Shown: positions 1 through 64,000, counted from the stretch's first letter. The stretch is 64,000 nt of DNA from Cutibacterium equinum (GCF_028021195.1 NZ_CP115668.1:806001-870000), one strand, 5' to 3'. The notes: generated by a model not told the origin, from the letters alone. A program made the numbers and translations.

Positions 1-1
1 C

Positions 2-1171
2 GGGATCGAGAACTACTCGCGTCACATTGACCAACGCGCTCCCGGCTCGGCCCCGAACTGTCTGCTCGACTACTTCCCCGAGGATTTCGTGCTCGTCATC
101 GACGAGTCCCACGTCACCGTCCCACAGATTGGTGGCATGTACGAAGGTGACATGAGCCGTAAGCGCACCCTCGTGGAGCACGGTTTCCGGCTGCCCAGCG
201 CGATGGACAACCGTCCTCTCACCTTCGACGAGTTCACCCAGCGGATCGGCCAGACCGTCTACCTGTCGGCGACTCCCGGGGCTTATGAGACCGAGCGGGC
301 CGATGGCGTCGTCGAGCAGATCATCCGCCCGACAGGGCTGGTGGATCCCGAGATCATCGTCAAGCCCACTCGTGGCCAGATCGACGATCTCATGGCCGAG
401 ATCCGCGCGCGAGTGGAGCGTGACGATCGTGTCCTGGTGACGACCCTGACCAAGAAGATGGCCGAAGACCTCACCGACTACCTCATGGAACACGGCATCC
501 GGACCCGCTACCTGCACTCGGAGATCGACACCCTCAAACGCATCGAGCTTCTCAAGGAACTGCGTATGGGCGAGTTCGACGTCCTCGTCGGCATCAACCT
601 GCTGCGAGAGGGACTCGACCTTCCTGAGGTGTCCCTGGTGGCGATTCTGGACGCCGACAAGGAAGGATTCCTGCGCTCGGAGCGCTCCCTCATTCAGACC
701 GTCGGCCGTGCGGCTCGAAATGTCAACGGCCAGGTCATCATGTACGCCGACCAGATGACCGACTCGATGCGGGTTGCCATCGAGGAGACGAATCGGCGTC
801 GCGAGATCCAGATGGCCTACAACGCCGAGCATGGCATCGACCCCCAGCCGCTCCGCAAGAAGATCGGCGACATCACTGAGATGTTGGCCCGCGAGGAGGC
901 CGACACTGACGCCTTGGTCGAGAAGTTCAACTATGGCAAGGGCCATCGCGGCTACAACTCGATGATCACCGACGAGCAGCGGGCGGCTCACGGCAAACGC
1001 CTTGACACCTCGACGATGGCCGAGGAGGATCTCGGCGCCCTCATCGTCGAGCTGACCAACGAGATGCGCTCTGCTGCTGGTGAGCTCAAGTTCGAGGTGG
1101 CGGCTCGTCTTCGTGACGAGATCGCGGAGTTGAAGAAGGAATTGCGCCAGATGGTGGAAGCGAACCGATAA
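2..1171 (+). CDS. uvrB: UvrABC system protein B, C-terminal part (5' end outside window)
   Basis: This is the DNA damage-loading helicase subunit of nucleotide excision repair; with UvrA it verifies the lesion, then recruits UvrC. The frame is open from base 2, so only the last 389 residues of a protein that is usually about 670-710 residues are seen. Visible in order: the GIENYSRH block, helicase motif II as DESH, YLSATP (motif III), the [10 protein letters not shown] block (motif V), QTVGRAARN (motif VI), and a C-terminal UVR domain ([20 protein letters not shown]) that contacts UvrC. uvrA and uvrC lie 3 and 8 kb downstream on the same strand, but with other genes between them. No LexA-type box is visible in the part shown. 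Confidence 0.98.
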
Positions 1172-1219
1172 TCCGGTCGTGACTCGCGTCGGATGAGGCG
1201 GATGTGAGACAATGGCAGT

Positions 1220-1340
1220 CCTTGGAGGGGAGTACTCCTGAGAAAAGTGTGGTCGTCATCACGATCGTGCCATCACGGTCCGGCTGCACAGCCTCGGTAA
1301 AGCGGCATCCGTCGCACCGATGCGGACGAGACCTCCGGAC
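1220..1340 (+). ncRNA. yybP-ykoY family (Mn2+) riboswitch upstream of terC
   Basis: The leader before the TerC gene carries the hallmarks of the yybP-ykoY riboswitch: the GGGGAGTA strand of the conserved loop at 1227-1234, a GTCGTCATCACG strand near 1252-1263, and the closing GAGACCTCC strand at 1328-1336. The P1 helix is GGAGG (1224-1228) paired with CCTCC (1332-1336), extendable by G-T pairs. Members of this family sense Mn2+ and often control TerC/Alx or MntP exporters. The 3' strand lies about 20 nt before the TerC ribosome-binding site, so control of translation initiation is plausible. Recognition is by eye from sequence motifs only. Confidence 0.78.
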
Positions 1341-1369
1341 CTTCTCGCTAACTCATGGGAGGCCCGGTT

Positions 1370-2362
1370 TTGCACGTTCACGCGTCTGTCTGGATCATCA
1401 CCATCTTGGTGATGGGAGCTCTACTCCTCTTCGATGTCATGGTCTTGGGACGAAGACCCCACGTCCCTTCCACCAAGGAATGCACCGCCTTCGTCGGTGT
1501 CTTCGTCGGCCTGGCCGTGTTGTTCGGCCTGGGGGTGTGGATCCTCCAGGGGCATGCCGCAGGCGGTCAGTTCTTCGCGGTGTGGTTGACCGAGTACAGC
1601 TTGTCGATTGACAACCTGTTCATCTTCCTCATCCTCATGGAGAAGTTCAACGTCCCCCGGAAGTTGCAGCAGTTCGCTCTGCTGGTCGGCATCATCGTCG
1701 CCCTGGTCTTCCGAGGTGTGTTCATTGCTCTGGGCCAGGCGATCCTGGAGGCCTGGGCCTGGGTGTTCTTCATCTTTGGCGCCTTCCTGCTGTACTCGGC
1801 GATCGACCAGGTGCGTGAGTACCGTCATCGGGACGACGAGGACGAGGACACCGGGGAAGAGGGCCGCTTCATGTCGTGGTTCAAGCGCACGGTTCCGACC
1901 ACTGGTGACTTCCGCGGCACCAAGTTCTTCGTGCGTGAGAACGGCAAGACCTTGGCCACCTCGATGTTCATGGTCTGCGTCGCGCTGGGCATGACCGACC
2001 TGCTCTTCGCCCTGGACTCCATCCCCGCTTCCTACGGCCTGACCAGTGAGGGCTACCTCATCTTCACCGCCAACGTCTTCGCCCTCATGGGTCTACGCCA
2101 GTTGTACTTCCTCATCGGGAGCCTCCTCGAGCGCCTGGTGTACCTGTCGCTGGGCCTGGCCGTCATTCTGGGTTTCATTGCTCTCAAACTCATCGGCCAC
2201 GCCATGCACCACTACGGCCTGGATCAGGCCTGGTTCGGTATCACTACGGAGGTCTCGATCGGCGTCTCCCTGGGCGTCATCGTCGCGACCCTGCTCGTCA
2301 CGACCGTCGCGAGCCTCATCAAGAGCGCCAGGGACGACGCGAAGGCCAAGACCGACGCCTGA
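1370..2362 (+). CDS. TerC family integral membrane protein (probable Mn2+ exporter)
   Basis: This is a polytopic membrane protein of 330 residues of the TerC/Alx family, whose characterised members export manganese or protect against metal stress. Conserved acidic membrane motifs are present: SIDNLFIF near residue 80 and DLLFALDSIP near residue 210. A charged cytoplasmic loop (EYRHRDDEDEDTGEEG) separates the two halves. I place the start at TTG 1370, because GGGAGG at 1357-1362 is an excellent ribosome-binding site for it and the protein then starts MHVHASVW like its relatives. The ATG at 1355 in the same frame has no such site. A yybP-ykoY riboswitch directly upstream supports a manganese role. 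Confidence 0.9.
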   Translation: MHVHASVWIITILVMGALLLFDVMVLGRRPHVPSTKECTAFVGVFVGLAVLFGLGVWILQGHAAGGQFFAVWLTEYSLSIDNLFIFLILMEKFNVPRKLQQFALLVGIIVALVFRGVFIALGQAILEAWAWVFFIFGAFLLYSAIDQVREYRHRDDEDEDTGEEGRFMSWFKRTVPTTGDFRGTKFFVRENGKTLATSMFMVCVALGMTDLLFALDSIPASYGLTSEGYLIFTANVFALMGLRQLYFLIGSLLERLVYLSLGLAVILGFIALKLIGHAMHHYGLDQAWFGITTEVSIGVSLGVIVATLLVTTVASLIKSARDDAKAKTDA

Positions 2363-2364
2363 TC

Positions 2365-2403
2365 GGCGTGCCCGCGGTTGGGATCACCAGCCGCGGGCAC
2401 GCC
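2365..2403. terminator. Bidirectional hairpin between convergent genes
   Basis: A perfect 13-bp stem, GGCGTGCCCGCGG (2365-2377) with CCGCGGGCACGCC (2391-2403), starts 2 nt after the terC stop codon. The right arm overlaps the last codons of the convergent minus-strand gene. There is no clear T-tract, as is common for actinobacterial terminators. Confidence 0.6.
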
Positions 2404-3040
2404 ACAACGGAAGGTTGGGTCTCTCCTCCCCGACCGTCGTGGCGTCCCCGTGTCCGGGGTGGATGACGGTCGTGTCGGCCAGTGGCGCGAAAACCTTCAT
2501 GCAGACGTCGTTGTAGAGCTGTTCGAATTCGCGGCTTCCACTGGTCTTGCCGAAACCGCCGGGGAAGAGGGAATCCCCGGTGAGGACGTGGTCGCTCGGG
2601 TTGCCGCGTAGCCGCAGAGCGATGGATCCGCGGGTGTGGCCCACCAGGCCGATGATGTCGAGGTCGATGTCGCCGAGGCGAAAGAGATCTCCGTCCCACA
2701 CCGTGCGGCAGGTCACGCCGGTGCTGGCCTCGATGGCTTCGGCGTCGGGTTCGCCACACCAGGGCTGGGCGCCGGTCATGGCAATGATCTCGCTGAGAGC
2801 TCCGGTGTGGTCGGCGTGACGATGGGTCGTGATGACGGCGCCGACCTCGGAGTCACCGATGACGGCCTTGAGCCGTCCGGGTTCTGCTGCCGCGTCGACG
2901 AGGATGGCGGGGCCAGCGCCGGGATGAATGAGGTAGGCGTTGTTGTCCATCGTGCCCACCGAAATCTTGATGAGGTCGATGTCCTCGTTGACCCTGATGA
3001 GGGCAGCCTCGGATCCGGGATCGACGTGGTAGAGCGGCAT
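2384..3040 (-). CDS. MBL-fold metallo-hydrolase (glyoxalase II-like)
   Basis: This is a 218-residue single-domain metallo-beta-lactamase fold hydrolase, probably cytoplasmic. The metal site is complete: THRHADH (HxHxDH) near residue 92, GHTRGS near 154, TGDSLFPGG near 175, and HPGHGD near 199. This pattern is that of the glyoxalase II-like subgroup that cleaves thioesters; the actual substrate is unknown. The start at 3040 is supported by AGGAAGGA upstream. It is followed, on the same strand, downstream of the mycothiol-dependent maleylpyruvate isomerase-family gene with a 45-nt gap, so the two may form one transcript. A thiol-linked detoxification role is an inference from that pairing. Confidence 0.88.
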   Translation of the reverse strand: MPLYHVDPGSEAALIRVNEDIDLIKISVGTMDNNAYLIHPGAGPAILVDAAAEPGRLKAVIGDSEVGAVITTHRHADHTGALSEIIAMTGAQPWCGEPDAEAIEASTGVTCRTVWDGDLFRLGDIDLDIIGLVGHTRGSIALRLRGNPSDHVLTGDSLFPGGFGKTSGSREFEQLYNDVCMKVFAPLADTTVIHPGHGDATTVGEERPNLPLWRARGW

Positions 3041-3085
3041 GACGATTCCTTCCTGAAACGAGCAGGCGATCGGCCGGGCGGTGGG

Positions 3086-3829
3086 TCAGATGAGCATGGG
3101 AACGGCGAGCTGGCTGGCCCCGGACAGACGCGAGGTCCCGCCTCTGCCCGACAGCCATCCTGCCAGTGCCCCGTCAGGCCCGTGAACCGTGGTTGCGAAC
3201 CCGACACCGCCAATGCGATCAATCAGCCCGGAGTCGGAGACGATACGCATGGCAGGAACTTCTGGGCGGTCACGTAGCCGGAAGCACACCCACTCCAACA
3301 AGGTTCGGGATGCGACATCGGGAAGGTCGTCGACGGTCATCCCAAGATCGAGGTCGACGTGATGGAGTGCAATTTCGGCAAGCCGTAGGGCCGGCAGGTC
3401 GGTCGCGTCGACACGGATGTCGTCAGTGAGCCAGACTGCGGTGCCCGGTTCCATGCCTGCAAGGGAATCGAAGGTGCGGTTGAGAGAGCCTGCTGTGGTG
3501 TCCAGATCGATCTGCAATTCCACCCCGGGGCGTTCCGAGCCGCGTTCGATGTCGCGGTCGCGGATCTCGTCGGAGGGATAGAGGCGGGGGACCTCATGGT
3601 CAGCGACGACGGCCCGTGCCACGGCCTCCAGGGCCTCGGCATTGCGGGCAATATGGGTGGCAATGTGCGCGCGAGTCCACCCAGCCAGCCTGCTGGGAGC
3701 CTGCCATTCCTCCTCGGACAAGCCCATGGTGGCCCCAAGAAGACGTTGGGTGGCGTCTCGTTTGGTGGCGCGGATCTCGTGGAGGGGAGTGCTTGGACAC
3801 AGACCTGGAGGTCGTGCGACTGCGCTCAT
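3086..3829 (-). CDS. Maleylpyruvate isomerase family mycothiol-dependent enzyme
   Basis: This is a 247-residue protein of the mycothiol-dependent (DinB-like, MDMPI) enzyme family, which is typical of actinobacteria that make mycothiol. The N-terminal metal-binding four-helix domain is recognised by [20 protein letters not shown] near residues 45-64, with the conserved histidines. The C-terminal part carries [13 protein letters not shown]. The reaction catalysed cannot be told from sequence. I choose ATG 3829 rather than 3838, because a minus-strand TAGGTT box (3837-3842) sits 7 nt upstream, which suggests a leaderless transcript. Confidence 0.82.
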
Positions 3830-3836
3830 GCCGTCC

Positions 3837-3842
3837 AACCTA
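3837..3842 (-). promoter_or_regulatory. -10 box TAGGTT, leaderless start of the mycothiol-dependent enzyme
   Basis: TAGGTT on the minus strand ends 7 nt before ATG 3829. This is the TANNNT pattern expected of a leaderless actinobacterial promoter and is the reason for the start chosen. Confidence 0.5.
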
Positions 3843-3979
3843 CTGGGACTTCACCGAAGTTGCCAGATGGATGTTCGCAAGACGAGACTGTTGACTCCGG
3901 GGGGACAGGGCTTCGGGACGCTCGTTGGTGTTCCATTCTGCCCATCGCGCAGAGCCGCAGGACTGTCTTGCGTGGCCTC

Positions 3980-3985
3980 TACCAT
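3980..3985 (+). promoter_or_regulatory. -10 box TACCAT, leaderless start of uvrA
   Basis: TACCAT lies 7 nt before GTG 3993, so transcription would begin at the start codon. It favours GTG 3993 over the overlapping in-frame ATG 3984, which has no ribosome-binding site. No LexA palindrome is seen nearby. Confidence 0.5.
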
Positions 3986-3992
3986 GAAGCCT

Positions 3993-6932
3993 GTGAGTGA
4001 CCACATCATCGTCCGCGGTGCCCGAGAGCACAATGTCCGCAACGTCAACCTGGATCTTCCCAGGGACGCCATGATCGTGTTCACCGGTTTGTCAGGATCG
4101 GGGAAATCCTCCCTCGCCTTCGACACCATCTTCGCTGAAGGCCAGCGTCGATATGTGGAATCCTTGTCCTCCTACGCCCGTCAGTTCCTGGGACAGATGG
4201 ACAAACCAGACGTCGACTTCATTGAGGGTCTCAGCCCCGCCGTCTCCATCGACCAGAAGTCCACGTCACGCAACCCACGCTCCACGGTCGGCACGATCAC
4301 GGAGATTCATGACTACCTGCGTCTGCTCTGGGCGCGTATCGGCAAGCCCCACTGCCCGGTGTGTGGGGAACTCATCAGCCGTCAGACCCCTCAGCAGATC
4401 GTCGACCGGTTGATGGGCCTGGAGGAGGGCACGAAGTTTCAGGTGTTGGCACCGGTCATCCGTGGCCGCAAGGGCGAGTACGGCGAGCTTTTCCGGCAAC
4501 TGACGACTGACGGTTTCACCCGTGTGCGCGTTGACGGTGAGGTCCATCGGCTCGGTCAGGTGCCGCCCTTGGACAAGAAACGCAAGCACGACATCGACGT
4601 CGTCGTCGACCGGATCGCGGTCAAACCGTCGGTCACCCAGCGTCTCACAGAATCCGTGGAGACCGCCCTCAGCCTGGCCCACGGCATTGTCAGTATTGAC
4701 TTCGTCGATCGTGACCCTTCCGATCCGCATCGCGAACGTCGATTCTCCGAGACGATGGCCTGCCCCAACCAGCATGACATCGACATTGACGAGCTGGAAC
4801 CTCGCCAGTTCTCCTTCAACGGCCCGTGGGGAGCCTGCCCGACCTGTTCGGGGTTGGGGGCAACCCTTGAGGTCGATCCCGAACTCGTGGTTCCCGATTC
4901 GGGGCTGAGCCTGCTCGAGGGAGCCATTGCGCCGTGGTCGGGGCCGCGGGTGGCGAACCACTACCAGCACGTCTTCGCTGGTCTGGGGGAGAGCCACGGT
5001 TTTGACGTCACCCTGCCGTGGTCAGACCTTCCCGCCAAGGTCCGCAAACTGGTGCTGCACGGCGACGGTGATCCGGTGATGGTCTCGTACCGCAACCGGT
5101 TCGGCCGAGTGCGCACCTACTCGCAGAATTACGAGGGAGTCCTGCACTATGTGCGTCGTCGTTACGACGAGGCCGAGACCGACTCCGCACGCTCCCGGTG
5201 GGGGCAGTACCTGCGTGAGGTGCCGTGTCGTGACTGCCAGGGCAAGCGACTCAAACCGACGAGCCTTGCGGTGACGGTTGGTGGTCGCAACATCGCCGAG
5301 GTCTCCGACATGTCCATCGGTGAGGCCTCGCAATTCCTCAACGCCTTGACGCTGACGGAGCGTGAGGCCACCATCGCCGAGCGGGTCATCAAGGAGGTTC
5401 GGGCGCGGCTGCGGTTCCTCGTTGACGTCGGTCTGGACTATCTGACCTTGTCGCGGTCGGCAGGGTCGCTGTCAGGTGGAGAGGCCCAGCGCATCCGGCT
5501 GGCCACCCAGATCGGTTCGGGACTGGTGGGCGTGCTGTACGTTCTCGACGAGCCCTCCATCGGCTTGCACCAGCGAGACAACCGTCGTCTCATCGACACC
5601 CTCGTCAGGCTGCGGGATCTCGGTAACACCCTCATCGTCGTCGAACACGACGAGGACACCATCCGCGTCGCAGACTGGGTTGTCGACGTCGGCCCCGGTG
5701 CCGGTGAGCACGGCGGAGAAATCGTCGTCTCGGGAACGGTGGACGACCTGCTGGCCAGCGAGAGGTCGGTGACCGGCGCGTACCTGTCGGGTCGGAGGTC
5801 CATCCCGTTGCCGGCGACCCGACGTCCTCGTACCGGACGGCAGTTGGTGGTCAAGGGGGCTCGTGAGAACAACCTCCGCAACGTTGACGTCACCTTCCCC
5901 CTGGGCCAGCTTGTCGTCGTCACAGGTGTGAGCGGATCGGGCAAGTCGACCCTGGTCAACCAGATCCTTTACACCTCGTTGGCGCACCGGATTCACGGCG
6001 CGCGGGCAGTGCCGGGCAAGCACCAGACGATTACCGGCGTCGAGGAGATCGACAAGGTGATCCATGTCGACCAGTCCCCGATCGGGCGGACGCCGAGGTC
6101 GAACCCGGCCACCTATACCGGGGTCTTTGACAAGATCCGTGCCCTCTTCGCCCAAACCCCCGAGGCCAAGGTGCGCGGTTACCAGCAGGGTCGGTTCTCC
6201 TTCAACATCAAGGGGGGACGCTGCGAGAACTGTCAGGGTGACGGCACCATCAAGATCGAGATGAACTTCTTGCCCGACGTCTACGTGCCGTGCGAGGTCT
6301 GCCACGGAGCCAGGTACAACCGCGAGACCTTGGAGGTCCACTACAAGGGCAAGACGATCGCCGAGGTTCTCGACATGCCCATCGAGGAGGCGTGCACCTT
6401 CTTCGAGCCGATCTCCTCGATTCATCGTCACCTCAAGACCCTCGTCGAGGTGGGGCTGGGCTACGTTCGACTGGGCCAGCCTGCGACGACCCTGTCGGGT
6501 GGTGAGGCCCAGCGGGTCAAGTTGGCCTCAGAGTTGCAGAAGCGGTCGACCGGCAAGACCCTGTACGTCCTTGACGAACCCACGACGGGCCTGCACTTCG
6601 AGGACATTCGCAAGCTCTTGGTGGTGTTGGGTCGGCTTGTCGATCAGGGCAACTCGGTTCTCGTCATTGAACACAACCTCGATGTCATCAAGACCGCTGA
6701 CTGGATCATCGACATGGGCCCCGAAGGGGGCAAGGGTGGTGGCCTGGTCGTCGCGGAAGGAACTCCCGAACAGGTGGCCGCCGTCGAGGACTCCTACACT
6801 GGCCAGTTCCTGTCCGAGATTCTGGCTGGCCAGGAGGTTCCCGTCGGTGACGGACCGGTGCTCGTCGAGGCGCCGGCCGGCGGCAAGGAGAAGGGCGCGA
6901 GGAAGGCGTCGCGCAAGAAGACGACCCGCTGA
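3993..6932 (+). CDS. uvrA: UvrABC system protein A
   Basis: This is the ATPase that scans DNA for lesions in nucleotide excision repair. At 979 residues from GTG 3993 it has the family length (940-990). Visible motifs: first Walker [10 protein letters not shown] near residue 32, CPVCG near 120 and CPTCSG near 286, first ABC signature [12 protein letters not shown] near 493 with LYVLDEPS near 515, second Walker [10 protein letters not shown] near 645, the C-terminal zinc module CENCQGDG...CEVCHG near 743-770, and the second signature [12 protein letters not shown] near 834 with LYVLDEPT. The tail is lysine/arginine-rich. An in-frame ATG at 3984 is the alternative start; earlier in-frame starts back to 3642 would add residues unlike the family. 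Confidence 0.97.
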
Positions 6933-6997
6933 CTGGCGCGGGAAGGCTGACGGTCGAGACGCAGCCCGGGCCGGTCACCGTGGCCTTGCCCAACCTG

Positions 6998-7019
6998 ACA
7001 CCGGCGTGCGGGCCGGTGT
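6998..7019. terminator. Hairpin between convergent uvrA and phosphatase genes
   Basis: ACACCGGC (6998-7005) pairs with GCCGGTGT (7012-7019). The 8-bp stem sits in the 89-nt gap between two convergent genes and could serve both strands. There is no T-tract. Confidence 0.4.
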
Positions 7020-7021
7020 GC

Positions 7022-7768
7022 TCAGCGGGTGCCGGGGTTGCCGGTGGAGGTGGCGACGGCCCCGTGAACCATGCCTGCGTCGATGAGGTGGTCCACCCGA
7101 TTGATCCAATGGACCTCATACCCGTCGGGGTGAAGTTCGATCATCGAGGTGGAGGTGTTGTGCAAATTGACCCACTGGGGTTCGCCCCCGATGGGGTAGT
7201 TGCGCAGATCAGCGGCAAGCTGTGGGGCCATGAGGTTCAGCAGGAGCATCGATCCGATGGCTCCGTGAGCCACCAGGGCAATGCACTCGTCATCATCGTG
7301 TGCCTCACGCACCCATTCGGCGATGCGACCGGCCCGATCTGCCGCTTCGGCCGCGGTTTCGATGCGGGCTTCGCGCCAGCCCTCCTCGGTCACCGTTTCT
7401 GGGAAGACGGCGCGATCGGTGATGGCAGACAGGGTCGACAGTGGTGACCCTGGATGGCCGGTCTCGACCTCGTCGACCATCTGAACCGGACCGGGGCGCT
7501 CGAAGATGAGGTCGCTGACGGTGATGGGCAGATCGAGGACCTCGGCGAGTGGGGCTGCCGTCTGGATGGTGCGCATCATGGGGGAGGAGTACAACACGGT
7601 CGGTCGCGGGGAGACCGATCCGATCCATGCCCCCAAGGCCTCGGCCTGACGGCGACCAAGTTCGGTGAGTTCGGGGTCAGGTTTGCGCCCCTGACGGTAC
7701 GCCTCAGCGGATGTCGCCGCGAGGGCATTGTTTTCGGACTGGCCGTGGCGAATGAGGAGGAGATGCAC
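7022..7768 (-). CDS. Histidine phosphatase family protein
   Basis: This is a 248-residue phosphatase of the histidine acid phosphatase/phosphoglycerate mutase superfamily. The catalytic LIRHGQSE motif is at residues 5-12, and the second catalytic histidine is in LVAHGAIG near residue 165. The N-terminal architecture (RHGQSENNALA...DPELTELGRRQAEALG) is the actinobacterial type of unknown substrate. The start codon is GTG 7768, preceded by a minus-strand TAGGCT box 6 nt upstream, so the mRNA is probably leaderless. It is separate from the second member of this superfamily at 35.5 kb, which sits in the nadD-rsfS operon. Confidence 0.88.
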   Translation of the reverse strand: MHLLLIRHGQSENNALAATSAEAYRQGRKPDPELTELGRRQAEALGAWIGSVSPRPTVLYSSPMMRTIQTAAPLAEVLDLPITVSDLIFERPGPVQMVDEVETGHPGSPLSTLSAITDRAVFPETVTEEGWREARIETAAEAADRAGRIAEWVREAHDDDECIALVAHGAIGSMLLLNLMAPQLAADLRNYPIGGEPQWVNLHNTSTSMIELHPDGYEVHWINRVDHLIDAGMVHGAVATSTGNPGTR

Positions 7769-7774
7769 GTGGCC

Positions 7775-7780
7775 AGCCTA
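7775..7780 (-). promoter_or_regulatory. -10 box TAGGCT, leaderless start of the histidine phosphatase
   Basis: The minus-strand TAGGCT ends 6 nt before GTG 7768. This fixes the GTG as the likely first transcribed and translated codon. Confidence 0.5.
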
Positions 7781-7789
7781 CCGGCGAAA

Positions 7790-7825
7790 CTGCCCGATCA
7801 TTCCAGGCGGGGAATGATCGGGCAG
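7790..7825. terminator. Perfect 15-bp hairpin terminator
   Basis: CTGCCCGATCATTCC (7790-7804) and GGAATGATCGGGCAG (7811-7825) are perfect inverted copies with a 6-nt loop. On the minus strand it lies just downstream of the oxidoreductase stop codon and before the next gene's -10 box, so it most likely ends the oxidoreductase transcript. Confidence 0.7.
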
Positions 7826-7832
7826 CAGACAA

Positions 7833-8462
7833 TCAGGCGTTACGAACGCTGATGCGCTCGCCGATGTGCTCGTTGCTCTCGGCCACATCCAGCATGGCCC
7901 GTGCGTAATCGGCGTAGCTGATGACGCAGGCACCGTTGGCGTCGGTGCTGAGCTCCTCGCCGCCGAAAACGTAGGCGTGTCCTTCCGGCCCATCGGCCTG
8001 GAAGTCGGCGGCGGGGGAGAGATAGGTCCACTTGACACCCTCACTGCGGCGCAGCACGTCGAGGCCGTCCTGCATGGCCTGGGCCAGTGGTGCCACCTCC
8101 GGCGGGAAGCCCTCGGTCTGCATGACGGTGACGGTGTGCTCGGGGTTGACGTACAGGCTGCCTGCTCCGCCAACGACGAGCAGGCGTGCCGGGCTCCCCT
8201 GGAGGATGTCGACCAGGTGGGCCAGATGTGTGGAATGGCCGGCAAGGGCGTCCTCGCTCCACGCTCCGAACGCATCGAGGATGACGTCGAAACCGGCCAG
8301 GTCCTCGCGGGTCAGGTCGAACACGTCCTTGACGAGGGTGTGGGCCGCAGGGGTGTCGTGGTCCTTGCGCATGATGGCGGTGACGTCATGGCCACGCTGG
8401 GTTGCCTGTGCGGTGAGGAGAGTCCCTGCTTTGCCGTTGGCGGCGATCACGGCGACCTTCAT
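7833..8462 (-). CDS. NAD(P)-binding oxidoreductase (atypical SDR, YwnB/NmrA-like)
   Basis: This is a 209-residue Rossmann-fold protein. The N-terminus MKVAVIAANGKAGTLL is the dinucleotide-binding motif of atypical short-chain dehydrogenases (GxxGxxG form as AANGKAG). LLVVGGAGSLYV near residue 95 and YLSPAADF near residue 148 are typical of NAD(P)H-binding proteins of the YwnB/BVR-B type. The substrate is unknown. The start at 8462 has AGGAGC about 10 nt upstream. The gene is transcribed away from uvrC, and the shared 308-bp intergenic region contains short direct repeats that may bear on its control. Confidence 0.82.
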   Translation of the reverse strand: MKVAVIAANGKAGTLLTAQATQRGHDVTAIMRKDHDTPAAHTLVKDVFDLTREDLAGFDVILDAFGAWSEDALAGHSTHLAHLVDILQGSPARLLVVGGAGSLYVNPEHTVTVMQTEGFPPEVAPLAQAMQDGLDVLRRSEGVKWTYLSPAADFQADGPEGHAYVFGGEELSTDANGACVISYADYARAMLDVAESNEHIGERISVRNA

Positions 8463-8534
8463 GACTGTTTGCTCCTGATGGTTGGCGTCAGTTCTGGTGC
8501 CTCGTTCCGATCGGGAGGCACTGCTTCAAGTCTT

Positions 8535-8638
8535 ACTCCGACCAGACCAACAGGGAAACCAGCAGCATAGAAGGCGGCCCCGGTGGGGTTTCGGGACTCC
8601 GACCAGACCAACAGGGAAACCCAGACCAATAGGGAAAT
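8535..8638. repeat. Short direct repeats with core CAGACCAAYAGGGAAA
   Basis: A 25-26 bp unit beginning ACTCCGACCAGACC and ending CAGGGAAAC occurs at 8535-8560 and again at 8596-8621, identical over its length. A third partial copy, CCAGACCAATAGGGAAAT, abuts the second at 8621-8638. The spacing is irregular, so this is not a CRISPR. Regulatory iterons or a small dispersed repeat are possible. Confidence 0.75.
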
Positions 8639-8757
8639 AGGCATGTTCGTGTGTGGTGGGTACCGCAAGGTGACTCTGGCGCGATGACGGTCCATGTCGG
8701 TGCAGGCCAGGTGAGGTATCAGCGTCAGGAGGCAGGGGTCACGCAGCCAGGACCCCT

Positions 8758-8763
8758 TAGGCT
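8758..8763 (+). promoter_or_regulatory. -10 box TAGGCT, leaderless start of uvrC
   Basis: TAGGCT ends 7 nt before ATG 8771. It supports this start over in-frame codons further upstream. Confidence 0.5.
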
Positions 8764-8770
8764 TGCTCAC

Positions 8771-10801
8771 ATGGCCGATCCGTCCAGTTACCGTCCCGCT
8801 CCGGGAACCATCCCCACCCAGCCGGGGGTTTATCGATTCAGCGATGAGCACGGACAGGTGATCTACGTCGGCAAGGCCAAGAACCTTCGCAACCGGCTCA
8901 ACTCCTACTTCCAGGACATCTCGGCCCTCCACCCACGCACCCAACGGATGGTCACTACGGCGGCTCATGTGCAATGGACGGTGGTCCAGAACGAGGTCGA
9001 GTCCCTCCAACTCGAATACACCTGGATCAAGGAGTTCGACCCGCGGTTCAATGTCATGTACCGCGACGACAAGTCCTACCCGTGGCTGTGCTTCACCTGG
9101 ACCGACGAGTACCCACGCGTCTTCGTCGGTCGTGGCGCCCATCACAAGGGGTGGCGTTATTACGGGCCGTTCGGCCAGGCGTGGGCGATCCGAGACACCG
9201 TCGAGACCCTGCTGCGGGTGTTCCCGATGAGGTCCTGCTCGACGGGCGTGTTCAATCGAGCGAAGAATCAGGGGCGGCCCTGTCTGCTCGGCTACATCGG
9301 CAAGTGCTCGGCCCCCTGTGTCGGTCGCATCACCCCGGAGGCTCACCGCGAGATCGCTGAGGAGTTCTGCGACTTCATGGCCGGTCGGACGACGAAGATC
9401 GTCAAGAGGCTGGAGGCCGAGATGGCTGAGGCCTCCGAAAATCTGGAGTTCGAGCGCGCCGCCGTCATCCGTGACTCCTTGAGCGCGCTGTCCAAGACCT
9501 TGGAGCGTAATGCTGTCGTTCTCGGTGATGGGACTGACGCTGACGTCATCTCGATGGCCGTCGACCCGTTGGAGGTGGGTGTCAAGATCTTTCACGTTCG
9601 AGGTGGCCGTATCCGTGGCGAACGTGGTTGGGTCGCCGATCGCGCCGACGACGCCGATGAGGCCGAGCTCATGGAGACCTTTCTCGCCCAGCTCTACGGC
9701 ATCAATCCTGGTGACGGTCAGGTCCGTGACGATGGCCACGGCAATGCCATTCCGCCGCTGGTGCTGGTCTCCACCAATCCGGCGAATCCTGACGTCATGT
9801 CCACGATCCTGGGTTCGGAGCGTGGTTCTCGTGTCGAGATACGGGTACCTCGCCGTGGCGACAAGGCCACACTCATGGACACCGTCACCCGTAACGCTCA
9901 GGAAACCCTGGCTCAACACAAGCTCAAGCGGGCCTCCGACCTGGTCACGCGCACCCGAGCCCTGGAGGAGATCCAGGAAGCCCTCGGCCTGGATCGCGCC
10001 CCGCTGCGGATGGAGTCCTACGACATCTCCCACATCCAAGGCACCAATGTCGTCGGATCAATGGTCGTCTTCGAGGACGGTATGCCGCGCAAGTCCGAGT
10101 ACCGACGATTCATCATCAAGGGGTTTGACGGGTCGGACGACTTCGCCGCCATGCACGAGGTGCTGTCGCGACGGCTGCGTCGTCTCGTCGAGGACCGTGA
10201 CGCCATGGCCAAGGCGCAAACCCCTGACGGTGACGTCGGTTCCCTCATCGACCCCACCACCGGTGCACCGCGCAAGTTCGCCTATGCCCCGCACCTCATC
10301 GTCGTTGACGGCGGCGCACCTCAGGTCCACGCCGCTCAGGAAGTGCTCGAAGAATTCGGCCTCGAGGATGACATCGCTCTGTGCGGGCTGGCGAAACGCT
10401 TGGAGGAGGTGTGGCTTCCCGACGAGGAATGGCCAGTCATCTTGCCGCGTACGTCTGAGGGGCTCTACCTGTTGCAGCGGCTGCGCGATGAGGCTCACCG
10501 GTTCGCCATCACCTTCCACCGTTCCAAGCGATCCAAGGCGATGGTGGAGTCCGTTCTGGACGGGGTCCCTGGCCTGGGGGAGACCCGACGCAAGGCCCTC
10601 GTCTCTCATTTCGGGTCAGTGCGGGCGCTGCGCAAGGCCACCGTCGAGGACATTGCTCAAGTTCCAGGTTTTGGCCCGAAACTGGCAGGAGAGGTCGTCG
10701 CTGCCCTGGCATCGGACTCACCTGGTGAGGCGATCAACACGGCAACCGGTGAGATTGTTGACGGCGGCGACCTGGGCGACAGCACTACCCTTGAGTCGTG
10801 A
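8771..10801 (+). CDS. uvrC: UvrABC system protein C
   Basis: This is the dual endonuclease that cuts on both sides of the lesion after UvrB loading. It has 676 residues from ATG 8771. The domains are the N-terminal GIY-YIG nuclease (GVYRF...[14 protein letters not shown], residues ~18-95), a cysteine cluster CSTG...[16 protein letters not shown] near 157-182, a UVR segment ([14 protein letters not shown], ~225), the RNase H-like second nuclease with DGGAPQ near 512, and a C-terminal helix-hairpin-helix pair ([18 protein letters not shown] and [12 protein letters not shown]). Its stop codon overlaps the GTG of rapZ, which makes uvrC-rapZ-yvcK one translationally coupled operon, as in other actinobacteria. 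Confidence 0.97.
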
Positions 10802-11673
10802 GCACCGAGCAGACGACGAAGACCCCGCGAGTTGTCATCATCACCGGCATCTCCGGTGCCGGTCGTCGCACCGCAGCCCACGCCATGGAGGACCTGGGCT
10901 GGTACGTCGTCGACAATCTGCCTCCGGCGATGCTGGGGGCTCTCGTCGATGAGATCGGCGCCAATGACATCGATCGCCTGGCCGTCGTCCTTGACGTGCG
11001 AAGCCGGATCATGTTCGACACCTTGGCCGTGGCCCTCGACGCCCTCGACGAGCGCGGCATTGACCCCGCCATCGTCTTCCTGGAGGCCTCCGACGAGATC
11101 ATCGTGCGTCGCCAGGAGTCCAGTCGGCGTCCCTTGCCGCTGCAGCAGGGTGGTCATCTCCTCGACGCCGTGGCCCTGGAGCGCCGCATGCTCTCCAACC
11201 TGCGTGCTGAGGCCGATCTGGTCATCGACACCACCGCTACCACTGCTCGTCAGCTCGCCCAACGTATCGACCACGCCTTCGGCGAGGGGGTTGACGAAGG
11301 CCTGGCCTTCCAGGTGATGTCGTTCGGGTTCAAGCGCGGTGTCCCGATCGACGCCGACCTCGTCGTCGACGCCCGTTTCCTGCCGAACCCGTATTGGGTC
11401 CCGGAGCTTCGTCCCAAGACGGGCCTGTCGCCTGATGTCGCATCCTATGTCATGGCCCAGGCCGGGGCGGGGGAGTTCGTCGATCGAGTCGAGGAGCTCC
11501 TGGTTTGCATGGCACCGGGGTATCTTCGTGAAGGCAAGAAGCAGGTCACGGTGGCCGTTGGTTGCACCGGTGGGAAACACCGCAGCACAGCCATCTCCGA
11601 GGAATTGTCGGCTCGTCTGGCAGCTCGGGGATATCGCACCGCTGTCCTGCACCGAGATCTCGGGAAGGAATGA
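10798..11673 (+). CDS. rapZ: RapZ/YvcJ-family nucleotide-binding protein
   Basis: This is a 291-residue P-loop protein of the RapZ/YvcJ family; in E. coli RapZ is an RNA adaptor controlling glmS mRNA, but the actinobacterial role is not established. The N-terminal signature is [10 protein letters not shown] (residues 17-26), followed by [11 protein letters not shown]. The C-terminal RapZ motifs are [10 protein letters not shown], the TGLSP block, and [11 protein letters not shown]. In the Walker A position the canonical K-S/T pair is R-R; the K-to-R change is shared by actinobacterial homologues as I recall them, while the second R is unusual. The start is GTG 10798, overlapping the uvrC stop (GTGA). 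Confidence 0.92.
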
Positions 11674-12638
11674 CGATGGTGTCGACCCCTTCGAATCTTC
11701 CGGTCGTCACGGCTTTCGGCGGTGGACACGGGCTGGCCGTGTCGCTGCGTGCCCTGCGGCGCCTCACTGACCGTCTCACCGCCGTGGTCACCGTCGCCGA
11801 CAACGGCGGCTCCTCGGGTCGGCTGCGCGAGGAATTCGACATTCTGCCGCCGGGTGACCTGCGTCGTGCCCTGGCCGCGTTGTGTGCTGACGACCACCTC
11901 GGTCGTACCTGGGCCGAGGTGTTGCAGGCGCGTTTCAACGGCACCGGGGAGCTCGCCGGTCACGCCATCGGCAACCTACTCATCGCGGGCCTGTGGCAGG
12001 AGCTTGGCGATCCGGTGTCTGGTCTGGACATGGTCGGTCAACTCCTCGACGTGCGGGGCAGGGTCCTGCCGATGTCCTTGACCCCGCTGGACATCAGCGC
12101 CCAGGTGGTCGGGCTGGACCCGAATCAGCCAGACGAGGAGTACACGCTGACCGGTCAGGCGACGGTGGCCAAGACCCGGGCCGAGGTGCTCAAGGTGAGT
12201 TTGGAGCCTTCTGAACCAGAGGCCTGCCCCCAAGCGCTGGAGGCGATTCGAGAGTCCGACAACCTCGTTCTGGGGCCAGGGTCCTGGTTCACCTCGGTCA
12301 TGCCGCATCTCTTGGTGCCCCAGATCGTCGACGCGATCCTGGAGTCGAAGGCTCGCAAGATCCTCACTCTCAATGTGGTGGGGGCCGACGAGACAGATGG
12401 ATTCAGCCCTGCGCGACATCTTGAGGTGATCGCCGAGCACGAGCCACGTATGCGTTTCGACGTCGTCCTGGTCGATCGCGGGTTCGCCGGTCAGGATCCC
12501 CATTTGGAACCGTTTGCCCGCAATCTGGGGGCTGAGATCGTCGTCGAGGATTTGGCTATGCGTGACGGGTCGGCTCGCCACGACCCGCTGCGGTTGGCGT
12601 CGGCCTATGCCAACATCATGGGAGTCCAGCCCCGCTGA
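11670..12638 (+). CDS. yvcK: YvcK/CofD-like family protein (gluconeogenesis factor)
   Basis: This 322-residue protein belongs to the CofD-like/YvcK family, which binds UDP-sugars and supports cell-wall precursor balance and growth on gluconeogenic carbon sources. Family motifs are AFGGGHGL near residue 12, TVADNGGSSGRLR near 43 and PPGDLRRALAAL near 60. GPGSWFTSV near 210 is the nucleotide-binding block. The start ATG 11670 overlaps the rapZ stop (ATGA) with GGGAAGGA upstream; ATG 11676 is an in-frame alternative. The next gene, whiA, follows as in most Gram-positive genomes. Confidence 0.93.
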   Translation: MTMVSTPSNLPVVTAFGGGHGLAVSLRALRRLTDRLTAVVTVADNGGSSGRLREEFDILPPGDLRRALAALCADDHLGRTWAEVLQARFNGTGELAGHAIGNLLIAGLWQELGDPVSGLDMVGQLLDVRGRVLPMSLTPLDISAQVVGLDPNQPDEEYTLTGQATVAKTRAEVLKVSLEPSEPEACPQALEAIRESDNLVLGPGSWFTSVMPHLLVPQIVDAILESKARKILTLNVVGADETDGFSPARHLEVIAEHEPRMRFDVVLVDRGFAGQDPHLEPFARNLGAEIVVEDLAMRDGSARHDPLRLASAYANIMGVQPR

Positions 12639-12695
12639 TTGTCGCCTAAGATCGGTCTGTCACCCGTTGTATTGCTTTTCGGAGGCTCGAACCAC

Positions 12696-13685
12696 ATGGC
12701 GCTCACCCTGCAGGTGAAGAACGAACTCGCGACGGTGCCGGTCCAGAAGCTGTGTTGCCGCCGTTCCGAGATCGCCACCACCCTTCGTTTCGCAGGTGGT
12801 ATCCATCTGGTGCAGCATCGTCACATCACGATTGAGGCCGAGGTCGACACCGGGGGAGCGGCGCGACGGCTTCGTCAGTCCATCCAGGAAGTTTTCGGTC
12901 TCGAGACCGATCTCGTCGTCGTCAATGGCAGCGGCTTGCACTCCAATACCCGATATCTGGTGCGGATGGTGCGCGGCGGGGCCGATCTGGCACGCCTGAC
13001 GGGGTTGCTCGATCGTCGGGGTCACCCGGTGCGTGGTCTGCCAGTTCCCGTTGTCGGTGGTGGGCGGTGCTGTCAGGCTGCCGCGTGGCGTGGAGCCTTC
13101 CTGGCTCGTGGTTCCTTGACCGAGCCGGGACGCTCCATGGCGATGGAGATCACCGCTCCCGGCGAGGAGGCTGCATTGGCGCTGGTGGGTGCAGCTCGCC
13201 GGCTGGAGATCCAGGCCAAGCAGCGGGAGTCCCGTCACATCGACCGGGTGACGATCCGTGACGGTGACGCCATTTCTGCCATGTTGACCCGTATGGGCGC
13301 GCATGAATCAGTGCTCACGTGGGAGGACCGTCGTCTGCGCCGTGAGGTGAGGGCCTCGGCGAATCGTCTTGCCAATTTTGACGACGCCAACCTGCGCCGT
13401 TCCGCCAGAGCTGCTGTTACTGCCAGTGCCCGGGTGGAGCGGGCGCTGGAAATCCTCGGGGATTCCGTCCCGGATCATCTCCGGGCTGCCGGACAACTGC
13501 GCCTTGAGCACACGAATGCCAGCTTGGAGGAATTGGGTAAGTTGCACGAGCCTCCGTTGACGAAGGATGCCATTGCTGGACGGATTCGTCGTCTGCTGGC
13601 TCTTGCTGACAAGACGGCCCGGAAGAACGGTGAGCCCACCACCTTGGAGAGTCTTCCTCCCGAGATGCGCGACGACCGCGCCTGA
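12696..13685 (+). CDS. whiA: DNA-binding protein WhiA
   Basis: This is a 329-residue homologue of WhiA, a transcription factor needed for sporulation septation in Streptomyces and linked to division and chromosome segregation in other Gram-positives. It has a LAGLIDADG homing endonuclease-like N-terminal domain ([16 protein letters not shown] near residue 18, [17 protein letters not shown] near 131) and a C-terminal helix-turn-helix region ([23 protein letters not shown]). The true start is ATG 12696 with GGAGG at 12681-12685; the TTG at 12639 in the same frame lacks support. A non-sporulating propionibacterium would use it for a division role. Confidence 0.95.
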
Positions 13686-13821
13686 TGGCCATGTAGGTGC
13701 GCTCAGCACGCCTTTCCCACCAGGGCAAGCAGTCGCGCAACCATGTGGTCATGTGTGCGTTGATCTGATCGACGTTGATGATCGTTCGCCCGCGGCCTGG
13801 CCGTAAATTCGGCCCTGGGGT

Positions 13822-13848
13822 TTGAGCTTCTACCTTGGTCGCTATGCT
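13822..13848 (+). promoter_or_regulatory. Putative gap promoter
   Basis: A TATGCT box at 13843-13848 with a weak -35 TTGAGC starting at 13822 (15-nt spacer, shorter than usual) lies about 50 nt before the gap start. The leader between has CCGGAGGAG as a strong ribosome-binding site. Confidence 0.4.
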
Positions 13849-13900
13849 TGGAGACGTCCGAGTGCTGAACGCACAAACCTCATCCGGAGGAGATTCCTGA

Positions 13901-14908
<1,008 letters not shown>

Positions 14909-14925
14909 TCTCACCATCGTGAGCT

Positions 14926-14966
14926 GATGACGGCCCCGTGCCCCATACGGGCGCGGGGCCGTCATC
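14926..14966 (+). terminator. Hairpin between gap and pgk
   Basis: GATGACGGCCCCG (14926-14938) pairs perfectly with CGGGGCCGTCATC (14954-14966). It lies 18 nt after the gap stop and 57 nt before pgk. Without a T-tract it may be a partial terminator or an mRNA stabiliser that gives gap a higher level than pgk-tpi. Confidence 0.6.
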
Positions 14967-15022
14967 CGTACCCGGGCATCCACGCCCGTGAAACATCGTT
15001 CACTTCAAGAAAGGGCTTCCAC

Positions 15023-16231
15023 ATGAAATCTGTTGAGGATCTCGGCGACCTGCGCGGAAAGCGCGTCGTCATCCGTTGCGACTTCAACGTCCCGCTCGAC
15101 GGCGACAAGATCACCGACGACGGCCGCATCAAGGCCGCACTGCCCACCCTGACCCAGTTGCACGAGGCCGGCGCCCGCACCACCGTGCTCGCCCACCTCG
15201 GTCGACCCAAGGGTGCGGTCGACCCCAAGTACTCCCTGGCCCCGGTTGCCAAGCGTCTGGGCGAGCTCATGAACCTCGACGTCAAGCTCGCCGAGGACGT
15301 TGTTGGCCCGTCGGCCACCAAGACCTCCGAGTCCCTCGCCGACGGCGAGATCGCTCTGGTCGAGAACGTCCGCTTCGAGAAGGGCGAGACCAGCAAGGAC
15401 GAGGCCGAGCGCACCGAGCTGGCCAAGAAGTACGCCTCCTTCGGTGAGTACTACGTCTCCAACGGCTTCGGTGTCGTGCACCGCAAGCAGGCTTCCGTCT
15501 ACGACGTCGCCAAGCTGCTGCCGTGCGCTGCCGGCTCCCTGGTCGCCAAGGAGGTCGAGGTCCTTGAGGGCCTGACCGCCGATCCGAAGCGTCCGTTCGT
15601 CGTCGTCCTCGGTGGCGCCAAGGTCGCTGACAAGCTCGCCGTGATCGACAACCTGCTCAAGGTTGCCGACACCCTCGTCGTCGGTGGCGGCATGCTCTTC
15701 ACCTTCCTCAAGGCCCAGGGCCTGGAGGTCGGCAAGTCGCTGGTTGACGATGAGTCCATCGAGGCCTGCAAGAAGTACCTCGAGGCCGCCAAGGCTTCCG
15801 GCAAGCAGATCCTGTTGCCGACCGACGTTCGCGTCGCCTCTGACGTCGACTTCGACGCCCACACCGTCGGCCAGGTCGACGTCGTGTCCGTCGATGCCAT
15901 CCCGGCCGACAAGATGGGCCTCGACATCGGCCCGGAGACCGAGAAGGCCTACGCTGAGGCCATCAAGGGCGCCAAGTCGGTGTTCTGGAACGGCCCGATG
16001 GGCGTCTTTGAGATCAAGGGTCTCGAGCTCGGCACCAAGGCCGTTGCCCAGGCTCTCACCGAGGTTGACGGCCTCTCGGTGGTCGGTGGGGGAGACTCCG
16101 CCTCCGCCGTGCGCGCCCTCGGCTTCGCCGATGACCAGTTCGGTCACATTTCCACCGGTGGTGGCGCCTCCCTCGAGCTCATGGAGGGCAAGGAGCTGCC
16201 CGGAATCGCAGTCCTCAAGGAGAACAACTGA
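15023..16231 (+). CDS. pgk: Phosphoglycerate kinase
   Basis: This enzyme transfers the acyl phosphate of 1,3-bisphosphoglycerate to ADP. It has 402 residues, the family length. Motifs: [10 protein letters not shown] at residues 19-28, LAHLGRPKG near 58, [13 protein letters not shown] near 150, [14 protein letters not shown] near 194, and the nucleotide-binding [11 protein letters not shown] near 355. The start is ATG 15023; the frame stays open further upstream through the gap terminator, which is not coding. Its stop overlaps the tpi start (TGATG), so the two are translationally coupled. Codon use is as biased as in gap. Confidence 0.98.
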
Positions 16232-17010
16232 TGTCTCGTACCCCGATCATGGCCGGCAACTGGAAGATGAACCTCGACCACGTTGCCGCCACCTCCCTCG
16301 TCCAGGATCTCGGTGAGGCCCTCAAGGCTGCCGGATACGACTCCGCCAAGTCCGAGGCCGTCGTCATTCCGCCGTTCACCGACATCCGCACCGTGGCCAC
16401 CCTCATCGACGCTGACAAGCTGCCGATCGCCTACGGCGCCCAGGACATCTCCGCTCACGACGACGGCGCCTACACCGGCGAGGTGTCGGGCACCATGCTG
16501 TCGAAGCTGGGCTGCTCCTACGTCGTCGTTGGCCACTCCGAGCGTCGCGAGTACCACAACGAGTCCGATGAGCTGGTCAACGCCAAGGCCAAGAAGGCCA
16601 TCGAGAACGGCATGACCCCCATCATCTGCTGTGGTGAGGCCCTCGAGGTCCGCAAGGCCGGCAAGCACGTCGAGCACACCGTCGGCCAGATCAAGGCTGA
16701 CCTCGACGGCATCCCCGCCGAGCAGGTTGCCAAGCTCGTCATTGCCTACGAGCCCATCTGGGCCATCGGCACCGGCGAGACTGCGACTGCTGACGACGCC
16801 CAGGAGGTCTGCCAGGCCATCCGTGAGGCCGTCAAGGAGCTCTACGACGCCCCGACCGCCGAGGCCGTGCGCATCCAGTACGGTGGCTCGGTCAAGCCGG
16901 CCAACGTCGCCGAGATCATGGCCAAGCCCGACGTTGACGGTGCCCTCGTGGGCGGCGCTTCGCTCAAGGCTGGCGACTTCTCCAAGATCGTGACCTTCTA
17001 CGAGGCCTGA
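16231..17010 (+). CDS. tpiA: Triosephosphate isomerase
   Basis: This enzyme interconverts dihydroxyacetone phosphate and glyceraldehyde-3-phosphate. It has 259 residues with GNWKMN (catalytic K12), VVGHSERR (catalytic His near residue 97), the [11 protein letters not shown] signature (catalytic Glu near 172), and the phosphate-binding YGGSVKPAN and VGGASL loops. The start codon overlaps the pgk stop by one base. It is the last gene of the glycolytic cluster, closed by a strong terminator. Confidence 0.98.
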
Positions 17011-17028
17011 TCCGCGACACATTTGACG

Positions 17029-17064
17029 ACGACCTCCGCACCACTCGGTGCGGAGGTCGTTTGT
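17029..17064 (+). terminator. Terminator of gap-pgk-tpi
   Basis: ACGACCTCCGCACC (17029-17042) and GGTGCGGAGGTCGT (17047-17060) form a perfect 14-bp stem with a 4-nt loop, followed by TTGT. It starts 18 nt after the tpiA stop. Confidence 0.8.
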
Positions 17065-17140
17065 CGTCCCAGACGTGACGGTCATCACCGTTTGCGCATG
17101 ATTTCGGGGCGTCGATGTGGGGATCTGGCGGCTCGTGAGT

Positions 17141-17146
17141 TACCCT
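17141..17146 (+). promoter_or_regulatory. -10 box TACCCT, leaderless start of secG
   Basis: TACCCT ends 7 nt before GTG 17154. It supports that GTG, rather than ATG 17172, as the secG start. Confidence 0.45.
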
Positions 17147-17153
17147 GTACGAC

Positions 17154-17414
17154 GTGATTTCGGCTCCCCTCATGACATGGCCCGTGCTGACGATGTCGAT
17201 CGTCCTGTGCGTGCTGAGCGTCATCCTCACCCTCTTCGTCCTCCTCCACAAGAGCAAGGGCGGCGGCCTCTCCGACCTCTTTGGTGGAGGTGTGTCGACC
17301 TCGATGGGTGGCACCTCTGTGGCTGAGCGGAATCTTGACCGTCTGACGGTCGTCATCGGCCTGCTGTGGCTGGCCTCCATCATCGCCCTGCTGGTGCTCT
17401 ACAGCCATTCCTGA
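17154..17414 (+). CDS. secG: Preprotein translocase subunit SecG
   Basis: This is a small accessory subunit of the SecYEG protein-export channel. It has 86 residues with two membrane helices (VLTMSIVLCVLSVILTLFVL and VVIGLLWLASIIALLVLY) around the conserved loop HKSKGGGLSDLFGGG. The location after tpiA is the standard actinobacterial order. The start is GTG 17154, supported by a -10 box placed for leaderless transcription. Confidence 0.93.
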   Translation: MISAPLMTWPVLTMSIVLCVLSVILTLFVLLHKSKGGGLSDLFGGGVSTSMGGTSVAERNLDRLTVVIGLLWLASIIALLVLYSHS

Positions 17415-17483
17415 GCCGTCATCGGGTGGCCATGTGCTGCGCCGGACCCTACGGGAGCCGATCCTCCCGACCCTTAATGAATG

Positions 17484-17501
17484 CTGCCCTCAGGCAGTTT
17501 T
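17484..17501 (+). terminator. Small stem-loop with T-tract before rbpA
   Basis: CTGCC (17484-17488), loop CTCA, GGCAG (17493-17497), then TTTT. It is short but has the intrinsic terminator layout and would end secG transcription, or attenuate rbpA. Confidence 0.4.
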
Positions 17502-17526
17502 GTGACCCCTCGAGGAGAGTGAACGA

Positions 17527-17883
17527 ATGTCAGGTGGAAGTGCCATCCGTGGAAGTCGCGTCGGTGCCGGCCCCATGGGAGAGGCAGAGCGCGGCGAGGC
17601 TGCCCCTCGCGGGTACGTGTCGTACTTCTGCGCCAACCACCACGTGATCCGCCCGGCTTTCTCGGCCGAGGCAGAGATTCCCGACACCTGGGACTGCCCG
17701 AAGTGTGGTCTGCCGGCCAACCGTGACCAGGCCAATCCGCCTGCCCCGCCGAAGATCGTTCCGTACAAGACCCATCTGGCCTACGTCAAGGAGCGCCGCA
17801 GTGAGGCCGAAGCCGCTGCCATCCTGGCCGAGGCGCTGGAGAACCTGCGGCAGCGACGCCGCGACGGCGAGGTCATCTATTGA
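17527..17883 (+). CDS. rbpA: RNA polymerase-binding protein RbpA
   Basis: This is the actinobacterial transcription activator that binds RNA polymerase with the primary sigma factor and stabilises the open complex. It has 118 residues with the N-terminal tail, the core domain (GYVSYFCANHHVIRPAFSAEAEIPD), DCPKCG zinc-ribbon residues, and the C-terminal sigma-interacting helices (ERRSEAEAAAILAEAL). GAGGAGAG lies before ATG 17527. Its stop codon overlaps the TTG start of folC. The presence of the gene is strong evidence for an actinobacterium. Confidence 0.96.
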   Translation: MSGGSAIRGSRVGAGPMGEAERGEAAPRGYVSYFCANHHVIRPAFSAEAEIPDTWDCPKCGLPANRDQANPPAPPKIVPYKTHLAYVKERRSEAEAAAILAEALENLRQRRRDGEVIY

Positions 17884-19337
17884 TCAGCCATGACCAGCTC
17901 GTGGCAGAGCTGACCGCTCGTTGGCCCGAGCACCGCATCGGCCCGGGCCTTGATCGGGAACGCGCCTTGCTCGATGTGCTGGGCAACCCCCAGCAGGCCT
18001 GCCCCGTCATCCAGATTGCCGGCACCAACGGCAAGGGGTCGACGGCGATCATGGTCGACTCGCTGCTGCGTTCTGCCGGTCTACGGGTGGGCCGGTACTG
18101 CTCCCCGCATCTGGTCGACGTCACCGAGCGTATCTGCATTGATGGTCAGCCCATCAGCCATGAGTTGTTCGACGAGACCTGGCGTCAGATCGAGCCGATG
18201 GTGGCCTTGGTCGACGATCAGCACATCGACGGCATCCAGATGACCTTCTTCGAGGTCATGACGGCCATGGCCTTCGCCGTTTTCGCTGATGCCCCCGTTG
18301 ACGTCGCCGTCGTCGAGGTCGGGCTGGGGGGACGTTGGGACGCCACCAACGTCGCCGACGCAACGGTCGCCGTCGTCACCCCCGTTGCCCTGGACCACAC
18401 GCACATCCTTGGCAGCACCATTGACAAGATCGCCGCCGAGAAGGCCGGGATCATCAAGCCCGGATGCACCCCGGTCATCGCGGGCCAGGAGCCGGAGGCC
18501 GCCCCCATCTTGTTGGCCCAGTGCACCGACGCCGGCGTGAAGCCGCTGCTGGAGGGTCCGGACTGGGGCTTGTTGGACCGCCGTAGTGCTGTCGGTGGTC
18601 AGGTGGTGCGTCTTCAGACGGCGTCCGGGCCGCTGGGGGAGTTGTTCCTTCCGGTCTTTGGTGAGCACATGGCTCACAATGCTGCCCAGGCTGTTGCGGC
18701 TGCGGAGGCTCTCACCGGGCCTCTCAACCCGGCCATCATCGAGCGGGGGTTGGCTGACGTGGAGGCTCCGGCCCGCCTTGAGGTCGTCCGGCGCTCCCCG
18801 CTGGTGATTCTCGACACCTTCCACAATCCTCACGCGGCGACCTCGGCGATGGCAGCGGTGCGCGAGTCCTTCGAGGTCGAACCCCTCATTGCGGTCGTGG
18901 CAGCGATGGCTGACAAGGATATCGACGGGGTGTTGTCGGTGTTGGCGGACTCGGTGAGTCACGTCGTCGTCACCTCGATGCCGGATCTGCCGCGAGCCTT
19001 GAGCGTCGACGAGCTGGCACAGAAGGCGTCAGCCCACTGGGACGACGACCATCTCACCAGGGTTGCCGACGTCCCCGAGGCCCTCGAGGAAGCTTTCCGT
19101 ATTGCGGACGTTTCTGGGCCGGGGGCCGGTGTGTTGGTTGCCGGATCGGTGGTGCTGGCTGGTCGTGCCAGGGCGATTCTGCGTCCCGACGGCACCATGC
19201 TCGGCGCCGCGCAGACTGCCATCGTCGAGACCCCCGACCTGTCCGAGGACCAGATCGAGGCCATGGAGGGCCAGCGTCTCGACCCGCTTCCTGACGACGA
19301 GGTGATCGTCGACACGGACGACGACGGAGGTTGGTGA
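17880..19337 (+). CDS. folC: Folylpolyglutamate synthase/dihydrofolate synthase
   Basis: This Mur-ligase-family enzyme adds glutamate to dihydropteroate and folates. It has 485 residues. The P-loop is AGTNGKGSTA near residue 46, followed by GRYCSPHL near 75; TLVVEVGLGGRWDATN-type residues appear as VVEVGLGGRWDATN near 144, and EKAGIIKPG near 186. An acidic tail ends the protein. The start is TTG 17880, overlapping the rbpA stop codon, with GAGG 7 nt upstream; GTG 17901 is an alternative without a ribosome-binding site. The order folC-DUF4233-ndk matches mycobacteria. Confidence 0.94.
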   Translation: MISHDQLVAELTARWPEHRIGPGLDRERALLDVLGNPQQACPVIQIAGTNGKGSTAIMVDSLLRSAGLRVGRYCSPHLVDVTERICIDGQPISHELFDETWRQIEPMVALVDDQHIDGIQMTFFEVMTAMAFAVFADAPVDVAVVEVGLGGRWDATNVADATVAVVTPVALDHTHILGSTIDKIAAEKAGIIKPGCTPVIAGQEPEAAPILLAQCTDAGVKPLLEGPDWGLLDRRSAVGGQVVRLQTASGPLGELFLPVFGEHMAHNAAQAVAAAEALTGPLNPAIIERGLADVEAPARLEVVRRSPLVILDTFHNPHAATSAMAAVRESFEVEPLIAVVAAMADKDIDGVLSVLADSVSHVVVTSMPDLPRALSVDELAQKASAHWDDDHLTRVADVPEALEEAFRIADVSGPGAGVLVAGSVVLAGRARAILRPDGTMLGAAQTAIVETPDLSEDQIEAMEGQRLDPLPDDEVIVDTDDDGGW

Positions 19338-19339
19338 CG

Positions 19340-19720
19340 ATGGCCAGGCAGCCCGGTGCTGGAAGAATCACCATGCTGACCCTGCCTGCAGGCAACCCGA
19401 TGACGAAGGTCGTGGTGAGTTTCCTGGCTTTCGAGGTCGTCGTCTTCGGCCTGACGATCCCGGGCATGATCCTGGTCTCTGGCATCAGTGTGGCCTTGGC
19501 AGTCATCCTGGGATGTATCGGCATGGCCGTGTCGATCCTGTGCGCTCTCGCCATTCCCCGCACCTGGGGCTACCTGCTCGCGTGGGTCTTGCAGGTCTTT
19601 GGAATCCTGCTGGGTCTGGCCACCCCGATGATGTACGTCGTCGGGGTCGTCTTCGCCGCTATCTGGGTGTCCATCATCGTGCTGGGTAGGCGAATTGACT
19701 CAAACCCCCAGGCCCGCTGA
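19340..19720 (+). CDS. DUF4233 membrane protein
   Basis: This is a 126-residue protein with about four membrane helices and no enzymatic motif. Its place between folC and ndk, and its size, match the actinobacterial DUF4233 family (the mycobacterial homologue sits in the same slot). Function is unknown. ATG 19340 has GGAGG at 19326-19330 with a 9-nt spacer; the GTG at 19334 would be too close to it. Confidence 0.82.
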   Translation: MARQPGAGRITMLTLPAGNPMTKVVVSFLAFEVVVFGLTIPGMILVSGISVALAVILGCIGMAVSILCALAIPRTWGYLLAWVLQVFGILLGLATPMMYVVGVVFAAIWVSIIVLGRRIDSNPQAR

Positions 19721-19740
19721 GATCACGGTCCGCGCTGCGA

Positions 19741-19746
19741 TAGGTT
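19741..19746 (+). promoter_or_regulatory. -10 box TAGGTT, leaderless start of ndk
   Basis: TAGGTT ends 6 nt before ATG 19753. It gives ndk its own promoter behind folC-DUF4233. Confidence 0.45.
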
Positions 19747-19752
19747 GGGGCC

Positions 19753-20169
19753 ATGACTGACACGGAACGTACCTTGGTCCTGCTGAAGCCGGACGCGGTT
19801 GAGCGTCATCTCATCGGCCAAATCATCAGCAGGTACGAAGCCAAGGGCCTTGTCGTGCGGGCAATGGAGCTGCGCACGATCGATGCTGAGATCGCATCCA
19901 CTCATTACGCTGAGCACGTCGGACGTGACTACTACCCGCCCTTGGAGGAGTTCATCACCTCCGGGCCGCTGGTTGCCCTGGTGCTCGAGGGGCGCAAGGC
20001 CATCCAAGTTATTCGCGCCATGCATGGCAAGACTGACTGCGCTGAGGCTGCGCCCGGGACTATTCGGGGCGATTACGGCACCCTCAACAACCGCAATCTC
20101 GTCCACGCATCCGACTCCCCGGAGTCTGCTCAGCGTGAGATTGGCATCTGGTTCCCTGACCTGGTCTGA
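19753..20169 (+). CDS. ndk: Nucleoside diphosphate kinase
   Basis: This enzyme transfers the gamma phosphate of ATP to nucleoside diphosphates through a phosphohistidine. It has 138 residues with TLVLLKPDAVERH at the N-terminus, the GLVVRAMEL block, the TIRGDYG motif, and the active histidine in NLVHASDS near residue 117. A TAGGTT box 6 nt upstream suggests a leaderless mRNA. Confidence 0.97.
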   Translation: MTDTERTLVLLKPDAVERHLIGQIISRYEAKGLVVRAMELRTIDAEIASTHYAEHVGRDYYPPLEEFITSGPLVALVLEGRKAIQVIRAMHGKTDCAEAAPGTIRGDYGTLNNRNLVHASDSPESAQREIGIWFPDLV

Positions 20170-20198
20170 CCTGAGTCCGTGATCCGGCTCGCACCGCC

Positions 20199-20204
20199 TA
20201 CGAT
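20199..20204 (+). promoter_or_regulatory. -10 box TACGAT, leaderless start of the radical SAM gene
   Basis: TACGAT ends 8 nt before GTG 20213, which has no ribosome-binding site. Confidence 0.4.
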
Positions 20205-20212
20205 GGCTCTTC

Positions 20213-22165
20213 GTGAGCACCAAGGATCTCTTCGATCAGATTGAGCCACTGCTGTATCGAGTGACCAAACCGATCCGGTACGTGGGTGGGGAGCGCAACA
20301 GCATCGTCAAGGAGTGGCAGGACACTGACGTCCGCTGGGTCCTGATGTACCCCGACGTGTACGAGGTCGGCCAGCCCAATCAGGGTGTGGCCGTCCTGTA
20401 CGAGGTGCTCAATGAGCGCGACTGGATCATGGCCGAGCGCACCTATTCGGTGTGGCCGGACATGGAGCAGCAGATGCGCGCTGCCGGGGTTCCCCAGTTC
20501 ACCCTTGACGGTCATCGGCCAGTCCGCGACTTCGACGTCCTGTCGGTCTCGTTGTCGACGGAGTTGGGCTACACCAACATGCTCAACGCCATCGACCTGG
20601 CCGGCATCCCTGTTCATCAGGCCGATCGCGGTGACAACGACCCCATCGTTCTCATCGGCGGTCACGTTGCCTTCAACCCCGAGCCCGTCGCCGATTTCAT
20701 CGACGCTGCCGTCCTGGGTGACGGCGAGGAGGCGTGCCTGGAGATCTCCCAGGTCATTCGGGACTGGAAACGGGAGGGCCGGCCCGGCGGACGCGAAGGT
20801 GTCCTGGTCAGACTCGCCCAGACCGGCGGGGTCTACGTGCCCTCCTTCTACGACGTCGAATACCTTGAGGACGCGACGATTGGCCGGATCGCCCCGAATC
20901 GTCCGGAGGCTCCTGTCACGGTCGCCAAGCGCATCGTCATGAACCTCGACGAGTGGCAGTACCCCAAGCGTCCCATCGTCCCGGTCGCCGAGACGTTCCA
21001 ACAGCGCTATCCGGTGGAGATCTCTCGCGGCTGTACCCACCCAGGTCGGTTCTGCCAGGCAAGCATGGTCACTCGCCCGCTGCGTGAGCGATCCATCAAC
21101 GCCATCGCCCAGATGGTCCATGACGGTCTGCAGGCCACCGGTCTGGACCACGTTGCCTTGATGGGTCTGTCGGGAGCCGGACACTCCGAGGTGTCCGAAA
21201 TCACCAAGGGGCTGGGTGACCGGTACGAGGGAACGAATGTGTCCCTGTCCTTGCCGAGCACTTTCGTCGGCGCCTTGAGCATCGACGCGGCCAATGAGCT
21301 GAGTCGTGATGGACGCCGTTCCGGTCTCACCTTCGCTCCCGAAGGAGGGTCGGAGCGGATCCGTCGGGTCATCAACAAGTACGTGTCCGACGAGGAGCTC
21401 GTCGGTACGGTCGCCAAGGCATGTGGCGATGGCTGGCATGAGATCGAGCTGTACTTCATGTGCGGCCTGCCGACTGAGACCGACGAAGACGTGTTGGAAA
21501 TCCACCACACGGTATCGGGCATCATCGAAGCCGGTCGCGCTGCTGCTGGACGCGAAGACATTCATTGCACGATCTACATCGGTGGTTTTGTCCCGAAGCC
21601 GCACACGCCTTTCCAGTGGGCCGCTCAGGCCAGCGCTGATGAGGTCGATCATCGCCTGTCGGTGCTGCAAGAGTCCATCGGCTCGGATGGTCAGCTCGCT
21701 GGATCCACCGACATGTTCTACCGCAATGGACGTCCCGGCGTCATCGAAGGGCTGCTCTCGCGCGGTGACCGTCGGGTTGGCAAGGTCGTCGAGGCCGTCT
21801 GGCGTGATGGGGGAATCTTCGACGGGTGGGACGAGTACTTCTCCTACGACCGATGGGTGGCCTGTTGCCAGCGGGAACTCGAGCCATTGGGAGTCAGCCT
21901 GGACTGGTTCGTCACTCGTGAGCGTGATCGTGAGGAAGTGCTGCCCTGGGAGCACCTGGACTCCGGGCTGGACCGCGACTGGTTGTGGAACGACTGGCAA
22001 GCCGCTCTGAATGAGGAAACGGTCAGCGACTGCCTCCGGGGGCCTTGCTACAACTGCGGGGTGTGCCCGAGTATGGGTACTGAAATCCAGGTGGGTCCGT
22101 CAGGGAAATCTCTGATCCCACTGACCCCGATCAAGCCTGATCTCGCTGCGGTGATGGAGTCGTGA
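20213..22165 (+). CDS. B12-binding domain radical SAM protein, TIGR03960 family, with altered Cys motif
   Basis: This is a 650-residue protein with an N-terminal B12-binding-like domain (LMYPDVYEVGQPNQG, GGHVAFNPEPVADF, GDGEEA) and a radical SAM core (VEISRGCT, FAPEGGSERIRRVINK, YFMCGLPTETDED), as in the TIGR03960 family that accompanies RNase E in actinobacteria. The family radical SAM motif is CxxxCxxC in the context RGCTxGCRFCQ. Here it reads CTHPGRFC: C274 and C281 are present, but the middle cysteine is glycine 278 (GGT at 21044-21046) and the preceding glycine is proline. Binding of a normal 4Fe-4S/SAM centre is therefore doubtful. A second cysteine group, CYNCGVC, is intact near the C-terminus. 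The reaction is unknown for the whole family. Confidence 0.88.
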   Translation: MSTKDLFDQIEPLLYRVTKPIRYVGGERNSIVKEWQDTDVRWVLMYPDVYEVGQPNQGVAVLYEVLNERDWIMAERTYSVWPDMEQQMRAAGVPQFTLDGHRPVRDFDVLSVSLSTELGYTNMLNAIDLAGIPVHQADRGDNDPIVLIGGHVAFNPEPVADFIDAAVLGDGEEACLEISQVIRDWKREGRPGGREGVLVRLAQTGGVYVPSFYDVEYLEDATIGRIAPNRPEAPVTVAKRIVMNLDEWQYPKRPIVPVAETFQQRYPVEISRGCTHPGRFCQASMVTRPLRERSINAIAQMVHDGLQATGLDHVALMGLSGAGHSEVSEITKGLGDRYEGTNVSLSLPSTFVGALSIDAANELSRDGRRSGLTFAPEGGSERIRRVINKYVSDEELVGTVAKACGDGWHEIELYFMCGLPTETDEDVLEIHHTVSGIIEAGRAAAGREDIHCTIYIGGFVPKPHTPFQWAAQASADEVDHRLSVLQESIGSDGQLAGSTDMFYRNGRPGVIEGLLSRGDRRVGKVVEAVWRDGGIFDGWDEYFSYDRWVACCQRELEPLGVSLDWFVTRERDREEVLPWEHLDSGLDRDWLWNDWQAALNEETVSDCLRGPCYNCGVCPSMGTEIQVGPSGKSLIPLTPIKPDLAAVMES

Positions 22166-22167
22166 CG

Positions 22168-22908
22168 ATGTCTGAGCGCACCCAAGATCATCCCGACAAC
22201 CACACACCTGCCAAGCAGAGGTTGTGGATACGCTATGCCAAGCGCGGTACGGCACGGTTCGCATCGCATCGCGATGTCGCCCGTACCTTCGAGCTCGCTG
22301 TCAATCGCGCCCAGATCCCTGTGGCGTACTCGTCGGAATCCGTCCCGCGCCCACGACTCTGCCATGCGCACGCCGCAGCCACCGGGGCGGCCTCAGAGGC
22401 CGAATACCTCGAGGTGGCGCTGACTGAGGTCTGCGACCCGGACAAGGTTGTGGCGGTGTTGGCTGCCGAGATGCCATCCGGGATGGACATTCTGGAGGCC
22501 ATTGAGGCTGATCGCACTGACCTTGCCGACGTGCTGAGTGCGTCGGCCTGGCTCATCGAACCTGCTGGCGAGGTGGCAGGGCTGGACGAAGCAGTGGAGG
22601 CCGTCATGGCTGCCCAGACCGTCGAGGTGGAGCGTATGACGGAGTCTGGTCTGCGCCCCCTTGACGTGCGTGCCGCCCTCATCGGCCTGGATGCCGCTGA
22701 CGGGAAGCTGCTTCTCATGCTGCGTCATGTCAAGCCCCCGGTTGGTCCCGATGACGTGTTGCGTGCCCTGGCCCAGACGTGCCCCGCCCTCGACGTCGAG
22801 GCGTCTCGGGTGACGCGGCTCGCCCAAGGGACTTGTCAGGAGGATGCCAGCGGGGTGTCGACGGGTTTGGCTGACCCGTTCACCGGGGAGATTGCGACGG
22901 TGTGGTGA
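22168..22908 (+). CDS. TIGR03936/DUF2344 radical SAM-associated protein
   Basis: This 246-residue protein is the usual partner of the preceding radical SAM protein. Family features are RYAKRGTARFASHRDVARTFE near residue 19 and GAASEAEYLEV near 74. The stretch SESVPRPRLCHAH deviates from the family pattern AGFxPHPKxSxA. ATG 22168 is chosen because GGAG at 22156-22159 is 8 nt upstream; GTG 22162, which overlaps the preceding stop, is too close. Function is unknown; the gene pair lies immediately before rne, as in other actinobacteria. Confidence 0.82.
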   Translation: MSERTQDHPDNHTPAKQRLWIRYAKRGTARFASHRDVARTFELAVNRAQIPVAYSSESVPRPRLCHAHAAATGAASEAEYLEVALTEVCDPDKVVAVLAAEMPSGMDILEAIEADRTDLADVLSASAWLIEPAGEVAGLDEAVEAVMAAQTVEVERMTESGLRPLDVRAALIGLDAADGKLLLMLRHVKPPVGPDDVLRALAQTCPALDVEASRVTRLAQGTCQEDASGVSTGLADPFTGEIATVW

Positions 22909-23180
22909 CCCCTTGGTCACGGTGCGGTTTCTGGCATCGGTTCCGGTGACGTGACATACTGGGGCTCAGGTGAACGGGGTGCCACCCCACTCGACGGTTC
23001 ATACCGCGACGCCGAGAGGCGACCGCGGGGGACTCGAGGGCTCACCGCAAGCTTTTGTCCCATTCCGGGCAGTGACGCCGTCAGTACAGCGCGAGGCGTT
23101 GGAACACGTCTGCGGAAGGTTTTCCGTAGACGCCGCACCGGGGTGGGCATGGACCGTGCCGAAAGGCCAAGGAGAGCACA
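22909..23180 (+). other. rne: 272-bp leader region before RNase E/G
   Basis: No conserved gene is seen. A -10-like CATACT at 22954-22959 would give a leader of roughly 215 nt before the RNase E/G start. Several GC-rich inverted segments suggest structure. Long structured 5' leaders of RNase E mRNAs are targets of autoregulation in other bacteria; here that is an inference. Confidence 0.4.
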
Positions 23181-25997
23181 GTGCTCGACACGACTGACAA
23201 CACCACATTGAATTCCGACGAGAATTCCACTGCTGAGATTCCCACTACTCGACGCCGTAGGGCCGCATCGCGTCCGGCCGGGGCTCCTGCCCAGGTCGAG
23301 GCCCCCAGCGCCCCGGTGACGATCACCGCAGCCGGTACCGGCAGCTCCGTCATCACCTCTGATGCGCAGGCTTCCGACCTGCCGCGCCCTCCGATGGGAC
23401 GTCGCCGCAAGGCCGCCAAGGCGCAGACCACGGTCGAGGAGCCCACGACGCAGCCGAGCAAGGCTGAGACCCCGGCCTCGAAGTCCGCTGCTCCGAAGTC
23501 CGCTGCTCCGACGTCAGAGGAACCCACGACTGCCGGGTCGACGGGCGAGGAGACCACGACTGCCCAGACCGACAAGCCGCGCCGCACCCGCACCCGCCGC
23601 ACCGGCGACTCTGCCTCCACGTCCACCCGGACGAGGACGAGGAGCACCCGCACTGCCGCCGAGACGAGCGAGGAGACCCCGGCCCGCACCACCCGTCGGG
23701 GGGCGTCGGAGACCACTCCCTCCGTCGATGCCGAGCGTGGAACCTCCCAGCATCGCCGCGCCACCCGTCGTCGTTCCTCCGCGATCACCGCCAATTCCGA
23801 GGATGTCACCGTCGACAAGGCGGACACCGACAAGGGCACTGACGACGATCCCATCAATGCTGCCCTGGCCAAGGCCAAGGCTCAGACCCGCAGCCACAAG
23901 GTTGAGGGAGCCCTGGCCAACCCCTTCGGGCTCAAGGACGGCGAGGATCGTTCGACCAGCGACATCCTCGATTCCTTGGCTGCCGAGATTGGCGGGGGAG
24001 AGGCTGCGATGCCCAAGAAGCGTCGTTGTCGCGCCACTCGTCCTTCCGAGGCCGGGCGCCGCACCGACGAGACCTCCGAGAACATCGAGCAGGTGGGCGA
24101 GGTCGAGCCTGACAAGGACAAGGGCGAGGCCAAGGGCCGCAAGTCTGGCAAGAAGAGGGAGACCTCCGACGAGACGATCGCTGAGTCGCTCGAGGAGGAG
24201 ACCACGTCCGAGGTCGAGGACAACACCTCCGAGGAGGACGGCCAGAATCGTCGTCGCCGTCGTCGGGGAGGACGTCGTCGCCGTCGCAGCGAGGACATCG
24301 AGGACAGCTCGTCGACCGACGAGTCGGACAACGGTGACGACGCTGACGGCAACTCGGACAACAGCTCTGAGAGTGCCTCGGAGCTCGGCAATTCGGATGC
24401 CACCCATCGCCGTCGTCGTCGCCGCCGTCGTCGCGGTGAGGACATCAGCGGTGCTGACGACGACCCCAGCGAGGTCGTCATCAAGGTTCGTGAGCCGCGC
24501 TCGCGTCAGTCGCTGGCTGACGAGGTCACCGGTATCGAGGGCTCGACCCGTATGGAGGCCAAGAAGCAGCGTCGCCGTGAGGGACGTGCCGCCGGTCGGC
24601 GTCGCAGCGCTGTCATCACCGACGCGGAGTTCTTGGCCCGCCGCGAGTCGGTGGACCGCAAGATGATCGTCCGTCAGTCCGAGGAGTACTCCCAGCTTGC
24701 GGTGCTGGAGGATGGCGTTCTCGTCGAGCACTACGTGGACCGTGCCTCGGCCACGTCCTCGATCGGCAACATCTACCTGGGCAAGGTCCAGAATGTCCTG
24801 CCCTCGATGGAGGCCGCGTTCATCGACATCGGTCGTGGCCGTAACGCCGTGCTCTACGCTGGCGAGGTCGACTGGGACAAGTACGGCACGGAGGGCGAGG
24901 ACAAGCGCATTGAGCATGCCCTGAAGTCTGGGGACCAGGTTTTGGTGCAGGTCACCAAGGACCCGGTGGGTGCCAAGGGTGCTCGTCTGACCAGTCACAT
25001 CTCGGTGCCCGGACGTTTCGTCGTCTACTCGCCCGGTGGCCACCTCTCGGGGATCTCCCGCAAGCTGGCTGACTCCGAGCGCAAGCGTCTCAAGAAGATC
25101 GTTGAGGACGCCATCCCCTCGGATGCCTCCGTCATCGTGCGTACGGCCGCCGAAGGGGCCACCGAGGAGGATCTGGTCCGCGACATCAATCGTCTCAAGG
25201 CTCAGTGGGAGGTCATCGAGCGTAAGGCCAGCACGAGCAAGGCCCCCCTGCTGCTGTACTCCGAGCCCGACCTGACGGTGCGCATCATTCGCGACTTGTT
25301 CACCGCTGACTTCTCCGACCTCGTGATCGCCGGCAACGGTGGACCTGACGACGCTTACGACACCATCAAGGCCTATGTCGATCACGTCGCCCCGGAGATG
25401 GCCTCGCGGCTGACTCATTGGGAGGACGCTGACAAGGATCCCTTCGCCGAGTATCGCATCGACGAGCAGATCGCCAAGGCTCTGGAGCGCAAGGTGTACC
25501 TGCCCTCGGGTGGGTCGCTGGTCATCGACCGTACTGAGGCCATGACGGTCATTGACGTCAATACTGGCAAGTTCACCGGGTCTGCCGGCAACCTCGAGGC
25601 CACGGTGACGGCCAACAACTTGGAGGCCGCTGAGGAGATCGTGCGTCAGTTGCGGCTGCGCGACATCGGAGGCATCATCGTCATCGACTTCATCGACATG
25701 GTGTTGCCGACCAACCGTGAGCTTCTGGTGCGTCGTCTCACCGAGTGCCTGGGACGGGATCGCACCCGCCATCAGGTTGCTGAGGTGACTTCGCTGGGTC
25801 TGGTGCAGATGACTCGTAAGAAGATCGGCACCGGTTTGGCCGAGGCCTTCACCGAGGAGTGCGAGGCCTGTGGTGGCCGCGGCTACCATCGCTTCGACAA
25901 GCCGGTGGATTCCCAGGCTCCGGCTGATGGTGGCGAGCGTTCCAAGGGCCGGGGGCGTGGCCGCAAGGGTTCCTCGGGCAAGTCCCAGTCCGCGTGA
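23181..25997 (+). CDS. rne: Ribonuclease E/G
   Basis: This endoribonuclease processes rRNA and tRNA precursors and starts mRNA decay. It has 938 residues. Residues 1 to about 470 form a low-complexity region rich in Thr, Glu, Asp and Arg, with several arginine runs (RRRRRRGGRRRRR and HRRRRRRRRRRGED) suited to RNA or protein contacts. The catalytic core follows: the S1 domain (GNIYLGKVQNVLPSMEAAFIDIG), 5'-sensor/DNase-I-like parts (VIDVNTGKF with a catalytic Asp near 792; IIVIDFIDM near 832), and the Zn-link CEACGG near 894. The C-terminal tail is short. The start is GTG 23181 with AAGGAGA upstream. In Streptomyces and mycobacteria the scaffold is also partly N-terminal. Confidence 0.95.
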   Translation: MLDTTDNTTLNSDENSTAEIPTTRRRRAASRPAGAPAQVEAPSAPVTITAAGTGSSVITSDAQASDLPRPPMGRRRKAAKAQTTVEEPTTQPSKAETPASKSAAPKSAAPTSEEPTTAGSTGEETTTAQTDKPRRTRTRRTGDSASTSTRTRTRSTRTAAETSEETPARTTRRGASETTPSVDAERGTSQHRRATRRRSSAITANSEDVTVDKADTDKGTDDDPINAALAKAKAQTRSHKVEGALANPFGLKDGEDRSTSDILDSLAAEIGGGEAAMPKKRRCRATRPSEAGRRTDETSENIEQVGEVEPDKDKGEAKGRKSGKKRETSDETIAESLEEETTSEVEDNTSEEDGQNRRRRRRGGRRRRRSEDIEDSSSTDESDNGDDADGNSDNSSESASELGNSDATHRRRRRRRRRGEDISGADDDPSEVVIKVREPRSRQSLADEVTGIEGSTRMEAKKQRRREGRAAGRRRSAVITDAEFLARRESVDRKMIVRQSEEYSQLAVLEDGVLVEHYVDRASATSSIGNIYLGKVQNVLPSMEAAFIDIGRGRNAVLYAGEVDWDKYGTEGEDKRIEHALKSGDQVLVQVTKDPVGAKGARLTSHISVPGRFVVYSPGGHLSGISRKLADSERKRLKKIVEDAIPSDASVIVRTAAEGATEEDLVRDINRLKAQWEVIERKASTSKAPLLLYSEPDLTVRIIRDLFTADFSDLVIAGNGGPDDAYDTIKAYVDHVAPEMASRLTHWEDADKDPFAEYRIDEQIAKALERKVYLPSGGSLVIDRTEAMTVIDVNTGKFTGSAGNLEATVTANNLEAAEEIVRQLRLRDIGGIIVIDFIDMVLPTNRELLVRRLTECLGRDRTRHQVAEVTSLGLVQMTRKKIGTGLAEAFTEECEACGGRGYHRFDKPVDSQAPADGGERSKGRGRGRKGSSGKSQSA

Positions 25998-26030
25998 GGA
26001 CGGACCCCATGAGGGCGGTGGATGGTCGTT

Positions 26031-26059
26031 TTGACCGTCCGCCACAGAAAATGTAGAGT
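26031..26059 (+). promoter_or_regulatory. rplU-rpmA promoter
   Basis: TTGACC (26031-26036), a 17-nt spacer, then TAGAGT (26054-26059). This is one of the best sigma-70-type promoters of the window and lies about 100 nt before rplU. Confidence 0.7.
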
Positions 26060-26069
26060 AGGCAGCCGG

Positions 26070-26124
26070 TCCGACGTGAGGCGTCGGTCAGGTTTGTCCG
26101 GGGCCGTTGGTTCCGGCCCCCGGA
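26070..26124 (+). promoter_or_regulatory. Structured rplU leader (two hairpins)
   Basis: CCGACG/CGTCGG forms a 6-bp hairpin just after the promoter. Then TCCGGGGCCG pairs with CGGCCCCCGGA around a TTGGTT-type loop (26097-26124, one bulge). The second lies about 30 nt before the rplU GTG. Autogenous control by L21 is possible but not shown. Confidence 0.45.
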
Positions 26125-26155
26125 AATGTACGACAAGAACGAGAGTAGGTCAGGC

Positions 26156-26464
26156 GTGTACGCGATCGTGCGTAGTGGCGGCCGCCAGCACAAGGTGGCA
26201 GTGGGTGACGTCGTCGAGATCGACAAGGTCGCCGACGAGGCGGGCAGCAGCATCGAGCTGACCCCGCTCCTCGTGGTTGATGGCCAGTCCGTCACCTCCG
26301 ACAAGGACGCGCTCGGAAAGGTCAAGGTCACTGCTGAGGTTCTCGGCGAGACCAAGGGCCCGAAGATCCGCATCCTCAAGTACAAGAACAAGACCGGCTA
26401 CAAGAAGCGCCAGGGGCACCGTCAGAAGTACACCCAGGTCAAGGTCACCGGAATCGAAGGCTGA
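26156..26464 (+). CDS. rplU: 50S ribosomal protein L21
   Basis: This is a component of the large ribosomal subunit. It has 102 residues from GTG 26156: [20 protein letters not shown] at the start, and the C-terminal [22 protein letters not shown] typical of the family. The ATG at 26126 in the same frame would add ten residues absent from L21 proteins. rpmA follows 11 nt downstream in the same transcript. Confidence 0.97.
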
Positions 26465-26475
26465 GGTAGACAGAC

Positions 26476-26745
26476 ATGGCACACAAGAAGGGCGCGTCCT
26501 CTTCGCGCAACGGTCGTGATTCCAACGCTCAGCGTCTCGGCGTGAAGCGTTTCGGCGGTCAGCTCGTCAATGCTGGCGAGATCATCGTGCGTCAGCGCGG
26601 CACTCACTTCCATCCCGGTGATGGGGTTGGCCGTGGTGGCGATGACACCCTCTTCGCGCTGCGTGACGGCAATGTCGAGTTCGGCACCCGTCGCGGCCGC
26701 AAGGTTGTCAACGTGACCCCTGTCGAGGCTCCGGTCGAGGCCTGA
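26476..26745 (+). CDS. rpmA: 50S ribosomal protein L27
   Basis: This is a large-subunit protein whose N-terminus reaches the peptidyl transferase centre. It has 89 residues: [20 protein letters not shown], then [10 protein letters not shown] and [11 protein letters not shown]. The N-terminus starts directly at MAHKK, without the Firmicute-type cleaved extension. A GC-rich terminator follows. Confidence 0.98.
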
Positions 26746-26767
26746 GTCCCCACGACACACGTAGTGG

Positions 26768-26796
26768 TCGGCCCCCGCCCTTGAGGTGGGGGCCGA
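26768..26796 (+). terminator. Terminator of rplU-rpmA
   Basis: TCGGCCCCCGCC (26768-26779), loop TTGAG, and GGTGGGGGCCGA (26785-26796) form a 12-bp stem with one G-T pair, 22 nt after the rpmA stop. Confidence 0.7.
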
Positions 26797-26962
26797 TCTG
26801 CGTCTGGGGGATCGATCTGAGCGGAATCGGGAATTCGGTACCTGAGCATTTGTGTGCCCGCGACTTGGCGGAACCTGAGAATTATGCCGGGGATTGCGAC
26901 TGTCGTCGGATCCTCGCAGCGACCGTGGTCGCGACTGTGCCGCGATCGCTGGAAGTGACGAA

Positions 26963-27631
26963 ATGGCGACCTACTCTCAAAACTTGGTCGTGATCGACCC
27001 TGTGACGATGGGAGATCAGAGAACCGTGGGTGATCGGATATTCAGCGAGGACGAGAGGTGGCTGTACCGGATCGAGCCGGGGTCGGACGCGCCGACCTTG
27101 GTGTCGACGGGGTCGATGCCCAGGATTACCGCGCCGCTGGCACCGATTTGTTCCTCTCGGCCCGCCGCAGCTGAGTCTCACAACCCTCGGGCTGCCGAAG
27201 CGGCACCCGCGCAGAAGGCCGAGCCCTGTCACCGGTGGCCTCGACCCTATGAGGTGGCGGCTGGTGCCTGCGCCTCGGCCGTTGCGACCGGAGTCGTGGG
27301 AGGCCTGGGAATCGGCGGGACGATGATCGGCGCTGCCGTCACCAGCCTCGTCATCGCTCTGGGCGGTGCCTTCTTCACCAGATGGTTCTCCCGGACCCGC
27401 GACAATGTCTCGGGAGCTCGTCAACGTCGAGGGATGTGGACTCGCATGGTCACAGTGGCCCTCGTCGTGAGTGTGTTCACGGTTGTCGTCGGGGTGCTGT
27501 GGTTGGCGCCATCGGTCGGTCAGGAAGCCGGATCCTGGGTGCATCGGGCCACCGGCTCGCTCGAGCAGTGGCGGGAGTCAGCCCAACGGGCCTGGCCCTA
27601 TCTCAAAGCTGCCTGGCACGCCTTCCGGTGA
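26963..27631 (+). CDS. Membrane protein of unknown function
   Basis: This predicted protein has 222 residues and no domain I recognise. Residues 1-90 are soluble and contain ERWLYRIEPGSDAPTLVSTG. A glycine/alanine-rich hydrophobic stretch around residues 105-145 (TGVVGGLGIGGTMIGAAVTSLVIALGGAFF is its centre) gives one or two membrane segments. After a basic loop (TRWFSRTRDNVSGARQRR), a second helix VTVALVVSVFTVVVGVLWLA follows, and the C-terminal tail is amphipathic. The ATG 26963 has GGAAG about 9 nt upstream. It sits alone between rpmA and a TetR gene. Codon use fits the genome. Confidence 0.6.
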   Translation: MATYSQNLVVIDPVTMGDQRTVGDRIFSEDERWLYRIEPGSDAPTLVSTGSMPRITAPLAPICSSRPAAAESHNPRAAEAAPAQKAEPCHRWPRPYEVAAGACASAVATGVVGGLGIGGTMIGAAVTSLVIALGGAFFTRWFSRTRDNVSGARQRRGMWTRMVTVALVVSVFTVVVGVLWLAPSVGQEAGSWVHRATGSLEQWRESAQRAWPYLKAAWHAFR

Positions 27632-27679
27632 ACCTTCTCACGCCATCGTTCACCGAGGGCGTGACCCTTTGTGTACTGA

Positions 27680-27720
27680 GTGCAGGTTCTGCACTTGATG
27701 CAGACACTGCACTTAGTGCA
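27680..27720 (+). promoter_or_regulatory. Two TGCA-type palindromes, probable TetR operator
   Basis: GTGCAG-GTT-CTGCAC (27680-27694) and TGCACTTAGTGCA (27708-27720) share the half site GTGCA and lie immediately before the TetR-type regulator start at 27726. A double operator for autoregulation is the simplest reading. Confidence 0.6.
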
Positions 27721-27725
27721 AAATT

Positions 27726-28343
27726 GTGAGTGTGACTTCACCAACAGCAATCCGCACTCAGGGCGTCATTCGCCGTGCTGCAATGGAATTGGCGGTCGAG
27801 AAGCCGGTGGACGAGGTCACAGTCGACGACATTGCCGAGCGTGCTGGGGTGTCGCGACGAACCGTGTTCAACCACTTCCCGTCCAAGTACGACGTCTATC
27901 TGCCTCCGGTGGTCGCCCACTCGGAGGAGGCCCTCGAGACCTTCGCGACGGACACCTCGACGTCACTGGCCGATGCCATTCGCACCCTGCTCGATGCCAG
28001 GTGGCGAAGCTTCGACGTCGACCTCGACGATCTGCGAGAGCTCATGAGAATCAGCAGGGAGAGCACCGAGCTTCGGATGGCCCTCAAGGAGTCCGTTGAC
28101 TGTCAACGCGCTGCCCTCATGGCGGCAGCTGCTCGCCGAATCGGCCGCTCCGAGGACTCTCTGGAAGTCCTTGCCCTCGTGGGCACCATCCAGGCGATGG
28201 AGCGCTCAGTCTTCCAAGCGGCCATGGTCCGTCCTGGGGCCAGTTCTGCCGAGGTGGTCGGCACCTTTGACCGGGTCGTCGATGTCTGGGTCAGGCTGTC
28301 TGCGGAATTGGCCGGCGATCAGGTGTCGGTCTTGACGACGTGA
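27726..28343 (+). CDS. TetR family transcriptional regulator
   Basis: This is a 205-residue repressor-type regulator. The N-terminal helix-turn-helix is VDDIAERAGVSRRTVFNHFPSKYDVY, residues ~37-62; the C-terminal half is the ligand/dimer domain. It precedes a DHA2-type drug exporter by 74 nt on the same strand, the usual arrangement for an efflux pump and its local regulator. Paired GTGCA palindromes upstream are the likely operator. Start codons GTG 27726 and GTG 27732 are both possible. Confidence 0.9.
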   Translation: MSVTSPTAIRTQGVIRRAAMELAVEKPVDEVTVDDIAERAGVSRRTVFNHFPSKYDVYLPPVVAHSEEALETFATDTSTSLADAIRTLLDARWRSFDVDLDDLRELMRISRESTELRMALKESVDCQRAALMAAAARRIGRSEDSLEVLALVGTIQAMERSVFQAAMVRPGASSAEVVGTFDRVVDVWVRLSAELAGDQVSVLTT

Positions 28344-28417
28344 GCAGCGAGCTGACTCGTCACAACCTGCGCGACAACGCGCCCCACATTTCCCATCCAA
28401 CATCAGAAAGCTGTGAC

Positions 28418-30208
28418 ATGTCTGCAACTGCTGCCGCTCCTGAGGCTGCCAAGTTCAAACCAGACCGCCGATTCTGGGTTGTCTATCTCTGCCTCATGAT
28501 GGTGATGTTCCTGTCCTCCCTGGACCAGACGATCGTCGCCACCGCTCTGCCGACCATTGTCGGTGACCTGTCCGGCGTCGAGCACATGGCGTGGGTCATC
28601 ACCGCGTACACCCTGGCCATCACCGTCGGTATGCCGCTGTATGGCCGTCTCTCCGACCTCATCGGTCGTAAGGCCCTCTACCTCATCGCCATTGGTCTGT
28701 TTCTGCTGGGGTCTGCCCTGTGCGGCACCGCCGGCACCATGATCACCTTCATTTTCTTCCGCTTCATCCAGGGCCTGGGTGGCGGTGGCCTCATGATCTT
28801 GTCCCAGGCCATCACCGGCGACCTCATCCCACCGCGCGTTCGTGCCGCCTACATGGCGCCGATGGGCGCGATGTTCGGTGTGTCCTCGGTGCTCGGCCCG
28901 CTGCTGGGCGGCTGGCTCACCGACTCGATCTCCTGGCGCTGGGTGTTCTGGATCAATCTGCCGCTGGGTGTCGTGGCCTGGGTGGCCTGCCTCTTCGCCC
29001 TCAAGCTACCCAAGCATGAGCTGACGACGAAGATTGACTGGCTAGGTCTGACCCTTATGGACGTCGGCGCCGTGGCCATCGTGCTGGTGGCCACCTGGGG
29101 CGGTTCCCAGTACCACTGGCTGTCCTGGCAGATCATCGGCCTGGGCGTCGTCGCGGTCGTGGCGTGGGCTGTGCTGCCCGTCGTCGAGTGTCGGGTCGAG
29201 GATCCGGTGCTGCCGCTGGAGCTGTTCCACAACCGCACCTTCGTCGTCTCGACGATCATCGGAATGCTCGCCATGGGCGCCATGTTCGGTGTGCTGGCCT
29301 ATCTGCCGACCTACATGCAGATGACCTACGGCTACTCGGCCACGGTGTCTGGTCTACTGCTCATCCCCATGACGATCGGTATTCTGTTGGCCTCGACGGT
29401 GACTGGTCTATTGACCTCCCGGATAGGTCGTTACCGCATCTTCATCATCATCGGCCCGATCGTCGCTGCCGGTGGCATGACGCTGATGTCGACCCTGAAC
29501 CAGGACTCCCCGGTCTGGCGGATCATGGGCGACACCTTCGTCCTCGGTCTGGGCATGGGTATGTTCTTCCAGCTGCTCGTCATGGCGGTCCAGAACGACG
29601 TCCGCCCAACCCTGCTGGGAACGGCCACCAGCCACAACAACTTCTTCCGTCAGATCGGTGTGTGCCTGGGCTCTTCTCTTATCGGCGTGGCCTTCACCAC
29701 CCGCCTGACCAATCGTGTCACGGACCTGTTCACCTCCCTGGCCACCAGCAAGGATCCGACCGTTCTCAAGGCGCTGGGCTCGATGAGCTCGCACAGCCAC
29801 GCCGCAGCCTCGCTGACCCCGGGTGCCGTCAATCAGATGCCTGACGCCATTCGGGACGGTATCGTCCAGGCCTACGTCAACTCCCTGACTCCGCTGTTCC
29901 TGTGGATGGCCCCGATGGTTGCTGTAGCAGGTCTGCTGGCCTTCCTCCTCAAGGACGTGCCGCTGTCCCACCACACTGGTATCCAGATGCGCGCCGCGTC
30001 TGAGTCCAGGGAGAGAACTTCTCAGGAGACTTTGGCAGCCTCCGGTGACGCCGTGGAGATTCCTTCCCAGGACGCCCACGCTGAGGCTCCGGACGGCTCG
30101 GAGAGGGACGAGCCCTCCGGTACGCCACGGCATACTGCAGATGCCGTGAAGGTTGAAGGAGCTCCGCCGCGTCGAGCTGCTGGACCGGAACGACCAGCAC
30201 AGGCCTGA
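28418..30208 (+). CDS. DHA2 family MFS drug exporter (EmrB/QacA type)
   Basis: This is a 596-residue proton-coupled multidrug efflux protein with about 14 membrane helices. Motifs are LDQTIVATALPTIVGDL (motif D1) near residue 32, GRLSDLIGRK (motif A) near 78, RFIQGLGGGG (motif B) near 120 and GPLLGGWLTDSISWRWVFWINLP (motif C) near 165. The last 80 residues form a charged, probably disordered cytoplasmic tail. The start ATG 28418 begins MSATAAAPEAAKFKPDRR; in-frame sequence back to 28340 is the intergenic gap. The substrate is unknown. Confidence 0.92.
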   Translation: MSATAAAPEAAKFKPDRRFWVVYLCLMMVMFLSSLDQTIVATALPTIVGDLSGVEHMAWVITAYTLAITVGMPLYGRLSDLIGRKALYLIAIGLFLLGSALCGTAGTMITFIFFRFIQGLGGGGLMILSQAITGDLIPPRVRAAYMAPMGAMFGVSSVLGPLLGGWLTDSISWRWVFWINLPLGVVAWVACLFALKLPKHELTTKIDWLGLTLMDVGAVAIVLVATWGGSQYHWLSWQIIGLGVVAVVAWAVLPVVECRVEDPVLPLELFHNRTFVVSTIIGMLAMGAMFGVLAYLPTYMQMTYGYSATVSGLLLIPMTIGILLASTVTGLLTSRIGRYRIFIIIGPIVAAGGMTLMSTLNQDSPVWRIMGDTFVLGLGMGMFFQLLVMAVQNDVRPTLLGTATSHNNFFRQIGVCLGSSLIGVAFTTRLTNRVTDLFTSLATSKDPTVLKALGSMSSHSHAAASLTPGAVNQMPDAIRDGIVQAYVNSLTPLFLWMAPMVAVAGLLAFLLKDVPLSHHTGIQMRAASESRERTSQETLAASGDAVEIPSQDAHAEAPDGSERDEPSGTPRHTADAVKVEGAPPRRAAGPERPAQA

Positions 30209-30213
30209 CAGTT

Positions 30214-30248
30214 CGGGACGCGCCACCTGGAAGGGGTGGCGCGTCCCG
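30214..30248 (+). terminator. Terminator of the tetR-exporter unit
   Basis: CGGGACGCGCCACC (30214-30227) and GGTGGCGCGTCCCG (30235-30248) form a perfect 14-bp stem with a 7-nt loop, 5 nt after the stop codon. Confidence 0.75.
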
Positions 30249-30310
30249 GCGTCTAGACTTGTGATCCACCCTGGGCCAGACGGCCCGATCCCATCTTCGA
30301 GGAGCAGAAC

Positions 30311-31828
30311 ATGGCCATCCCGTCCTTCGTCGACCGCGCGACGCTGACCGCCGTGGCGGGCAAGGGGGGACACGGCTGCGCCTCCGTCAAGCGTGAGAAG
30401 TTCAAGCCGTTGGGTGGCCCCGATGGTGGCAATGGTGGTCATGGCGGGTCGGTGATTCTGCGCGTCGACCCTCAGGTGACGACCCTGGTTGACTATCACT
30501 GGCAGTCCACCCGAAAGGCCACCAACGGTGAGCCCGGACGCGGTGACAACCAGGCCGGGGCCAATGGCTCCGACATCATCCTCGGGGTTCCCGAGGGCAC
30601 AGTCGTCTCCGACGCCGACACCGGCGAGCTGCTGGGCGACCTCGTCGGGGCCGGGTCCGAGCTCGTCGTCGCCGCCGGTGGTCGTGGTGGCCTGGGCAAT
30701 GCCGCCCTGGCCAACTCCGCGCGCAAGGCCCCCGGCTTCGCGCTTCTCGGGGAGGCCGGAGAGGAGCGCAAGGTTCTGCTGGAGCTCAAGGTCGTCGCCG
30801 ACATCGGTCTGGTGGGATTCCCGTCGGCCGGAAAGTCCAGCCTCATCGCGGCAATCTCGCGGGCCAAGCCGAAAATTGCCGATTACCCCTTCACAACCCT
30901 GGTGCCCAATCTTGGCGTGGTCGTGGCGGGGGAGACGACGTACACCGTCGCCGATGTGCCCGGCCTCATCCCGGGGGCGTCACTGGGCAAGGGGCTGGGA
31001 TTCGACTTCTTGCGCCATATTGAGCGCTGCCGGGCCATCGTCCACGTCATCGACTGTGCCACCTACGAGCCGGGTCGTGATCCGGTCACCGACCTGGACG
31101 TCATCGAGGGGGAGCTCGCTGCCCACGGTGGTCTGGAGGATCGTCCGCGTCTGGTGGTGCTCAACAAGGTTGACGTCCCGGACGCCGCTGAGCTGGCCGA
31201 CATGGTCTTCGACGACGTCGCCAAGCGTGGCTGGCCGGTGTTCCGTGTCTCGACGAAGTCGGGGGAGGGGCTTAACTCTCTCAAGTTCGCCATGGCCGAG
31301 TTGGTGGAGAAGGCTCGGGAGAATGAGCCTGAGCCTGCGCCGGAGCGCATCGTCATTCGTCCCAAGCCCAGGCAGGAGGGTCCGGCCTTCTCCATCAAGC
31401 GCCAGTCTGACGACGAGGGCGGCTTCCTGTGGCGTGTGACCGGTGACAAGCCGGCCCGCTGGGTTGCCCAGACTGATTTCAACAACCCCGAAGCCGTCGG
31501 CTATCTGTCGGATCGCCTCAACAGCCTGGGTGTCGAGGAGGAGCTGCTGGCGATGGGAGCCATTGCCGGTGACGCCGTGGCCGTGGGTGGCGAGGACGCC
31601 GTCATCTTCGACTTCGCCCCGCAGATCGAGTCGGGTGCCGAGCTGTTGTCTCGCCGTGGTGAGGATCAGCGTCTGGAGACTGAGCGTCCTTCGGCCACTC
31701 GTCGTCGCGAGATGGATCGCGAGTATCACCGTGCCCGTGAGGAATACGGCCAGGTTGGTCGCGATCCGAGGGGCGAGTCGTGGCGTGCTCGTGTCGCCGA
31801 GGATGAGTGGTTCGAGGGCCGTGACTGA
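30311..31828 (+). CDS. obgE: GTPase ObgE/CgtA
   Basis: This is the conserved GTPase that acts in large ribosomal subunit assembly and stress control. It has 505 residues: the glycine-rich OBG fold ([19 protein letters not shown] near residue 36), the G domain with G1 GFPSAGKSS near 168, G3 DVPGL near 215 and NKVD near 281, a C-terminal OCT domain (residues ~350-430, [15 protein letters not shown]), and a charged tail of about 60 residues. GAGGAGCAG precedes ATG 30311. The proB start lies 8 nt inside its 3' end. Confidence 0.97.
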
Positions 31829-32954
31829 TCACCGCCGCGCCATTCGTGAGGCCGCCACTGTCGTGGTCAAGGTCGGATCATCGTCGTTGACCCTGCCAGG
31901 GGGCGGGATCGATGTTCGCCGCGTTGACGAGCTCGTTGACGTGCTTGGCGAGGTCATTGCGGACGGAAAACGTGTCGTTCTGGTGAGTTCCGGGGCCATT
32001 GCCACGGGATTTCCGGCGATGGGGATGACCCATAGGCCACAGACCTTGGCCGGCCAGCAGGCAGCGGCCTCGGTGGGGCAGGGGATCTTGCTGGCCCACT
32101 ACACGTCGAGGTTTGCGGCTCACGGTCTGCGGGTGGGGCAGGTATTGCTGACCGTCAATGACCTGGTGCGGCCCACGTCATACCGCAATGCCTGGTCGAC
32201 CCTCGACACCCTGCTCGGGCTGGGGGTCGTGCCGATCATCAACGAGAACGACACCGTCGCCACCGGGGAGATCACATTCGGCGACAACGACCGGCTGGCT
32301 GCTTTAGTGGCTGAGTTGGTGCGAGCACAGGCCCTTGTGCTGCTCTCCGACGTCGACGCCCTCTACACCACTCACCCGGATTCCCCGGATGCCCGTCGTC
32401 TCGACGTCGTCGAGGACCTTGACGCTCTGGAGGTCGACACCGACAAGGCCGGATCGGCAGTCGGAACCGGGGGCATGACGACGAAACTGGAAGCTGCCCG
32501 CATCGCCACCTGTGCCGGGATTCCCGTGGTACTCGCATCGGCTGCGCACGCCCGTGGTGCTCTGGGTGGGGCAGCCGTGGGCACCTACTTCCCACCGATG
32601 GCGACGCGGCGGTCCCGGCGCCTGTTGTGGCTGGCCGACGCCGCCACCCCGCAGGGCCAGATCGTCATTGACGAGGGGGCCGTCGAAGCGCTCACCACCC
32701 GGCATTCCTCGTTGTTGGCGGTGGGAGTCACCCAGGTTCATGGAGATTTCCAGGCCGGCGACCCGGTGACGATCCTGGCCCCGGATGGTCAGGTCGTCGG
32801 TCGCGGTATTGCCCAGTTCTCCCATGACGAGGTTCGGGTGATGAGGGGACGTTCGAGTGCGTGGCTGGCTGCAGAACTGGGTCCGGCGGCGTCTCGGGAG
32901 ATCATCCATCGCGACGCCATGGTGTTGAGCCGTCGTCGATCCACCGACGGGTGA
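31821..32954 (+). CDS. proB: Glutamate 5-kinase
   Basis: This is the first enzyme of proline synthesis; it phosphorylates the gamma-carboxyl of glutamate. It has 377 residues from GTG 31821, which overlaps obgE by 8 nt. The amino-acid kinase domain shows [11 protein letters not shown] at residues 14-24, [10 protein letters not shown] near 53, INENDTVAT near 139, [10 protein letters not shown] near 156, and [12 protein letters not shown] near 216. A C-terminal PUA domain (residues ~285-365) is present. It forms a coupled unit with obgE, and proA follows after 58 nt. Confidence 0.95.
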
Positions 32955-33000
32955 CTCAGCGCCGCCGTGGTCGTCACGGTGATGTTGCCCCCGTGGCGAA

Positions 33001-33006
33001 TACCAT
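33001..33006 (+). promoter_or_regulatory. -10 box TACCAT, leaderless start of proA
   Basis: TACCAT ends 6 nt before ATG 33013, which favours that start over the in-frame GTG 33007. Confidence 0.4.
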
Positions 33007-33012
33007 GTGGCC

Positions 33013-34254
33013 ATGAGCTCGCGAGTCATCGAACAGGCCATAGCTGCCCGAGCTGCCGCCACAGTGTTGCGTCGGCTGCGTCGAGTCGACAAGGATGACA
33101 TGCTGGCGGCCATGGCCGCTGGTGTGCGCACGAACCGTGACGACATCCTGGCTGCCAACCGCGCTGATGTCGATCGGGGCCGGGATGCCGGGATGGATGA
33201 GGCTCTTGTCGACCGTCTCACTCTCACCCCGGAACGGATTGAGGCCATGGCGGCCGGCCTGGAGGGGCTCGCCCTTCTTGACGATCCCGTCGGACAGGTC
33301 GTGCGGGGCTGGCACACCCCGTTGGGGGTCAAGGTGGAGCAGGTCCGGGTGCCGATCGGTGTCATCGGGATCATCTATGAGGCTCGTCCCAATGTCACCT
33401 CCGACGCTGCCGGAATCTGCCTCAAGTCCGGCAATGCCTGCCTGCTGCGAGGCTCCTCGTCTGCCCTGGAATCCAATCGTGCCGTCATCGCGGCGATGCG
33501 CTCCCGGTTGCCCGAGGAGATCGGCGAGGCGGTGCAACTCGTCGAGGGTGGTCACGAGGTCACTGACGAGCTCATGACGGCTCGCGGCCATGTTGACCTG
33601 CTCATTCCTCGTGGTGGGGCCGGACTCATCAACGCCGTTGTTTCCGGGGCGACGGTGCCCGTCATCCAGACCGGTACCGGCAACTGTCACCTCGTCATCG
33701 ACGTCAGTGCCGACGTGGAGATGGCGATCGACATCGCCGTCAATGCCAAGACCCAGCGTCCCAGTGTGTGCAATGCCGTCGAGACGGTGTTGGTGCATCG
33801 GGGAATCGCGGAGGTCGTGGTGCCACGCCTGGTTGATGCCATGAATGAGCGGGCAGTGACGGTGCATGGCGACGAGGACGCCGTCCGGCTGGATCCGCGC
33901 ATCGTGCCGGCTGGCCCCGACGAGTACGACGAGGAATACCTGTCCCTGGACCTTGCGTTGCGCATCGTCGATGACCTGGCGCAGGCCGTTGACCACATCG
34001 CCAAGCACGGTACGGGCCACTCGGAGACGATTGTCACCAGGTCGATGGCTTCGCAGGAGTTCTTCATCTCCAGTGTCGATGCTGCGGCGGTGTTGGTGAA
34101 CTGTTCCAGCCGGTTCGTTGACGGTGGCCAGTTCGGATTTGGTGCTGAGATCGGCATTTCCACCCAGAAGCTCCACGCCCGGGGGCCGATGGGTTTGCAG
34201 GAGATGACGACGACGACCTACGTCCTGCGGGGAGACGGTCAGACCCGCCCGTGA
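33013..34254 (+). CDS. proA: Glutamate-5-semialdehyde dehydrogenase (gamma-glutamyl phosphate reductase)
   Basis: This NADPH-dependent enzyme is the second step of proline synthesis, directly after ProB. It has 413 residues. Signatures are GIIYEARPNVTSDAAGICLKSGN near residue 119, the catalytic cysteine C253 in RPSVCNAVETVLVH, and FVDGGQFGFGAEIGIST near 373. The C-terminal LQEMTTTTYVLRGDGQ matches the family end. With proB and obgE it makes the common obgE-proB-proA order. Confidence 0.96.
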   Translation: MSSRVIEQAIAARAAATVLRRLRRVDKDDMLAAMAAGVRTNRDDILAANRADVDRGRDAGMDEALVDRLTLTPERIEAMAAGLEGLALLDDPVGQVVRGWHTPLGVKVEQVRVPIGVIGIIYEARPNVTSDAAGICLKSGNACLLRGSSSALESNRAVIAAMRSRLPEEIGEAVQLVEGGHEVTDELMTARGHVDLLIPRGGAGLINAVVSGATVPVIQTGTGNCHLVIDVSADVEMAIDIAVNAKTQRPSVCNAVETVLVHRGIAEVVVPRLVDAMNERAVTVHGDEDAVRLDPRIVPAGPDEYDEEYLSLDLALRIVDDLAQAVDHIAKHGTGHSETIVTRSMASQEFFISSVDAAAVLVNCSSRFVDGGQFGFGAEIGISTQKLHARGPMGLQEMTTTTYVLRGDGQTRP

Positions 34255-34299
34255 GGCCGACCTTGGCTGTTCCACGGTTGTTGCGCCGTGATTGTGGGA

Positions 34300-34305
34300 T
34301 AGGCT
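34300..34305 (+). promoter_or_regulatory. -10 box TAGGCT before the small ORF and nadD
   Basis: TAGGCT ends 8 nt before ATG 34314. A promoter placed exactly for this small ORF supports its translation. Confidence 0.45.
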
Positions 34306-34313
34306 GAGGCGCC

Positions 34314-34436
34314 ATGAGCATGGTTCCTCTTCTTGTGGAGTCCTCAGCCCTGGTTGGCGGTGGCGTGACACTGCTGGTGCTGTTGATCGCCCTGGGCATT
34401 GTCCGTGGCGTCGGCAAGGGTCGGCCGCATTCCTGA
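34314..34436 (+). CDS. Small single-pass membrane protein, 40 aa, unknown function
   Basis: A short open frame, [17 protein letters not shown] followed by a hydrophobic helix [12 protein letters not shown] and the basic tail [10 protein letters not shown], lies between proA and nadD. Three things argue that it is real: a TAGGCT box 8 nt before its ATG, a stop codon that overlaps the nadD ATG as TGATG (translational coupling), and a clean signal-anchor composition with a positively charged C-terminal end. No homologue is recognised by eye. It is too short for most automatic gene calls. Confidence 0.55.
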
Positions 34437-35101
34437 TGCCCAGTGTTGAGTTGGGGCTGGCGCGAGTCCACAACGGACGTCGTTACCGGCTCGGGGTGAT
34501 GGGTGGCACCTTTGACCCCATTCATCATGGCCACCTCGTGGCAGCTTCGGAGGTTGCGGCCAGGTTCGATCTCGACGAGGTCGTCTTCGTGCCCACGGGG
34601 GTGCCGTGGCAGAAGAAGGGACGCAAGGTCTCGCAGGCTGAGGATCGTTACCTCATGACGGTGATTGCGACGGCGTCGAATCCGTCGTTCTCGGTGTCGC
34701 GGGTCGACATCGATCGTCGGGGAGACACCTACACTGTCGATACCCTCAAGGATTTGCGTCGGGAGCGTGGCAGTGACGTTGACCTGTTCTTCATCACCGG
34801 TGCCGATGCACTGAGCCACATCTTGTCCTGGCGTGGGGCTGAGGAGCTGTTCGATCTGGCGCACTTCATCGGGGTGTCGCGTCCCGGGGTGCCGTTGGGG
34901 GCCAAGGACATTTCTCATCTGCCCGCTGAGAAGGTCACTCTTCTCGAGGTACCGGCGATGGCCATTTCCTCCACGGACTGCCGTCAGCGTGTCGGGGAGA
35001 ACATGCCGATCTGGTACCTCGTGCCGGACGGCATCGTGCAGTACATCAACAAACGCGGTCTCTACCGCGACAACATCACCACGAATCCGGAGGATCATTG
35101 A
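34436..35101 (+). CDS. nadD: Nicotinate-nucleotide adenylyltransferase
   Basis: This enzyme makes nicotinic acid adenine dinucleotide from NaMN and ATP in NAD synthesis. It has 221 residues. The nucleotidyltransferase motif [12 protein letters not shown] is at residues 24-35, and [10 protein letters not shown] (the ISSTxxR motif) is near 181. The start ATG 34436 overlaps the stop of the small ORF by one base. nadD, rsfS and gpgP overlap each other's stop codons, so the three are one operon. Confidence 0.95.
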
Positions 35102-35484
35102 GCGCCACTGACCAGGCCATCGAGCTCGCCCGTGTGGCGGCACACGCCGCCCTCGACAAGAAGGGTTTCGACATCGTTGCCCTCGACGTCTCGGAGCATC
35201 TGGCCATCACGGACATTTTCGTCATCGTCTCTGCGGCCAGTGAGCGTCAGGTCTCGGCCGTGGTCGACGCTGTTGACAAGGCCATGCACGAGAACAAGGC
35301 TCATCGTGCCCGCCGCGAGGGTGAGCGGGAGAATCGTTGGGTGCTGCTCGACTATGTCGACATCGTGGTGCATGTGCAGCACCAGGAGGAGCGTGAGCTG
35401 TACTCCTTGGAGAGGTTGTGGAAGGACTGCCCGGCTGTCGATCTGCAGATACCTGAGGAGCAGCTCGACTGGGACCAGATGTGA
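35098..35484 (+). CDS. rsfS: Ribosomal silencing factor RsfS
   Basis: This small protein binds L14 and blocks subunit joining when nutrients are scarce. It has 128 residues with [28 protein letters not shown] and the core [20 protein letters not shown]. The start is TTG 35098, overlapping the nadD stop codon, with GGAGG 5-6 nt upstream. The nadD-rsfS-phosphatase order is the same as in mycobacteria. Confidence 0.94.
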
Positions 35485-36113
35485 CGACGCGGATCGTCCT
35501 GGTTCGCCACGGCGAGACGCAGTTCAATGCTGAGGGACGCCTGCAGGGGCAGTGGGACATTCCGCTGTCGGCGGTGGGGACGGCCCAGGCGCAGGCCGTT
35601 GCCCCTGTTGTTGCCGCGATGAATCCGGTGGCGATCGTGTCGTCGCCGTTGGTGCGTGCCAGGGTGACGGCCGAGACGATTGGGCGTGCCGCCGGTCTCG
35701 AGGTCGCTTTCGATGATCGGCTCAAGGAGGTCGATGTCGGTCAGTGGGCGGGCCAGACCGTGGCCGATCTGCATCGTAACGACCCCGAGTACACGAGTCT
35801 GATGGCTTCTGGTGAGGATTTTCGCCGCTCTGACGGTGAGACGACCGCTGAGGTTGCCCAGAGGGTGACGGCGGCGATCAAGGATGCCGTGGGCGAGCAC
35901 ACGGGGGAGACGGTGTGCCTGGTGGCCCATGGGTTTGCTCTGCGGGCTGGCGTGGTGAGGCTGCTCGGCGGTGGGTATCCGGAGTTCCTTCGGTTCGGCG
36001 GGCTGGGGAATTGCTCGTGGACTGTGCTGGACCGGATCGGGGCCGGTGAGGCTGACCGACGCGGAATGGACGATCGGTGGAGGTTGCGGACCTACAACGC
36101 CACCCTGATGTGA
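35481..36113 (+). CDS. gpgP: Histidine phosphatase, probable glucosyl-3-phosphoglycerate phosphatase
   Basis: This is a 210-residue phosphoglycerate mutase-superfamily phosphatase. The catalytic motif VRHGET is at residues 7-12, with ASSPLVRAR-type residues as VSSPLVRARVTAE near 53 and the second histidine in VAHGFALR near 149. The gene directly downstream of nadD-rsfS is GpgP in mycobacteria, which dephosphorylates glucosyl-3-phosphoglycerate; the assignment here rests on that position and overall similarity, so the substrate is tentative. GTG 35481 overlaps the rsfS stop (GTGA). Confidence 0.8.
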   Translation: MTTRIVLVRHGETQFNAEGRLQGQWDIPLSAVGTAQAQAVAPVVAAMNPVAIVSSPLVRARVTAETIGRAAGLEVAFDDRLKEVDVGQWAGQTVADLHRNDPEYTSLMASGEDFRRSDGETTAEVAQRVTAAIKDAVGEHTGETVCLVAHGFALRAGVVRLLGGGYPEFLRFGGLGNCSWTVLDRIGAGEADRRGMDDRWRLRTYNATLM

Positions 36114-36278
36114 GGGTGTTGTCGGCGGTCTCTGGGTGGCCGAGGCGGTGTTATGGCGCGCCTGCGGGTCTGTGGCGAGGTTTGAGTTGGCGTAACCGGG
36201 TCAGGTCCGGTAGTGTTTGGCGGGTCGCCCGGACCGTCGGGTGAACGAAGGAGCCAGCCCTGACGAGGGGCTGTTTTC

Positions 36279-36354
36279 GGGGCATTGGCGCAGTTGGTAG
36301 CGCGCTTCCATGGCATGGAAGAGGTCAGGGGTTCGAATCCCCTATGCTCCACCA
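36279..36354 (+). tRNA. tRNA-Ala (GGC), copy 1
   Basis: This is a 76-nt cloverleaf with encoded CCA. The acceptor GGGGCAT pairs with ATGCTCC (one G-T), the anticodon stem is CTTCC/GGAAG with loop ATGGCAT, anticodon GGC, and the T-loop is GTTCGAATC. It reads GCC and GCT codons. Confidence 0.97.
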
Positions 36355-36422
36355 GACCCGATGTTTCGGTGTGGTGAGTGCTGCGACGAAGGATCGTGTC
36401 CAAGGCCTGACAAGGTTCCTGC

Positions 36423-36498
36423 GGGGCATTGGCGCAGTTGGTAGCGCGCTTCCATGGCATGGAAGAGGTCAGGGGTTCGAATCCCCTATGCTCCACCA
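36423..36498 (+). tRNA. tRNA-Ala (GGC), copy 2
   Basis: This copy is identical over all 76 nt to the one 144 bp upstream. The 68-bp spacer and the flanks are not similar. A terminator follows 6 nt after the CCA end, so both copies probably come from one transcript. Confidence 0.97.
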
Positions 36499-36504
36499 TC
36501 TAGG

Positions 36505-36545
36505 ACGTCCACCCAGATACGACGTATCGGGGTGGACGTTTTGTT
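36505..36545 (+). terminator. Terminator after the tRNA-Ala pair
   Basis: ACGTCCACCC (36505-36514) and GGGGTGGACGT (36529-36539) form the stem, followed by TTTTGTT. This is the most classical intrinsic terminator in the window. Confidence 0.8.
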
Positions 36546-36650
36546 ACTCCAGCGGTATTCGTGCTCGCGGGGCTTTCATGGGTCGGCCGCGTGGAGGTGC
36601 TCCTGCACGACCCGCCCGGCGGAGCTTCGGCACCCCCATTGCTTGCCGCG

Positions 36651-36707
36651 TGAAAACGTACTTGAAGAATCACGCCTGACGGGCTGATCTTTCAAACGTA
36701 TTTGAAA
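36651..36707 (+). promoter_or_regulatory. Palindrome TTTCAAA-N4-TTTGAAA and a related half-site
   Basis: TTTCAAACGTATTTGAAA (36690-36707) is a palindrome with 7-bp arms. The upstream segment TGAAAACGTACTTGAAG (36651-36667) repeats its AAACGTAYTTGAA core. They lie 20-75 nt before the ATPase gene and look like a regulator binding site; the local A+T content is higher than in the neighbourhood. Confidence 0.5.
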
Positions 36708-36714
36708 ATGGCTG

Positions 36715-36720
36715 TAGGCT
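36715..36720 (+). promoter_or_regulatory. -10 box TAGGCT of the DUF4143 ATPase gene
   Basis: TAGGCT ends 7 nt before ATG 36728. The palindrome just upstream covers its -35 region, consistent with repression. Confidence 0.45.
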
Positions 36721-36727
36721 GTGGGCT

Positions 36728-37903
36728 ATGGTCGACCTCGTTGCTCGCCCACGATACGTTGACGCGCTCCAATCCACGCTCGACGAGCGCGACCTCGTGC
36801 GCGTCGTCACGGGTGTGCGGCGCTGCGGAAAGTCCACCCTGCTGACGCTCCTTGAGCGTGAGCTTCCCGCTCGATCGGTCCTGCGCATTGATCTGGAGTC
36901 CGCAGACTGGATGCACGCCCGGGATGGCGCGGCGTTTTACGATGAGGTCCGCAACCGCGCGCCGGGTGTGCGCTACGTGCATGTGGACGAGGTGCAGTAC
37001 ATGTCCGACTGGCCGAGGTGGGTGAACGCTGTCCGCCATTCCGGAGAAGTGGCGGTGACGGTCACGGGTTCTGATGCCTCGATGTTCAACCATCCGCTCA
37101 TGCACGAGCTGTACGGACGGTATGTTGAGGTGCCCGTGCTGCCGTTCTCGCTGGGGGAGTTTCGGCAGTTGCGCGACCACACGGGAAGCACCGAGGAAAG
37201 CTATGCCGAGTGGCTGGCGTGGGGCACCCTGCCGCAGGCTGGCCGGCAGCCGGATGTGCAATCGGCCCAGGCTTACAACCAGTCGATGGCCGACCAGATT
37301 TTGCTGCGCGATGTCGTCGGTTTGAGTGGCGTGCGCAACATCGGGGGACTGCGCGCACTGGTGGAGTATCTCATGGCGAATCCCGGTGTCATGACCAACC
37401 TCAAGAACATTTCGGATGCCGTGGACCGCCTGAGCTACCCCACGGTCACAGACTATGTCCAGCGTTTGCTCGATGCTCACATGTTGTATCGCTGCGGGCA
37501 CTATGACCTGGTGAGTAAGGCCCTGCTCGACGGCCCCGGGAAATACTATTTCGTGGACCCGGGTTTACGCTCGGCAATGACCGGGATCAAGCGGAAGGGT
37601 GCCGGCCGGGATCTTGAGAACATGGTCTTTCTCGAGCTCATGCGCCGCTATGGCAGTGTCGCAACGGGTACGTTCCCCAAAGGCGAGATCGACTTCGTGG
37701 TGCACCACGACGGCGAGCTCATCTGTGTCCAGGTTGCCCTGACCGCCCTCGATGAGCGCACACTGGAGCGCGAACTCTCCGCCTTCGCGGCTGCTCCGAC
37801 CGGCGCCCGGTGCGTCCTGCTCACGATGGATCGCCTGCCCTTGGACACCGGCCTCATTCGCCACGTCCACGCCGCTGACTTCTTGGCTGGCGGGAGGATC
37901 TGA
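36728..37903 (+). CDS. AAA ATPase with DUF4143 domain
   Basis: This is a 391-residue P-loop ATPase of the AAA_14/DUF4143 type. The Walker A motif is TGVRRCGKSTLL near residues 29-40, Walker B is VHVDEVQYM near 82, and TGSDASMF near 115 is the sensor-like block. The C-terminal DUF4143 part contains ENMVFLELMRRYG and EIDFVVHH, the latter with an E-x-D pattern reminiscent of nuclease-like folds. Such genes are scattered accessory genes whose function is unknown. It ends 4 nt before the convergent GNAT remnant and is the first gene downstream of the tRNA pair, which marks the start of an accessory block. Confidence 0.85.
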   Translation: MVDLVARPRYVDALQSTLDERDLVRVVTGVRRCGKSTLLTLLERELPARSVLRIDLESADWMHARDGAAFYDEVRNRAPGVRYVHVDEVQYMSDWPRWVNAVRHSGEVAVTVTGSDASMFNHPLMHELYGRYVEVPVLPFSLGEFRQLRDHTGSTEESYAEWLAWGTLPQAGRQPDVQSAQAYNQSMADQILLRDVVGLSGVRNIGGLRALVEYLMANPGVMTNLKNISDAVDRLSYPTVTDYVQRLLDAHMLYRCGHYDLVSKALLDGPGKYYFVDPGLRSAMTGIKRKGAGRDLENMVFLELMRRYGSVATGTFPKGEIDFVVHHDGELICVQVALTALDERTLERELSAFAAAPTGARCVLLTMDRLPLDTGLIRHVHAADFLAGGRI

Positions 37904-37907
37904 GCGC

Positions 37908-38476
37908 TTACGGTTTGCCCACCTCGCGCACCACGACCTCGTATTCGCGCTCGCCCAGGCTGAATCCGCCGACGGAGCGCCACCCGAGCTGCGCGTGGGC
38001 GGCGACAGAGGCGCGGTTCTCCAGCTCCATGAATGCGACGACAGTACGGTAACCGGCCCTCTCGGCCGCGTCGAGCACTGCTGCGACGAGGGCCCCAGGA
38101 CGCCGTGGCGGCGGTACTCCTCGGCGACGACCGTCGGCCCGTACAGCACGGGCCGGGGCAGCCCGGCCTTCTCCACCACGTCGACGGCCAGGGCCGGGGG
38201 ACCGGCATGTCGGTGCGTGTCGTCGGTGCGGAAGTGGTCGACGGGGTGGGTCATGGTGGCACCAGCCAGGGCGTCTCCGATCTGCGCGACGAAAGCCCTT
38301 CCTTCCTCCGCTGCGGCGGCGAGGGCGTCCGCGTCGAGGCGCCCCTGTACGAATCCGTGCTCGGAGCGCTGCTCGGGTGTCAGTGTGTCGCGCGCGTTGG
38401 CGGCGTACAGTTCGGCCACGGCCTCGACGTCGCTGCGGGCCATGGGGCGCACGGAAATGCTCTGTGATCTGGACAT
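37908..38476 (-). pseudogene. GNAT family acetyltransferase, frameshifted
   Basis: The N-terminal 120 or so codons (MSRSQSISVRPMARSDVEAV ... VLYGPTVVAEEYRRHGVLG) are in one frame, and the C-terminal part (ALVAAVLDAAERAGYRTVVA ... GGFSLGEREYEVVVREVGKP) is in another. The break is at the C4 run 38093-38096 (G4 on the coding strand). One extra G would restore a continuous GNAT protein of about 190 residues, including the acetyl-CoA loop and the final AHAQLGWRSVG motif. GGGAG lies 8 nt before ATG 38476. It is either a real disrupted gene or a homopolymer error. Confidence 0.8.
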
Positions 38477-38517
38477 GGATAACTCCCAAGTGTTGATTGA
38501 CAGGTTATTCCCTAGGT

Positions 38518-39672
38518 TCAGGCGGGCAGGAGACCGATGTCGGCGTCGTGCTCGCGAAGGTAGCGTTGGACGGCCACAGCGGCGGTGCGGCCCGCCTTGG
38601 TGGCGCCGATGGTGCTGGCCGAGGGGCCGTAGCCGACGAAGTGGATGCGGGGGTCGACGGCGCTCGTCGTGGCTCCTTGGACGTTGCCGCGTACGGGTTG
38701 GAGTGTGATCCCGCCGTGCTCATTGCGCAGGTGCAGCCTGGCGAGGTGTTCGAGGGCAGGCCGGAACCCTGTGGCCCAGAGGATTACGTCCACCGGTTCG
38801 AAGCGTCCATCGGCCCAGCGCACCCCGTCGGACTCGATGTGGTCGAACATGGGGAGGCGACGGTCATAGGCGCCCAGTTCGCGGGCCCGTTGCTCCTGCT
38901 CGCGCAGGACCAGACCCGTCACACTCACCACGCTCTGGGGTGGCAGCCCGGCGACGACGCGCTCCTCGACCTTCGTGACCGCGGCCAGGCCGTCGATCCG
39001 TTCGTCGTCGCGCCACAGCGGGGGCCGTCTCGTCACCCACACCACGTCGGTGACGGGAGCCAGCTCGCCGATGAACTGCACGGCCGAATTGCCGCCCCCG
39101 ACGACGAGCACCCGTTGACCGCGCAGCGCTTGCAGTCCTGGATAGGTGGCGGTATGAAACTGACGGCCTGCGAACTCATCGATGCCCGGGTAGAAGGGCA
39201 CGAACGGGCGGGTCCAGGTACCTGTGGCATTGACGAGAGTACGTGCGAACCACGTCCGATCTCCGGCGTCGACTCGCAGGAGGCCGCCGTCATCGACGAC
39301 ACGCTCCACCATCACCGAGTGCAGCACTGGCAGCTCGTGGCGTTGTTCGTAACCGGCGAAGTAGCGCGGAATGACGTCGTTGGCGCGGGCCGGTGAGCGG
39401 GGCGGGGCAGGATCGCCGGGCAGATCGGCCACACCGTGCACGTCGCGCATGGTCAGAGAGTCCCACCGATGCTGCCACGCCCCGCCGGGTCGGGGGTTGG
39501 CATCAAGAACGAGATGGCCGATGTCGCGTGCCGTGAGGTGGTACGACGTCGCCAGGCCGGACTGCCCGGCACCGATCACGATCGAATCAAGGACCTGCAC
39601 GTCAGTGTCAACGCCGCGCTCGTCGCGAGTATTTCGTGGACCCACTGCGGGTGCCCGGCCATGACGGTTCAC
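38518..39672 (-). CDS. Flavin-containing monooxygenase-like oxidoreductase (CzcO/FMO type)
   Basis: This is a 384-residue FAD/NAD(P)H two-dinucleotide-binding flavoprotein. The FAD motif is VIGAGQSGLA near residue 30, the second Rossmann motif VVGGGNSAVQ near 175, and the ATGFRP block near 310. NATGTWTRPFVP near 145 is also typical. Members oxygenate small organic or sulfur/nitrogen substrates, or act as reductases; the substrate here is unknown. The start is uncertain: GTG 39672 has AGGAG 8 nt upstream, GTG 39600 would start right before the FAD motif, and an in-frame ATG at 39714 overlaps the neighbouring hairpin. Confidence 0.82.
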   Translation of the reverse strand: MNRHGRAPAVGPRNTRDERGVDTDVQVLDSIVIGAGQSGLATSYHLTARDIGHLVLDANPRPGGAWQHRWDSLTMRDVHGVADLPGDPAPPRSPARANDVIPRYFAGYEQRHELPVLHSVMVERVVDDGGLLRVDAGDRTWFARTLVNATGTWTRPFVPFYPGIDEFAGRQFHTATYPGLQALRGQRVLVVGGGNSAVQFIGELAPVTDVVWVTRRPPLWRDDERIDGLAAVTKVEERVVAGLPPQSVVSVTGLVLREQEQRARELGAYDRRLPMFDHIESDGVRWADGRFEPVDVILWATGFRPALEHLARLHLRNEHGGITLQPVRGNVQGATTSAVDPRIHFVGYGPSASTIGATKAGRTAAVAVQRYLREHDADIGLLPA

Positions 39673-39700
39673 CGCAGCACTCCTCATGACCGATGACGCA

Positions 39701-39735
39701 GAGCTGCCCGGCACCTCAGGGGTGCCGGGCAGCTC
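39701..39735. terminator. 15-bp perfect hairpin after the large Tat-exported protein gene
   Basis: GAGCTGCCCGGCACC (39701-39715) and GGTGCCGGGCAGCTC (39721-39735), loop TCAGG. On the minus strand it follows the secreted protein gene by 22 nt and precedes the flavoprotein. Confidence 0.7.
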
Positions 39736-39757
39736 AGGTGTTCAGCGGATTGGAGTA

Positions 39758-41011
39758 TCAGTAAACGCCATCTCGGGTCTCAATCTCCTGAATCACATCC
39801 GGGAGACTCCGGTTGAAGAACTCGGTCGAGTTGGCCCATTCGCCGTCAAGGCCTCCTTGGTTACCCTCACGACCGCCATGTGCACCCACAGAGCGGAAGT
39901 TTCCGGCCTCGTGGGACCAGAACCACTCGCCGTGAGACAGCCGGGGCTTGGTGCCGTAGTTGTAATCCTTGCCCCAGCCAAGGTAGTAGAACTTCATGCC
40001 CAGCATGGTCTCAGCCTCACCGTTCTCGTCAGGCTCGAACCACTTCTTCGTGCGCTCCGTGTACGCATCCCGGTACGATGACTCAATTTGCGCATTGGTG
40101 AATTCCGGATGCTTCGTCTTGGCCATCGTCACAACGTCTTCCCAGGTGGGAGCAGCGAAGCCGATGGGGCGGATGCCCATGGCGATGAAAACGGGGCCTG
40201 ATTTCGTGGAAGCCCGGTCTCTGGCCGCTTCAGGCGCCTTCAATGTGTAGGCGTTCAACCTCATCACACCGTTGCCCCCGAGATCACTCGCTCCGGGCTT
40301 TCCAGTTTTGAGGTTTCTATCGCCTAGGGGAACTTCGTTGTTCTTCTTGCTGAAGGCCATGAGGGCGCCGTAGACGTTTCTCCCGTCCTCGGTGGTCCAC
40401 TCGGAGGGCACTCCGGGGAGATCGAAATCGATACGAGCATTCTTTGGATCGATCAGCTCCAAGGTGTCCCGCTTATAGGCGCGGACATACGACGAGTCCG
40501 TCCACCCGTATCGGTGGTTTGATGGACCGTTATTTTTGTTGACGGACGCAGCATCCCCCGGCTGCGCGACCTGCTTATTGCCAGCCTTCAGGCTCCAAGG
40601 CGTAACGATAGGTGCCCCGTCGATGTGGACATTTCCAGCCAGCGTCTCGTTGACCACCGGGGAGGTGTCGACGTTGAGTACAGCGAACTCGTAGGCCAAA
40701 CCGAGCTTGGTGGGGTGGACATCCATGTCGCCCCACCTGAAGTTCTCGTTGCTGGCGTTGGTCATCTTCAACGCGCCCGCGCCGGCCTCTCCATTTGGCT
40801 GATCGGAGATATGCCATGAGAATTCCAGCGCAACCTTCTCGGCGTCCGGGTTGTTCTTCTTGAGATCTGCCGTGTGCCGGTTGAATAGTTCTTCAATGTC
40901 GGCGCTATAGTCAGGGGACGCAGCGAATGCTGGCACGGACGTGGCGGCGACCACGGCGGGCGCACTCCATGCTGCCGCTTTCGTCACGCTCCGGCGAGAG
41001 ACCTGAGTCAT
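39758..41011 (-). CDS. Tat-exported protein of unknown function (417 aa)
   Basis: The N-terminus MTQVSRRSVTKAAAWSAPAV has a twin-arginine motif (SRRSVTK), a hydrophobic stretch and an AFAA cleavage site near residue 30, so the protein is exported folded. The mature part is hydrophilic, rich in Asp, Asn, Trp and Lys, without a domain I recognise; it contains HRYGWTDSSYVRAYK, FYYLGWGKDYNYG and HGEWFWSHEAGNFRSVGAH. GTAGGAGC lies before ATG 41011. It is not clearly homologous to the two smaller Tat proteins next to it, but shares their export route and orientation. Confidence 0.7.
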   Translation of the reverse strand: MTQVSRRSVTKAAAWSAPAVVAATSVPAFAASPDYSADIEELFNRHTADLKKNNPDAEKVALEFSWHISDQPNGEAGAGALKMTNASNENFRWGDMDVHPTKLGLAYEFAVLNVDTSPVVNETLAGNVHIDGAPIVTPWSLKAGNKQVAQPGDAASVNKNNGPSNHRYGWTDSSYVRAYKRDTLELIDPKNARIDFDLPGVPSEWTTEDGRNVYGALMAFSKKNNEVPLGDRNLKTGKPGASDLGGNGVMRLNAYTLKAPEAARDRASTKSGPVFIAMGIRPIGFAAPTWEDVVTMAKTKHPEFTNAQIESSYRDAYTERTKKWFEPDENGEAETMLGMKFYYLGWGKDYNYGTKPRLSHGEWFWSHEAGNFRSVGAHGGREGNQGGLDGEWANSTEFFNRSLPDVIQEIETRDGVY

Positions 41012-41378
41012 GTTCTGCTCCTACAAGTGGTGGCTTCGACTGCCTTGCGCCTACTCCTGGCGTGGCTGCAGGCTACGGCAAGTGGGCGTAGGCCACTTGC
41101 GTGGACAGCGTCAATTTGCCGACGAGACTCACATAAAGTCCCCGGCGACCCGCCCCTGTCTCGCACAGAGTTTTCCCTCGTGAAACCGCTGGAGTGGCGG
41201 GAACAGGGTGCGGTATGTCATGGTCCGCACCCGGCGGAGCTATCGGCTCCTCACCACAGCTCTCAATGAGGTTCAGCCTCTCGAAACCAACGAAATGGCT
41301 GAGCCGACCTGGTGGTCGTCTCAGCCATTTTCGAAGCGAAGAGCAACTCTGCGTGAGTCGGTGCCTAAAAAGGGGCAA
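41012..41378. other. 367-bp intergenic region between Tat-exported protein genes
   Basis: No gene is seen. On the minus strand it carries the 3' hairpin of the upstream paralogue (41291-41333) and the promoter region of the large Tat protein. GCAAGTGG-N7-CCACTTGC (41078-41085/41093-41100) is an 8-bp inverted repeat, about 65 nt before the gene, that could be an operator. Confidence 0.5.
41291..41333. terminator. Imperfect hairpin after Tat-exported paralogue 2
   Basis: AAATGGCTGAG (41293-41303) pairs with CTCAGCCATTT (41320-41330), with further pairs across one mismatch and one bulge. Its flanks (CGAAACCAACGA before, TCGAAGCGA after) repeat those of the hairpin at 42252-42293. Confidence 0.6.
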
Positions 41379-42143
41379 TCAGTCAGCGATGTACATCTTC
41401 GGTTGTTTGATGGGGTCCGGGAAAGTCCAGCCGCCGCTGAAAGTGGGGGCAGGATCAATCTTCTGAATGCCACGCCTAGCGTCTTTGAGGGTGAACGTCA
41501 TCTTGATGATGCGCTTGATGAGCTTGCCCTGGAGTGCACCAGTAGTGGCCGTGTAGGACACCTCAACCGGCACCGTAAACGTCAACGGGTAGGCCAAATC
41601 ATCCCACGACTTGGGATCAGGGTTAGAGGACCGGGTATTGATCTCCCGGAACTCAATGGTCAGGGAGTACCGGAACCCGACGCGGTAACCGCCAGTCGAG
41701 ACGTTACCGAGCGTCGCGCCACTCGTGGAAGCAACAACGTCCCCTTTGGCATCCGTGATCGTTGGGGCCGGGAGGTAGCTCTCGCCCGAGAAGTTGCGCA
41801 CCTTGTAGGTAAGAATATTCGCATTCTCGGAGAGCACCGCACTACAGGCGGAGCTGGGTGCCCAACCGCCGTTGATGGCGATGCCGCCATTTTGGAGAAA
41901 TCCGAACTGGATGGAGGAGGTGCCGCCATTCTCAGGCCACGCCATCATACGAGCCACCTGATGGGAGGTGGCAGTGCCGCCCGTGACCTCCTCCGGGGTG
42001 ACGCCGCACTCGGCAATTTCTTCGGGGCTGGGGCCAGTGGTGGTTGAAGCTGCAAAAGCGGGTACCGTGCCGACGACCGCAGCGGTGGGCACGGCCCATA
42101 GGGCTCCGGAGGTCAGGGTACGTCGAGAAATCTGGGTGTCCAT
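41379..42143 (-). CDS. Tat-exported protein of unknown function, tandem paralogue (254 aa)
   Basis: The N-terminus MDTQISRRTLTSGALWAVPT has a twin-arginine motif (SRRTLT), followed by an AFAAS cleavage site near residue 31. The mature part begins with ECGVTPEEVTGGTATSHQVA and ends DPAPTFSGGWTFPDP plus a short tail. Two conserved cysteines (ECGV and SSACS) could form a disulfide. It is about 60 percent identical by eye to the next gene, with blocks such as VSYTATTGALQGKLIKRII in common. The start ATG 42143 has AGGAAGG 7 nt upstream; ATG 42149 is too close. Beta-rich composition suggests a surface or secreted domain; function is unknown. Confidence 0.75.
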   Translation of the reverse strand: MDTQISRRTLTSGALWAVPTAAVVGTVPAFAASTTTGPSPEEIAECGVTPEEVTGGTATSHQVARMMAWPENGGTSSIQFGFLQNGGIAINGGWAPSSACSAVLSENANILTYKVRNFSGESYLPAPTITDAKGDVVASTSGATLGNVSTGGYRVGFRYSLTIEFREINTRSSNPDPKSWDDLAYPLTFTVPVEVSYTATTGALQGKLIKRIIKMTFTLKDARRGIQKIDPAPTFSGGWTFPDPIKQPKMYIAD

Positions 42144-42251
42144 GGGCATGCCTTCCTCATGTGGGCATATTGTTCCATTGCCCACATTAACAACCAGCGT
42201 TTCACCTTGCAAATCCGCGAAGAGCTCCCATTCTTCAGGTGCCGAAACCAA

Positions 42252-42293
42252 CGATCTGGCTGGGCCGACATGCTGCTCGGCCCAGCCAGATCG
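42252..42293. terminator. Perfect 17-bp hairpin after Tat-exported paralogue 3
   Basis: CGATCTGGCTGGGCCGA (42252-42268) and TCGGCCCAGCCAGATCG (42277-42293) are perfect inverted copies with an 8-nt loop. It lies 45 nt downstream of the minus-strand gene that ends at 42338, and its counterpart lies after the other paralogue. Confidence 0.7.
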
Positions 42294-42337
42294 AAGCGAT
42301 GAACCACTCTGCGCGAGGGTGGTGACTGAGGGTGTGA

Positions 42338-43069
42338 TCAGTCGGGAATGTAGGTCGTGGGGTCACCGGTGGGATCCGGGAACGTCCAGCCGCCGCTGAA
42401 AGTGGGGGCAGGATCGATCTTGTGGACGCCCGCCCTGGAGTTCGGGATGGTGAACGTCATGGTGATGATGCGCTTGACGAGCTTGCCCTTGAGTGCGCCG
42501 GTAGTGGCCGTGTATGAAAGCTCAATCGGCATGTTCACGGTGAGCGGGTAGGACAAGTCCCTCCACCTCTGGTTGATCATCTCCTGGACGTTGCCGAACT
42601 GGATATTGGTGCTGTAACGGACGCCGACCAGGTAGCCGCCAGTCTGGACGTTACCCTGCGTCGCATCGCCGGTGGAGATCAACTTGCCGTTTGCATCGGT
42701 AAGTGTTGTGGGCGGCAGGTATTTCTCGCCAGTGGCGTTATGCACCTTATACGTGAGAATGTTGGACACGTTGGAAAGCGTCGCACCGCAGGCGGAGCTT
42801 GGCCTCCAACCGCTGTTGATGGCGAGATTGCCGGGGATGACGTTTCCGTTGGCGAGGCTGTAGGTGCCCCCGTCCAAGGGCCACGCGAGCATGCGGGCCA
42901 CCTGATGGGAGGTGGCGGTGCCGCCCGTGACCTCCTCCGGGGTGACTCCACAGTCGCCCGCTGGTGGGGTAGAGGCTGCGGACGCAGGTGTTGTGCCGAC
43001 GACCGCAGCGGTAGGCACGGCCCATAAGGCTCCGGAGGTCAGGGTACGTCGGGAAATCTGAGTGTCCAT
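42338..43069 (-). CDS. Tat-exported protein of unknown function, tandem paralogue (243 aa)
   Basis: This is the second copy of the duplicated family. The first 26 residues are identical to its neighbour (MDTQISRRTLTSGALWAVPT then AAVVGT), including the SRRTLT Tat motif; cleavage is likely after ASAAS. Shared mature blocks are DCGVTPEEVTGGTATSHQVA, GWRPSSAC, NILTYKVHN, YTATTGALKGKLVKRII and DPAPTFSGGWTFPDP. Both cysteines are kept. The middle part (residues ~65-90 and 130-160) differs, so the copies have diverged in exposed loops. AAAGG lies before ATG 43069. Function is unknown. Confidence 0.75.
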   Translation of the reverse strand: MDTQISRRTLTSGALWAVPTAAVVGTTPASAASTPPAGDCGVTPEEVTGGTATSHQVARMLAWPLDGGTYSLANGNVIPGNLAINSGWRPSSACGATLSNVSNILTYKVHNATGEKYLPPTTLTDANGKLISTGDATQGNVQTGGYLVGVRYSTNIQFGNVQEMINQRWRDLSYPLTVNMPIELSYTATTGALKGKLVKRIITMTFTIPNSRAGVHKIDPAPTFSGGWTFPDPTGDPTTYIPD

Positions 43070-43107
43070 GGGATACCTTTCTCATGCACGCACTGTCGCC
43101 GCGCGTT

Positions 43108-43137
43108 AGGTTAGCGTCCCTACCTTCCTGATTGCAA
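43108..43137 (-). promoter_or_regulatory. Promoter of Tat-exported paralogue 3
   Basis: On the minus strand, TTGCAA (43132-43137), an 18-nt spacer and TAACCT (43108-43113). The neighbouring paralogue has the same GATTTGCAA -35 segment about 65 nt before its start, so the promoter was duplicated with the gene. Confidence 0.55.
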
Positions 43138-43228
43138 ATCGTCCGACAAAGATCGCCAACCAAGTATATCGTGCGGACTGGCTGTTGCGCAAGGAGGATG
43201 TTCCGGGTTGACAGTCGTCGTTTCGACG

Positions 43229-44179
43229 TCAACCGAGGTCACGATGATCCAATACAGCCTTCGCCGTTTCGATGTCGGTCACCAGATCCGTCACCAAATG
43301 ACCCCGAAGGATCGCCGCCAGAGCGGGGACCTTCTCGGCTCCAAATGCACTGACGATGACATGGGTGATTGACGGTATGCGGTCAATCGGTATCGTCATC
43401 AACCCCTGACAGAAGTCCGCGTCGACGTGACGGCCCTGAGCGTCGATGTGATGTCCACAGATATGGCCGACCGCTCCCCGCGACAACAATTCGGCGTGAG
43501 CCCGTTCGGGCATCACATGGTCGAAAATCGGTGCCACCGAATTCACTCCGACGGCACCCACCCCCGTCACCAGAATGTCGGCATGGGAGGCCATCGCGAT
43601 CGTCATCCCAATTGACTTCTCCGCTTTCAATGCTGCTGCCACCTGCGGATTCGACACCAACACTGGCGCAGGCATTACTCGGTACGCACAGCCAAGCCGC
43701 TCCGCCATCTGGCGACACAACTCGGGGGAGTCCAGCAGGAGATTGCCCCGAGCCGTCCCCCCAATCGCCTGGACCACCGTCGCCTCAGGATGACGTTTCG
43801 GAGCCATGGCGCGCACCACTGACGCCACCCCGCGCCCATTCGACAAGGCGATGACTGAATCCGAGTGCATATATGTCGTCACCAGATCAGCCGCCATGCG
43901 CGACACCTCGTCAGCCGCGGAATCGCCATCGGCCATCGCCGCCCGGGCACACGACAACCCGAAGGTTCGAGTCAGGTCGTCCTCCAGCTCGATTGCCCGC
44001 TCCAAGGGGTGCTGCACCGTGAAGGTGATGATTCCGCGACGGCGAGCCTCGTCGAGAAGCCGTGAGACCATCGACCGGGAATAGCCGATCTCCTTGGCTA
44101 TCTCAGCCTGGGACGCCTGTTCCAGCCAGTATCGTCGTGCCACTGTCAGTAGGGTCTGGATGTGTTCGCGGTCAGTCAT
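43229..44179 (-). CDS. SorC/DeoR-type sugar-binding transcriptional regulator
   Basis: This is a 316-residue regulator. The N-terminal helix-turn-helix is SQAEIAKEIGYSRSMVSRLLDEARRRGI near residues 23-50; the rest is the SorC sugar-binding domain (ALSNGRGVASVVRAM near 111, VVQAIGGTARGN near 134, DILVTGVGAVG near 198, GHICGHHIDAQG near 235). Such proteins sense phosphorylated sugars. It is transcribed divergently from the six-gene sugar-acid operon and is the obvious candidate for its regulator. Two TCACA-N2-TGTGA palindromes in the shared region are the likely operator. Confidence 0.9.
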   Translation of the reverse strand: MTDREHIQTLLTVARRYWLEQASQAEIAKEIGYSRSMVSRLLDEARRRGIITFTVQHPLERAIELEDDLTRTFGLSCARAAMADGDSAADEVSRMAADLVTTYMHSDSVIALSNGRGVASVVRAMAPKRHPEATVVQAIGGTARGNLLLDSPELCRQMAERLGCAYRVMPAPVLVSNPQVAAALKAEKSIGMTIAMASHADILVTGVGAVGVNSVAPIFDHVMPERAHAELLSRGAVGHICGHHIDAQGRHVDADFCQGLMTIPIDRIPSITHVIVSAFGAEKVPALAAILRGHLVTDLVTDIETAKAVLDHRDLG

Positions 44180-44186
44180 GGTGTGC

Positions 44187-44198
44187 TCACATGTGTGA
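44187..44198. promoter_or_regulatory. Operator-like palindrome TCACATGTGTGA
   Basis: TCACA-TG-TGTGA lies 8 nt before the SorC-type regulator start (minus strand). It matches the second site at 44272 except for the two central bases. Confidence 0.6.
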
Positions 44199-44271
44199 AA
44201 GTTTGATGCGGATCATCTGGATATAACCGGGATTGTACGCCGTACTCGCTTGGTTCGCACTCGGCATAGAT

Positions 44272-44283
44272 TCACAGATGTGA
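44272..44283. promoter_or_regulatory. Operator-like palindrome TCACAGATGTGA
   Basis: TCACA-GA-TGTGA is the second copy, 79 nt before the first operon gene. A degenerate third copy, TCACACAGTCGTGA, is at 44332-44345. The site also resembles half of a CRP-type site (TGTGA), so a catabolite regulator is an alternative reader. Confidence 0.6.
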
Positions 44284-44361
44284 GTCCCCCTTCTTGCGTC
44301 GGGCTGATCTCAGCGGCTCAATGGGGTGCTGTCACACAGTCGTGAGAAAGGACTCACTCCC

Positions 44362-45354
44362 ATGGCCATCGTCCGTACCATCAACGGCGACGTCGCCCCG
44401 CACACCCTGGGCGTCGTCAACGCCCACGATCACCTCATCCGCGTCGGAGCAGGTGAGGTCTACATCGATCCCGACCACCTGCTCGACGACGTTGACAAGG
44501 CCGCCCAGGAGGCGTCCTGGTTCGTTGAGGCTTCCAAGAAGTGGGCCGACGGCGGCACCATCATCGACATGTGCCCGGCCTCCTCCGGACGTGGAGTCCT
44601 CAAGACCCTCGACGTCGTCAAGAAGGTCCCCGGCCTGCAGGTCGTCCAGGCCACCGGCTTCCACCAGCAGAAGGTCTACCTCGAGTGGCGTCAGAGCTGG
44701 GTCAACCAATACACCATCAACCAGATCGCAGACCTGCTCATCGCCGACATCGTGGAGGGCATCGACCGTTTCGACTACATGGGTCCCATCGTCGAGCGCA
44801 CTGACGTCAAGGCTGGTGTCATCAAGTGGGCCACCGCCTACGGCAAGATCACCGAGTGGGAAAAGAAGTCCGGTAAGGCGGTCGCCATCGCTTCCAAGGA
44901 GACCGGCTGCCCCATCAACACCCACGTCACCGCCGGCACCTGTGGCCCCGAGCAGGCTCGCTTCCTCGTCAACGAGGGAGTGGACCCGTCCAAGATCGCC
45001 ATCGGCCACATGCAGCGCAACTGGGATCCCTGGGTCCACGAGCAGATCTGCAAGCTCGGCTGCTACGTCGAACTCGACGGCACCAACCGGATCAAGTACG
45101 TTCCCGACAACACTCGCGTCAACCTCATCAAGGTGCTCGGCGAGAAGGGTTACGGCAAGCAGATCCTCCTCGGCACCGACTCCGGTAAGGCCTCCTACCA
45201 GAAGGTCTACGGTTCGGTGTCCGGCATCGACTACGACCCGGCGGTCTTCTGCCCTCGACTGGTCGACGACGAGGGAGTCGAGCGAGCCTACGTCGACGAC
45301 CTGCTGATCAACAACGCCGCCACCTTCTTCGCCTTCGAACCGCTGGCAGGGTGA
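44362..45354 (+). CDS. Phosphotriesterase-family metal hydrolase, probable (phospho)sugar lactonase
   Basis: This is a 330-residue amidohydrolase-superfamily TIM barrel of the phosphotriesterase (COG1735) group. All ligands of the binuclear metal site are visible: H22 and H24 (NAHDH), K155 (GVIKWATAYG, expected to be carboxylated), H188 (NTHVTAGT), H216 (IGHMQRN) and D273 (LLGTDSG). Characterised relatives outside the true phosphotriesterases are mostly lactonases, some for phosphorylated sugar lactones. As first gene of an Ula-like operon without UlaG, it could open the lactone ring of a phosphorylated sugar acid; this is inference. The next gene starts 5 nt after its stop. Confidence 0.85.
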   Translation: MAIVRTINGDVAPHTLGVVNAHDHLIRVGAGEVYIDPDHLLDDVDKAAQEASWFVEASKKWADGGTIIDMCPASSGRGVLKTLDVVKKVPGLQVVQATGFHQQKVYLEWRQSWVNQYTINQIADLLIADIVEGIDRFDYMGPIVERTDVKAGVIKWATAYGKITEWEKKSGKAVAIASKETGCPINTHVTAGTCGPEQARFLVNEGVDPSKIAIGHMQRNWDPWVHEQICKLGCYVELDGTNRIKYVPDNTRVNLIKVLGEKGYGKQILLGTDSGKASYQKVYGSVSGIDYDPAVFCPRLVDDEGVERAYVDDLLINNAATFFAFEPLAG

Positions 45355-45359
45355 CGACG

Positions 45360-46013
45360 ATGCCACGACTACAGATCGCCCTCGACACCTACGACCTGCC
45401 CTCCGCGCTGGCCCCTCTCGCCGCTGCCGCCGACGAGATCGACGTCATCGAGTGTGGCACCATCCTCATCCTGGCCGAGGGAATGGATGCGGTACGAGCC
45501 ATGCGCGCCGCCCATCCCGACAAGCAGATTCTCGCCGACGTCCGAATTGCCGAGGCCGGTTCCAAGATCGCCCGCATGTGCTTCGAGGCCGGAGCGAACC
45601 TCGTCTCCTGCGTCGCCGGGGCATCGCTGGCCACCATCAACCAGGTCTGCCAGGTTGCCGCCGAGTTCGGCGGTGAGGTGCAGGTCGAACTCGCTGACGA
45701 GTGGTACGACGCCGAGCGCGCCCGACAATGGCGCGACTTGGGTGTTCAACACGTCATCGTCAAGCGGTCCCGCGACCGGGAGGCCGCCGGTGACCTGTCC
45801 TGGAAACCCGAGGACATCGGCCGCGTCGACGAACTCGCCGAGATGGGATTCACCGTCACCGTCACCGGGGGAATCACCCCCGCCGACCTGCCCGTCTTCG
45901 CCGGACACCCGGTCGGCATCGTCATCGCGGGACGATCCATCGTCGCCGCAGACGATCCCCGGGAGGCTGCCCACACCCTGCGCTGCGCCATGAATGAGGT
46001 GTGGCCGCGATGA
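45360..46013 (+). CDS. 3-keto-L-gulonate-6-phosphate decarboxylase-like protein (OMPDC superfamily)
   Basis: This is a 217-residue TIM barrel aligned along its length with UlaD/SgbH. D9 (ALD), E31 (ECGTI), RMCFEAGAN, VQVEL, KRSRD and VTVTGGI are in place. The superfamily catalytic motif DxKxxD is DVRIAE here (D60, R62, E65), so the lysine that stabilises the enediolate in known decarboxylases is arginine and the second aspartate is glutamate; the histidine before RSRD is lysine. The reaction may still be a decarboxylation giving a pentulose-5-phosphate, but the substrate or chemistry may differ. ATG 45360 has AGGG 8 nt upstream; GTG 45351 is the alternative. Confidence 0.85.
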   Translation: MPRLQIALDTYDLPSALAPLAAAADEIDVIECGTILILAEGMDAVRAMRAAHPDKQILADVRIAEAGSKIARMCFEAGANLVSCVAGASLATINQVCQVAAEFGGEVQVELADEWYDAERARQWRDLGVQHVIVKRSRDREAAGDLSWKPEDIGRVDELAEMGFTVTVTGGITPADLPVFAGHPVGIVIAGRSIVAADDPREAAHTLRCAMNEVWPR

Positions 46014-46897
46014 GCGATCCGCTGTCCGATGGGGTGACCCTCGGCATCTACGAGAAAGCCCTGGTCGGCAACTCGTTGACGACCAGCGAGGATTGGCGAC
46101 GATTCCTGGCGCAAGTGCCCGAGGCAGGGTTCAGTTTCGTCGACCTGTCCGTTGACGAGACCGAGGAAAGGACCGCACGGCTGGGATGGGACCAGAACCG
46201 TCGACGCATGGTGCGCCACTGCGCCGACGAGGTCGGGACCATGATCGGGGGGATCTGCCTGTCGGTACACCGGCGCATCGGCCCCGGCAGCGCTGACCCC
46301 GCCGTACGCCAAAAGGCCCGTCAGGTCATGGCCGACGGACTGCAACTGTGCCACGACCTCGGCGCCCCGGCGCTTCAGGTGGCTGGCTACTACTGCTACT
46401 ACGAGCCGATGAACGATCATGCCGAGCAGTGGTACGCCGACCTCCTCCTCGACGCGATTCCGATGGCCGCCCGGTTGGGGGTCGTCATGGGAATCGAGAA
46501 CGTTGACGGCACCGACGTCACCTCGATCCGCAAGGCCATGGAGTTCGTCCGCCTGGCCGACTCTCCCTACCTCCAGGTCTACCCGGACCTGGGCAACATC
46601 GCCGAGCAACAACTCGACGCCACGACCGAGCTCAAGGCCGGCCGCGGCCACATGGTCGCCATGCACGTCAAGGACGTCAGGCCAGGAGAGCCCCGTCGGG
46701 TACCGATGGGGGAGGGGACCGTCAACTGGGACGAGTCCTTCGCCATCCTTGCCGAGCAGGGCTGGCGGGGCCGCATGATGATCGAAATGTGGAATGACGA
46801 CGCTCCCGATTCCAACGAACGCAGCGCGTCAGCCCGAGAGTTCATCGAACAGCGTCTCCACGGCGCTGGAATACCGGTTCGTCGCACTGCGGTCTGA
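46010..46897 (+). CDS. L-ribulose-5-phosphate 3-epimerase (UlaE/SgbU-like)
   Basis: This is a 295-residue xylose isomerase-like TIM barrel. It shows GIYEKAL at residues 10-16, FSFVDLSVDETEERTARLGW near 45, MGIENVDGTD near 161, YPDLGNIAEQ near 193, MHVKDVRPGE near 219 and MMIEMWND near 260, all typical of UlaE, which converts L-xylulose-5-P to L-ribulose-5-P. The metal ligands (E, D, H, E) are all accounted for in these motifs. The start ATG overlaps the preceding stop (ATGA). Confidence 0.9.
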   Translation: MSDPLSDGVTLGIYEKALVGNSLTTSEDWRRFLAQVPEAGFSFVDLSVDETEERTARLGWDQNRRRMVRHCADEVGTMIGGICLSVHRRIGPGSADPAVRQKARQVMADGLQLCHDLGAPALQVAGYYCYYEPMNDHAEQWYADLLLDAIPMAARLGVVMGIENVDGTDVTSIRKAMEFVRLADSPYLQVYPDLGNIAEQQLDATTELKAGRGHMVAMHVKDVRPGEPRRVPMGEGTVNWDESFAILAEQGWRGRMMIEMWNDDAPDSNERSASAREFIEQRLHGAGIPVRRTAV

Positions 46898-46965
46898 CCC
46901 CGAGTCGACCTCGCTACCCAAGTACCCCCATAATTTCCATTCCATTGTTCAAAGGAGAACCTTCC

Positions 46966-47634
46966 ATGCTCGAAGAGCTCAAGGCAGACGTCTGCCGGGG
47001 CAACCTCGAACTGCCGCGTCACGGACTGGTGACGTGGACGTCGGGAAACCTGTCCGCCCGAGACCCGGAAACCGGACTGGTCGTCATCAAGCCATCCGGA
47101 ATGCTCTACGACACCATGAGCCCCGATGACATGGTTGTCGTCGACCTTGATGGTCGCGTCGTCGAGGGCCATCGCGGGCCGTCCTCGGACACCGCATCCC
47201 ACCTCTACGTGTATCGTCGCCGCGAGGACATCCGCAGCATCATCCACACCCATTCCACCTTCGCAACGGCATGGGCCGCGACCGGTCAGGACATCCCCTG
47301 TGCCCTGACGGCCGTCGCCGACGAGTTCGGTGGCCCGATTCCCTGTGGCGACTACGCCCAGATCGGCACCGAACAGATCGGTGAGCAGATCATGAGGTTC
47401 ATCGACGAGTGCCCGGCCGTGCTACTCAAGAAGCACGGCGTGTTCACCGTGGGAACCTCCATCGAGAAGGCCGTCAAGGCCGCGGTCATGGTCGAGGACG
47501 TCGCGCGGACCCTCACCTACGCCACCATGATTGGTCAGATCTCCCCGCTTCCCCAGTCCGAGATCGACTCCAACCACGATCGGTACACCAACCGCTACGG
47601 CACCGCAGCAGCATCCCAGGGAGTGACGGCATGA
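46966..47634 (+). CDS. L-ribulose-5-phosphate 4-epimerase (AraD/UlaF-like, class II aldolase family)
   Basis: This is a 222-residue class II aldolase/adducin-family enzyme. Motifs: TWTSGNLSARD near residue 24, IKPSGMLYD near 44, SSDTASHLYVYRRR near 74, the zinc ligands HTHS near 94 and LKKHGVF near 149. It would convert L-ribulose-5-P to D-xylulose-5-P, the exit to the pentose phosphate pathway. Fuculose-phosphate aldolase cannot be fully excluded, but the epimerase partner next door favours AraD/UlaF. AAAGGAGA lies before ATG 46966. Confidence 0.88.
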   Translation: MLEELKADVCRGNLELPRHGLVTWTSGNLSARDPETGLVVIKPSGMLYDTMSPDDMVVVDLDGRVVEGHRGPSSDTASHLYVYRRREDIRSIIHTHSTFATAWAATGQDIPCALTAVADEFGGPIPCGDYAQIGTEQIGEQIMRFIDECPAVLLKKHGVFTVGTSIEKAVKAAVMVEDVARTLTYATMIGQISPLPQSEIDSNHDRYTNRYGTAAASQGVTA

Positions 47635-48581
47635 CCTACGACATTTCGACCATCGGTGAAGGACAGATCCGACTCACCTGCTACAAGGGGGAACGTCTGG
47701 TCAATGCACAGCAGCTACGCGCCACGGCAGCATGTTCCGAGGCCAACGTCGCCGGCTTGCTGTCCCAGCTGGGGCGTGACACCTGCTGGACCTCCGTCAT
47801 GCCCGAGGGAGACCTGACCGACCGCGTTGTCAACGAGTTCCGCAGCGTCGGTGTCGACGTCTCCCACATCTGCATGAAGCCCGAGGGGCGAGTCGCACTG
47901 TACTTCATGGAACCCGGCGAATACCCCATGCCCGCCCGGGTGCTCTACGACCGTGAGCACACCCCCTTCCGCGACGTCACCATTGACGATCTCGACTGGG
48001 AAGCCATGCTCGACACCAAGCTCGTCTTCGTGACCGGCATCACCGCCGCCCTCACCGATAACACCGCGGCAGTGGTGCGTCATTTCGTCGACGAGGCCGA
48101 TCGCCGCGGCATCGCCGTCGCCCTCGACGTCAACTACCGGTCCCTGTTGTGGGCACCGGAACGAGCCCGCGAAGTCCTCGAACCCATCGCTCGGATCGCC
48201 AGCATCGTCTTCTGTTCAGTGCGTGATGGCCAGGCCGTCTTCGGGATCGAATCGACGGGCGAGCAGGCATGTCACGAGCTGCGCGACCTTTTCGGGGCAC
48301 CCACCGTCGTGTCCACCGACCAGATCAACGGTGTGTACCTGTCCGACGCCGAGCACGGCGACCACACCTTCGCAGTGACCCAGGTCCCCGTCGTCGACCG
48401 CCCCGGTGCCGGTGACTCCTTCGTCGCCGGAACCCTGCACGGCTACCTCGCAGGTGACGTCATTCAGGGAATCCACTACGGGCAGCGCACCTCAGCCTAT
48501 GCCCTGACCCACTACGGCGACCTGACCCGCGTGAGCCCCAACGAGCTCAACATTCCTTCCAACACAGACATTCTGCGCTGA
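47631..48581 (+). CDS. PfkB-family carbohydrate kinase (KdgK-like)
   Basis: This is a 316-residue ribokinase-fold sugar kinase. It has the N-terminal substrate part (ACSEANVAGLLSQLG near residue 34), the DVNYRSLLW block near 166 that is typical of 2-keto-3-deoxygluconate kinases, and the PfkB signature DRPGAGDSFVAG near 260 with the catalytic Asp. In an operon with an MFS permease rather than a PTS, it is the only obvious way to phosphorylate the incoming sugar acid or lactone. ATG 47631 overlaps the preceding stop (ATGA), with GGGAG 8 nt upstream. Confidence 0.9.
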   Translation: MTYDISTIGEGQIRLTCYKGERLVNAQQLRATAACSEANVAGLLSQLGRDTCWTSVMPEGDLTDRVVNEFRSVGVDVSHICMKPEGRVALYFMEPGEYPMPARVLYDREHTPFRDVTIDDLDWEAMLDTKLVFVTGITAALTDNTAAVVRHFVDEADRRGIAVALDVNYRSLLWAPERAREVLEPIARIASIVFCSVRDGQAVFGIESTGEQACHELRDLFGAPTVVSTDQINGVYLSDAEHGDHTFAVTQVPVVDRPGAGDSFVAGTLHGYLAGDVIQGIHYGQRTSAYALTHYGDLTRVSPNELNIPSNTDILR

Positions 48582-48615
48582 TCGTGATCGCGGCGCAGAC
48601 AGGAGACACACTCAC

Positions 48616-49974
48616 ATGTCCACATCGACTACTGCCAGGCAATCAGCCCTGGACCTCATTGACTCGCGTCCGCTGACGCGCAATCAGAAGAACCTCGTCG
48701 CCCTCGCCATCGTCGGCAACATCGCCGAGTTCTTCGACATCTTCCTCATCGGCTTCGTCGTTTCCGTCCTCACCAAACCCTGGCACCTCACCGGCTCCGA
48801 AGCTGGCATCATTCTCGCCTGCTCAGGCCTGGGCACCGTCATCGGCGCCATCATGTGGGGCCGCCTGGCCGACAAGATCGGACGCCGGTCCTCCTTCTTC
48901 TGGTGCGTCCTCATGTTCGTGGTATTCACCGTCGTGTCGGTGTTCACCCCCGACCGAGGATGGATCATGCTCGCCGTGTTGCGTATCGGGGTGGGCATTG
49001 GTGTCGGAGGGCTCAACATCACCTCGATTCCCTACGTCCAGGAATTCGTGCCCGCCAAACAGCGGGGCCTCCTGGCTGGCCTGGCCTCGGTGTTCATTCC
49101 GCTTGGTCTGTTCCTGGGATCCTTGGCCCAGCAGGTCCTCGGTGACAATTGGCGCGGCCTCATCGCGCTGGGAGCTTTGCCTGTCTTCCTGCTGCTGTGG
49201 CTGAAGTTCGTGCCGGAGTCGCCGCGTTTCCTGCAAAGTCATGGTCGAGAAGAGGAAGCCCGCGAGGCGCTGGCATGGGCCCTCGAGATGCCCGCCGACC
49301 AGATCGGCGACCTTCCCGTCGTCGAGCATGTCGAGCACGCCTCCTACTCGCTCATCTTCGGTAAGTACCGCAAGAGCCTCCTCATCGTCACCCTGGGCTC
49401 CTTCTGCTTCATTCTCGGTTCCTTCACCATCCAGTCGTGGGGCCAGACCCTGCTCAAGACCGGATTCGACAAGTCTGACTCCCAGGTCGGAACCCTGTTC
49501 ATGTTCGTCTCCTTGGCCGACCTGCTCGGACGTTTGCTGTCCGCATGGCTTGCTGACCGGATTGGCCGCCGGGTGACCATGCTGGTCTTTGGTGTCGTCG
49601 GCGCCGTCGGTTCCCTCATCATCGCTTTGTCGGCTCAGCAGGGTTGGGGATGGCAGGCCTTCTTCATCGGCGTCCTCATTGCCATGGCCTTCGGTGACGG
49701 TGCCTTCGGCATCCTCAACGCCTTCGGCTCCGAGCAGTTCCCCAACGAGGCTCGTTCCACCGGTCTGGGACTCGGCTATGGCATCGGCGCCACCGCCAAG
49801 GTCATCGGCCCGGCTCTCATGGGTCTCATGGTCGGTGGCACTGCCGTCAAGCAGAACGTCACCCTCGACGCCGTCTTCCCCGCCTTCATCCTGTTCTCAG
49901 TGTTGCTGGTCGTGGGTGGTGTGATCTACATGTTCGCCCGTGAAACCCGCGGAACATCACTCGACGAGATCTGA
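48616..49974 (+). CDS. MFS transporter, probable sugar acid:H+ symporter
   Basis: This 452-residue permease has 12 predicted membrane helices. Motif A appears as [10 protein letters not shown] near residue 85 and again as [12 protein letters not shown] near 310; [21 protein letters not shown] is near 125, and [17 protein letters not shown] near 198 follows the sugar porter/metabolite:H+ symporter pattern. AGGAGA lies about 10 nt before the ATG. It closes the operon and presumably imports the unphosphorylated substrate. Confidence 0.9.
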
Positions 49975-49991
49975 TCGTCGCGTCGTCGATT

Positions 49992-50024
49992 CGTGGCCCC
50001 GGTAGTACTACCGGGGCCACGTTT
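49992..50024 (+). terminator. Terminator of the sugar-acid operon
   Basis: CGTGGCCCCGGTAG (49992-50005) and CTACCGGGGCCACG (50008-50021) form a perfect stem closed by TA, then TTTG. It lies 17 nt after the permease stop. Confidence 0.8.
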
Positions 50025-50158
50025 GCGTCCGCCCGAAGACGGGTGCTTCAGAGTCGGGAAGTCCGCTTGGGGCGTGCACAAATGGCCATACCATCTGGCA
50101 TGTTGTTCAGATGCGCGGCCCAGGTGCGCAGTGCGGGGAATCACGTCCCAGGGCACCC

Positions 50159-50164
50159 TAAGAT
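50159..50164 (+). promoter_or_regulatory. -10 box TAAGAT, leaderless start of ldh
   Basis: TAAGAT ends 7 nt before ATG 50172. It decides for this start over the in-frame ATG 50163, which it overlaps. Confidence 0.5.
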
Positions 50165-50171
50165 GAACGTC

Positions 50172-51131
50172 ATGAGCACTTCTGACGTCACTCGCCGCGC
50201 CTCCAAGATCTCCGTCGTCGGGGCCGGTTCGGTTGGTTCCTCCCTGGCCTACGCCTGCCTCATCCGCGGATCGGCCGACCTTGTTGCCCTTTACGACATC
50301 GCCAAGGACAAGGTTGAGGCCGAGGTGGCAGACCTCGCCCACGGCACCCAGTTCACCCCCGCCTCGGTGATGGGGGGTGCAGATGTCCACGACACCGCCA
50401 ATTCGGACGTCGTGTTCATCACTGCTGGAGCTCGCCAGAAGCCGGGCCAGACCCGTCTGGACCTCGCCGGGATCAACGCCAACATCCTGCGCTCCCTCAT
50501 GCCGCAGTTGGTCGAGCAGTCCCCGAATGCCCTGTTCGTGCTCGTCACCAACCCCTGCGACGTGCTGACCGTCGTCGCCCAGCAGGCCACTGGGCTGCCG
50601 GCGAATCGCGTTTTCTCCACCGGCACGATGCTGGACACCTCGCGCCTGCGTTGGCTCATCCGACAGTGGGCCAACGTCGAACAGCGTCACGTCCACGCCA
50701 CCATCGTCGGTGAGCACGGCGACTCGGAGTTCCCGCTGTGGTCGAGCGCCAACATCTCGGGTGTGCCGATCCGCGAGTGGACCGTCGGCGGTGAGCACGT
50801 CTTCACCGATGAGGTGCTGGCTGACCTGGCCCACGAGGCCGCCTTCGCTGCCTACAAGATCATCGAGGGCAAGGGGGCGACGAACTACGCCATCGGTCTG
50901 ACGGGGGCACGTCTGGCCGAGTCGTTGCTGCGACCGGGACGTTCCGTGCTGCCGCTGTCCAGCGTCATCGAGGACGTCCACGGTGTGTCCGGTGTGGCTT
51001 TGTCGATGCCTTGCATCGTCTCGCGTGACGGCATCGAGGGGGTCGTTCCCGTCGCCATGAGCGCGGAGGAGGTTGCCTCCCTCAAGGCATCTGCTGACCG
51101 CTTGCGAGACACTTTGTCATCCATCTCCTGA
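50172..51131 (+). CDS. ldh: L-lactate dehydrogenase
   Basis: This enzyme interconverts pyruvate and L-lactate with NAD(H). It has 319 residues: [14 protein letters not shown] near residue 14 (Rossmann), [14 protein letters not shown] near 90 (the Q-x-x-x-x-R substrate loop that marks lactate rather than malate specificity), VTNPCDV near 130, and the catalytic histidine in [13 protein letters not shown] near 180. The C-terminal end is regular for the family. It is monocistronic; malic enzyme follows with its own -10 box. Confidence 0.94.
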
Positions 51132-51160
51132 CTAGCTGAACATTTGTGCTGACGACCTCC

Positions 51161-51166
51161 TAGGCT
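51161..51166 (+). promoter_or_regulatory. -10 box TAGGCT, leaderless start of malic enzyme
   Basis: TAGGCT ends 7 nt before ATG 51174. Confidence 0.5.
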
Positions 51167-51173
51167 AGGGGGT

Positions 51174-52880
51174 ATGTCAGTTCCTTTTCAGTACGCGCAG
51201 GACAGTGACGGAGAGTTTCTCAAGATCGCGGCTCGTGGTCAGGAGGTATTGGCCAACCCCCTGACCAACCGCGGCACGGCCTTCACTCTCGAGGAGCGCA
51301 AGGTCCTTGGTCTGACGGGTCTGCTGCCGTCGGGGGTCATGACGATCACCGACCAGCTCAAGCGGGTTTACGCTCAGTACTCGGCACAGCCCGACGACCT
51401 GGCGAAGTACCTCTATCTCAACCACATGCACGACCGCAATGAGGTGCTGTACTTCCGCCTCATCGCCGAGCACATTGAGGAGATGCTGCCCATCGTCTAC
51501 ACCCCGACGATCGGTAAGGCCATCGAGGAATACAGCCACTGGTACGACCGGCCGCGCGGTATCTACCTGTCCATCGACGACCCGGAGGACATGGAGCAGG
51601 CCCTGGGGCAGTTGGGACACGGGCCTGATGACGTCGACCTCATCGTGGCCACCGATGCAGAGGGCATCCTCGGTATCGGTGACCAAGGTGTCGGTGGCGT
51701 CGCGATCACCGTCGGAAAGCTGGCGGTCTACACCGCAGCCGCCGGAATCCATCCTCACCGCGTCCTGCCAGTCGTCCTCGACGTCGGCACTGACAACATG
51801 GAACGTCTCAATGACGACGGTTATCTCGGTGTGCGCCACCCGCGAGTACGCGGCGAGCGCTACGACGACTTCATCCAGCAGTACGTCGAGACCGCCCACC
51901 GGATGTTCCCGCACGCCCTGTTGCACTGGGAGGACTTCGCGGCCGGTAACGCCACCCGCATCCTCAACAAGTACCGGGACGACTACTGCACCTTCAACGA
52001 CGACATCCAGGGGACCGCAGCCGTGGTCGTCGCCGCAGTGTTGAGTGCTGTCAAGACGTCCGGTACTCCGCTCAGCGAGCACCGCATCGTCATCCACGGC
52101 GCTGGTTCGGCTGGCACCGGTATCGCCAACCTTCTGGTGCAGCTCATGGTCAGCCAGGGCATGGACGAGGAGACAGCGCGGTCCCACTTCTGGGCATTGG
52201 GGTCTCGCGGCCTGCTGCGCGAGGGCCTGCGTCTGCGTGATTTCCAGCAGCCCTTCGCACGGAGCAAGGAAGAACTGGACAGGTGGACCATTGACACCCC
52301 CGACCAGTACACGCTGCGCGACGTGGTGCGCAATGTCCACCCGACGATCCTCATCGGCTGCTCGGCCCAGGCTGGTGCCTTCACCGACGAGATCGTCACG
52401 ACGATGGCGGCTCACTGCGAACGTCCGGTGATCATGCCGCTGTCGAACCCGACCCGTAAGGCAGAGGCCCTACCGTCCGACGTTCTCACGTGGACAGACG
52501 GACGCGCCCTGGTGGCCACCGGATCGCCCTTCGACCCGGTTACGGTCAACGGTGTCACCTACGAGATTGCCCAGGCCAACAACGCCCTGGTCTTCCCGGG
52601 AATCGGCCTGGGAGCGATCGCTGTGCAGGCATCTCGCGTCACCAACGGCATGATCGCAGCAGCTGCCGAAGCTGTGGCGATGCACGTCGACAGCCGCGTG
52701 ATGGGGGCCTCCCTGCTGCCATCCATCAAGACCCTGCGGCCGCTGTCGGCATCGGTGGCCATCGCTGTTGCCCAGCAGGCGATGGAGGAGGGTGTGGCGA
52801 CCGAGACCACGGACAACCCGGTCGAGAAGGTGTTCTCGGCGATGTGGCAGGCCCATTACCCGCGTATCGAGGTCGTCTGA
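51174..52880 (+). CDS. NAD-dependent malic enzyme
   Basis: This is a 568-residue oxidative decarboxylase of malate to pyruvate, of the long (SfcA/MaeA-like) type. Motifs: NPLTNRGTAFT near residue 28, LPIVYTPTIGKA near 105, VATDAEGILGIGDQGVGG near 160 (metal/substrate), CTFNDDIQGTAAV near 270, and the dinucleotide-binding HGAGSAGTGIANLL near 305. The tail VFPGIGLGAIAVQAS is also typical. NAD rather than NADP use is inferred from the length class. In a propionic fermenter it would link the dicarboxylic acid branch to pyruvate. Confidence 0.95.
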   Translation: MSVPFQYAQDSDGEFLKIAARGQEVLANPLTNRGTAFTLEERKVLGLTGLLPSGVMTITDQLKRVYAQYSAQPDDLAKYLYLNHMHDRNEVLYFRLIAEHIEEMLPIVYTPTIGKAIEEYSHWYDRPRGIYLSIDDPEDMEQALGQLGHGPDDVDLIVATDAEGILGIGDQGVGGVAITVGKLAVYTAAAGIHPHRVLPVVLDVGTDNMERLNDDGYLGVRHPRVRGERYDDFIQQYVETAHRMFPHALLHWEDFAAGNATRILNKYRDDYCTFNDDIQGTAAVVVAAVLSAVKTSGTPLSEHRIVIHGAGSAGTGIANLLVQLMVSQGMDEETARSHFWALGSRGLLREGLRLRDFQQPFARSKEELDRWTIDTPDQYTLRDVVRNVHPTILIGCSAQAGAFTDEIVTTMAAHCERPVIMPLSNPTRKAEALPSDVLTWTDGRALVATGSPFDPVTVNGVTYEIAQANNALVFPGIGLGAIAVQASRVTNGMIAAAAEAVAMHVDSRVMGASLLPSIKTLRPLSASVAIAVAQQAMEEGVATETTDNPVEKVFSAMWQAHYPRIEVV

Positions 52881-52909
52881 CGGCGTTGTGTCTCGACGAG
52901 GAATTGTGC

Positions 52910-52948
52910 GGCGAGGCGCCCGGTGTCATGCCGGGCCCCTCGCCTTTG
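52910..52948 (+). terminator. Terminator of malic enzyme
   Basis: GGCGAGG-C-GCCCGG (52910-52923) pairs with CCGGGC-CCCTCGCC (52931-52944), followed by TTTG, about 30 nt after the stop. Confidence 0.7.
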
Positions 52949-52990
52949 CCCGATCAGTGCTGCACGCCGCGGATCATGCCTTGATGCGGA

Positions 52991-53548
52991 TCAGCCCTTG
53001 ATCGTCAGCGCGGAAATGGGATTGACCAGTCCGCCTTGATGAGTGAGCATGACTGTGGAGTCAGTGCGCGGGCAGTCAATGGTGATCGTGCCGTGGACCT
53101 CGTGGTCTGGGGAGACGGTGTCGCCGAGGGTCCCCGTGGTCCGCGAGTCCCCACCGTGGACGCTCGTCGACTCGTTTTCCATGACGTAGAAGTCGTAGCC
53201 GGTCAGGGATCCCTTGGTGACCTCGATGGTCACTGTGAGAGTGACACTTCCAGGCCCCCACTCGACGTCGTCGATCGACCACGTTCCCTGGGTGGCGTTG
53301 TCATCGTCAGTGAACGGCACTGAGGAGGCCGCCGCGGTGACCGATGCCGGGATCGGTGTCGCAGTGGTCGACGATGACGACGCCGTCACCGGAGTTGGTG
53401 TGGGGGTCGGGGAGGCAACAGGCTCTCTGGTGACCCGACGGGCGACCATGACGAGGGCAATGATGACTGCCACCGCGATGATGGCGGCAATCCAGCCGCC
53501 ATGGCGTTTCGGCGGCTGATACTGGCTGATGTCAGGCGGTTGGCTCAT
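52991..53548 (-). CDS. Membrane-anchored extracytoplasmic protein (DUF4352-like)
   Basis: This is a 185-residue protein with a short cytoplasmic N-terminus (MSQPPDISQYQPPKRHGG), one membrane helix (WIAAIIAVAVIIALVMVA), a proline/serine/threonine linker (TPTPTPVTASSSSTT), and an Ig-like beta domain from about residue 90. The domain pattern (WSIDDVEWGPGSVTLTVTI ... TVMLTHQGGL) resembles DUF4352/telokin-like lipoprotein domains; this is a weak match by eye. The start is ATG 53548; in-frame sequence up to 53707 would run into the DUF4192 promoter block. Function is unknown. Confidence 0.65.
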   Translation of the reverse strand: MSQPPDISQYQPPKRHGGWIAAIIAVAVIIALVMVARRVTREPVASPTPTPTPVTASSSSTTATPIPASVTAAASSVPFTDDDNATQGTWSIDDVEWGPGSVTLTVTIEVTKGSLTGYDFYVMENESTSVHGGDSRTTGTLGDTVSPDHEVHGTITIDCPRTDSTVMLTHQGGLVNPISALTIKG

Positions 53549-53585
53549 GGTGGCCCCCACTGTACGTCGTCGCCACGTGCGGGTG

Positions 53586-53637
53586 TTGTCCACAGGGCCG
53601 GATCGGGGCGAGATGATCGGCGCCGGAGTTGTCCACA
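53586..53637 (+). promoter_or_regulatory. Two TTGTCCACA boxes upstream of the DUF4192 gene
   Basis: TTGTCCACA occurs at 53586-53594 and 53629-53637, both on the plus strand and 43 bp apart. This sequence is the actinobacterial DnaA-box consensus. The second copy is part of a longer block shared with the comEA upstream region. Confidence 0.65.
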
Positions 53638-53691
53638 GATCCGAAATTGGTTGGCGGATTTCATGGGGTCGTGACGACAACTGTAAGTATG
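53628..53691 (+). promoter_or_regulatory. Conserved upstream block of the DUF4192 gene (copy A)
   Basis: The block reads, in order: GTTGTCCACAGA, 12 nt, TGGCGGATTTC (53652-53662), 10 nt, GACGACAA (53673-53680), one base, TGTAAGTATGA, where ATG 53689 is the start codon. The same elements with almost the same spacing precede comEA. It is probably one promoter with an operator. Confidence 0.75.
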
Positions 53692-54693
53692 ACAACACTG
53701 CATTCATCCACCACTGGTGATCGTGATCCGCTGACCGTCAGGACCGTCGACGATGCGATCACCCTGGCCCCCTATCTGCTGGGCTTCCACCCCAGCGACA
53801 GCTTGCTACTCATCGTCGCTGACGATGGCGCAACCTGCCAGGGGTTCGTCGCCCGGGTTGACCTCGACGACGTGGCATCGCCCCTCGGCATGGAGGCCTT
53901 CGCGTCTCGAATCGTCACGCTGGCAGGACACGGACGCACGGTCATCCTTGCCTTCACCGAGGATCAAGACCGGGGCATGGCCGTTCTGGCATCAGCCACC
54001 CAGGCGATGGCGGGCGTCAACATTGGTGAGGCCGCTTGGACCGACGGCCACTGCTGGCGCAGCCTCTACTGCAACGAACCACACTGTGCGCAGAATCACC
54101 CGTACACGCCCGCTCCGCAGATTGCTGCCGAGGCGGTGTATCGGGGGCTCACCGTCTTGCCGAGCCGCACCAACCTCGTTGATCAACTGTCGGGGCCCGG
54201 ACGCACATGCGACCCCGACACCCGTGGACTCCTCACCAATGCGCGACGACGACTCTCGCGCCGCAGTGACGCCGTCGTCGCCGCCAGATGCCGTGCCCTC
54301 GTGACGTCCGGTTCGCCGATCGACCACGCCGTCGTCGCTGAGATGGCCGTCGCTGTCCAGCGCCCAGAGGTGGCACGCACCGTGTGGATGGCCATGGAAC
54401 GCACGTCCGCGTCGAGATGGCTGACGATCTGGAGCCAAGCCGTCGGGATGATCCCTGACCGTATGGCCCCGGCCCCCTTGGCTCTCTGTGGGCTGGCCGG
54501 GTGGCTCAGCGGCGACGGGGCGGTGGCGTCAGTGTGTGCCAGCCGATGCCAGTTCATGACCGGGGCTGCAGACCTGCCCCAGGCCCTCACGGTCATCGTC
54601 GACTCCTTCGTGCCGCCCAATCTGTGGGAGATCATGGATCACGACCCCACAGTGATCGCCCACCCACTCCCGGAGGAGCAGGTGGGCGCATGA
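53689..54693 (+). CDS. DUF4192 domain-containing protein
   Basis: This is a 334-residue protein of the actinobacterial DUF4192 family, recognised by VRTVDDAITLAPYLLGFHPSDSLLLI near residue 18 and by the short WRSLYCNEPHC cysteine segment near 123. No catalytic motif is apparent, and function is unknown for the family. The start ATG 53689 is at the end of a sequence block also found before comEA; in-frame codons upstream to 53629 overlap the block. The shared promoter links it by inference to DNA uptake or DNA processing. Confidence 0.8.
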   Translation: MTTLHSSTTGDRDPLTVRTVDDAITLAPYLLGFHPSDSLLLIVADDGATCQGFVARVDLDDVASPLGMEAFASRIVTLAGHGRTVILAFTEDQDRGMAVLASATQAMAGVNIGEAAWTDGHCWRSLYCNEPHCAQNHPYTPAPQIAAEAVYRGLTVLPSRTNLVDQLSGPGRTCDPDTRGLLTNARRRLSRRSDAVVAARCRALVTSGSPIDHAVVAEMAVAVQRPEVARTVWMAMERTSASRWLTIWSQAVGMIPDRMAPAPLALCGLAGWLSGDGAVASVCASRCQFMTGAADLPQALTVIVDSFVPPNLWEIMDHDPTVIAHPLPEEQVGA

Positions 54694-54717
54694 GTCACAT
54701 GGCAGGGGCGAGGACGG

Positions 54718-55551
54718 TCAGACCTGCGCGCCGACGAGGTGACCGATGAGGTAGGTGATCGTCATCGAGCAGATGCCCACGATGATGTTGCGGGCTATCG
54801 GGCGGGCCTTGCCGCTGCCGCTGGCGAGGGCCGACCCCAGGCCAGTGAGGAACAGGCCGATGATCGTCGCGGCGATGGTCATGTAGACGCGGATGGTCGT
54901 GGGGGAACACACCATGGCGAGCAGAGGCACGAGGGCGCCGACGGTGAAGGCCGCCATCGAGGCGAACGCCGCGTGCCAGGGATTGGTGTACTCGTCGGGG
55001 TCGATACCCAGCTCAGCCTCGGCATGGGCGCGCAGCGGATCATGGTCGGTGAGCTCGCGGGCAACCTGACGGGCAGTCTTTTCGGACAGGCCCTTCCCGG
55101 CGTAGATTTCGGCGAGTTCCTCGAGCTCCTCATCAGGGAAGTCGCGCAGCTCGGCAGCCTCCTTGGCCATGACGGCCTTCTCGATGTCACGCTGGGAGCT
55201 CACCGAGACGTACTCGCCACCGGCCATGGACAAGGCCCCGGCGACCAGCCCCGCCAAGCCGGCGATGAGGAGGGAGGAACGATCAACCGTGGCGCCGGCG
55301 ACGCCCATGACGATGCCGGCCGTCGAGATGATGCCGTCATTGGCTCCGAGCACCGCGGCACGCAACCAGTTGAGTTTGGAGTTGAGGCTGCCCATGCCCT
55401 TGTCAGCCTCGTGGGGCTTGCGGGCCGGAGCGGGGGAGTCGGTCGAGGGGGTCGACGATTCCTGGATGGGGGCCAAGGCAGACATGGCAGGAACGCAGGG
55501 CGTCGTGGTCTCCTCGTCTGGCGTGTTCGTGCGGCGTGCCGTGGTACTCAT
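54718..55551 (-). CDS. VIT1/CCC1 family transporter
   Basis: This is a 277-residue membrane protein of the vacuolar iron/manganese transporter family. After a disordered N-terminus of about 60 residues (Thr/Pro/Ser-rich) comes the family signature NWLRAAVLGANDGIISTAG near residue 62, the GALSMAGGEYVSVSSQRDIE block near 105, a cytoplasmic helical segment (residues ~125-190), and three more hydrophobic helices. Substrates are Fe2+ or Mn2+ in known members. The start ATG 55551 has no strong ribosome-binding site. It is convergent with the DUF4192 gene and divergent from leuS. The same frame stays open far into the leuS antisense, which is not coding. Confidence 0.85.
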   Translation of the reverse strand: MSTTARRTNTPDEETTTPCVPAMSALAPIQESSTPSTDSPAPARKPHEADKGMGSLNSKLNWLRAAVLGANDGIISTAGIVMGVAGATVDRSSLLIAGLAGLVAGALSMAGGEYVSVSSQRDIEKAVMAKEAAELRDFPDEELEELAEIYAGKGLSEKTARQVARELTDHDPLRAHAEAELGIDPDEYTNPWHAAFASMAAFTVGALVPLLAMVCSPTTIRVYMTIAATIIGLFLTGLGSALASGSGKARPIARNIIVGICSMTITYLIGHLVGAQV

Positions 55552-55631
55552 GACATCAACTGTGCTCTTGCGCAACGACTGTTCACAAGCAAGGACAGGG
55601 AACCCTGACGGTGCATGTGGGCTGGTTTCGC

Positions 55632-55670
55632 TACACTGGCGCGTACGTGTCGCGGGTCCGCTGAGACCCG
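55632..55670 (+). promoter_or_regulatory. leuS promoter element and leader hairpin
   Basis: TACACT at 55632-55637 is a likely -10 box. The leader after it carries the hairpin CGGGTC (55653-55658)/GACCCG (55665-55670). No T-box and no leucine-rich leader peptide is seen. Confidence 0.4.
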
Positions 55671-55692
55671 TAGTGGATCCGAGAGGTGTGAC

Positions 55693-58173
55693 GTGAGCGA
55701 CGAGGTGCGCGAGACGACGGGCTACGACGCAGCCGCAGCCCAGGAGAAGTGGTCCCAGTACTGGCAGGACAACCGCACCTTCGCAGCCCTTGACGATGGC
55801 TCCAAGGAGCGCCGCTACGTCCTCGACATGTTCGCCTACCCCTCCGGTGACCTCCACATGGGTCACGCCGAGGCGTTCGCCATCGGTGATGTCCTCGCCC
55901 GCTACTGGCGCCTGCGCGGTTTCGACGTCCTGCACCCGGTCGGCTGGGACTCCTTCGGTCTGCCGGCCGAGAACGCCGCCATCAAGCACGGCACCCACCC
56001 CGCCGAGTGGACCTACCGCAACATCGACACCCAGGCCGCATCCTTCCAGCGCTACGCCGTCTCCTTCGACTGGTCGATGAGGTTGCACACCTCCGACGAG
56101 GAGTATTACCGCTGGACCCAGTGGCTGTTCAGCCGCTTCTTCGAGAAGGGGCTGGCCTATCGCAAGGACTCCTGGGCCAACTGGTGCCCCAATGACCAGA
56201 CGGTGCTCGCCAACGAGCAGGTCAAGGATGGCCGCTGCGAGCGCTGCGGCGCCGTCGTGACGAAGCGTCAGCTCAACCAGTGGTACTTCCGCATCACCGA
56301 CTACGCCCAGCGTCTGCTTGACGACATGGACCAGATCGAGGGCAAGTGGCCCGATCGAGTGCTGTCGATGCAGCGCAACTGGATTGGACGTTCCGAGGGC
56401 GCCTACGTCGACTTCACCATCGACGGCCGCCCCGAGCCGGTGCGGGTCTTCACCACTCGCCCCGACACCCTCTACGGGGCGACCTTCATGGTCGTCGCCC
56501 CCGATTCCGCCCTGGCCCAGGAGATCGTCTCCGACCAGGCCCGTCCCGACTTCGAGGCCTACCTCGACGAGGTCAAGAAGAAGTCCGAGATTGAGCGTCA
56601 GTCCACCGAGCACGAGAAGACCGGTGTGCCCCTGGGCGTCGAGGCCACCAATCCGGTCAACGGGGCCAAGATCCCGGTATGGGCCGGTGACTACGTGTTG
56701 GCCGACTACGGCACCGGTGCCGTCATGGCTGTGCCGGCTCACGACCAGCGCGATCTCGACTTCGCCCGCAGGTACGGCATCGACGTCATCCCGGTCATTG
56801 ACACTGGTGAGGCTGATCCGCGTGAATCCGGTATCGCCACCACAGGAGACGGCGCCTACCAGAACTCCGGATTCCTCGACGGCATCACCACCAAGGCCGA
56901 AGCCATCGAGAAGATGAGCGAGTTCCTCGGCGACAAGGGGATCGGCGAGGCAACGATCACCTACCGTCTGCGTGACTGGTTGCTCAGTCGTCAGCGTTTC
57001 TGGGGATGCCCCATCCCGATCATCCACTGTGAGTCCTGTGGCGACGTCGTGGTCCCTGACGACGAGCTGCCGGTCAAGCTGCCCGACCTGCGCGGTGCCG
57101 AACTGGCCCCCAAGGGCACCTCCCCGCTCGCCGGTGAGGAGGCCCGCGAGTGGCGCGAGGTGCCCTGCCCCAAGTGTGGCCAGGCTGCCCAACGCGACAC
57201 CGACACCATGGATACCTTCGTGGACTCGTCGTGGTACTTCCTGCGCTACTGCTCCCCGCACTTCGACCAAGGCCCCTTCGACACCGAGGCGGTGCGTCGA
57301 TGGATGCCGGTCGCCCAGTACATTGGCGGCGTCGAGCACGCCACCATGCACCTGCTGTACTCGCGGTTCTTCACCAAGGTGTTGCACGACCTCGGCATGG
57401 TCGACTTCACCGAGCCCTTCGAACGGCTCATGAACCAGGGGCAGGTCATCAACGAGGGCCGGGCGATGTCGAAGTCGCTGGGCAACGGTGTTGACCTGGG
57501 CAAGCAGATCGACCAGTTCGGCGTCGACGCGGTGCGCACCACCGTCATCTTCGCTGGCCCGCCGGACGAGGACATCGACTGGGCCGACGTCTCCCCGGCC
57601 TCGACCCTGAAGTTCCTGCAGCGGGCATGGCGGGTGGCCTCGGAGGTCACCAGCGACCCCGACGTTGACGTGACCAAGGGGGACGGCAACCTTCGTCGCG
57701 TGACCCATCGCAGTATCGCCGACATCACCGAGCTGTTGGAAAGCGGTCGCTACAACGTCGTCGTGGCGCGCATCATGGAGCTGGTCAACGCCACCCGCAA
57801 GGCCATCGACTCCGGTTGCGGCCCGGCCGACCCTGCGGTGCGCGAGGCCGTCACCTTCACCGCCCAGGCGCTGTCGCTGGTGGCCCCGTACCTGGCTGAG
57901 GAGATGTGGGAGATGCTTGGTCTGGCTCCTTCTGTCGCCAACTCCCAGTGGCCGACCGCCGACGAGAAGCTGCTGGTCGCCGAGGAGGTGACGATGGTCG
58001 TCCAGGTGACGGGTAAGGTCCGAGCGAAGATCCAGGTCAGCCCTGACATCACCGAGGAGCAAGCCCTTGAGGTGGCCCTGGCCGATCCCAACGTCCAGCG
58101 GTTCACTGAGGGCAAGGAGATCGTGAAGGTCATTGCCCGCCTACCGAGGATGATCTCCATCGTCGCGAAGTGA
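55693..58173 (+). CDS. leuS: Leucine--tRNA ligase
   Basis: This is a class I aminoacyl-tRNA synthetase of 826 residues. The HIGH motif is HMGH at residues 55-58 ([14 protein letters not shown]); the KMSKS loop reads AMSKSLGNG near 591. The CP1 editing domain ([17 protein letters not shown] near 255 and [12 protein letters not shown] near 353), the [16 protein letters not shown] block near 500, and the C-terminal tRNA-binding domain ending in [14 protein letters not shown] are present. CxxC pairs at ANWCPNDQ and RCERCG suggest a zinc site. The start is GTG 55693 with AGAGG upstream. Confidence 0.97.
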
Positions 58174-58236
58174 CCCGCCCAGATCCTGGCGGTCATGCTT
58201 CCGCATGATCGTGGCGATAACGACCTGACATTGTGA

Positions 58237-58281
58237 CGACGCGGCGGCGAGCCTGTGGACAGCAGACTCGCCGCCGCGTCG
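58237..58281 (+). terminator. 15-bp perfect hairpin after leuS
   Basis: CGACGCGGCGGCGAG (58237-58251) and CTCGCCGCCGCGTCG (58267-58281), loop of 15 nt. It is a leuS terminator candidate, 64 nt after the stop. The loop carries TGTGGACAG, the reverse of a TTGTCCACA-like box, which can pair with the box at 58284-58292. Confidence 0.6.
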
Positions 58282-58282
58282 C

Positions 58283-58345
58283 GTTGTCCACAGAAGTAAA
58301 AAAGGTGGCGGATTTCGGGGTCCTGAGACGACAAATGTAGGTATG
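58283..58345 (+). promoter_or_regulatory. Conserved upstream block of comEA (copy B)
   Basis: GTTGTCCACAGA (58283-58294), 11 nt, TGGCGGATTTC (58306-58316), 10 nt, GACGACAA (58327-58334), one base, TGTAGGTATGA with ATG 58343 as start codon. This repeats the block before the DUF4192 gene 4.6 kb upstream with near-identical spacing. Confidence 0.75.
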
Positions 58346-59314
58346 AGCGACGAGTACCGAGAACGTCTTGAGGACCTCATGGCCCGCCTGCCTGCCCGGC
58401 AACTGGGGCCGCGACGTTCGGCCACCCCCGTGGCGCAGGAACCAGCGAGAGGGGCACCAGAGAGGCAGGAGCCGACCGAGGAGGAGTCCACGAGGCCGAG
58501 ACGACCAGTGACCCGGGCCCACGCCTCAGCCGTGGGTATCCTGCTCGTCCTCGTGCTGTCGGTGGTGGCCGTGGGATTGCTGAGGTCCAAACCCACCGAA
58601 GTGCCTGCCGGGGTGGCGGTCGTCTCGACGGTGCCAGAAGGTGCCAGTCTGCCGGGTACCTCCAGCAGCGACTCGCAGACCACTGGGGAGTCAGCCCCGG
58701 CCGCAGGCCCAGGAGTGAACGCGGCACCAGAAGTGAACACCGCCCCAGGAGGGAACGCGACGCCGGGCGGGAACACGGTGCAGGGAGCGAACCCTTCGCC
58801 AGCGCCGGGCCAGGTCGGTAGCGTTCAGGTGCACGTGGCGGGGAAGGTGAGACACCCGGGCGTCTACACGGTGCCAGCCGACGCCAGGGTGGTTGACGCC
58901 GTTGACGCGGCCGGAGGTATGGCCTCGGGAGCCCATCCGGGACACCTCAACCTTGCTGCCCCGATCTGCGATGGCTGCCAGATATGGATTCCCAGCCGTG
59001 GGGACGCCACTGTGACCCCTCCTGGCCAGACAGCCGATACCCAGACAGCTACTACGACGACACATCAAGGGGCCGGGCCGACCGATGCTGGTGAGTCGGG
59101 AAGTGGGTCGACGGCTGGCGGTGGCCCGATCAATCTCAATACGGCGAGCCAGGGCGAACTCGAGTCGATCGATGGGGTGGGGCCGGTCATGGCAGGCCGG
59201 ATCATGGCGTGGCGCCAGGAACACGGTCGGTTCACCTCGGTCGATCAACTGCGCGAGATCTCCGGGGTCGGCCCCAAGACCTTCGAGAAGATCAAACCCC
59301 ATGTCACGCTCTGA
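58343..59314 (+). CDS. comEA: Competence protein ComEA (DNA receptor)
   Basis: This is a membrane-anchored double-stranded DNA receptor for transformation. It has 323 residues: a cytoplasmic N-terminus of about 60 residues, one membrane helix (AVGILLVLVLSVVAVGLL), a Pro/Ala/Asn linker with degenerate repeats (GVNAAPEVNTAPGGNATPGG), an SLBB domain (VHVAGKVRHPGVYTVPADAR near 165), a second Thr-rich linker, and a C-terminal helix-hairpin-helix pair (NLNTASQGELESIDGVGPVMA, then ISGVGPKTFEKIKPH). The linkers are long for the family. comEC overlaps its 3' end by 14 nt. Confidence 0.94.
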   Translation: MSDEYRERLEDLMARLPARQLGPRRSATPVAQEPARGAPERQEPTEEESTRPRRPVTRAHASAVGILLVLVLSVVAVGLLRSKPTEVPAGVAVVSTVPEGASLPGTSSSDSQTTGESAPAAGPGVNAAPEVNTAPGGNATPGGNTVQGANPSPAPGQVGSVQVHVAGKVRHPGVYTVPADARVVDAVDAAGGMASGAHPGHLNLAAPICDGCQIWIPSRGDATVTPPGQTADTQTATTTTHQGAGPTDAGESGSGSTAGGGPINLNTASQGELESIDGVGPVMAGRIMAWRQEHGRFTSVDQLREISGVGPKTFEKIKPHVTL

Positions 59315-61637
59315 TCGTGCCCGTGAAAGGCAGGACGTCACACCGGATGTGCGCATGGTTCCGGTCGCCGCAGTGGCGTGTGTGGCAGCGGCACTGGGGA
59401 CCAGCGATCATCCCCGGCTCATCCTCGCCGCCGCTGCAGGATGCCTTGTCGCGACCATGATCGCAGCATGGCGCACGAAATGGCTGGTGGTCGTGGCGGC
59501 CCTCGTGGGTCTCAGCGTCCTGGCCACCTCCGGTATGCGCAACCACATCGTCCACGACATGGGCGTGGCGGAGCTGGCCGACGCAGGGGCCATGGCGACG
59601 CTGACAGGTCGGGTGACCGTGGAGCCACGGACCTTTGAGGGTGACGGGCCTGGCGGATCGACGGTCATGATCACGCTGGCCGTCAGTCGCGTCGCCACGG
59701 AGGATCGGGTCGTCAAGCAGGCGACCCAGGTCGTCGTCATGGCAACGGGGGCCAGGTCGGCACCAGCCAGCAAGCTCGCCGTGGGGGATCATGTCGAGGT
59801 CCGTGGCCTGCTGACCCCGCCACGGCCAGGACGGGCGGAATCGGCCGTGGTGAAGTTGCGTTCACCGCCCAAGGTCGTGGCCCGCCCCGGTCCGCTGGAC
59901 CGTGCCGTCAATCACTTTCGCGCCGGTCTGGTGACGGCGGTGGCGGGGTGTCCTGACGGTCAGCGAGCCATCGTGCCTTCCTTGGTTCTCGGGGACACCA
60001 CTGCAGTCTCCGACGACATGTCCGACGACTTCCGTGTCACCGCCTTGACTCACCTCATGGCCGTGTCGGGGGCCAATCTGGCTTCCACGACCGCCTTGGT
60101 GTGGTGGATCGGGGCGTGGTGCGGCATGAAGAGACGCGGGTTACGGGTGCTCTCGGTGATCGGTGTCGTCGGCTTCGTCGTGGTGTGTCGGGCTGAGGCC
60201 TCCGTCGTGCGAGCAGCCGCCATGGGAGCCGTGGCGATGGCGGCAACCGGGGTGTCCTTCGACCGGCGCGGGGGAGTGCGGACCCTGGCGGTCGCGGTGA
60301 CCGGCCTCATGCTCGTCGATCCGTGGCTGGTGCGCTCCGTGGGATTCTGGCTGTCGGCCTGCGCCACGGCAGGGATCTTGTGGTGGGCTCAACCCTGGGC
60401 GAGCGCGATGGCATGGGCGCCAACCTGGCTGGCAGCCGCCGTCACGGTGCCGTGGGCTGCCCAGCTCGCGACTCAACCCGTCGTCACCTGGATGGCAGGA
60501 TCTGTCTCCACCACCGGTCTCGTCGCCAACTTGGCAGCCGCCCCCTTCGTCCCACCCGCCTCAGCCCTGGGAATGACGGCCGCACTCGTGGCCCTCATCT
60601 GGCCACCCTTGGCGGTGCCACTGGGTCGCCTGGCCGGGTGGTGTGTACAGCCCATCATCTGGATCGCTCATCTGGGAGCCAAGGCGCCGGCTGGCCTGCT
60701 GACCTGGCCCGTCACGGGAACGGCCATCGCCGTGCTCGGCGGGCTCTGCCTGGGACTGGCCCTCATGACACCAACCGTCCTGGCAAGGCCATGGTTGACG
60801 ACGTTGGCTGGCCTTGTGATCCTCGCAGCCACCGTGGTCCGACCTCCCGTTGCCGGCTGGCCGGGAACCTGGCAGGTGGCGGTGTGCGACGTCGGGCCGG
60901 GGAGTGCTGCGCTGGTGCGTGCTGGCCCCCGTGCCGCAGTCGTCGTCGACACTGGTCCTGATCCGGGCAGACTGGGCCGCTGCCTCGACGATCTTGACGT
61001 CGACCAGGTGCCGATGGTGGTGCTCAGCCATGATCATCCCGATTCCGTTGGCGGGTTCGACGTGATCAGCGATCACGGGCCGACGACCACGGTTGTCGTC
61101 CCTGCGTTGTCGTCCGCCCAAGGGGTGGCCACGCCGGTGGGACAGACCGCAGCACGGCTGGGAGCACAGGTCATCGCGGCGCACTCGGGTCAGGTCATGA
61201 CGGTCGGCACGGCACGGCTTGAGCTGTTCGCGTCGCACCCCCTGGTTGATGCTGAGGCACCCCAGGGCGAGCCTGTCGGGGAGAACACCTCTCGTCTCAT
61301 CGTCAAGGTCACGGTCGAGGGACTACGAGTTCTGCTGGCCGGGGACGCCGAACCCGACGCGCAGCGCCATCTCCTGACCGGTCACGCCGACCTGTCAAGT
61401 GATGTCCTCGTCATTGCCCGGCGCGAATCGTCCCATGAGGATGGCGACTTCTGGGCTGCTACCGGCGCGAGCGTCGCGGTGATGTCGGCAGGCACGTCCA
61501 ACTCGTCGGGGCGGTCCTCGCACCAGGCAGCGTCCCTGGCCGCGACGATGGGGATGCAGGTGCACAGCACGGGCGAGGAAGGCACGGTATTGCTGGCGCG
61601 CCGTGGTGAGACGGTCCTGGTGCAGACCCGGTCATGA
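59301..61637 (+). CDS. comEC: ComEC/Rec2 DNA uptake channel with degenerate MBL domain
   Basis: This is a 778-residue polytopic protein that in transformable bacteria passes single-stranded DNA through the membrane. The soluble N-terminal region is followed by the Competence domain (LTHLMAVSGANLA near residue 250 and RAEASVVRAAAMGAVAM near 296) and a C-terminal metallo-beta-lactamase-like domain (VAVCDVGPGSAALVRAG near 527). That domain lacks the metal motifs: HxHxDH is HDHPDS near residue 576, and the PHHGS-type motif is ARRES near 704. The nuclease-like activity proposed for this domain is therefore probably lost. The start ATG 59301 overlaps comEA; further upstream in-frame codons lie inside comEA. 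Confidence 0.9.
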   Translation: MSRSDRARERQDVTPDVRMVPVAAVACVAAALGTSDHPRLILAAAAGCLVATMIAAWRTKWLVVVAALVGLSVLATSGMRNHIVHDMGVAELADAGAMATLTGRVTVEPRTFEGDGPGGSTVMITLAVSRVATEDRVVKQATQVVVMATGARSAPASKLAVGDHVEVRGLLTPPRPGRAESAVVKLRSPPKVVARPGPLDRAVNHFRAGLVTAVAGCPDGQRAIVPSLVLGDTTAVSDDMSDDFRVTALTHLMAVSGANLASTTALVWWIGAWCGMKRRGLRVLSVIGVVGFVVVCRAEASVVRAAAMGAVAMAATGVSFDRRGGVRTLAVAVTGLMLVDPWLVRSVGFWLSACATAGILWWAQPWASAMAWAPTWLAAAVTVPWAAQLATQPVVTWMAGSVSTTGLVANLAAAPFVPPASALGMTAALVALIWPPLAVPLGRLAGWCVQPIIWIAHLGAKAPAGLLTWPVTGTAIAVLGGLCLGLALMTPTVLARPWLTTLAGLVILAATVVRPPVAGWPGTWQVAVCDVGPGSAALVRAGPRAAVVVDTGPDPGRLGRCLDDLDVDQVPMVVLSHDHPDSVGGFDVISDHGPTTTVVVPALSSAQGVATPVGQTAARLGAQVIAAHSGQVMTVGTARLELFASHPLVDAEAPQGEPVGENTSRLIVKVTVEGLRVLLAGDAEPDAQRHLLTGHADLSSDVLVIARRESSHEDGDFWAATGASVAVMSAGTSNSSGRSSHQAASLAATMGMQVHSTGEEGTVLLARRGETVLVQTRS

Positions 61638-61750
61638 CCGATCCCGTGTTCTGTCTTGCCGGAAGATTCGTTGCTGTGGAGGTGTCGCTTGGGCGCGCTA
61701 ATCTGAGCGGTCGGTTCACCTGAGGTGTGCCCTCGTGGGAAGGAGAACAG

Positions 61751-63499
61751 GTGGCGTCACGGTTCACGACCAAAGGGCCCCGCATGCCGATGCGGTTGCG
61801 TACCTGGCAGCGGGAGGCACTGGATTCGTACCTGGCTTCCAACCCCCGCGACTGGCTGGTGTGCGCCACCCCTGGTGCCGGCAAGACGACCTTCACCCTG
61901 GCCGTCGCAGCGCATCTGTGGCAAGACCACGTCATCAACCGTGTCATCGTCGTATGCCCAACTGATCACCTGCGCACCCAGTGGATCGGCGCGGCCCGAG
62001 GGCTTGGATTCGATCTGCGTGACACCACGAACGCCGAGGCTCTCCCACCCGACTGCCACGGCTGCGTCGTCACCTATGCCCAGGTGGCCCAGAAACCTGC
62101 GTTGCACGCTGCCCGGGCGACCAACATGCGCACCCTCGTCATCTTCGACGAGATCCACCACGCCGGCGACGTCATGAGCTGGGGTTCTGGGGTCATCGAG
62201 GCCTTCTCGGGTGCACAGCGACGCCTTGGTGTCACCGGAACTCCGTTCCGTTCCGACGAGGCCAAGATTGCCCACGTCCGCTACGAGGAGGTTGGTGATG
62301 GCGTCTTCGAGTCGGTGGCCGACTACACCTATGGCTACGGTGACGCCTTGCGCGACGGGGTCGTGCGTCCCGTCACCTTCGCCACCTACACCGGACGATC
62401 CACCTGGACTGACGCGGTGGGGGAGACCCACACCGCCATTCTCGGTGACTCCGAACTGACCAAGGCCAACGAGGAGATGGCCTGGCGTACCGCGTTGGAC
62501 TCCGACGGGGAGTGGATCGCCCACGTCATGGCGGCGGCGTGGGCGCGCGTCAACCAACTGCGCGAGTCCGGGACGATTCCGCACGCCAAGGTGCTCATCC
62601 CGGCCTCGAACCAGAAGGTGGCCAAGGAATACGCCGAGGTCTGGCGAGACGTCACTGGCAATGAGCCTTCGGTGATCCTGTCCGAGGATGCGGCCTCGGC
62701 CAAGAAACTCACCGCCTACCGCGACGATCCCGACGCGATCTGCGCAGTCTGTGTGCGCCTCATCACCGAGGGCGTCGACGTTCCCGACGCCGCGGTGCTG
62801 ATCTACTCGACGACGGCCTCCACCCCGCTGTTCTTCGCCCAGATGGTGGGGCGTGTGGTCCGTGCACGCAATCGTCGCGAGCGTGCCACGGTCTTCCTTC
62901 CGGCGGTGGGACGTCTGCTCGACCTGGCCTCCGAGATGGAGGAGACCCGTGACCACGTCATTGGGCCACCACAGGAGCCCGACCTCATCGAGGAGTTCGA
63001 CACCCGGGAGCGTTCCGAGCCTGATCCCGACGCCGGGACTTGGCAGGCGGTCGCCTCCGACGCCATCCTCGGCGAGGTCATTGACACCTATGCCCCCACG
63101 CCGTCTGATGGCGGACTGTTCGCCCTTGACGGGCTTCTCAGCCCCGAGCAGGAACGCGCCCTGCTGGCCCGTGACGAGAAGATCCGCGCCGAGCAGGCTC
63201 GCCGCGTCGCCTCAGCTCGCCGTGCCTCCAAGGCGTCCCAGGCGGAGCAGGAGAGGCAGGCCCGACGTGACGACCTCGTCGCCCTGCAGCGCCAAGGTGG
63301 TTCGGTGTATGACACCATCAGCGATCCGCGTGAGATGCGCCGAGAGATCCATCGAGCCCTGCTCGACTACTCCCGCCACCACGACCTCACCCCGCAGGCA
63401 GGGTGGGGGCAGCTCTATCGGGAGGTGCCCGGCCCCAAGAACGAGTCGGCACCGATGGATCTGTTACGCGCCCGATTGGAGTGGCTGCACTCTCACTGA
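61751..63499 (+). CDS. DEAD/DEAH box helicase (superfamily 2, UvrB/ResIII-like)
   Basis: This is a 582-residue helicase-type ATPase. It starts with a Q-like LRTWQREALDSYLASN, then motif I TPGAGKTTFT at residues 39-48, motif Ia VVCPTDHLRTQW, motif II FDEIHHAG near 133, motif III GVTGTPFRSD near 156, a helicase C domain with LITEGVDVPDAAVLI near 335, and motif VI FAQMVGRVVRAR near 360. The C-terminal 200 residues are charged (AEQARRVASARRASKASQAEQE), probably coiled. GTG 61751 has AAGGAGAACAG just upstream. It lies between comEC and holA, which suggests a DNA-processing role; the exact function is unknown. Confidence 0.88.
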   Translation: MASRFTTKGPRMPMRLRTWQREALDSYLASNPRDWLVCATPGAGKTTFTLAVAAHLWQDHVINRVIVVCPTDHLRTQWIGAARGLGFDLRDTTNAEALPPDCHGCVVTYAQVAQKPALHAARATNMRTLVIFDEIHHAGDVMSWGSGVIEAFSGAQRRLGVTGTPFRSDEAKIAHVRYEEVGDGVFESVADYTYGYGDALRDGVVRPVTFATYTGRSTWTDAVGETHTAILGDSELTKANEEMAWRTALDSDGEWIAHVMAAAWARVNQLRESGTIPHAKVLIPASNQKVAKEYAEVWRDVTGNEPSVILSEDAASAKKLTAYRDDPDAICAVCVRLITEGVDVPDAAVLIYSTTASTPLFFAQMVGRVVRARNRRERATVFLPAVGRLLDLASEMEETRDHVIGPPQEPDLIEEFDTRERSEPDPDAGTWQAVASDAILGEVIDTYAPTPSDGGLFALDGLLSPEQERALLARDEKIRAEQARRVASARRASKASQAEQERQARRDDLVALQRQGGSVYDTISDPREMRREIHRALLDYSRHHDLTPQAGWGQLYREVPGPKNESAPMDLLRARLEWLHSH

Positions 63500-63564
63500 G
63501 TCCTTGACCAGGCAGAACATCGCCGGAGGCGATCTCGACGGCGTCCTCTGGCATCCTTGGGAAG

Positions 63565-64000
63565 GTGAGTTCGGTCTACGGCAGAGCATTGTTGGTCCAG
63601 GGGTCAGAGACCCTGCTGTCGGACAGGGCAGTCGACTCCCGGGTGAAGGCCGCCCGACGAGAAGCCCCGGAGGCTGAACTCGTCGAGTTGGTCGGTCGCG
63701 AGGTCGATGCCGGTCGTTTCGTGGAAGCCACCGGAGGATCGCTGTTCAGCGAGGCGACGATCGTCATCGTCGACTCCATCGCCGATCTCGACAAGGATCT
63801 GTTCGACCTGGTTGCCACCACCGCAGCGCACCCCTCGGAGGACCTGTGTCTCATCCTCGTCCATCCCGGAGGGGTGAAGGGGAAGGGGCTGCTCACCAAA
63901 CTCTCCAAAGCCAAGATCGAGACGGTGAAGGCCGATTCCCCCAAGCCGTGGGCCATCCCCGAGTTCATCGCCACGGAGGCCCGTCGAGCCCATCTCGACA
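63565..64000 (+). CDS. holA: DNA polymerase III subunit delta, N-terminal part (3' end outside window)
   Basis: The frame starting at GTG 63565 runs open to the end of the window (145 codons). It reads MSSVYGRALLVQGSETLLSD, then VELVGREVDAGRFVEATGGS and LFSEATIVIVDSIADLD, followed by EDLCLILVHPGGVKGKGL. This is the pattern of HolA, the clamp-loader subunit that opens the beta sliding clamp; comEA-comEC-holA is a common order in Gram-positives. GGGAAG lies directly before the GTG. Confidence 0.88.
   Translation, partial: MSSVYGRALLVQGSETLLSDRAVDSRVKAARREAPEAELVELVGREVDAGRFVEATGGSLFSEATIVIVDSIADLDKDLFDLVATTAAHPSEDLCLILVHPGGVKGKGLLTKLSKAKIETVKADSPKPWAIPEFIATEARRAHLD

Follow-up and report, generated by a model that had tools for sequence, protein, structure and literature searches.

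A six-gene operon of Cutibacterium equinum, found in the 64-kb stretch of DNA analyzed here (the window; positions are counted from its first letter), very probably serves the catabolism of ascorbate. The reading builds on gene content, conservation and residue signatures, on the interchange of two unrelated lactonases among relatives, and on the absence of the ascorbate PTS from related loci. The complete PTS-free mechanism, with a kinase acting before the lactonase, is itself probable; its substrate, order of steps, mode of transport and all catalytic activities are predicted from sequence. An MFS permease would import L-ascorbate unmodified, a PfkB kinase would phosphorylate it on O6 at the expense of ATP, and a phosphotriesterase (PTE)-family protein would open the lactone of L-ascorbate 6-phosphate, yielding 3-keto-L-gulonate 6-phosphate. 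The latter would be decarboxylated to L-xylulose 5-phosphate by a UlaD-like enzyme, and UlaE and UlaF/AraD would convert this product to L-ribulose 5-phosphate and then to D-xylulose 5-phosphate, which enters central metabolism. A SorC-type regulator would control the operon from paired operators.

Organization of the locus

The operon is made up of six packed plus-strand genes (44362-49974), and the SorC-type regulator gene is divergently oriented (Table 1). All the genes named in an earlier note on this DNA are present, the regulator lying just left of the point at which the operon had been taken to start. The tight packing reported there is also found: three junctions are 4-bp overlaps, the only gaps being of 68 and 34 bp. 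The closing terminator corresponds to a strong hairpin (region 49970-50040, MFE -37.4 kcal/mol, z -4.3), but the T-run which follows is short (TTTG), and the hairpin is missing from the output of the automatic scan. The operon encodes no dehydrogenase, as had been noted; the first gene 3' of the hairpin, and thus beyond it, is an L-lactate dehydrogenase gene (50172-51131, TIGR01771 above cut-off). At the DNA level the operon is about 81% identical to the C. namnetense, C. avidum and C. modestum operons. The SSD and HTH motifs of the UlaF/AraD-type epimerase are kept in 64 of 64 aligned rows. Beside the regulator reside two tandem paralogues (41385-42164 and 42341-43069, both on the minus strand), 64% identical and featuring twin-arginine-like signal sequences.

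Table 1. Features of the C. equinum locus (positions in the window)
Feature	Position	Strand	Evidence
SorC/DeoR-type sugar-binding transcriptional regulator	43229..44179	-	PF04198 7.8e-54
Operator-like site 1 TTCACACATGTGA, likely regulator binding site	44187..44199	-	exact match to TTCACANATGTGA
Operator-like site 2 TTCACAGATGTGA, likely regulator binding site	44271..44283	+	exact match to TTCACANATGTGA
PTE-family binuclear metal hydrolase, predicted L-ascorbate-6-phosphate lactonase	44362..45354	+	PF02126 6e-44
KGPDC-like / UlaD-like decarboxylase	45351..46013	+	OMPdecase 1e-29; NF009832 236 bits (cut-off 250)
UlaE-type L-xylulose/L-ribulose-5-phosphate 3-epimerase	46010..46897	+	AP_endonuc_2 2e-42; NF009688 (PRK13209) 367 bits (cut-off 317)
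UlaF/AraD-type L-ribulose-5-phosphate 4-epimerase	46966..47634	+	Aldolase_II 1e-55; NF005123 343 bits (cut-off 251)
PfkB kinase, 2-keto-3-deoxygluconate-kinase type, predicted L-ascorbate 6-kinase	47631..48581	+	PF00294 7.8e-23
MFS permease, predicted ascorbate uptake	48616..49974	+	PF07690 (MFS_1) 8.8e-55
Terminator-like hairpin, 13-bp stem, 4-nt loop, then TTT	49992..50021	+	

The sequence TTCACANATGTGA occurs in two exact copies, 84 bp apart, in the gap between the regulator and PTE genes, and has no other exact match in the 64 kb. The pair is found also in other Cutibacterium and in Acidipropionibacterium, at a spacing of about 83 bp, and in most relatives the SorC-type regulator stays divergent beside the gene set. 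The arrangement suggests DNA looping by the regulator. Neither these paired sites nor the altered active site of the decarboxylase described below were mentioned in the earlier note.

Two alternative lactonases

Relatives were searched for in 84,980 species genomes by a scan with a decarboxylase alignment; 131 were retrieved, and the best 80 kept. Among the 81 loci compared (best 80 of 131 relatives), PTE is present in 65, UlaG in 13 and neither in three, all of which are short or cut contigs; none of these 81 loci has both. In the PTE-less loci a protein of about 351 aa, 61-76% identical to E. coli UlaG, is the UlaG lactonase. Its metal-motif positions are conserved, and four such proteins tested all exceed the NF008688 equivalog cut-off (586-620 bits vs. 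306). The 13 UlaG loci retain the same decarboxylase type and the PfkB kinase, and at least three changes between PTE and UlaG are forced on the kinase tree when lactonase types are marked. The earlier proposal that the PTE-fold protein replaces UlaG is thus strongly supported, UlaG occupying in these 13 loci the place of the absent PTE. It is not the first of its kind, since in mycoplasmas with an ascorbate PTS a PTE-family gene had already been proposed as the missing UlaG (PMC4866288). The mutual exclusion of PTE and UlaG, absolute among the 81 loci, is broken by one genome (G570), in which both lactonases reside in two neighbouring units of one cluster. In this cluster (L182:3942-11910) PTE is associated with decarboxylase, UlaE and UlaF, UlaG with kinase and MFS permease; the cluster is possibly an intermediate of replacement.

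UlaG together with UlaD-, UlaE- and UlaF-type enzymes carries out ascorbate-6-phosphate breakdown (PMC3219644). As UlaG interchanges with PTE, and the UlaG/UlaD/UlaE/UlaF route is known, L-ascorbate is the best reading of the substrate common to these loci. The PTE protein would then be another kind of lactonase for L-ascorbate 6-phosphate, beside UlaG.

The solved structures nearest to the PTE protein are 3msr/3ovg (MS53_0025), followed by 3pnz (Lmo2620), with which it shares fold, family, metal ligands and phosphate-ligand positions. Residues K217, K244, Y245, R275 and Y278 of MS53_0025, which we take to be the phosphate ligands, agree with what the aligned chain carries at these places. The corresponding positions read R/K/Y/K/Y in 64 of 64 full-length PTE members aligned, the changes being conservative, and R, K, Y, R, Y in Lmo2620; in the PTE-like lactonase GkaP (3f4c), none of these residues is found at the positions that aligned. 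The operon protein differs from MS53_0025 in having Arg at K217 and Lys at R275, and scores 239.6 bits against the phospho-furanose lactonase model NF045706, below the cut-off of 630. Relative to phospho-furanose lactonases, its predicted substrate is one carbon longer. The conserved set of phosphate ligands favours a phosphorylated lactone, and hence a kinase acting before the lactonase.

Absence of the ascorbate PTS

UlaA, UlaB and UlaC were found in none of the 81 loci (best 80 of 131 relatives), a result which strongly supports the view, put forward in the earlier note, that MFS permease and kinase replace the PTS. In the host genome, a single 2.51-Mb contig, neither a UlaA match, nor an EIIC-GAT permease above cut-off, nor UlaG (best score 19.9 bits vs. 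a cut-off of 306) was detected. The EIIC-GAT and UlaG family searches were positive in control genomes. UlaA was searched for with one protein and no positive control alongside, but distant homologues did come up in other Propionibacteriaceae genomes. YiaK reductase, YiaMNO transporter and LyxK were represented in the 81 loci only by scattered LyxK- or YiaK-like matches of low identity (23-29%) outside the core.

PTS-type clusters were encountered elsewhere. G546, of the Propionibacteriaceae, has UlaG and an ascorbate-type PTS, arranged as UlaC-UlaA-(UlaB-like)-UlaG (L183:5454-8684), and no part of the kinase route; no UlaD-type gene was found in this genome at the threshold used. Two PTS-type UlaG clusters of another class (L106:3364-9884 and L107:3556-9980) include UlaE and UlaF, with no UlaD nearby; in L106 an FG-GAP-like 351-aa protein is encoded between UlaB and UlaG.

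Kinase and permease

The PfkB kinase scores 81.7 bits against PF00294 (cut-off 25.8) and carries the GAGD catalytic motif. It is of the 2-keto-3-deoxygluconate (KDG) kinase type, yet falls under all the curated cut-offs for these enzymes (NF041332, 212 of 440 bits; NF040938, 102 of 400; NF052444, 51 of 400). PfkB fold, catalytic Asp (the Asp251 equivalent, invariant in the alignment) and sugar-acid contact positions are those of KDG kinases (1v19, 2afb), from which the operon kinase differs because its GGAE sugar-binding motif reads ACSE or AGSE, and because it sits in an ascorbate-type gene set. Tyr103, Arg105 and Arg167 of the T. thermophilus KDG kinase, presumably the carboxylate-binding residues of these enzymes, are conserved in position, Tyr103 being replaced by Phe in four Chloroflexota members.

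The kinase sequence is compatible with either ascorbate or 3-keto-L-gulonate, and the kept Tyr/Arg/Arg positions mean that the enzyme might prefer the open keto-acid. They are the chief reason for retaining a reversed order of steps, in which PTE or UlaG would open unphosphorylated L-ascorbate and the kinase would then phosphorylate 3-keto-L-gulonate. KDG kinases, the closest relatives, act on keto-acids, and in the E. coli yia-sgb route LyxK presumably phosphorylates 3-keto-L-gulonate. The reversed order is nonetheless unlikely, as UlaG, which alternates with PTE, acts on the phosphorylated lactone, and the phosphate ligands conserved in PTE would be pointless on an unphosphorylated one. Phosphorylation ahead of lactone opening, the preferred order, calls for an L-ascorbate 6-kinase, which according to the earlier note would be new. 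Neither an 'ascorbate kinase' nor a PTS-free kinase route was found in the literature searched, this being weak evidence as only open-access papers were covered.

The best NCBIfam relative of the MFS permease is TIGR00895 (aromatic acid/H+ symport; 194 bits, cut-off 419). The Chloroflexota loci encode, instead of the MFS permease, a carbohydrate ABC transporter, along with UlaG and a PfkB kinase; a non-phosphorylating importer accompanied by a kinase is what would be expected if the substrate enters unphosphorylated. In G012 (L167:7147-9604) a 53% identical kinase paralogue, the substrate of which may differ, is divergent from a SorC regulator; it has a different context and no decarboxylase, and was not counted as a pathway member.

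The decarboxylase has an Arg/Glu active site

With about 45% identity to E. coli UlaD, the decarboxylase scores 235.9 bits against NF009832, just below the cut-off of 250. The structure nearest to the predicted model is 1kv8 (TM 0.92). The published KGPDC signature includes D11, E33, D62, K64, D67, E112, H136, R139, T169 and R192, of which Lys64 and Asp67 are common to KGPDC, HPS and OMPDC (PMC5980557). In 82 of 82 decarboxylase sequences these two residues, near-universal in the superfamily, are replaced by Arg and Glu, which is a new observation. The KGPDC-specific E112, T169 and R192 are invariant, R139 nearly so (kept in 81-82 of 82), and position 136 is occupied by Lys in 56 sequences and by His in 26. 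The contig scan for the decarboxylase used a peptide pattern with R and E. An ascertainment artefact was however rejected, because a pattern-free similarity search of 199 Propionibacteriaceae genomes again gave R/E in all readable ascorbate-type matches, and K/D in distant HPS-like matches. An Acetobacteraceae MAG carrying the Arg64 form also has, beside UlaE and UlaF, a partial copy of another UlaD that is closer to the E. coli protein (L051:35-451).

The invariant Lys64Arg and Asp67Glu changes could alternatively reflect a different lactone or sugar acid (L-gulonolactone, D-isoascorbate, an ascorbate derivative) processed to 3-keto-L-gulonate 6-phosphate or an isomer, and the score of PTE under the curated phospho-furanose lactonase cut-off would fit as well. 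This is quite unlikely: the operon has no dehydrogenase, PTE is interchangeable with an ascorbate-6-phosphate lactonase, and E112, R139, T169 and R192 are kept. Moreover, UlaE and UlaF need an L-threo pentulose 5-phosphate. D-isoascorbate, named for growth tests in the earlier note, was rejected as unlikely on this account, as it would yield D-ribulose 5-phosphate, while epimerases and UlaG fit L-xylulose 5-phosphate. L-ascorbate is the more likely substrate.

Distribution of the gene set

The same arrangement was found in five more genomes labelled Cutibacterium and in one genome of another family (G196). The best 80 of 131 relatives include Cutibacterium, Propionibacterium, Acidipropionibacterium, Actinomyces, Bifidobacterium, Corynebacterium, Arcanobacterium and others; further carriers in the same set are Alphaproteobacteria (Pleomorphomonas, Acetobacteraceae MAGs) and Chloroflexota. 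The decarboxylase-kinase-permease-lactonase core is most constant, UlaE or UlaF being at times located elsewhere in the cluster or unseen locally. One Chloroflexota locus (L096:10193-12008) has an additional gene of the URO-D/MtaA-like methyltransferase family, together with one for a HAD phosphatase, between UlaF and kinase.

The 199 Propionibacteriaceae genomes were taken irrespective of the trait. The decarboxylase is found in 20, the kinase in 19, PTE in 18 and all three in 17 (Fisher p about 1e-22, a value which treats related genomes as independent, which they are not). One genome of the 199, G540 (Micropruina), has decarboxylase and kinase and no PTE, but UlaG. This co-occurrence, and the gene order kept in other families, rule out a chance grouping. 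General scavenging of sugar acids or pentuloses unconnected with ascorbate, in which the lactonase would clear a by-product, would be allowed by annotations which are all homology-based, but is very improbable given the tight co-occurrence of the marker genes and a gene set conserved over three phyla with a lactonase in every untruncated locus.

Discussion

The Cutibacterium-type loci share with the Ula system (E. coli K-12 NC_000913, ulaABCDEF, ulaG) UlaD-, UlaE- and UlaF-type enzymes and a predicted phospho-lactone hydrolysis, some relatives retaining even UlaG. They differ because they lack the PTS, encode a kinase and an MFS or ABC importer instead, mostly carry a PTE-fold lactonase, have an Arg64/Glu67 decarboxylase, and are flanked by a SorC regulator rather than UlaR. 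Non-PTS import, a separate kinase, a decarboxylase and two epimerases are found also in the E. coli yia-sgb system for 2,3-diketo-L-gulonate; the operon described here, in contrast, has neither YiaK reductase nor TRAP transporter, its kinase is PfkB and not FGGY (LyxK), and it includes a lactonase. In the mycoplasma ascorbate PTS clusters (MHP_7448_0377) a PTE-family gene is likewise proposed as ascorbate-6-phosphate lactonase, from context only, but these clusters use a PTS (PMC4866288). The PTS-free kinase route would be a variant on the Ula pathway not met in the literature searched, whereas the idea of PTE standing in for UlaG had been put forward before. On balance we favour, with some reserve, the joint reading of a dedicated L-ascorbate 6-kinase, a widespread PTS-independent route, an alternation of PTE and metallo-beta-lactamase lactonases, and a decarboxylase without Lys/Asp.

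Lactonase, decarboxylase and kinase all score below curated cut-offs, so that automatic annotation likely misses ascorbate use. The replacement of Lys64/Asp67 by Arg/Glu poses a sharp mechanistic question. The lactonase swap is a clean natural case of one enzyme fold repeatedly replaced by another at the same step, and suggests a function for an unassigned branch of the PTE family. If correct, the pathway predicts a kinase activity which we did not find described, and would provide a route of vitamin C breakdown to bacteria that do not have the known ascorbate PTS, among them Actinomycetota of the skin, the mouth and the bee gut (Cutibacterium, Actinomyces, Bifidobacterium).
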